A stretch of DNA of 21,103 nt from positions 1 through 21,103 of IMG/VR virus record IMGVR_UViG_3300005747_000293. One strand, 5' to 3'. Made by a program: the position numbers and the translations under genes. Positions 1 through 21,103 of this stretch are shown here, piece after piece. This stretch comes from a virus. Position 1 is the first letter of the stretch, and every line of letters starts with the position of its first letter. The notes beneath the pieces were generated by a model. The model was not told the origin of the DNA and searched no databases. It saw nothing but the letters and a program-made list of their open reading frames with translations.

Positions 1-1
1 A

Positions 2-532
2 CGTGACTTAGGTGGTATTGATCCAAACGAATTGGGTCGTGTACTTGGTAACTCAGTTGCAAAAGCATTTGACACAGCAGTGTTGACAGCTATGGCAGCT
101 TCTTTAACAGAATCTACTACAGACTCTGTACCAATGACAGGCGATTCAATCTTTGACGCAGTTGCACAAATTAGAGGCGCTGGCGAAATGGGCCAATTAT
201 TTGGTATCCTTTCAACAGCTGAAGCATCTAACTTGATGAAAAACTTATTTGCTAACGGTAACTTTAGCGGCGGTGACTTCCAAACAGAAGCACTTCGTAA
301 CGGTTATGTAGGTACATACGCAGGCGTACAAATGTTCCAATCTGCACTAGTTCCAGCAGCCCACTCAGGATTTATCTTTGGTGTGGACAGTTGCAGAATT
401 GCAATGCAGAAAAATGCTGACATTGAAGTTCAGCGTAGAGCAGCCGCAGTTGGTAACGACGTTGTAGCAAGCATTCACGCAGGCGTGGGTGTTGTTGACG
501 CTACTCGTGGTATCCAGTTAATTAACGTTTAA
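2..532 (+). CDS. Major capsid protein, C-terminal part (5' end outside window)
   Basis: The reading frame is open from the first complete codon of the window, so the TTG at 32 is not a start and the gene begins upstream. The visible 176 residues are rich in Ala, Gly and Ser. They end in a pattern typical of the last beta-rich part of phage coat proteins: a segment around FGVDSCRIAMQKNADIEVQ, then a Gly-rich stretch (HAGVGVVDATRG) and the end at INV. Its place, directly before head-tail connector and tail tube genes, supports the call: it would form the icosahedral shell. The fold (HK97 type) is inferred from family knowledge. The next gene follows after 12 bases with an AGGAG ribosome site. 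Another high-copy head protein is the main alternative. Confidence 0.75.
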   Translation, partial: RDLGGIDPNELGRVLGNSVAKAFDTAVLTAMAASLTESTTDSVPMTGDSIFDAVAQIRGAGEMGQLFGILSTAEASNLMKNLFANGNFSGGDFQTEALRNGYVGTYAGVQMFQSALVPAAHSGFIFGVDSCRIAMQKNADIEVQRRAAAVGNDVVASIHAGVGVVDATRGIQLINV

Positions 533-544
533 GGAGTACAGTAG

Positions 545-1051
545 ATGGCTTTTATTATTGATAGTGGAACAACAATCAGCTTTGCTGAGTATGACGATGT
601 CTTTGACAGAGATCAGCGTTTATTTGAAAATAATGAAGGCTTAACTGACGATATTGTAGAAGATATTCTTATTAGGGCAACTGAACGGATTCTTACAAAA
701 TTACGTGCCAGTGACTGGTGGAGGAGTTATTACAGAAACCGTAGTAACACAGCCATCAGCACTGTTGCGGATATTCCAGCACTTGACATTGACAAGATCA
801 AAGCTAGACAAAATGATTTCACAGATCTTTGCGTCTACACAGCACTTGCAGAGTATGTGCTACCAAAAGTAGCAGACTTTGGAAGTGAGGACAACGCAGA
901 AAGACAGAAGATTGGTTATTACAATAACAAGTCTGAATCGTTGTTTGGTGAACTTGTCACAGCAGGTGATTGGTACGATTTTGATGATGATGGAACTATT
1001 GCTTCATCTGAAAAAGATCCAGGTACATTTAACCTTAAGAGAATTAGATAA
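545..1051 (+). CDS. Head-tail connector (adaptor) protein
   Basis: A 168-residue protein with the length and layout of gp6-like head-tail adaptors: an acidic N-terminus, a helical stretch (DDIVEDILIRATERILTKL), an aromatic DWWRSYY segment, a second helical part (FTDLCVYTALAEYVLPKVAD) and an acidic C-terminus. Such proteins form a ring below the portal. The start ATG has AGGAG 8 bases upstream. The stop TAA shares its last A with the ATG of the next gene, so the two are probably translationally coupled. The call rests on size, helix pattern and position between capsid and tail tube genes; there is no diagnostic motif. Confidence 0.55.
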   Translation: MAFIIDSGTTISFAEYDDVFDRDQRLFENNEGLTDDIVEDILIRATERILTKLRASDWWRSYYRNRSNTAISTVADIPALDIDKIKARQNDFTDLCVYTALAEYVLPKVADFGSEDNAERQKIGYYNNKSESLFGELVTAGDWYDFDDDGTIASSEKDPGTFNLKRIR

Positions 1052-1443
1052 TGAGAACACAGGTATTAGACTATATTAAAGGGTTGTCACTAGGAGGGTA
1101 TTCATACACTGATGCTTTTCCTTATGATGATTCAGGAGAGCCGCTATACATTAAAAATGTAAAGCGTATCTATGTAGATCCTTTACAAGTAGAAACTACA
1201 CCTGCTGTACAAACCCTACAAGGTTTCTCAATATCAAATGAAACAAATATCGTAAGCATCTACTTTGCATCAGACGCTAAACAGGTTCCAGCAAACTATG
1301 ACAGTGTAGTTCAATTGCTAAAAGCAGGAAAAAACATCAATACAATTGAAGGTGGTTTCACTAGAGAATGTGATGTTTCAACTGAATATGTAAATGATCT
1401 ACTTGTTACAACGGTGGAACTAAGATATGTACAACTAACTTAA
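1051..1443 (+). CDS. Neck / tail-completion or tail-terminator-like protein
   Basis: A 130-residue protein starting on the last base of the previous stop codon. It begins with a helix (MRTQVLDYIKGLSLGG) and then alternates beta-like segments, ending in a strand pattern (LLVTTVELRYVQLT) common in proteins that cap the tail tube or join it to the head. Size and position immediately before the tail tube gene fit a tail terminator (lambda U-like) or a head-tail stopper. I cannot decide between them from sequence. No signal peptide or membrane segment is present. Confidence 0.45.
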   Translation: MRTQVLDYIKGLSLGGYSYTDAFPYDDSGEPLYIKNVKRIYVDPLQVETTPAVQTLQGFSISNETNIVSIYFASDAKQVPANYDSVVQLLKAGKNINTIEGGFTRECDVSTEYVNDLLVTTVELRYVQLT

Positions 1444-1459
1444 AAAGGAAACAAACACG

Positions 1460-1939
1460 ATGGCAAATTACATCTACCCAGCACCAGGTGTTACAGGCGT
1501 TGAAGCTACTCTTTCACTAGAAGTGAATAGTGACGCAACAAATGACTCACTTAGTGTACCAAGTTTGCAGGATATAACTGTAAACGCATCCAATGATGTC
1601 TTTACTTGGACACAATTGGACGAAGGTTCAAAGAAGCAGATTGCTACTACAGCAACCAACTCGCTTTCTATGAATCTTGTACTTGAACAAGACTCCTTCT
1701 TTGGAGACGGATCAAGTGCCGCTGGAACAGCATCACTAAAAGGTATCTTTGGTATGAGTTCTGACAAGGATCTAGTAGAGTTTAGTCTTTACTTAGGTGA
1801 CAACTCAGACGGTACTACAGGCAAAACTATTAGTGGAACTGGATACATTACTGGTCTAGCACCAACTGTATCAGCTGACGCACCAGTTTGGGTAACACCA
1901 ATTACTATTACAGTAGACGGTGATTACACAATAGCATAA
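1460..1939 (+). CDS. Major tail (tube) protein
   Basis: A 159-residue beta-rich protein with few Cys or aromatic residues and many Thr, Ser, Asp and Gly. It has the layout of siphovirus tail tube subunits: a flexible N-terminus (MANYIYPAPG), strands around SLQDITVNASNDVFTWTQL, a central helix/loop with SSAAGTASLKGIFG, and a C-terminal strand pair ending ITITVDGDYTIA. It should polymerise as rings around the tape measure protein. AAAAGGAAA lies upstream of the ATG. A strong intrinsic terminator follows 36 bases after the stop, which would concentrate transcription on capsid and tube genes. Position before the chaperone and tape measure genes is classic for this role. Confidence 0.75.
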   Translation: MANYIYPAPGVTGVEATLSLEVNSDATNDSLSVPSLQDITVNASNDVFTWTQLDEGSKKQIATTATNSLSMNLVLEQDSFFGDGSSAAGTASLKGIFGMSSDKDLVEFSLYLGDNSDGTTGKTISGTGYITGLAPTVSADAPVWVTPITITVDGDYTIA

Positions 1940-1975
1940 CGGAACGTGAGGGCTAAGAACATTCGCGTGATGGAG

Positions 1976-2004
1976 AAACAGGGCTTTTTGGGCCCTGTTT
2001 TCTT
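1976..2004 (+). terminator. Intrinsic terminator after the tail tube gene
   Basis: A 9-bp perfect stem (AAACAGGGC at 1976-1984 with GCCCTGTTT at 1992-2000) closes a 7-base loop and runs into TTTTCTT. It sits 36 bases after the tail tube stop codon and just before the late-type box at 2012, so it separates head and tube genes from tail assembly genes. Confidence 0.85.
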
Positions 2005-2011
2005 ATAAAGA

Positions 2012-2019
2012 CTAAATAC
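2012..2019 (+). promoter_or_regulatory. Late-type promoter box CTAAATAC
   Basis: CTAAATAC matches the shape of the T4-family late promoter (TATAAATA; cyanophage forms include CTAAATA). It lies directly after a terminator and upstream of the 57-residue ORF at 2039. Using the geometry seen at 16772 and 18478 (start 6 bases after the last A of TAAATA), transcription would begin at 2024, leaving a 15-base leader containing AAGAAG. No -35 element is recognised. Confidence 0.5.
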
Positions 2020-2038
2020 AACGTAAGAAGATAGATTG

Positions 2039-2212
2039 ATGGACATTATAGATAAACAGACTGACGGTGAACTATTGCAAAGCCTTGTAGCTGAAACAGC
2101 AAAGGCTAAGAATGAAATGCGATGCGCACAACAGGACCTGCAAAAAGCAACTAGCAGACTTAACTTTGTTATAATGTTAACAAACAAAATGATTGAAAGA
2201 AACGGAGATTAA
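2039..2212 (+). CDS. Small helical protein of unknown function (57 aa)
   Basis: An open frame of 57 codons fills the gap between terminator/promoter and the chaperone gene. It starts MDIIDKQTDGELLQSL and is almost wholly helical and charged, with heptad-like spacing (ELLQSLVAETAKAKNEM, DLQKATSRLNFVIML). It could form a short coiled coil, and its last third (LNFVIMLTNKMI) is more hydrophobic. The ATG is preceded by AAGAAG at about 10 bases, a weak ribosome site. The stop lies 3 bases before the next ATG. Tight packing and lack of stops support a real gene. No family is recognised. Confidence 0.55.
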   Translation: MDIIDKQTDGELLQSLVAETAKAKNEMRCAQQDLQKATSRLNFVIMLTNKMIERNGD

Positions 2213-2215
2213 CAG

Positions 2216-2536
2216 ATGAAACTATCACAATTGGCAAGCAAGCCACAACTACAAAAAATAATTTTAGATGACGAAGCTACTGTAAAAGAATACGGTGAGG
2301 CTATTGAATTCTGGGTATATGATCGTCAAGATATGGACACATATATGAAAATGGCAACTCTAAAAGATAATAACTTTTCAGAAATTACTGGATTAGTTAA
2401 GGATATGATTCTTGACGAAAAAGGCGATCCTATTTTAAATGGAGAGCGGCAATTACCTGTTGCACTAATGATTAAAGTTGTTGAGCGAGTGGTACAAAAC
2501 TTGGGAAACGTAATAAGCCAGACTATGAAAAAATAA
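2216..2536 (+). CDS. Tail assembly chaperone, short form (lambda gpG-like)
   Basis: A 106-residue mostly helical, charged protein located between the tail tube and tape measure genes, the standard site of the lambda G / G-T chaperones. These bind the tape measure protein and the tube subunits during tail assembly and are absent from the finished virion. The short form ends QTMKK at the TAA beginning at 2534. A canonical slippery heptamer nine codons before that end gives a second, longer product. GGAG lies upstream of the ATG. Homology cannot be shown by motif; the call rests on position, size and the frameshift signal. Confidence 0.75.
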   Translation: MKLSQLASKPQLQKIILDDEATVKEYGEAIEFWVYDRQDMDTYMKMATLKDNNFSEITGLVKDMILDEKGDPILNGERQLPVALMIKVVERVVQNLGNVISQTMKK

Positions 2537-2766
2537 CACCAGAGATAAATGCTTGGTTAACTTTGGATTTCATAGCAAAAAGATATGGTAAACTACCCTC
2601 AGAAGTATTAAAGCAGGGTAATACTATAGACATAACAGCAAGTGAAATTGCTGTAGAATATGAAAGTTATTGGAAGAACAAAGAAAGTGGAAAACCAACG
2701 CAACAACATAGTCAGGCAGACTTACAAGCAATGGTAAATCGTGTAAAGGAGAAAAATAAAAAATGA
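2216..2766 (+). CDS. Tail assembly chaperone, frameshifted long form (lambda gpG-T-like)
   Basis: A -1 slip on GGGAAAC (2503-2509) carries ribosomes from the G-like frame into a frame open from 2485 to the TGA at 2764-2766. This yields 98 residues of the G part plus 85 new residues (183 total). The new part begins RNKPDYEKITPEINAW and contains LDFIAKRYGKLPSEVLKQG, which resembles the T part of G-T proteins (a helix with an aromatic-Gly-x-x-Pro-Ser motif). That frame has no ATG upstream of this motif and only a TTG at 2563 with no ribosome site, so an independent gene is unlikely. The stop overlaps the next gene's ATG (ATGA). The T part is known to contact the tail tube protein in lambda. Confidence 0.75.
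2503..2509 (+). other. Programmed -1 frameshift slippery heptamer G GGA AAC
   Basis: In the G frame the codons are TTG GGA AAC, so the heptamer is X XXY YYZ with X=G and Y=A, one base different from the lambda site (GGGAAAG). Both tRNAs can re-pair after a one-base slip back (GGA to GGG, AAC to AAA). The zero-frame stop lies 25 bases further on. I see no strong downstream stem-loop, as in several phage tail chaperones that rely on the heptamer alone. Confidence 0.8.
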
Positions 2767-3050
2767 CTGTTAAAATAATAAAAAACAGAATAACTCCTAG
2801 TATAGGTAAAATCCGTGCAAAAATGGACAAATTACCTAAACAAGCATTTGTGCATTGGAAGAAAATAACTCCTAAGAAAACAGGAAACGCTAAACGTAGA
2901 ACAAAACTAAACAAAAACGTTATTGACGCAAACTATAACTATGCAGTACCGTTAGACCAAGGGCGTAGCAAACAAGCACCAAGAGGAATGTTAGAGCCAA
3001 CACTTAAATACATAAAAACCCTGTTAAAAAGGAAGATATTAAGGAAATAA
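2763..3050 (+). CDS. HK97 gp10-like tail-completion protein (short)
   Basis: A 95-residue, very basic protein. The central block TPKKTGNAKRRTKL, followed by YNYAVPLDQGRSKQAPRGML and EPTL, matches the signature of HK97-gp10-like tail-completion proteins (P-x-x-TG-x-x, Y-x-Y-x-x-x-x-D-x-G, APRGM). These help cap or complete the tail at the head-proximal end. The family is usually 110-150 residues, so this is a short version lacking most of the N-terminal helix. The start ATG overlaps the preceding TGA and has AAGGAG upstream. It lies after the chaperones instead of before the tail tube gene, which is unusual. Confidence 0.6.
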   Translation: MTVKIIKNRITPSIGKIRAKMDKLPKQAFVHWKKITPKKTGNAKRRTKLNKNVIDANYNYAVPLDQGRSKQAPRGMLEPTLKYIKTLLKRKILRK

Positions 3051-3051
3051 T

Positions 3052-5388
3052 ATGGCTGATTTAAAATACAAAGTAGGTATAGAAACACAACAAGCTCAAC
3101 GAGCAATGAGCGGATTACAAAACCAAATTGTAGGTATTGGTGCGGCGTTAGCAACAGCATTTACAATAACAGAACTTACACAGGTTGCCGCAAGATTTGA
3201 AAATTTACGTAGTAGTTTAGGAATTGTTTTCAAAGACGTTGAAGAAGGTGCAAAAGCATTTAGTCAAATAAAAGCATTTGCTACTGAAAGTGTGTTTAGT
3301 GTTGAAGCACTTACTGAAACTGTAATTAAATTAAAATCAGCAGGATTAGATCCTACTGTAGCACAGCTAAAATTATTTGCAGATGTATCAAGCGTTGCTG
3401 TAGATAGTTTAGGTGCTCTACAAGCTATAACAGACTTGTATGCACGTACTACAGCAGGTGGACTTGGTTTAGAAGATCTAAACAGATTACAAGACAGAGG
3501 TATTCCTGTATTCAAACTACTTGCAGATAATGCAGGATTAGCAAGAGACGAAATATCTAAAGTTGGACAAAGTGCTGAAGGTGCACAAGCAATTCTTGCT
3601 GTGTTACAAGATGCACTGTCAGAACAATTTAGTGGTGCAAGTGCCGCAAAAGCTGACACACTAAGTCAAGCAATTAGTAATTTGCAAGATGGTCTTGACA
3701 ATATGTTTGACACAATTGGTCAGAGTGGATTTAATGAAGCTCTTACTGAAGCTATCAATAATACAACAGCATTTATTCAACGCAATGAAGAACTTATAAA
3801 AACTATAGGTGAAGGCCTAGGCAACGCAATACGTTTTGCCGCAGACAATGCAAAATATTTAGGTGCTTTACTAGCAGGAATATTTGCTGCCGCAACAGCA
3901 GGTAGAATTATAGCTATAACGCAAAGTGTCATAGCACTTAGTAAAGCAATGAAGAGCGCCGCAATAGCTGGTACTATTTTGCAAGGTGTTACAGGTGTTG
4001 GACTTGTTAAAGTAGGTGTTGGCTTAGCCGCTGCCGCAGGTGCTATTGCAACTATTGAAGCAATGAGCGATGATGCTAGTGACAATATTGATGGCATAAA
4101 AGATAGTATTGACAAACTTAATGATGGACCTATTGCTCCTACAGCAGAAGCACCAGCAAACTTAGATGCGGCTGTGGCAACCATTGAAAAACTTAAAACT
4201 GGACAAACAGCATTAACAGCTAGTGCGACACAATACTTTAACAAATTTGAAGACGGCGTAGATGCTTTTAGCAGACGCATAAAGCAACAAACAGAATTAT
4301 TAAAATTAACAGATGACCAAGCTGAAGTACAAAGAGGCATTAACCAATTTGAACAACAGTACCTAAACACTATTGCTCCTTTGCAACAAAAAATTATTGA
4401 CCTAAGAGCAAAAGACACTGATGCAAGTAGAGCACAGGCAGAACAAATACAAAACCAAATTGGACTTATTACTGAATTACACGCAGAAAGTATTTCAGGT
4501 ATAAAAGCACAACTAGAAAATCAAGTTGCAATTAGCAACCAAATGGAACGTCAAGTTGAATTGCAAGATGCACTAAACGCTAGAATTGAAAACCGTATGA
4601 GTTTTCAAGAACGTATGCACGACTTAGTGCGTGACGCAAATCACGAGCTAGAAGATCTATCACTAGATCCATTTGAAAAAGAATTACGTGATATAAACAG
4701 AATGCTTGATAGAGAATTAATCCAAGCAATCCGTAATATTAAAAGCCAATGGGAAGATGGCATTATTAGTGCAGACGAATATATTGCAGAAACAAAGAAA
4801 CTAGAAGCTGCCGCACTAAAAGCACAAGATACACTTTACGGAGTTGCAACACAAGCAAGAGAAACACAACGTAGTTTTGCATATGGTTGGCGCAGAGCAT
4901 TTGAATCATACGAAGACGATGCAACTAATGCCGCTAAAAATGCAGAACGTATCTTTGCTAAAACTACCAAAGGTATGGAAGATTCAATTGTTAATTTTGC
5001 CAAAACAGGTAAGTTTGAATTCAAGAGCTTTGTAGCAAGTATATTAGAAGATTTGCTTAGAGCACAGATACAACAGTCAATTGCACAAATATTTAAAACA
5101 CCAATGGGTGGCGGCACAGCAGGAGGCGGCCTAGGCAACATATTTGGTGGATTCTTTGCAAACGGTGGATTCTTACCAAGTGGTAAGTTTGGTGTTGTAG
5201 GAGAAAGCGGTCCTGAGCTTATAAGTGGACCTGCAAACATAACACCATTAAATGGTATGGGTGGCAATGTAACATATAACATTAACGCAGTAGATGCATT
5301 GAGCTTTAGACAGATGGTAGCTAGAGATCCAGGCTTTATACACGCTGTAGCACAAAAAGGTGGCAGTGCAGTGCCAAGTGGGAGATAA
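3052..5388 (+). CDS. Tape measure protein
   Basis: The longest gene of the tail module (778 residues). The N-terminal 230 residues follow the tape-measure N-domain (ARFENLRSSLGIVF, then SVEALTETVIKLKSAGL, LQDRGIPVFKLLAD). Two hydrophobic stretches lie near residues 270-295 and 315-340 and probably interact with the host inner membrane during DNA entry. A long charged coiled-coil region covers about 380-610. The C-terminus has the lambda-H-type end: MEDSIVNFAKTGKFEFKSF near 645, Gly-rich spacers, then GVVGESGPELI near 715. Such proteins set tail length; at about 1.5 angstrom per residue this predicts a tail near 115-120 nm. The previous stop is 1 base away and AAGGAA serves as ribosome site. 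Confidence 0.9.
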   Translation: MADLKYKVGIETQQAQRAMSGLQNQIVGIGAALATAFTITELTQVAARFENLRSSLGIVFKDVEEGAKAFSQIKAFATESVFSVEALTETVIKLKSAGLDPTVAQLKLFADVSSVAVDSLGALQAITDLYARTTAGGLGLEDLNRLQDRGIPVFKLLADNAGLARDEISKVGQSAEGAQAILAVLQDALSEQFSGASAAKADTLSQAISNLQDGLDNMFDTIGQSGFNEALTEAINNTTAFIQRNEELIKTIGEGLGNAIRFAADNAKYLGALLAGIFAAATAGRIIAITQSVIALSKAMKSAAIAGTILQGVTGVGLVKVGVGLAAAAGAIATIEAMSDDASDNIDGIKDSIDKLNDGPIAPTAEAPANLDAAVATIEKLKTGQTALTASATQYFNKFEDGVDAFSRRIKQQTELLKLTDDQAEVQRGINQFEQQYLNTIAPLQQKIIDLRAKDTDASRAQAEQIQNQIGLITELHAESISGIKAQLENQVAISNQMERQVELQDALNARIENRMSFQERMHDLVRDANHELEDLSLDPFEKELRDINRMLDRELIQAIRNIKSQWEDGIISADEYIAETKKLEAAALKAQDTLYGVATQARETQRSFAYGWRRAFESYEDDATNAAKNAERIFAKTTKGMEDSIVNFAKTGKFEFKSFVASILEDLLRAQIQQSIAQIFKTPMGGGTAGGGLGNIFGGFFANGGFLPSGKFGVVGESGPELISGPANITPLNGMGGNVTYNINAVDALSFRQMVARDPGFIHAVAQKGGSAVPSGR

Positions 5389-5391
5389 ACA

Positions 5392-5769
5392 ATGAGTTTT
5401 CAATGGATAGTAAACAACGCAACAGCACTAAGCATCAACAGAAAAGAAGTTGTTGCAAGTACAACAGCAAGAGACGGTACAACTAGAACTGTAACAAGAG
5501 GTGATGCTAAAAAAGTATTCACCGTTACGTTACCAGATGGACCACGTTGGAGTGATTACAAAACAGATATTGAAAGTGCAGAAACACTAGACAAACATAC
5601 AAGTGCAACAATAACAATACCCTATGCAAAGTTTCCATACTACTATGGCAATGTTGCGCCAGGCAGTGACGAAAGCTATACAGTAAAATGTATTGAATTT
5701 CCTGAATGGACAATATTTGGTTACGATCAAACACGCTGGAGTGGACCGTTTGTATTTGTGGAGGTATAA
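5392..5769 (+). CDS. Minor tail protein (lambda M position)
   Basis: A 125-residue beta-rich protein directly downstream of the tape measure gene. It has a Thr-rich N-terminal half (DGTTRTVTRGDAKKVFTVTLP), a PYAKFPYYYGN segment and an aromatic C-terminus (WTIFGYDQTRWSGPFVFVEV). Position and size match lambda gpM, a distal tail protein at the tail tip. There is no sequence motif that proves this. GGGAGAT lies upstream of the ATG, and the gene is 3 bases from the tape measure stop. Confidence 0.5.
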   Translation: MSFQWIVNNATALSINRKEVVASTTARDGTTRTVTRGDAKKVFTVTLPDGPRWSDYKTDIESAETLDKHTSATITIPYAKFPYYYGNVAPGSDESYTVKCIEFPEWTIFGYDQTRWSGPFVFVEV

Positions 5770-5772
5770 ACT

Positions 5773-6369
5773 ATGTCAATTAACTTAACAAGTTATGATG
5801 GTCTAAGAGCCGCTACATTTGTAAGATTAGATATACAACAGTATAGACAAACTCCTAGCGGAAGTTACAGTACACAGATATTACGATTCTCTGATCATAA
5901 TGTTGCTTTTGTTATTGACGGAGAAACTTACACACCATTAGGTAACTTGTTAAGCATTAGTGATACAACAAGCGAATTAAGAACAACTAATCAAGACATA
6001 ACAATTACAATAAGCGGCATACCAGACACAAATTTAGGTGAAGTGCTATACAGTAAATTAAAAGGTTCAAATGTACAAGTATATCGTGCATATTTTACAC
6101 AAGCAGGCAGTCAAATTAGTACAACACAAGGTAGATGGAAAGGCACAATCAACAACTACAATATTGATGAAGAATATGATGTGTTGGCAACAGACGCAAC
6201 TAATTCAATACAAATAAATTGCATCAGTAGTCATAACTTGTTAGAACGTAAAATTGCAGGATTGAAAACAAATCCAAACAGTCTTAAAACATATGCTGCC
6301 ACAGACACAAGTTTTGATAGAGTACCTACGCTAATTGGTTCACAGTTTGATTTTGGAGTACAGAGATGA
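5773..6369 (+). CDS. Distal tail / baseplate protein (lambda L position, DUF1833/DUF2163-like)
   Basis: A 198-residue protein with the pattern ATFVRLDIQQYR, FVIDGETYTPLGNLLSIS and ITITISGIPDTNLGEVLYS. This resembles the beta-sandwich of distal tail proteins found in siphoviruses and gene transfer agents. Lambda gpL carries an iron-sulphur cluster, but only one Cys is visible here (NCISSHNLLERK), so a cluster is not expected. GGAGGT precedes the ATG, and the stop TGA overlaps the following ATG (ATGA), pointing to coupled translation with the hub gene. Confidence 0.55.
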   Translation: MSINLTSYDGLRAATFVRLDIQQYRQTPSGSYSTQILRFSDHNVAFVIDGETYTPLGNLLSISDTTSELRTTNQDITITISGIPDTNLGEVLYSKLKGSNVQVYRAYFTQAGSQISTTQGRWKGTINNYNIDEEYDVLATDATNSIQINCISSHNLLERKIAGLKTNPNSLKTYAATDTSFDRVPTLIGSQFDFGVQR

Positions 6370-7127
6370 GTTTTATAGATACACTAGGCGGAATAGTAAA
6401 AGGTGTAGGTGGATTTCTTAGAAGTAATTCACTAGGAAGTAACCTTGCTAAATCAGCACTTTATGGCTTTGCATTAAACAGAGTGTTAAAAAGTATACAA
6501 AAGAAACAAGATGCAAACCAACCCAAGGATCAAGGTACACAAGTAAGTATCAATCCAGATCCAAAGAATTCAGTACCAGTTGTTTATGGAGATGCCTTTA
6601 CAAGCGGTATTATTACAGACGCACATATGGCAGGCAACAACACAACACTGTGGACTTGTTTGACTCTAAGTGAAAACACAGGCAATTTGATTGACGGTAC
6701 ACCAAGTGCAATTACATTCAAAGAAGTATACTACAACGGTTTTAGATTAGATTTTAAGGCAGATGGTGTTACAGTAGACAAGGCATACGATGACAGCGGT
6801 AATTCAACAGATAAATTTAGTGGACTAATTCAAGTGTACCCTTTTGTAGGAGGTAGCACAGGTGCTGTAAGTTTCTATACTGAAAGCACAGGCAACACAA
6901 GCAATGCTTATGACGTTATGCCAAGCTGGTCATCTACAGATGGTATGGACAATCTTGTGTTTGCAATAGTAAAAATTAATTATAATGCTAAAAACAGAGT
7001 AACACAGGTAGGCGACTTTAAATTTAGATTATCAAACACAATGAGTAAACCTGGAGATGTACTATTTGATTATATGACCAACACTCGTTATGGTGCAGGA
7101 ATACCACAAGCGGAGATTAATGTATAA
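6366..7127 (+). CDS. Tail tip hub (J-like), first part
   Basis: 253 residues with the N-terminal features of J-like central hub proteins: an N-terminal amphipathic segment ([19 protein letters not shown]), [54 protein letters not shown] and the diagnostic [17 protein letters not shown]. In the usual single-chain hub, sequence continues straight on from this point into a short linker and the next hub domain. Here a TAA ends the chain and an ATG overlaps it (TAATG), with the next codons continuing the hub-like sequence. This chain alone should be an incomplete hub that must assemble with the following two products. Confidence 0.7.
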
Positions 7128-8845
7128 TGCAAAGTTTAACAGACCTTAACACTAGAGCCGCACAAACTGTAACATTTACTGAAAACAGAGGTACAAATGT
7201 TATCTTTGATAGAGCAGCTGGTAAAACTTATAGTTTTACAGAAACTACGTTAAGTTTTAATTTACTAGTTGGTGCTAACATTACAGAAATTATTAACCCT
7301 ACACTTGCTAATGTACGGTACAAAATTAACATAGGTACAACACAAGTTTCTTTAAATTTTGGTACATTACCAAGTGGTGTAACAGTAAGTCAAACTGGTA
7401 CAATTTATACAGTATTTGGTATTGACAGTATTAGTGATTGGGAAGCTGTCAAACAACCTACAGTAACAATTGACGCGGCATTTGCTGGCACGTTTAGTTA
7501 CGATGCCTCAATAGTGTATAACACAGATACTACAGCAGACAATGAATTTCAATGGAACGTAGGAATTTATGCTCCAGATGCTCTATTAGAGAGCCAATTT
7601 GCTATTACTGGTAATGGTACATCTATAAGAAATTCAGGCGCTACATTAGTAGCTTTAACTTCTATAGAGGCTACTCCAACACCGCCAATTGAAATTTCGC
7701 CAGCATCGCTGTCAAGTGCATTCTCAATTACAGCAACTGGTATACTAGTTACATTTGGTAGTGCAAACATATCAGCATCTAGTACATTAAGTGCATCAGG
7801 TGATAGGTTAAGAATTTCTGGTAGTTCAATGTCAGTTAACACTAGTATTAGTGCTATAGCATCACAAGTACATCAAGGAACTAGTAATTTAACTTCTTCA
7901 GCTTCTATAACTTGTTCTTTAGAACAATCAGGAATGGTGTTTACACAAACTGGTGTTAGTAACGGCGGAACTTTCTATTATAAAGGCGACGGTACATCAA
8001 ACACATTTGACGTAACTTGGACAGATTTAAATACTGGAACATCTGAAACAAGAAGTGTTTCAACTATTTCAACCAGCTATGAGCCAGCTTCGCCTGCAAC
8101 ATTGTCAGCTTCTAACATTGAAATTAGTATAGAAAATACTCCTCGTATGTTAGGATTTAGACACAATATAGATTTAGACACAGGTACGGCAGATAATTTA
8201 CAATCAATAAAAACATTTGGACATTATATTGAAGAATTTGAAATTAGTGGTACTACTAATTTTACAGTTCCAACAAATATTCCTACAAGTGTTACAAGTT
8301 TGCGTAGAGCTTTTACTAATTGTAGTGCGTTTAATGATTCTGCCTTACAAAATTGGAGCACAGGCAATGTTACTAGAATGGATGAAATGTTTTTAAGTAC
8401 ATCTTTTAACCAAGATATTGACAGTTGGAATACAAGCAATGTTACTAGAATGGATGGTATGTTTAAAAACAACGAATCGTTCAATCAATACATAGGAAGT
8501 TGGGATACAAGCAGTGTAACAACTATGAAAGAAATGTTTAGATGTAGTACAGCAGCTGGCGGTCTTTTTAACCAAGATATTGACAGTTGGGATACAAGCA
8601 GTGTAACAGATATGTATGCAATGTTCTTAAATCAAAATGATTTTAATCAGGATATAAGCAGTTGGGATACAAGTTTAGTTACAGATATGGAACTTATGTT
8701 TGGAACAGTAGGAACTGGTAGTTTTGACCAAAATATTAGTAGTTGGTGTGTTGAATTAATTTCAACAAAACCAGCAAATTTTGACACCAATCAACCTGTA
8801 ACTTGGACAACAGCTGAAAAACCAAATTGGGGTGTAACTTGTTAG
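7127..8845 (+). CDS. Tail tip hub, middle part with large adhesive insert (Ig-like and BspA-type repeats)
   Basis: 572 residues. The first 20 ([20 protein letters not shown]) read like continuation of the J-like hub left off by the previous gene. Then come beta-sandwich-like sequence (about 20-190), four 20-residue repeats (about 192-269), another beta-rich part (about 270-390) and six BspA-type repeats (about 392-540) of the form MF-FNQDI-W-TS-VT-M. The protein ends with a Cys and tandem stops TAG TAA. BspA-type repeats are known in bacterial surface proteins that bind host matrix, so a receptor-binding role is likely. Start overlaps the previous stop; CGGAG lies upstream. It is placed in the loop that in relatives joins two hub strands. 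Confidence 0.6.
7700..7933 (+). repeat. Four copies of a 20-residue beta repeat in the hub insert
   Basis: Units of 20, 20, 19 and 19 residues with alternating hydrophobic positions and the core L-x-S-A-F, for example [20 protein letters not shown]. The core matches the repeats of the 921-residue fibre at 13429 (for example GSADLDSAFTISADADVLKD), so the two proteins share one repeat family. Confidence 0.65.
8300..8749 (+). repeat. Six BspA-type (DUF285) repeats of about 25 residues
   Basis: The units run from [19 protein letters not shown] to [10 protein letters not shown]. The conserved frame is MF, then F-N-Q-D-I, then W-(D/N)-T-S-x-V-T-x-M. Copies 2 and 4 share the hexa-codon stretch for FNQDIDSW, which also shows as near-identical DNA. 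The family forms leucine-rich-repeat-like solenoids on cell surfaces. Confidence 0.85.
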
Positions 8846-8858
8846 TAAGGATAGATAG

Positions 8859-10691
8859 ATGGCTACAATAAACAATTATGAAATAAACGGTGTAATAGAT
8901 ACTAGTAATAATGTTTTTGACAATATAGAATTGCTTGCAATTAGTAGCGGTTGTTTTGTCACTTGGGACGCAAGTGAAGGCAAGTGGAGTGTTGTAATTA
9001 ACCAAGCTGGTTCAAGCATTTTTACATTTAACGATTCAAATATACTAGGACCTATCACAGTAGGCACAAGCGGTATAAACGATCTATACAATTCAGTAGA
9101 AGTACAATACCCGCACAAAGATTTGAGAGACACAGTTGATTATCTAACTGTAAGTGTAGATTCAGCTGATAGATTTAACAATGAACTAGACAACGCACTA
9201 CAAATTAATTTGTCAACAGTTAATGAGCCTATACAAGCACAATACATTGCCACACAAGAATTAAAACAAAACAGAATTGACAAGGTAATTGAATTCAAAA
9301 CAGACTTTCAAGGCAATGGCCTAAAAGCAGGAGATATTGTTGCTGTAACAAATTCTGCATTGTCTTTTAACGCAAAAGAATTTAGAATTATACAAATTAA
9401 TGAACAAGACACAGATGAAGGTAGTATAGTACTAAGCATTACAGCGGCAGAATATTCAGCTGATGTGTACAACATTACAGGTTTAACTTACGATTTAAGA
9501 ACTAAAAACACAGGCATACCTAGTAAAATTGTAAACGAAGAAATAGAAGCATTAGACGATGAAGATGCAGGTGCAAGTATTGGACGTTTGTTGTTGGCAA
9601 ACGCGGCCGCAAAAGTATTCAATGGTTTGTTAGGCAGTTTGTTTGGTGATCCGTCAGCAGATGGCGCACTTACAGAACAACAGCAAAAAGAAGCTGAAGA
9701 TCAGACAGCATTCTTAAACGGTATAAAGAAACCACCACTTACACACTCCGCGAGTACATCAGCAATCTGTGAAGGTGGCTCAGTAACAATTAACTTTACA
9801 GATGATTGTGAAACTTGTTATTTTGATGTACCAGACTATGATTATGATTACACAATAACAGGCATAGATGCCGCAGACATTAGCATACCTCTAACAGGAA
9901 CAGTATCAGTTACAGGTGGCTCAGGCAGCATAACATTTGACACAACCATAGACGGAGATGCATACGAAACACTTACATTTAGTTGTGGTGAAAACACAAG
10001 TGATATTGTTATACAATCAGCAAAAGCATACAGCTATGATACTATTAGTGCTTCACCTGCAAGTATAACAGAAGGCGATTCAACAACTGTAACAGTTAAC
10101 GCAACTGGTATTACTGATGGTACAACTAAACCTTATACAATTGGTGGAAGTGCAAGTGGCAAAGTTACAAGCCCAGCACTCACAGGCACAGTTACATTTA
10201 ATAGTGGATCAGCTAGTCTTACTATAGATACAAACAATGATAGTGTATACACAGGCGGTCAAAGTTTAGATATTGAAATAGAACCAGGATATGAAAACCC
10301 TTGTGCTCTAGCAGATGCTAGAACTGTAAGTGTTAGTGTTGCAGATGATGAAAGTGCTCCTGTACCAGACAACACTTGCGAAACGGTATCTGTTCCAGTT
10401 GCGTTCTGTGGTAGTTACGATGCTACTACTAACTATCTAACAGGTTTAACTGTAGTACGCACAATGACATTTGCACTAGCAAGCACTGGTGGAACCGCAG
10501 TACCTTCAGCAGTAAGTGTCACAGGTGGGGGAACAAGTGGCGCGGCAATTGTGGTTGATTCAACAGTTAATGTTGACACAACTAGTGGACAAAGTGGCAT
10601 TGATGTAAACGTTATTACAAGTTTTGATAGTCCAACACAATACCCTAACACAAGAATAACAGGCACAACAGCTACTATTAGAGGCTATTAA
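8859..10691 (+). CDS. Tail tip hub, third part with C-terminal Ig/Calx-beta-like region
   Basis: 610 residues. The N-terminal 210 residues are clear J-like hub sequence: YEINGVIDTSNNVFDNIELL, SSGCFVTWDASEGKWSVVIN, FNDSNILGPITV, LYNSVEVQYPHKDLRDTVDY, ELKQNRIDKVIEFKTDF, FRIIQINEQDTDEGSIVLS. A charged/helical linker follows (about 225-290). The C-terminal half is Thr/Ser/Gly-rich with Cys and Asp pairs (ICEGGSVTINFTDDCETC, SPASITEGDSTTVTV), like Ig-like or Calx-beta adhesin domains in marine phage tail proteins. It has its own ribosome site (AAGGA 8 bases from ATG). Together with the two genes before, it should form the host-recognition tip. Confidence 0.75.
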   Translation: MATINNYEINGVIDTSNNVFDNIELLAISSGCFVTWDASEGKWSVVINQAGSSIFTFNDSNILGPITVGTSGINDLYNSVEVQYPHKDLRDTVDYLTVSVDSADRFNNELDNALQINLSTVNEPIQAQYIATQELKQNRIDKVIEFKTDFQGNGLKAGDIVAVTNSALSFNAKEFRIIQINEQDTDEGSIVLSITAAEYSADVYNITGLTYDLRTKNTGIPSKIVNEEIEALDDEDAGASIGRLLLANAAAKVFNGLLGSLFGDPSADGALTEQQQKEAEDQTAFLNGIKKPPLTHSASTSAICEGGSVTINFTDDCETCYFDVPDYDYDYTITGIDAADISIPLTGTVSVTGGSGSITFDTTIDGDAYETLTFSCGENTSDIVIQSAKAYSYDTISASPASITEGDSTTVTVNATGITDGTTKPYTIGGSASGKVTSPALTGTVTFNSGSASLTIDTNNDSVYTGGQSLDIEIEPGYENPCALADARTVSVSVADDESAPVPDNTCETVSVPVAFCGSYDATTNYLTGLTVVRTMTFALASTGGTAVPSAVSVTGGGTSGAAIVVDSTVNVDTTSGQSGIDVNVITSFDSPTQYPNTRITGTTATIRGY

Positions 10692-10711
10692 TCTTTTTCT
10701 ACCTTTTTTTG

Positions 10712-10731
10712 CCTTTTTTTAAGGTTTTTTT
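10712..10731 (+). terminator. Weak intrinsic terminator in a poly-T tract
   Basis: CCTT at 10712-10715 can pair with AAGG at 10721-10724 around a T-rich loop, followed by TTTTTTT. The short stem is preceded by two further runs of T. This is the only terminator-like signal between the hub genes and the late-type box at 10742; efficiency may be low. Confidence 0.4.
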
Positions 10732-10741
10732 AGGTTTGATA

Positions 10742-10749
10742 CTAAATAC
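10742..10749 (+). promoter_or_regulatory. Late-type promoter box CTAAATAC
   Basis: An identical octamer to that at 2012-2019, again just after a terminator. The predicted start is 10754, giving a leader of about 64 bases with AAGGAG before the ATG at 10818. It would drive the small virion gene at 10818. Confidence 0.55.
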
Positions 10750-10817
10750 ATATAACAGACAGCACAAGAGGTTGTTTGTAAATTAAAAAAAGCAGACGAC
10801 TTTATAAGGAGAACATT

Positions 10818-11210
10818 ATGTCAGCAGCAAGCGATTATTTAGAATTAGAAGTCCTAGACCACGTACTAGGCAACGGTGCATACACACCAGCAACAAACCT
10901 ATACTTAGGTTTATGGACAGCAGATGACGGCCTAGAAGCAGGCACACTAACATCTGAAGTTTCAGGTGGTTCATATGCACGTGAAGTTATTACATTTGAT
11001 GCAGCAGCCTCTGGTTCATCCAGCAACACAGGAACTGTAACTTTTACTACAGCAACAGGTAACTGGGGTACAATTACTCACGTTGCGGTAATGGACGCAC
11101 TTACAACAGGAAACGTATTGTTCCACGGTGCAGTTACAACTTCTAAGACTATTGAAACAGGTGATACATTCCAAGTTTCAGCAGGCAACTTGACTATCAG
11201 CCTAGCTTAA
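10818..11210 (+). CDS. Small virion protein (Gp80-like / fibre-associated), likely high copy
   Basis: 130 residues with the features of a small structural protein common in marine phages: an N-terminal helix (YLELEVLDHVLGNGAYTPAT), a LYLGLWTADDG strand, SYAREVITFDAA, a TGNWGTITHVAVMDALTTG segment and a GDTFQVSAGNLTISLA end. Exact location in the virion is not established by the sequence; fibre-associated or decoration roles are possible. It has an excellent ribosome site (AAGGAG), its own late-type box and a strong terminator, so it is a single-gene unit probably made in large amounts. Translation ends at four consecutive in-frame stops (TAA TAA TAG TGA). Confidence 0.65.
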   Translation: MSAASDYLELEVLDHVLGNGAYTPATNLYLGLWTADDGLEAGTLTSEVSGGSYAREVITFDAAASGSSSNTGTVTFTTATGNWGTITHVAVMDALTTGNVLFHGAVTTSKTIETGDTFQVSAGNLTISLA

Positions 11211-11217
11211 TAATAGT

Positions 11218-11251
11218 GAGGGTGTCCTAGACAAAAGGGGCACCCTCTTTT
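11218..11251 (+). terminator. Strong intrinsic terminator after the small virion gene
   Basis: GAGGGTGTCC at 11218-11227 pairs with GGGCACCCTC at 11238-11247 (10 bp including one G-T pair) around a 10-base loop and runs into TTTT. The stem begins inside the run of tandem stop codons. No late-type box follows, so downstream fibre genes may depend on read-through. Confidence 0.8.
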
Positions 11252-11272
11252 AACTTAGAAGGAGAGGCAACT

Positions 11273-11995
11273 ATGTCAACAATAGTATTAAGAAATACCA
11301 AAGGCTCAGCCCTAACATTTGCAGAGGGCGATGCCAACTTTACAAATTTAAACACAGACAAATTAGAAAACATCAACAGTGAATCAATTGGTGATTTAAG
11401 TGATGTTGACATATCGTCTAACACAAACGGTAATGTGCTTACTTACAATTCAGGCACATCAAGTTTAGAATTACAAGCACCAGCAGCTGGTGGAGCTTCA
11501 CAACTTAATGAACTAAGTGACATTGATGCAAGTCTTGCACCCAGCGACGGACAAATACTTGTTTTTGACAGTAGTGCATCTGTTTTTAACGCACAAGATC
11601 CAGCAGCCAGTGGAATTGCAAATGTAGTAGATGACACTACACCACAACTAGGTGGTGACTTAGATGCACAAGGTAACAAAGTACAAAACCCAGTTTTAGA
11701 AGATTACGCTGAAACAATACACACAATAGGATCAAATGATTCGCCAAGTATTAGTGTATCAAACGGTAACGTGCAAACAGTAACAATTACAAGTGGACTT
11801 GCATTGCCAGCATTTAGTGATGCCGCAACAGGACAAAGTGTAACACTATTAGTAGACGGAACAGGAAGTGCAACAGGCACAGCTAATCATATTTTTGCAG
11901 GTGGTAATAAAACATTAACAAACCAAAGTGTTGTTAGTATCTTTTATGATGGAACAGACTACTATACATCAATAGCAACAGACTTCCAAGCATAA
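11273..11995 (+). CDS. Fibre-type virion protein
   Basis: 240 residues. It opens with STIVLRNTKGSALTFAEGD and ANFTNLNTDK, an N-terminal tag common to fibre proteins of marine phages. Two LSDVDI / LSDIDA repeats, a spacer with DDTTPQLGGDLDAQGNKV, and a compact beta-rich C-terminal domain (residues about 145-240, ending SIFYDGTDYYTSIATDFQA) follow. The C-terminal part resembles domains that trimerise at the tip or decorate fibres. AAGGAGAGG lies just upstream of the ATG. It is the first of a run of fibre genes; whether it contacts the host or another fibre is not visible. Confidence 0.6.
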   Translation: MSTIVLRNTKGSALTFAEGDANFTNLNTDKLENINSESIGDLSDVDISSNTNGNVLTYNSGTSSLELQAPAAGGASQLNELSDIDASLAPSDGQILVFDSSASVFNAQDPAASGIANVVDDTTPQLGGDLDAQGNKVQNPVLEDYAETIHTIGSNDSPSISVSNGNVQTVTITSGLALPAFSDAATGQSVTLLVDGTGSATGTANHIFAGGNKTLTNQSVVSIFYDGTDYYTSIATDFQA

Positions 11996-12005
11996 GGAGA
12001 TATAG

Positions 12006-13418
12006 ATGCCTTTAGGAGCAAGTAGACTAAGTTTTTTAGCACATCAAATAGCGGCGGCCGCTACTGGTAGAACAGCAATTGATTTTGATACCATAAATGC
12101 ACAAAGTGAACTTGACACAGCACAGAAGAAGTTTGGAACAAGTTCTAGTAAACACTCAGGAAACGGTTCACTGATAAGATATACAGGATCAAACGCAGGT
12201 CCTTTCTATCAAAGAGGTGGTCCTATGACTATTGAATGTTTTGTAAAAATTAACAGTGATACGGGAAGCGCCACTAAGGGTCTTGTGACACTGGGAACTA
12301 ATAACGCCACCGTAGTAAGAGCTTGTTCACTGATGTGGAGAAACTACGATAGAAAATTCCAAGCAGTTTACTATCCACAGTATGATTCAGGCAACCAAAA
12401 AATAGTTTGGAGTGGCACAGGAATGAGTGCTGTTTCGTTGCCAAGTGGATTTATTCACTTTGCAATGGCTTGGGATGGTTCCCAATTTAGTGTTTGGGTT
12501 GATGGCACAAGATATCACAATGTAGCTCTAACAAGTTCAACAGGAACAATTGGCACAAACGGTAATTTAGATATTAGTAACGGATTTAATGTTACTGACG
12601 ATGGGTGGATTGACGAAGTGAGAATATCTAGTAGAGATAGATACGGTGTAGGAAACTCCACCATAACCGTTCCTACAGCAGCATTTATAAATGACAATGA
12701 CACACTTGCACTTCATCACTTTAATGGTGCAGATGGTGCACAATCAGGTGTTGGATTTGAAGATGACACAGTTATTCCACAAAGAACAGCTATTAGTGTA
12801 ACAGCAAGCGGAAATGCACAAGTAGACACAGCACAACAATATTTTGGCACTGGTAGTGCTCAGTTTGATGGCAACAATGATTATCTAACAACAGCACAAT
12901 CAAGTAACTTTACTTTTGCAACAGACTTTACTATAGAAGGTTTTGCAAGAAGCGCAAGCATAGGAACTATTATATCTAACAGAACAGTAGATGCAACAGG
13001 GTTTGATGTAGGCACCTTAACATTAGAACGCCAAAGTAATGATACGTTACAATTAAATCTTAAGGATAGTGCTAATATTATTTCAAGTGCAACCAGTGAC
13101 AATACTTGGTTCCACTGGGCAATAGTAAGATCAAGTGGAACAATTACATTGTATCTTGATGGCACAAGTCAAGGCACAAGTTCAAACACTGTTACAATTG
13201 GTAGTGGAAGTCATAATCAATTGCAGTTTGGATGTTTAGGTAATGCAGTTGGAGATTACAATGGATACATTGATGAAGTCCGCGTATCAACAGTAGCAAG
13301 ATATACAGGTGCATTTACTCCAACAGCAAGTGCATTTACAAACGACTATGACACAGTACTGTTGTTACATATGGATGGTGCAGATGCATCAACTACATTT
13401 GACGATGACAACAGTTAA
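12006..13418 (+). CDS. Virion lectin-like protein with two LamG/concanavalin-type domains
   Basis: 470 residues. A short N-terminus (PLGASRLSFLAHQ) is followed by two tandem LamG-like domains, about residues 30-250 and 265-465. Both share xxDTAQxxFGT near the start, a W-based strand (FAMAWDGSQFSVWVDGT; WAIVRSSGTITLYLDGT) and an ending of IDEVR-S, then P-T-x-AF-ND-DT and a HF-GADG-type close. LamG folds bind carbohydrates or proteins, so a role in adsorption to host surface glycans is likely. AAGGAGA lies before the ATG. The stop is 10 bases before the next gene's TTG. The two domains are diverged copies, so duplication is old. Confidence 0.75.
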   Translation: MPLGASRLSFLAHQIAAAATGRTAIDFDTINAQSELDTAQKKFGTSSSKHSGNGSLIRYTGSNAGPFYQRGGPMTIECFVKINSDTGSATKGLVTLGTNNATVVRACSLMWRNYDRKFQAVYYPQYDSGNQKIVWSGTGMSAVSLPSGFIHFAMAWDGSQFSVWVDGTRYHNVALTSSTGTIGTNGNLDISNGFNVTDDGWIDEVRISSRDRYGVGNSTITVPTAAFINDNDTLALHHFNGADGAQSGVGFEDDTVIPQRTAISVTASGNAQVDTAQQYFGTGSAQFDGNNDYLTTAQSSNFTFATDFTIEGFARSASIGTIISNRTVDATGFDVGTLTLERQSNDTLQLNLKDSANIISSATSDNTWFHWAIVRSSGTITLYLDGTSQGTSSNTVTIGSGSHNQLQFGCLGNAVGDYNGYIDEVRVSTVARYTGAFTPTASAFTNDYDTVLLLHMDGADASTTFDDDNS

Positions 13419-13428
13419 GGAGTAACCA

Positions 13429-16194
13429 TTGGCTGATCAATTTTACATTGAAGACGGTTATGTAGTACAAGCATACTTTGAAGTACAAGTAGACAGTGGT
13501 ACAATAACTCTGACAGGTGCGTTTTCACCTAGTATTGATGTAGACATTGCAGACGACACAGGCTACTATATTCCTGACTATATTGAAACAGGGTATATTG
13601 GTGTAGCAGCCACAGAAGCAGAAGCCGCACTTTCAAGTGCATTTAGTACTTCTATAGATGCTGGTGCTGTTAGAGATGCAAGTGCAGACTTTGGCGCATT
13701 GTTTACACCTAGCTTTAGTATTGATACATTTACTAGAATTAGTGCAACACTAGACAGCCAATTTAGTCTAGATGCAACTGTAAGTAAAATTGCAGGCAAT
13801 GCCGCAACACTTGACAATATTATTAATCTGTCCTTACAAGCAGATAGAACGAGACTGTTTGACTCCGCTCTTTCCGCCTCGTTCGCCCAATCTACCACAG
13901 TTAACAAACTTGTTGACGCACAATCTACACAATCCTTACAATTTACACAAACAGCAAACGCAGAAGTTTTACAACTCAGCGGCGCAAATCTTGCATCTGC
14001 ATTTACACAAACAGCAAACGCAATTGAATTTAGAAGCAAATGGTTAGACTCTGAACGTCCTGTAGGATGGGATAGTAGTGTAAGTACAGGTTCTTTTAAT
14101 AGTACATATAAACAATACGGCACACACAGTTATTTTGTAACAGGTAATTTAAAATCAGAAACTGTCACAGATTATTTTGATATTGCCACAGACGAAGATT
14201 TTGCTGTAGAGTTTTGGTATTATTATCCATTTAGTAGTAGCTACAGTTCAAGTAGATTGCTTCTTTACACAAATACAGCATTTGAAATAGACGCTGTTTG
14301 GCAAAGTGGGTTTCAACAATTTAATTTAAAATTAGATTGGTTTAATGGAGCCGCTACAATTGATACGCCAAGATTAAATTATGATACTTGGCATCACATT
14401 AGTGTTGTTAGATCCAACAATGTTATTACTTTAAAAGCTAATAATTCTAGTGCTGGCACTATTACATCATCAGATACAAGTTTAGTAAATCGTTTTATTA
14501 TAAATTCAAATGATAATATTAGCTTTCAAAGTGCAGGTCACAATTATTACATTGATGAATTTGCTCTAAGAATAGGCGATGACACTGTAAACGGTTACAG
14601 TCAAGCACCAACCAACGCATTCTTTGACAGTCAAAAAATGCTTACGCACCTTGACAATAACTTTGATGATGATTATTTAAGTGGTGTAACGCTTGCAGGT
14701 GCCGCTACACTATCTAGCGCATTTACAATGTCAGCAAGTTCAAATGTAACTCTAGACGCTACAGTATTACAACAAGGTGCGGCTACACTAACAGCAGATA
14801 TTAATGTAACAACTGACACAAGTTCAACACAAAATGCCATCTTTACACAAAACGCTGAAATAGGCGTATTGCAGGGCGGCGCAAGTAGTCTTAACAGTGC
14901 ATTTACTCAAAACGTAGACATTAGCAAGCTCGTTGATACTAGTAGCTCTCTTAACAGTGCATCCACTTTAACAGCCAATGTAGGTGCTATAAGACAAGGT
15001 GCAAGTGACATTGATTCAGCAATGGACTTTGTTGCTACTGTAAGAGCAAACAAAGTAGGCGACACTGACTTTGATATTGCTTTTGTACAAACAGTTACAG
15101 CTGAGCGTATTAGAGGCTATGGTGCTGACCTACAAGCTGAGTTTACAGGCCAGTTTATTATTGGTGAAATTGAACAAGGTTCTGCAGATTTAGACAGTGC
15201 ATTTACAATATCTGCAGATGCTGATGTACTCAAAGACGCAGACAGCACAATGTCTAGTGCGTTTGCACAGTCAGCAACAGTGGTCAAAACAACAGACGTA
15301 GACAGCACACAAAACATTGCATTTACAATATTAGCAGATCCTGCTGGAACAACAATTGGTGGTATTGCTGACCTAGACAGTGCGTTTGCACAGTCAGCAA
15401 CAGCAACACGAGTACAACAGGGTGCAAGCACCTTAGCTGGTAGTGTAACGCTTGCTGTAGACGCTATAAAAGCTGTAGACGCAGATGCTACACTCAACAG
15501 CACCGCTACAATTAGTGCTACAGCTACACGTATACAACAAGGTAGTGCAGACTTTGATGCGTTTGTTACACAACTAAGTGCTGTTGCTAAAATAGGCAAC
15601 TTCCTAGTTGATATGGACACAGCATTTGTAATGTCAACAGACGGCAGAGTAATTGCAGAGAATGATATTGTACTAGACAGTGCAAGCGCACTTACAGCAG
15701 ACGTAGGTGTAATCAAAACTACAGATGTTACTATGTCAAGTGCAACATCACTTGTAGTTGAAGCTGTTATAGGTATTGCAGGTGAAGCTGATCTCAACAC
15801 AAGTGCATCACTAAGTGTAGATGCAGTTGTAGTAGTAAGTGGTGAAGCTGTAATTGATTCAGCAATGAGCTTTGTTACAACAGTCAAAGCAAACCTAGTA
15901 GGTGAAATTGACCTTGACACAGCGTTCCAAATATCAGCAACACCAAGTGTTATAAAATCAACACCTGTAGCACTAGACAGTGTTGTAAGTGTCCAAACCA
16001 CCCCGTTTAAACTGGTTTCTGCGGCAAGTGTGTTAAATACAATCATAACGTTAACAGCATCAGGTAGAATTATTACTTTTGATGCAGACTTAACTTATGT
16101 TGTGCCAAGTGAAACTAGAACAACAATAATATTAGGCGAAGACAGAGAGTTTGCCATAGACAAAGAAACAAGAGAATATAAATTTAGGAGTTAA
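13429..16194 (+). CDS. Long repeat fibre with inserted LamG-like domain
   Basis: A 921-residue protein starting at TTG with AAGGAG 8 bases upstream, so the rare start is supported. After a short head (ADQFYIEDGYVV) come seven 20-residue repeats (64-203), a LamG-like lectin domain (about 204-423; ATDEDFAVEFWYYYPF, WHHISVVRSNN, YYIDEFALRIGDD), then about 23 more 20-residue repeats (424-884) and a tail ending REFAIDKETREYKFRS. Repeats have alternating hydrophobic residues and no Cys or Pro bias, compatible with a slender beta-fibre or solenoid. The low-complexity, Ala/Ser/Thr/Asp-rich composition fits a fibre shaft presenting the lectin domain. No known fibre family is recognised for the repeat. 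Confidence 0.7.
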   Translation: MADQFYIEDGYVVQAYFEVQVDSGTITLTGAFSPSIDVDIADDTGYYIPDYIETGYIGVAATEAEAALSSAFSTSIDAGAVRDASADFGALFTPSFSIDTFTRISATLDSQFSLDATVSKIAGNAATLDNIINLSLQADRTRLFDSALSASFAQSTTVNKLVDAQSTQSLQFTQTANAEVLQLSGANLASAFTQTANAIEFRSKWLDSERPVGWDSSVSTGSFNSTYKQYGTHSYFVTGNLKSETVTDYFDIATDEDFAVEFWYYYPFSSSYSSSRLLLYTNTAFEIDAVWQSGFQQFNLKLDWFNGAATIDTPRLNYDTWHHISVVRSNNVITLKANNSSAGTITSSDTSLVNRFIINSNDNISFQSAGHNYYIDEFALRIGDDTVNGYSQAPTNAFFDSQKMLTHLDNNFDDDYLSGVTLAGAATLSSAFTMSASSNVTLDATVLQQGAATLTADINVTTDTSSTQNAIFTQNAEIGVLQGGASSLNSAFTQNVDISKLVDTSSSLNSASTLTANVGAIRQGASDIDSAMDFVATVRANKVGDTDFDIAFVQTVTAERIRGYGADLQAEFTGQFIIGEIEQGSADLDSAFTISADADVLKDADSTMSSAFAQSATVVKTTDVDSTQNIAFTILADPAGTTIGGIADLDSAFAQSATATRVQQGASTLAGSVTLAVDAIKAVDADATLNSTATISATATRIQQGSADFDAFVTQLSAVAKIGNFLVDMDTAFVMSTDGRVIAENDIVLDSASALTADVGVIKTTDVTMSSATSLVVEAVIGIAGEADLNTSASLSVDAVVVVSGEAVIDSAMSFVTTVKANLVGEIDLDTAFQISATPSVIKSTPVALDSVVSVQTTPFKLVSAASVLNTIITLTASGRIITFDADLTYVVPSETRTTIILGEDREFAIDKETREYKFRS
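13618..14037 (+). repeat. 20-residue (60-base) repeat array A, 7 copies
   Basis: Seven uninterrupted units of exactly 20 residues, for example AEAALSSAFSTSIDAGAVRD and ISATLDSQFSLDATVSKIAG. Hydrophobics sit at positions 5, 9, 11, 13, 15 and 18. The array ends where the LamG-like domain begins. An earlier related unit lies at residues 24-43. Confidence 0.8.
14698..16080 (+). repeat. 20-residue (60-base) repeat array B, about 23 copies
   Basis: 461 residues resolve into about 23 units of 20, with one 21-residue slip near TTIGGIADLDSAF and an irregular first pair (26+14). Examples are GSADLDSAFTISADADVLKD, GEIDLDTAFQISATPSVIKS and GASTLAGSVTLAVDAIKAVD. The family is the same as in array A and in the hub insert at 7700. 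Confidence 0.8.
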
Positions 16195-16197
16195 ACA

Positions 16198-16536
16198 ATG
16201 AGTTTAAGAAGATCAGGTTTTGAACAAACAAACACAGGTTTAGCTGTCACCAAAGACACTGAAGCACAGCTTATCTACACACTAGACTGGACCAACTGGT
16301 TAGAAACTGGAGACACAGTGAGCACAGTAGCGTGGACAGTAGCGGCAAGACGCAACGACCCCACTCCTTTGGTAAACGAAGATTCAGGAGTAGATGGTAC
16401 CAACAAAAAAACCTACATAGAAATATCAGGTGGACAAGCAGACAAAGTTTATATTGTTACAGCTAAAGTTACCACAGCAAACGGATTAATTGATAGACGC
16501 AACTTTAGAGTTGAGTGTGTTGATAGAGCAGCATAA
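16198..16536 (+). CDS. Fibre-tail adaptor-like virion protein
   Basis: 112 residues with an Ig-like layout seen in small phage structural proteins that follow fibre genes: an entry strand AQLIYTLDWTNWLETGDTVS, then TVAWTVAARRND, a GISGGQADKVY-type turn (EISGGQADKVYIVTAKVTT) and a last strand NFRVECVDRAA. The D-W-x-x-W-L-x-x-G-D motif is characteristic of the group as I recall it. The ribosome site AGGAG lies 8 bases before the ATG. The stop shares its A with the next ATG (TAATG). The adaptor role is from family annotation, not shown here. Confidence 0.5.
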   Translation: MSLRRSGFEQTNTGLAVTKDTEAQLIYTLDWTNWLETGDTVSTVAWTVAARRNDPTPLVNEDSGVDGTNKKTYIEISGGQADKVYIVTAKVTTANGLIDRRNFRVECVDRAA

Positions 16537-16754
16537 TGTCAGACAAGTATGAACAATTAGAATTTAATGCAGAACGTGCCTATTATGGCCTAGACAAACG
16601 TCTTGCGTTGCTAGAAGAAAAATTGACTGTAATGAAAGACAATCACCTCGCACACATTGAACGTGATATGCGTTGGATGAAAGGTATTATGTTTAGTACA
16701 GCAATAGGTGTTATAGGTAACCTACTAGCCATTATCTACACTATAATGTTTTAA
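16536..16754 (+). CDS. Small coiled-coil membrane protein, candidate holin/XhlA-like
   Basis: 72 residues: a charged helical N-terminal half with coiled-coil spacing (ERAYYGLDKRLALLEEKLTV, HLAHIERDMRWMKG) and a single C-terminal membrane helix (about 49-71, IMFSTAIGVIGNLLAIIYTI). This layout is that of XhlA/hemolysin-type phage lysis proteins and of some single-pass holins. The position at the end of the virion block fits a lysis role, but no endolysin is visible nearby. It has no clear ribosome site and begins on the previous stop (TAATG), so translation is probably coupled. A non-lytic membrane anchor is the alternative. Confidence 0.5.
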   Translation: MSDKYEQLEFNAERAYYGLDKRLALLEEKLTVMKDNHLAHIERDMRWMKGIMFSTAIGVIGNLLAIIYTIMF

Positions 16755-16759
16755 CTTTC

Positions 16760-16767
16760 TTAAATAT
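16760..16767 (+). promoter_or_regulatory. Late-type promoter box TTAAATAT
   Basis: TAAATA at 16761-16766 ends 5 bases before the ATG at 16772. With the usual T4-late spacing the first transcribed base would be the A of that ATG. There is no Shine-Dalgarno sequence in the gap. Confidence 0.4.
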
Positions 16768-16771
16768 TGGT

Positions 16772-17059
16772 ATGCAAATGCCAAAAGACCTACTAGAACG
16801 AATAACTTTTTCAAAAAGCAAAGATCAAGAGCCTGCTAAAATTGAAAGTATTTCTTACGACAAACATCCTTGTGATGATTGCGATCGCGAAATAGAACAG
16901 CCTGCACACGAAATACGCACATTTGTAGGGCCACCTAAACACACTAGAATAAGGTGTAAAAACTGTTTGTATACCAAAGATCCTGAAACTGGAGAGTACA
17001 CAGTGCATCCGTCACACACAAATCGCCGTTTTTTGGAGTATTTTAAGCAAAAGAAATAA
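16772..17059 (+). CDS. Zinc-ribbon-like small protein
   Basis: 95 residues with two Cys pairs, C34-x-x-C37 and C62-x-x-C65, 24 residues apart, flanked by basic residues (PPKHTRIRCKNCLYT). This is a four-Cys zinc-binding knuckle, and the many Lys/Arg residues suggest nucleic acid or protein contact. The rest is charged and probably flexible. No enzyme motif is present. No ribosome site precedes the ATG (a second in-frame ATG lies at 16778), but a late-type box ends 5 bases upstream, so a leaderless message is plausible. The stop overlaps the late-type box at 17056. Family not recognised. Confidence 0.65.
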   Translation: MQMPKDLLERITFSKSKDQEPAKIESISYDKHPCDDCDREIEQPAHEIRTFVGPPKHTRIRCKNCLYTKDPETGEYTVHPSHTNRRFLEYFKQKK

Positions 17060-17063
17060 ATAC
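17056..17063 (+). promoter_or_regulatory. Late-type promoter box ATAAATAC
   Basis: The box overlaps the stop codon of the zinc-ribbon gene. The predicted start at 17068 coincides with the first base of an 8-bp perfect stem (GTAACAGC) in a gene-free segment that ends in an intrinsic terminator. Confidence 0.45.
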
Positions 17064-17067
17064 TTGT

Positions 17068-17222
17068 GTAACAGCTAGGACATACTTGTTTATTGCCATT
17101 TACAACTCCTGTTGCTTGCTGTTACAAGTTTAAAAACCGCTGTCAACTCTTCCTATAGATGTTATTGGTTTTTTGATGCCCGTTCCTAGGCTTTGCGAAG
17201 TCAGTAGACGGGCATTTTTTTT
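17068..17222 (+). ncRNA. Candidate small RNA with 5' hairpin and intrinsic terminator
   Basis: The 237 bases between genes at 17059 and 17296 hold no credible ORF on a real ribosome site. From the predicted start of the 17056 box, GTAACAGC (17068-17075) pairs perfectly with GCTGTTAC (17118-17125). Outside it, ACTTGT at 17062 can also pair with ACAAGT at 17124. A terminator hairpin closes the unit at 17175-17222, giving about 155 bases. The middle (17126-17174) is pyrimidine-rich. This would be an untranslated RNA; its existence is inferred from geometry only. Confidence 0.35.
17175..17222 (+). terminator. Intrinsic terminator
   Basis: ATGCCCGT (17176-17183) pairs with ACGGGCAT (17208-17215), followed by a run of eight T. 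The 24-base loop contains a smaller CTTTGCGAAG hairpin. It ends just before a sigma70-type promoter. Confidence 0.8.
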
Positions 17223-17224
17223 GG

Positions 17225-17253
17225 TTGACACATCGTTTTTATGGTGTTATTAT
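17225..17253 (+). promoter_or_regulatory. Sigma70-type promoter TTGACA-17-TATTAT
   Basis: TTGACA (17225-17230), 17-base spacer, TATTAT (17248-17253). It lies immediately after a terminator and upstream of the small zinc-finger gene at 17296. It should be used by the host polymerase, hence early. Confidence 0.75.
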
Positions 17254-17262
17254 AGTATAAGC

Positions 17263-17270
17263 ATAAATAC
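17263..17270 (+). promoter_or_regulatory. Late-type promoter box ATAAATAC
   Basis: The box lies 10 bases after the sigma70 -10 element. The predicted start is 17275, about 21 bases before the ATG at 17296. It would make the downstream operon readable both early and late. Confidence 0.45.
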
Positions 17271-17295
17271 AACAGTAAACACAATGGAGAAACAA

Positions 17296-17466
17296 ATGGC
17301 AATTACAAAACTAAAAACACACGACAACTGTACGGTTGAAGTGTCTAGAACCAAACAATCACACGAACACTATGCTGAACTACGTTGCAGAGATTGCAAC
17401 AAACACGTCCAATGGATTGGTGCACAACAGTATGCACGTATCAAGGAGGTGTGTGATGCAAACTAA
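17296..17466 (+). CDS. Small Cys-pair (zinc-finger-like) protein
   Basis: 56 residues, starting at the ATG that follows GGAGA with 6-base spacing; an ATG at 17284 is in frame but lacks a ribosome site. The core HYAELRCRDCNKHVQWIG has C31-x-x-C34 followed by H37, with His residues at 23 and 25, so one zinc site is likely. Small proteins with the same ELRC-x-DCNKH-x-x-W pattern are common in phages; their function is unknown. The stop codon overlaps the start region of the next gene (ATG at 17456). Transcribed from the tandem promoters at 17225/17263. Confidence 0.7.
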   Translation: MAITKLKTHDNCTVEVSRTKQSHEHYAELRCRDCNKHVQWIGAQQYARIKEVCDAN

Positions 17467-18229
17467 AAAAATTTGTCAAAATGGCGTAGAGTATTATAAC
17501 AAAGAAGAACAAAGAAATAACAAAGAAGAACACATTACGACGACTACGTCTTTTGTCTCTCTTGGCAGGACTTCGTCCTCTGATGCTTCGCATCTCTCCA
17601 AAGATACATTACTTGCTCAAGGCTCTCCTGAGCCAAGAGAAAGAGAAGTGGTTATGGAAGGCGAGGAGGCACCCCTAGGCAACCACAACGTCAAACGTGC
17701 GATTATCCAATTGTTTAACAATGACTCAGGCACACGCAAACTCAAAATAAGATTGAACCTAGACGATGATACCAATGCTGAGTTTATTGCCCCACTTCAA
17801 CCAAGAAGCAATTTAACCAACTTCCTACGCTACACAGCAGACGCAAAAGAAGAAGCAAGACAAGTGTTTGTTGGATTGAGAAAGCACATCAAAAACACAC
17901 TAGGAGTTACTCCACAACAGGGCAAGTTCCACGAACGTGTTGGTGCAAGAACTGGTAGCAAACAAACAATACAAGTAGAGCCTGGATGTTATGGTGCAAT
18001 TGGTTGGTGTGCAGAAGACAAGCAATATCAGTGTTGGATTGTGTTGTATGGACTTGAACTATTGGCAATACCTCTCAGTGATGAACACCTAACAGCCGCA
18101 CAAAAACGTTCAAATGTAAGAGGTCAATATCTTTGGATCAATCCTAAGTTTGACACGAGAGTGCGTCCTAAAACGTGGGCACAAAAACGTCTTGAAAAGT
18201 TTGACAAAGTTTTTAAGGAGAAACAATGA
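17456..18229 (+). CDS. Unknown phage protein (257 aa) with in-frame hairpin-rich insert
   Basis: Start chosen at 17456, which has a near-perfect AAGGAGGT 5 bases upstream; an earlier in-frame ATG at 17336 lies inside the previous gene and lacks one. Residues 1-25 hold a seven-residue duplication (YNKEEQR/NNKEEHI). Residues about 28-62 are Ser/Glu-rich low-complexity sequence encoded by a cluster of hairpins. From about 75 on the protein is well formed (AIIQLFNNDSGTRKLKIRLN, NFLRYTADAKEEARQVFVGL, WCAEDKQYQCWIVLYGLELL) and ends basic (WAQKRLEKFDKVFKEKQ). A downstream in-frame ATG at 17654 could start a 191-residue form without the insert. No family is recognised; the C-terminal domain could bind nucleic acid. 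Confidence 0.65.
   Translation: MQTKKICQNGVEYYNKEEQRNNKEEHITTTTSFVSLGRTSSSDASHLSKDTLLAQGSPEPREREVVMEGEEAPLGNHNVKRAIIQLFNNDSGTRKLKIRLNLDDDTNAEFIAPLQPRSNLTNFLRYTADAKEEARQVFVGLRKHIKNTLGVTPQQGKFHERVGARTGSKQTIQVEPGCYGAIGWCAEDKQYQCWIVLYGLELLAIPLSDEHLTAAQKRSNVRGQYLWINPKFDTRVRPKTWAQKRLEKFDKVFKEKQ
17496..17532 (+). repeat. 16-base direct repeat, in frame
   Basis: ATAACAAAGAAGAACA occurs at 17496-17511 and again at 17517-17532. The 21-base period keeps the frame and duplicates seven residues. It lies directly before the hairpin-rich segment. Confidence 0.8.
17539..17640 (+). other. Cluster of tight hairpins inside a coding region
   Basis: Stems, all exact: GACG/CGTC (17539-17550), AGGAC-TTC-GTCCT (17567-17579), GATGC-TTC-GCATC (17582-17594), GGCTC-TCCT-GAGCC (17621-17634). 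A 9-bp enclosing stem TCTCTTGGC (17558-17566) pairs with GCCAAGAGA (17632-17640), whose first 3 bases are shared with the GGCTC hairpin, so the two are mutually exclusive. GC content is visibly above the flanks. The encoded residues are low-complexity, as expected of an in-frame palindromic insert. Confidence 0.6.
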
Positions 18230-18435
18230 AACAGAAACTTAATCTAGAAATAGTAGCCACAGAACAAGAAGAAGAACAGATACAGGCGTTGATTAACACA
18301 TATAATTTAAGTTATGACGCTTATTATAATCCTGAAGAAAACTTCTATTATATACAAGGACTTGAAATAGGTGAAAAACTACTACTATTATTCAAGCTAA
18401 CTGGTGCTGAGATCTACACAAGTGAAACATTTTAG
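18226..18435 (+). CDS. Small acidic protein of unknown function
   Basis: 69 residues; the ATG overlaps the previous stop (ATGA) and has AAGGAG 7 bases upstream. The sequence has an acidic helix (VATEQEEEQIQALINTYNLS), a Tyr-rich middle (YDAYYNPEENFYYIQGLE) and a hydrophobic helix (GEKLLLLFKLTGAEIY) too short and charged to be a membrane segment. It resembles small phage regulators only in size. It is likely co-transcribed with the two genes before it. Not recognised. Confidence 0.6.
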   Translation: MKQKLNLEIVATEQEEEQIQALINTYNLSYDAYYNPEENFYYIQGLEIGEKLLLLFKLTGAEIYTSETF

Positions 18436-18464
18436 TCGTTTTCGCACCAATTATCCAAGGCTAC

Positions 18465-18473
18465 AATAAATAG
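18465..18473 (+). promoter_or_regulatory. Late-type promoter box AATAAATAG
   Basis: TAAATA at 18467-18472 ends 5 bases before the ATG at 18478, the same spacing as at 16761/16772. The gap between the genes has no Shine-Dalgarno at a usable distance. Confidence 0.45.
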
Positions 18474-18477
18474 TAGT

Positions 18478-18915
18478 ATGGAAGACAAACACAAACCTGG
18501 ACCAAAGCCCAAAGAACTAGTAGAAGGAAACATACTAGGATTATGTGTGGGCAGAGACAAAAAAGTGGTCCCACCAGATCAAGTACAGGAACTAGCCGCA
18601 CTAGGATGTTCAAACACGGACATTGCCAACTTCTACGGCGTTACTGAACAGACCATACGCTACAACTTTAGCGAATATATTACAAAAGGCAAAGAAGAAT
18701 TAAAGATCACACTAAGACGTTCAATGTTGAAGAATGCTACAAACAATATGAATGCGGCGGTGCAGATATTTCTAGCCAAAAACATACTAGGTATGACTTC
18801 AGAACCTATGAGCTCAGAATCAAACGCTCCTTTACCTTGGAATGAAAGTGATGAGCTAGATGTAGACATTGAAGAATATACAGAAGAGGAAACAACAGAT
18901 GAAGAGAATCAATAA
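18478..18915 (+). CDS. Helix-turn-helix protein, terminase-small-subunit-like
   Basis: 145 residues. Basic N-terminus (KHKPGPKPKE), a clear helix-turn-helix at about 38-64 (LGCSNTDIANFYGVTEQTIRYNF), a basic helix (KITLRRSMLKNATNN), then AAVQIFLAKNILGM (94-106) and an acidic tail (DVDIEEYTEEETTDEE). HTH followed by an x-x-IFL-x-KN-x-LG segment is the pattern of many phage small terminases, which bind the packaging site and load the large subunit. A transcription regulator is the alternative. The gene is probably read from a leaderless message (late-type box ends 5 bases upstream, no ribosome site). A large terminase gene is not in the window. Confidence 0.6.
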   Translation: MEDKHKPGPKPKELVEGNILGLCVGRDKKVVPPDQVQELAALGCSNTDIANFYGVTEQTIRYNFSEYITKGKEELKITLRRSMLKNATNNMNAAVQIFLAKNILGMTSEPMSSESNAPLPWNESDELDVDIEEYTEEETTDEENQ

Positions 18916-19081
18916 ACAGTGGTGGAAACAAAACAGTGACTACTACTATGAAGTAGCCAAGGGCAACTATGAAGGTCCTTATGCTACAATGGAACGCAAA
19001 GGCGAAGACAGTACAGTCGTTGACAGCGGTGAAATAGATATTGTTGTTGACTTTGCAAAAGAGGTTGACAAACAAGAATAA
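18899..19081 (+). CDS. Small protein of unknown function (60 aa)
   Basis: Start chosen at 18899 (MKRINKQWWKQNSDYYYEVA), which has AGAGGA about 9 bases upstream; an in-frame ATG at 18869 lies 30 bases earlier without a ribosome site. It overlaps the end of the HTH gene by 17 bases in another frame, so the two are probably coupled. Basic/aromatic N-terminus and acidic C-terminus (SGEIDIVVDFAKEVDKQE). No motif recognised. Confidence 0.6.
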   Translation: MKRINKQWWKQNSDYYYEVAKGNYEGPYATMERKGEDSTVVDSGEIDIVVDFAKEVDKQE

Positions 19082-19091
19082 AGCCAGTATA

Positions 19092-19099
19092 ATAAATAC
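19092..19099 (+). promoter_or_regulatory. Late-type promoter box ATAAATAC
   Basis: TAAATA lies at 19093-19098. The predicted start 19104 is the first base of an 8-bp perfect stem, as at 17068. It begins a gene-free stretch ending in the terminator at 19182. Confidence 0.45.
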
Positions 19100-19103
19100 T
19101 GTT

Positions 19104-19229
19104 AGTGTAGAGCTTCTGTTTTTGCTATACTATTTGTCTTGTTCTACACTGGCATAACTATAATAACTTATACTGACTTTGGGGTCTCTGTGTTTTTTTC
19201 TAATAGTTCGCACAGAGGCCCTTTTTTTT
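19104..19229 (+). ncRNA. Second candidate small RNA with 5' hairpin and intrinsic terminator
   Basis: The 212 bases between genes at 19081 and 19294 hold no ORF with a ribosome site. From the predicted start, AGTGTAGA (19104-19111) pairs perfectly with TCTACACT (19143-19150). An alternative outer stem GCCAGT (19083-19088) with ACTGGC (19148-19153) lies just upstream of the start. The unit ends at the terminator at 19182-19229, giving about 126 bases. The layout matches the 17068 candidate, though the sequences differ. Confidence 0.35.
19182..19229 (+). terminator. Strong intrinsic terminator
   Basis: GGGTCTCTGTG (19182-19192) pairs with CACAGAGGCCC (19211-19221), 11 bp with one G-T pair, around an 18-base loop and followed by eight T. 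It separates the candidate RNA from the next promoter. Confidence 0.85.
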
Positions 19230-19239
19230 GACTTTTTTC

Positions 19240-19268
19240 TTGACATTTGATAAATACTATTGTATAAT
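19240..19268 (+). promoter_or_regulatory. Consensus sigma70 promoter with a late-type box in its spacer
   Basis: TTGACA (19240-19245), 17-base spacer, TATAAT (19263-19268): both hexamers and spacing are consensus. The spacer contains ATAAATAC (19250-19257), which as a late-type box would start at 19262. Downstream gene 19294 has AAGGAGA before its ATG. Confidence 0.9.
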
Positions 19269-19293
19269 ATAAGAACAATAAGGAGACAAACAA

Positions 19294-19749
19294 ATGGCAA
19301 CAACTAGAAAACAATACCAAGACGATGCGCTAATAATATTTCGCAAAGTTTCAGAAACACTCAACAAACAAATACAAGAACACGGCAAACTTGCCAAGAA
19401 CAATCGTGTGGTATGGGATATGCTACATCAAATGGACAATACAATTTGGCAGGCCTATATTGATGCAATTAAAATTGTAGACAAAGAGTTTGGACACATA
19501 GTAAGTATGGGTGACATTACAACTGTGCTTGAAGTGCAACAGATACTAGACAAGTATGGTCATCTAAGTCAAAGCGGCAACATACTAACACCTTTCAAGA
19601 CACGCAAGGCACCACACAACTACAAAGGCAAGGCTTGGAAACTAGCCAACCAAGGTAGAGAGATTTGGAATCGTGCAATGGAGATTGACTTACCAAATGA
19701 TGACACATCAAAACTAACACCAGCTGACAATGTATTGGACTTTGGATAA
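19294..19749 (+). CDS. Unknown helical phage protein (151 aa)
   Basis: The first gene after the consensus promoter. 151 residues, largely helical and charged, with a Trp-containing core (NRVVWDMLHQMDNTIWQAYIDA), a helix (TTVLEVQQILDKYGHLSQSG), a basic segment (RKAPHNYKGKAWKLANQG) and an acidic end (PADNVLDFG). No membrane segment, zinc site or catalytic motif is visible. AAGGAG lies 10 bases before the ATG. The stop TAA shares its A with the next ATG (TAATG). Probably an early cytoplasmic protein given its promoter. Family not recognised. Confidence 0.65.
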   Translation: MATTRKQYQDDALIIFRKVSETLNKQIQEHGKLAKNNRVVWDMLHQMDNTIWQAYIDAIKIVDKEFGHIVSMGDITTVLEVQQILDKYGHLSQSGNILTPFKTRKAPHNYKGKAWKLANQGREIWNRAMEIDLPNDDTSKLTPADNVLDFG

Positions 19750-20087
19750 TGCAATACGTACCAAAATATGCACAGAATAGAAACGAGAAACGTCCTGAAC
19801 GTTGGAAGACAGGTCCTGATCCAGTTGAACACGACAAGTATTATTCTTTACTTAAACACAGAACACAAGCCAAATACAGAGGTGAATCGCACAGCCTTAC
19901 CTGGGACGACTGGGAACAGTTATGGCCCACAGAGCAATGGTTGCAAAGAGGACGTACCAAACACAGTCTTTGTCTAATGCAATTAGATCCTGAAGCTGGT
20001 TGGCACATTGACAATGTAGAAGTTGTTGAGCGTATAGTGTATCTACAAAGAGCACAGGAATATAGGACCCAAGTAAATGATGAGTAA
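19749..20087 (+). CDS. Small phage protein with conserved Trp/Arg pattern (112 aa)
   Basis: 112 residues beginning on the last base of the previous stop. Basic N-terminus, then HSLTWDDWEQLWPTEQWLQR, GRTKHSLCLMQLDPEAGWH and IDNVEVVERIVYLQRAQEYR. The order W-x(n)-RGR-x(n)-L-x-x-LDPE-x-GWH-x-DN-V resembles the C-terminal part of some small HNH-type phage proteins (where an N-V motif closes the finger). The catalytic His-Asn-His set is not evident, so nuclease activity cannot be claimed. It is cotranscribed with the genes on either side. Confidence 0.6.
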   Translation: MQYVPKYAQNRNEKRPERWKTGPDPVEHDKYYSLLKHRTQAKYRGESHSLTWDDWEQLWPTEQWLQRGRTKHSLCLMQLDPEAGWHIDNVEVVERIVYLQRAQEYRTQVNDE

Positions 20088-20310
20088 AGACTTTGATCCT
20101 CTAGCTCAACTTGAAGAACAGTCACTATTGTTGAGCAAACTTATTAACGCACACAACCGCCACGACTCAATCATAAGCGACCTAGCTGAACAACACAAGA
20201 GCACTATAAACTTAATTAGAACAGACAGAGACAAGATCGTACATCTTGAAAACAAAGTAAAAGTAATGAGTAAAATGTTAGGAGAGCTGTATGCAGATAG
20301 AAGCGATTAA
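20077..20310 (+). CDS. Coiled-coil protein of unknown function
   Basis: 77 residues overlapping the previous gene by 11 bases. Two ATG codons in a row (20077, 20080) are possible starts. The sequence is a continuous helix with Leu/Ile heptads (LAQLEEQSLLLSKLINAHNR, KIVHLENKVKVMSKMLGELY) and no Pro or Gly until the end, so a dimeric coiled coil is likely. It ends 20 bases inside the methyltransferase gene, whose ribosome site (AGGAG) it contains. No family recognised. Confidence 0.6.
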   Translation: MMSKDFDPLAQLEEQSLLLSKLINAHNRHDSIISDLAEQHKSTINLIRTDRDKIVHLENKVKVMSKMLGELYADRSD

Positions 20311-21061
20311 AAGCAAAGACAGCCACACCTATTGGATTGAGTCAGGCGACACTATGTATGAAGGTAGACTAATACACGGACATTATCAATCAACCAACTG
20401 GGACTTTGCACAAACGCTGATTGGTAGTTGGAGACGTTGCATAGACATTGGATCAAACAATGCTGTAAACGCAATACACTATGCCAAACGTTTTGCAACA
20501 GTAGAATGTTTTGAACCAACCCCTCTAGCACAACAGTTGTGGACAAGAACAATCAAAGACAATGGTGTAAAAAATTGTACACTACACGCACAAGCACTAG
20601 GCGAAACACCTAGAACAACTGACATTATAATACATCCAAAGAATGGAGGACACAATCACATACAACACTTTGACAAGAATCCAAGAGCAAGAGGTACAAC
20701 CAAAGCAACTGTAACAGTTGATGTACGCACACTTGACTCATACCAATTCACACAAGTTGACTTTGTTAAAATAGATGTTGAAGGGTATGAACTGTTTGTA
20801 CTTCAAGGAGGATTACAAACTATACTACACAATAGACCTGTGCTACAATTAGAAATAGTTGACAAGCAATGTCGCAAGTTTGACTATGCTCGCAAAGACA
20901 TTGCGGACTTGTTTGACACACTAAATTACAAATGCTGTTCAAAGAAGAACGGTTGGATTGACTTACGACAACACAAGGAAGGACGAGGCGAAATGGACTT
21001 GTTCTTTGTGCCACAAGAAAACATCAAGACTTTACCACCACATTTGGCACTTTTTAGTTAA
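20291..21061 (+). CDS. FkbM-family SAM-dependent methyltransferase
   Basis: 256 residues. Residues 50-75 carry the SAM-binding motif (CIDIGSNNAVNAIHYAKRF, then VECFEPTPLA, where FEP is typical of FkbM). Around 155-168 is VDFVKIDVEGYELFVLQGG, the family signature KIDVEG-x-E, followed by PVLQLEIV. FkbM enzymes methylate hydroxyl groups, often on sugars. In phages they are auxiliary genes with untested targets (host glycans, virion or nucleotide modification). AGGAG lies 8 bases before the ATG. The gene ends an operon of four overlapping genes from the 19240 promoter. Confidence 0.85.
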   Translation: MQIEAIKSKDSHTYWIESGDTMYEGRLIHGHYQSTNWDFAQTLIGSWRRCIDIGSNNAVNAIHYAKRFATVECFEPTPLAQQLWTRTIKDNGVKNCTLHAQALGETPRTTDIIIHPKNGGHNHIQHFDKNPRARGTTKATVTVDVRTLDSYQFTQVDFVKIDVEGYELFVLQGGLQTILHNRPVLQLEIVDKQCRKFDYARKDIADLFDTLNYKCCSKKNGWIDLRQHKEGRGEMDLFFVPQENIKTLPPHLALFS

Positions 21062-21071
21062 CCAAAATCAG

Positions 21072-21099
21072 TTGACAAACTGTGTAGTTGTGTTATAAT
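21072..21099 (+). promoter_or_regulatory. Sigma70-type promoter at window edge
   Basis: TTGACA (21072-21077), 16-base spacer, TATAAT (21094-21099). It should drive a gene beyond the window. No late-type box is seen here before the window ends. Confidence 0.8.
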
Positions 21100-21103
21100 A
21101 TAT

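Follow-up and report, generated by a model that had tools for sequence, protein, structure and literature searches.

A J/pb3-type tail-tip hub encoded in three consecutive open reading frames in a group of uncultured phages

A siphophage tail-tip hub has to make a closed tube that can open on command; it has been described as one conserved chain or as two chains that are split further upstream. In lambda (gpL and gpJ) and RcGTA (gp13 and gp15), the hub domains are divided between chains, with two proteins sharing the HDII-insertion domain (PMC10721106). In T5, the baseplate hub protein pb3 is one chain that contains all four hub domains, and the receptor binder pb5 is carried on a separate central fibre (PMC10038345).

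Here we describe a locus on a 21,103-base record of an uncultured virus from IMG/VR (the window, which is probably a fragment) that encodes a J/pb3-type tail-tip hub. The hub fold is the same as that of lambda gpJ with gpL and of RcGTA gp15 (megatron) with gp13 (hub). In lambda and RcGTA, however, the break is between gpL/gp13 and gpJ/gp15. The present locus has two additional breaks, both within the J-type chain, and a middle chain bearing an exchangeable arm, which lambda and RcGTA lack. T5 pb3 was the closest hub by sequence profile and was also close by fold, but it is one chain compared to three here. The breaks lie inside the single chain of lambda, RcGTA and T5, and a middle chain that combines hub elements with an exchangeable arm is new; the layout was undescribed in the literature searched, with most subscription papers and all of bioRxiv outside the reach of that search.

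The hub locus and its relatives

The preliminary description of the window had read the hub gene as split into three ORFs, and both junctions were exactly as it had placed them: the TAA of ORF1 (7125–7127) overlaps the ATG of ORF2 (7127), and the TAG of ORF2 is followed by the ATG of ORF3 (8859). The features of the locus were:

3052–5388, tape measure gene, upstream of the hub genes
5773–6369, + strand, gpL / RcGTA gp13-like tail gene, upstream of ORF1 (PHROG 2048 tail protein, E 3.7e-25)
6366–7127, + strand, ORF1, N-terminal hub chain (PHROG 5616 positions 15–206; relatives; ORF1 alignment)
7112–7115, + strand, GGAG Shine-Dalgarno (SD) motif for ORF2, within the end of ORF1 and 11 nt before the start (sequence)
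7125–7129, + strand, TAATG, ORF1 stop overlapping the ORF2 start, break 1 (sequence)
7127–8845, + strand, ORF2, middle chain with a hub segment, a conserved N domain and an exchangeable arm (ORF list)
7127–7189, + strand, ORF2 residues 1–21, helix of the hub and first strand of its hairpin (score matrix of single-chain linkers; helix comparison in models)
7127–7576, + strand, ORF2 conserved N domain, residues 1–150 (matches in 108 fetched, overlapping loci; pLDDT mostly 88–98)
7577–8149, + strand, middle region of ORF2, containing short repeats (weak similarity to repeats in the fibre ORF 13429–16194, BLASTP E 1.8e-5 with composition correction)
8294–8842, + strand, BspA-type DUF285 repeats, exchangeable cassette (Pfam PF03382, E 3.8e-47)
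8843–8858, + strand, break 2, TAG stop of ORF2 followed by TAAGGATAGATAG, which contains the AAGGA ribosome site of ORF3 (sequence)
8859–10691, + strand, ORF3, C-terminal hub chain (PHROG 5616 positions 297–503; Phage-tail_3, E 1.5e-6; ORF3 alignment)

ORF1 and ORF3 matched successive stretches of one family, PHROG 5616 (873 positions), with E values of 0.0007 and 3e-12 respectively, and the Pfam Phage-tail_3 match of ORF3 exceeded the family cutoff. The hub portion of ORF3 spans approximately 8859–9530. The gene at 5773–6369 overlaps the ORF1 start by 4 nt and is separated from the tape measure gene by a short tail gene. It is the candidate for a gpL/gp13-like gene that would supply HDI from upstream: in addition to the PHROG 2048 match, it showed a match of 24.7 bits to the Pfam hub N-terminal domain Phage_phiJL001_Gp84_N, slightly below the cutoff of 26.

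Further genes were noted elsewhere in the window. Upstream of the tape measure gene is a lookalike of a lambda G/GT-type tail chaperone pair (2216–2766); the first ORF of the pair ends with ATG AAA AAA TAA, a -1 shift on the A run enters the second ORF, and the genome seems to use a frameshift there. The fibre ORF at 13429–16194 encodes 921 residues, is rich in repeats and has a TTG start. Two genes, at 10818–11210 and 16198–16536, had Pfam matches to the podophage GP4 fibre families gp80 and gp77, despite the lambda-type tail genes of the window. An FkbM-type methyltransferase (20291–21061, Pfam E 1e-13) was encoded close to the end of the record.

Relatives were collected from scans of IMG/VR with ORF1, the ORF1 alignment and the ORF3 alignment, together with annotated phages, and both hub halves were required. 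Removal of copies with an identical ORF1 end left 106 distinct hub loci including the window, of which 84 had three chains (the window and 83 others), five had two and 17 had a single chain. At an ORF1 identity of 80%, the 89 split loci grouped into 70 clusters; owing to the kinship among loci, the counts of layouts and motifs are not independent. The preliminary description had allowed that the stops might be read errors, or that the three ORFs might be unrelated to one hub, and the relatives bore out neither. All 84 three-chain loci were interrupted at the same two points, with a constant ORF1 end, a constant ORF3 resumption and one ORF2 occupying the gap, and the AlphaFold model of a single-chain relative was J/pb3/RcGTA-like. 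The 79 complete ORF2 proteins of three-chain loci ranged from 415 to 1736 residues, with a median of 769. ORF2 was interrupted in contigs L010, L060, L100 and L144; the interruption in L010 is probably an assembly or read error, since its near twin L011 is intact. No relative was found in a provirus scan of genome contigs, and so no link to a host was obtained.

The single-chain loci included three annotated isolates, Methylophilaceae phage P19250A and Pelagibacter phages HTVC111P and Kolga. In single-chain hubs, the ORF1 end, the N-terminal helix and strand of ORF2 and the ORF3 start were found in one frame. The halves of most single-chain relatives are joined by ~27 residues, which bears out the short loop that had been proposed. 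The junction of one of them (L021) reads ...YGAGIHENYID-QTSLTALNTYSDTGVAYDDQGTGAQTLAD-RYQINGLLDT. In the five two-chain loci (L075, L095, L140, L148 and L166), break 1 was present and the insert was not; the second chain consisted of an ORF2-type N-terminus continuous with the ORF3 hub. Kolga EXVC016S (L029) was considered as a single-chain hub with an insert in the hairpin, but the hairpin proved short and the additional insert is located outside it, and it was counted as single-chain. Its tail tip J (the protein from locus position 3947) has ~290 extra residues before a DYLTNKVYG motif, at another place in the protein, so the hub can accommodate insertions at different sites.

Start signals at the two junctions

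A start codon (ATG or GTG) was found at or beside the ORF1 stop in all 89 split loci. ATGA was the most common overlap (58 loci), followed by TAATG (11 loci); most of the others had an 8-nt overlap with ATG or GTG, and three had a small gap. In one locus (L076) the script scored the start at offset -8, the true start being the ATGA at -1. As these start codons lie in different frame registers, the conserved feature is the start codon and not the frame. GGAG, GAGG or AGGA was present at -18 to -3 in 78 of 89 split loci; the corresponding position carried it in one of 15 single-chain loci, and the background rate in control ORF1 stretches was ~4%. When the loci were clustered at 80% ORF1 identity, the ratio was 62/70 against 1/13 single-chain loci (Fisher p ~1.5e-8, a value that overstates independence as the loci share kinship). 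The spacing of 11 nt between GGAG and the start in the window is long for an SD. A scan limited to -1 slippery heptamers found none at the ORF1/ORF2 junction of the 89 split loci, so that the slippery heptamer in the overlap by which a lambda G/GT-type frameshift is recognised was missing throughout.

Gene overlaps of 4 or 1 nt are a hallmark of termination-reinitiation and are enriched among the subunits of complexes (PMC10666635). The ATGA and TAATG overlaps found here are of this kind, TAATG being that of the window, and very short gaps are also compatible with it. Gene pairs coupled by termination-reinitiation frequently specify the subunits of heteromeric complexes (PMC10666635); unlike the usual pairs, the putatively coupled genes described here are pieces of one protein in relatives.

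At break 2, the ATG of ORF3 directly follows TAAGGATAGATAG and lies 13 nt past the ORF2 stop. An SD motif was found ahead of the ORF3 start in 77 of 79 loci, and the start was mostly 9–13 nt past the ORF2 stop.

Hub elements and the exchangeable arm of ORF2

The AlphaFold model of the single-chain hub L021 (pLDDT 82, pTM 0.80) was used to locate the breaks. A fold search with this model returned the hubs of RcGTA, lambda, T5, T1, Chi and JBD30 with Z scores of ~19–22. The sequence profile found T5-type hubs only (T5 pb3, E 6.4e-21; its DT57C counterpart, 3.2e-21). The fold of the L021 model and the family match of ORF1 and ORF3 both place the window among the J/pb3/megatron-type hubs, but the J-type part is not a single chain in the window or in 83 other loci. 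With three ORFs in place of one J-type chain, the hub is a variant and not a typical member of this type. At the site of the breaks, the L021 model has a helix (257–267) and two strands (271–275 and 279–283), which places break 1 before the helix and break 2 at the turn of the hairpin, and ORF3 resumes at the second hairpin strand. The hub domain that bears the hairpin is probably HDII, as judged from the order of the chains.

A score matrix was built from single-chain linkers such as SLTALNTYSDTGVAYDDQ. Its best-scoring position was the ORF2 N-terminus in 69 of 79 ORF2 proteins, including that of the window. The helix and strand found at the ORF2 N-terminus were missing from ORF1 and ORF3. 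Residues 4–11 were helical in the model of the window ORF2 and the strand-equivalent residues were unpaired; in this model, which was of low overall confidence (pTM 0.43), the unpaired strand would be compatible with a need for a partner strand from another chain. The homology of ORF2 residues 1–21 to the hub helix and strand suggests that a strand of one chain may complete the fold of another, in the style of donor-strand complementation. In comparisons of near relatives, the hub segments of ORF1, ORF2-N and ORF3 all had dN/dS values below 0.3, which points to purifying selection acting on them and on the N domain of ORF2.

Residues ~1–150 of ORF2 fold confidently alone (block pLDDT mostly 88–98), and at the thresholds used this N domain had no match in an annotated phage collection of 50,697 records. 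The fold search with ORF2 gave only weak and mixed Ig-like matches. The Ig-like character given to ORF2 in the preliminary description is therefore plausible but unproven; given the weakness of the matches and the pTM of the model, no family was assigned. The BspA-type repeats that had been recognised from the letters alone were confirmed as DUF285/BspA by Pfam.

The C parts of 64 ORF2 proteins fell into several classes, with Gly_rich_2 in 26, FG-GAP_2 in 13, LamG in six and DUF285 in four. The window and its relative L001 were 95.7% identical in ORF1 and 84% identical in the N domain of ORF2, and their C parts could not be aligned. The BspA cassette of the window was ~53% identical to the cassettes of L056 and L024, whose ORF1s share 44% and 35% identity respectively with that of the window. 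As the class of the arm varies over a conserved N domain and hub, the arm is exchanged as a module; this supports the proposal that phages swap such cassettes, ORF2 C-termini switching class while the hub halves stay alike. From its domain types and position, the arm is a candidate receptor binder. In the single-chain loci L014 (5117–7969) and L069 (6521–8965), BspA-type repeats were also found, on an ORF of their own that follows the hub, so the cassette is used on different carriers.

Readings of the split and its evolution

As an explanation of the whole, the hub is likely to be an assembly of three chains, in which an adhesin forms the middle chain and is anchored by hub elements of its own. 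Ribosomes would translate ORF1 and then start ORF2 at the overlapping stop and start (TAATG here, mostly ATGA in relatives), presumably by reinitiation and with use of the SD motif within the ORF1 end; ORF3 would start from its own ribosome site, 13 nt past the ORF2 stop. The three chains would co-fold in trans into one hub protomer and, by analogy with lambda and T5, there may be three protomers per tip. Most of the hub would come from ORF1 and ORF3. The first ~20 residues of ORF2 would provide the helix and one hairpin strand, fixing ORF2 to the hub, and the remainder would extend outward from the turn of the hairpin, forming an adhesin-like arm that can be exchanged and that in the window ends in BspA-type repeats.

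ORF2 might instead be an independent tail fibre gene that lies between the hub chains and outside the hub fold, ORF1 and ORF3 forming the hub alone. The self-standing fold of the N domain would suit such a gene, as would the similar BspA repeats in separate downstream ORFs of single-chain loci. We consider this unlikely: the ORF2 N-terminus matches the helix and strand of the hub linker, in the two-chain loci that segment runs on into the ORF3 hub, and ORF1 and ORF3 are without these elements. A programmed ribosomal frameshift at the ORF1/ORF2 junction, as in the lambda tail chaperones, would produce an ORF1-ORF2 fusion and thus a hub that is two chains or partly fused. In most loci the register of ORF2 is -1, and the genome of the window seems to use a frameshift at 2216–2766, but the junctions of the split loci are devoid of -1 slippery heptamers, have an SD motif that is specific to them and vary in register while the start codon stays constant. 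In some loci, moreover, ORF1 and ORF2 are separated by a small gap, and overall a frameshift is quite improbable.

Two further readings concern the integrity of the gene. That ORF1 and ORF3 flank an insert within what relatives have as one hub could point to the removal of ORF2 by RNA or protein splicing, with ORF1 and ORF3 joined. Excision of ORF2 would also lose its hub helix and strand, and an intron or intein was ruled out as no Rfam family, introns included, was matched in the window and no intein domain was found in the three ORFs; splicing is accordingly very hard to credit. The chance that the breaks are assembly errors or mark a decayed hub gene is negligible. ORF2 is interrupted in four three-chain contigs, and at least one of these cases (L010) is probably an error. 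The breaks themselves, however, are identical in 84 loci (~70 clusters) and have their own start sites, and the 83 other three-chain loci and the dN/dS values below 0.3 for both the hub segments and ORF2-N rule out a sequencing error or pseudogene.

On a tree of the hub halves with no defined root, the three-, two- and single-chain states required four changes. One supported clade contained all two-chain loci and 11 single-chain loci, and the P19250A-like single-chain loci were located elsewhere, near three-chain loci. Loss of the arm followed by re-fusion and stepwise fission would both fit such a tree. The alternative raised in the preliminary description, that the insert carried in the breaks, was weakened by the five loci that have break 1 and its ribosome site and not the insert; break 1 and the insert are thus separable today.

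In mitochondrial cox2 of Campsomeris, inserted ORFs split the gene, and complementary polypeptides apparently form a heterodimer (PMC5374615). The split hub can be likened to this insertional gene fission. In Campsomeris the inserted ORFs, one of them for a nuclease, do not belong to the split protein, whereas the inserted chain here carries part of the hub and looks like a functional payload. On balance, it is somewhat more likely than not that the hub is a true three-chain protomer, into which the arm is plugged by a hub helix and strand that it donates in trans, so that the hub offers a reusable socket for Gly-rich, FG-GAP, LamG or BspA arms. On this reading, lineages have changed their number of chains among three, two and one, and re-fusion of two-chain hubs perhaps gave rise to some of the single-chain ones.

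If the three-chain reading is true, a large group of uncultured phages has a plug-in site for receptor binders at the tail tip, where receptor-binding parts could be swapped as whole genes with the reading frames of the hub untouched. It would provide a site at which a J-type hub is naturally split and explain hub gene calls that appear broken in metagenomes, and it makes the gain of new binders by tail tips testable.

Follow-up and report, generated by a model that had tools for sequence, protein, structure and literature searches.

The locus described here raises the question of whether a short, hairpin-rich stretch inside a phage gene serves only as protein code or also carries a signal in the nucleic acid itself. 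The window analysed is a whole virus record of 21,103 bases, to which all coordinates refer; it is a 21.1 kb fragment of a tailed phage, with capsid and tail genes, small genes, and then a small-terminase-like gene. The stretch lies in the gene P0001 (17456..18229, + strand), which encodes 257 residues, starts with an ATG preceded by the Shine-Dalgarno-like AAGGAGG, and keeps its reading frame open across the whole stretch. Downstream of P0001 is the small-terminase-like HTH gene (TerS; 18478-18915, + strand; phrog_309, E 4e-08). Upstream of the operon of the element is a near-consensus sigma-70 promoter, TTGACA-17-TATTAT (17225..17253, + strand, 11/12 matches), situated in a region where the total of promoter-like matches is not above shuffles. 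Directly before this promoter, the inverted repeat ATGCCCGT / ACGGGCAT, followed by a T run, occupies 17176-17223; it resembles a boundary at which one transcription unit ends and the next begins, and its loop is long and the terminator scan did not list it. Elsewhere in the window, an auxiliary gene for an FkbM-type methyltransferase is located at 20291-21061 (Pfam E 1e-13, PHROG 3e-26), and the tail-region ORF 7127-8845 contains tandem FNQDI..WDTS.VT.M repeats (8100-8700), which we take to be of the DUF285/BspA-like kind.

P0001 has no match in Pfam or PHROG at E 0.1, nor in a protein search of annotated phages. The AlphaFold model of the full-length protein is poor (pLDDT 40.6), with low confidence over residues 1-78, and the core domain is modelled well (pLDDT 79.9); conservation of the domain begins at approximately residue 70. 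The N-terminal part containing the element is probably unstructured, and its poor predicted model is in line with a tolerant tail able to carry a signal. Among viral structures, the best fold match is an uncharacterised phage protein (E 5e-06). In the PDB, the best is GID4 (E 0.03), and since its Z of 5.3 is at a level rated common by the tool, no function is named from the fold. PrgE was set aside as a fold relative, with an E of only 0.94.

The constrained unit spans about 175 bp (approximately 17483-17660), with an AT-rich tract carrying AACA repeats first and the hairpins after it, all on the + strand. The tract (17483..17538) is also purine-rich, and its AACA repeats are located at 17498, 17508, 17519 and 17529, with a spacing of 10, 11 and 10. 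A weak hairpin, GACG-ACTA-CGTC or GAC-TAC-GTC, is located at 17539..17550, and GAC-TCC-GTC occupies the same place in the L001 group of related contigs. The 5' arm of an enclosing stem, TCTCTTGGC (17558..17566), is a 9-mer that occurs again in L042/L105, L107, L022, L094, L052 and L053. It is followed by two hairpins with the same loop: AGGAC-TTC-GTCCT (17567..17579), identical in L002, and GATGC-TTC-GCATC (17582..17594). On the minus strand, they read AGGAC-GAA-GTCCT, with a C-GNA-G triloop, and GATGC-GAA-GCATC. Further downstream, TCAAGG-CTC-TCCTGA (17617..17631) corresponds to the TCAAGA-NNN-TCTTGA hairpin present in L042 and the L001 group; across six sequences, 94.4% of the cells in this helix are paired, and the window and L002 each have an A.C mismatch. 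The hairpin GGCTC-TCCT-GAGCC (17621..17634), not retained in L002, has GCC (17632-17634) in common with the 3' arm of the enclosing stem, GCCAAGAGA (17632..17640), which pairs with TCTCTTGGC; hence, the two structures are mutually exclusive. In addition, copies of CTCTTGRC are present in both orientations. Translational control had been suggested for an internal ATG at 17654..17656; it is not supported, as this ATG is not conserved in L042 or L061/L107, and the upstream start has its AAGGAGG.

An earlier note, made from the letters of the window, had described these stems, including the two with the C(TTC)G loop. They are present and non-random, and although the stems do lie within the claimed 17539-17640, the constraint extends on both sides of it. 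The RNA MFE of 17539-17640 is -30.0 (z -2.5), with 0/200 shuffles as good; 13/500 synonymous recodings of a 108-nt stretch fold as well, and each strand of 17536-17645, folded as DNA, has a z of about -3.9. In the whole 21.1 kb, the + strand has no C(TNC)G triloops with stems of 4 or more besides these two C(TTC)G hairpins, compared with a shuffle mean of 0.38, and it contains no C(GNA)G triloop hairpins of the same class. The best fold with the enclosing stem (-26.3) is less than 1 kcal/mol from the MFE (-27.3), with an ensemble probability of 0.41. No Rfam match reaches the gathering score in the window or in L094, L052, L022, L105 and L107. An overlapping gene in another frame was rejected, since no frame except the coding one stays open across the six sequences that were compared.

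Seven viral loci were matched by a protein search with the P0001 core, one further contig was reached via a DNA pattern and via a profile, and a small-terminase search added the homologues L042 (51% identical), L061/L107 (40%) and the truncated L092 (34%). The truncated L006, L007 and L092 stop short of the N-terminal region and were left out of the element comparison, which therefore includes eight contigs covering the region (L001, L002, L003, L004, L005, L010/L014, L042 and L061/L107); the divergent lineages known for the gene number only about four. In all eight, the frame is open through the element and no empty site exists, so the element is not an insertion of the window; the aligned P0001 set contains one 15-nt in-frame length difference. 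Copies elsewhere, for which the earlier note had suggested a search, did not appear: the window contains one, and a pattern scan of viral contigs returned 13 stretches, of which 7 belong to this gene family and 6 are chance matches with no stem of more than 2 pairs at CTTCG. No host or prophage copies were found in genome contigs by protein, nor was the L022/L094 leader found there by pattern. A distant blastn against annotated phages yielded one 36-base match (E 0.07) for the element and none for the L094 leader. No description of this element was found in the literature searched, which does not prove that there is none. In L061/L107, the P0001 homologue, the element and their own promoter run opposite to the small terminase gene, and from this arrangement it appears that the module can flip as a unit. 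Several contigs end inside P0001, at residues ~107-200 (the ends of G001, in L017 and L018, as well as L006, L007 and L002), and these could be assembly breaks or physical ends.

The substitutions separating the window from L001 are distributed almost evenly over the three codon positions in 17483-17658 (9, 10 and 8 in 54 codons), compared with 53, 33 and 82 in the 183 codons downstream; the signal over the protein code is visible because the three positions evolve alike. At conserved residues, 2/34 codons are altered in the element versus 56/127 downstream (p 1.3e-05). The same direction, with p below 0.001, is found in 9/10 of the sequence pairs tested, which are not independent of one another; the exception is the closest pair, the window and L002 (45/4 vs 107/17, p 0.44). 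In the hairpin part, the window and L001 differ with a pS of 3/23 and a pN of 18/64, so that pN is twice pS, compared with a pS of 0.63 and a pN of 0.21 in the rest. The AT-rich tract is the part best conserved in nucleotides, differing from L002 at 0/57 aligned sites and from L001 at 4/57. Its AACA spacing of 10/11/10 is repeated in 7/8 sequences, with a near-same 9/11/10/10 in L107. As an independent signal, this phasing is weakened by the peptide-only control, in which a chain of 4 arises in 1236/5000 recodings of the window and a chain of 5 in 210/5000 of L107.

The small hairpins along this stretch are thus maintained while the residues change, and selection, as determined computationally, maintains the nucleotides and the C(TNC)G hairpins rather than the amino acids. 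The functional nucleic-acid structure that had been proposed inside a protein gene is supported by both the conservation and the folding tests. The N-terminal coding part of P0001 very probably contains a cis-acting nucleic-acid element selected at the nucleotide level, and the stretch, more than mere protein code, probably conceals a control or start site. It provides a clear phage case of a nucleic-acid signal overlaid on protein code. The element is real and conserved, without a match in the libraries searched (Rfam, Pfam and PHROG), and any function given to it is inferred.

The hairpins of the C(TNC)G type comprise two C(TTC)G in the window, one C(TTC)G and one C(TAC)G in L002, and AGGC-TTC-GCCT in the L001 group. 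The hairpin at 17582-17594 corresponds to GAGGC-TAC-GCCTC in L002, GAGGC-TTC-GCCTC in L042/L105 and GAGAC-TTC-GTCTC in L107. In the alignment of four sequences, 20/20 of its cells are paired and 2/5 pairs are changed on both sides; with the partner slid, 35-65% are paired, and 32/500 pair shuffles reach the score. Among 10,000 synonymous recodings, the C(TNC)G hairpins reappear 0 times for the window, 0 for L002, 6 for L001, 4 for L003, 2 for L042 and 1 for L107. Of the 14 C(TTC)G stems of 4 or more found on both strands of 884 kb, 10 belong to this element and 2 more to the L094 cluster.

The enclosing stem behaves differently. Together with its neighbour helix, it has 92% of cells paired versus 31-49% when slid, and 155/500 pair shuffles score as high. 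A helix as long occurs in 0 per 1000 shuffles of the window, 5 of L042 and 13 of L001, compared with 147 of L022, 498 of L094, 616 of L002 and 730 of L107. Two near-equal folds exist in the window and L003, and the two-fold switch of the earlier note is possible in the window. As a conserved switch, however, the stem is not supported, being no better than shuffles in L002, L107, L022 and L094, and its conservation is modestly supported. The whole-region RNA z is +0.26 in L003 (114/200 shuffles as good), -1.0 in L001, -1.4 in L002 and -1.5 in L107, and stronger in L105 (-2.0), the window (-2.3), L022 (-2.6) and L094 (-3.6, 0/200 shuffles as good).

Similar clusters are situated outside the gene. 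L022 contains AGGAC-TCC-GTCCT and TCTCTTGGC within a separate upstream ORF, in another frame. L094 contains TCTCTTGGC and two C(TTC)G hairpins ahead of the ATG of the next gene, with a frame open back to position 162. In L052, L053 and L055, AT-rich repeats (AGAACT), TCTCTTGGC, GAC-TTC-GTC and CAAGAGA lie directly before the terminase gene, in intergenic DNA where no long frame was seen. L022 and L094 were picked by hairpins and L052/L053 by the 9-mer; those motifs are therefore not independent evidence, and the weight lies on place, strand and combination. The 9-mer occurs at 13 distinct places in 884 kb, 9 of them within these clusters. In 70 of 80 TerS loci, no P0001 homologue was detected. 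Among these, 22/70 carry some C(TNC)G stem on one strand or the other, a stem near a TCTCTTGG-type motif is found only in L022 and L094, and motif and hairpins occur only in L022, L094 and the L052/L053/L055 group. In L022 (1620-1666) and L094 (78-140), a common AAAACCGCGAA leader is followed by AT-rich 8-base repeats (AGTATATT-like), which occupy the place of the 10-11-base AACA repeats of the window. The downstream proteins of L022 and L094 were considered as P0001 relatives and rejected; they are collinear, and the likeness is not significant (E 0.27, probability 0.2%). L092 (1-591) and L094 (1-1258) have quite different genes before the terminase, yet the contigs are 97% identical downstream, and the region is perhaps an exchange hotspot for small genes.

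Among the mechanisms considered, an origin-like initiation site working at the DNA level is the most likely, though we favour it tentatively. The AT-rich repeat tract would melt and expose single strand, on which the mini-hairpins would form, and proteins of the host replication or transcription machinery would load there; the CTCTTGRC copies, in both orientations, may resemble protein sites. Such a reading is suggested because only the local hairpins are robust, with the closing pair and the outer loop bases fixed, and because the AT-rich tract is conserved best. Every C(TNC)G hairpin reads C-GNA-G on the minus strand, the loop and closing pair that let small DNA hairpins extrude under natural supercoiling, and this is counted for DNA. 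According to PMC4496689, hairpin extrusion at N4 promoters needs a loop with G and A as its outer bases, closed by a C-G pair, with the remaining stem bases free if paired, and PMC4686876 describes GNA mini-hairpins as extraordinarily stable.

In G001, a related contig of 27.3 kb, the two ends almost join within the P0001 gene. A comparison of 26 of its proteins with PHROGs, a few ORFs being left out, revealed terminase, portal, scaffold, capsid and tail families and one HNH, and no replication family. The nearest annotated relatives by the large terminase are phage DSL-LC06 (46%), whose annotation names no replication gene, and Pelagibacter phages. Without recognised replication genes, such phages would need host replication proteins, and it is plausible that the melting tract and mini-hairpins are an entry site for them. 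Against an action as DNA, all lineages have the element in the sense direction of the gene that follows it, some helix pairs are G-U, the GC skew shows no clear turn, with nearly all genes on one strand, and the DNA z is weaker than that of the window in L094 (-0.3, -0.7) and on the minus strand of L022 (-2.0). More speculatively, small phages without recognisable replication genes may start DNA synthesis, or first transcription, at AT-rich repeats with C-GNA-G mini-hairpins, and such sites could be intergenic, belong to a leader, or be concealed in frame within a protein gene. If the element works as DNA, it would suggest how very small phages without replication genes recruit host machinery, and that extruded hairpins are used outside N4-like phages; if it works as RNA, it is an undescribed structured leader.

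In our judgement, DNA is only slightly ahead of RNA, which is a possible but less probable alternative. A structured RNA leader or 5'-coding element, with the A-rich tract open and the hairpins folding after transcription from the upstream promoter, would act on translation, decay or the polymerase, as HK022 put RNA or an autoregulatory site might, possibly through two competing folds. The sense orientation is consistent with this, being maintained also in L061, in which gene and terminase point in opposite directions, as are the near-consensus promoters upstream in the window, L022, L107 and L042, the strong folding of the L094 leader and the near-equal folds of the window and L003. The sole promoter-like match of L052, however, points away, the folding of L003 and L001 is hardly distinguished from shuffles, the enclosing stem is no better than them in four sequences, and translating ribosomes would be expected to unfold the structure in the window. 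The UNC triloop is not known to be unusually stable in RNA, which also counts against this reading. According to PMC9378689, the put RNAs are ~70 nt long with two stem-loops, putR being located ~270 nt downstream of its start.

A packaging site (cos or pac), at which the small terminase would attach to the repeats and to CTCTTGRC in its inverted copies, next to its own gene, is doubtful. The TerS gene is near, at 0.8 kb in the window and about 90 bp in L052, and CTCTTGRC is found in both orientations; but the loci were selected by TerS, so that ascertainment accounts for part of this nearness, L061 has the module in reverse, and motif and hairpins occur in few of the 70/80 loci without a detected P0001 homologue, though their TerS are 56-69% identical. 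Somewhat less probable still is a recent exchange of a block between lineages, combined with a loosely constrained linker, where hairpins arise by chance or from repeat-rich coding and have no nucleic-acid function. Exchange would likewise give low synonymous divergence, the peptide accounts for part of the AACA spacing, and the enclosing stem does not reach significance in the pair-shuffle control; yet exchange should also lower non-synonymous change, and pN is not lowered. Moreover, the hairpins are rebuilt through double changes, unexpected from the protein, and non-coding relatives exist. A mobile palindromic element read in frame, like the RPEs that the earlier note had considered by analogy, is very improbable: the element is about 100 bp, palindromic and in frame, but the eight covering contigs contain no empty site or clean insertion, the window has a single copy, and none was found in other genes.

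Compared with known systems, the element shares different features with each. The lambda ori lies in gene O, a replication origin inside the initiator gene, and like the element it is a repeated AT-rich tract in a flexible part of a phage protein gene; P0001, however, has no detectable relation to initiators, and its repeats of 10-11 bp are not lambda iterons. The HK022 put RNA, according to PMC9378689, similarly has hairpins downstream of a strong promoter, at a distance of a few hundred bases, but the element is translated in the window, is without sequence relation to put, and is likened to it by position alone. Rickettsia palindromic elements, according to PMC10969869, are palindromic, ~100-150 bp long and read in frame, whereas here empty sites and multiple copies are absent and the nucleotides are conserved rather than the peptide. 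In the case of the N4 virion RNA polymerase promoters, the AT-rich repeats and the enclosing stem of the element are not part of the promoter, the phage is of another type, and no virion RNA polymerase is named in an incomplete PHROG scan of the proteins of the window and G001, the genome being fragmentary. However, the C-GNA-G triloop hairpin that an N4-type promoter requires is found in the element on the minus strand, and the likeness, according to PMC4496689, extends to the small size of the hairpins, their 3-nt loops, the reading C-GNA-G on one strand, and stem bases that are free as long as they pair.
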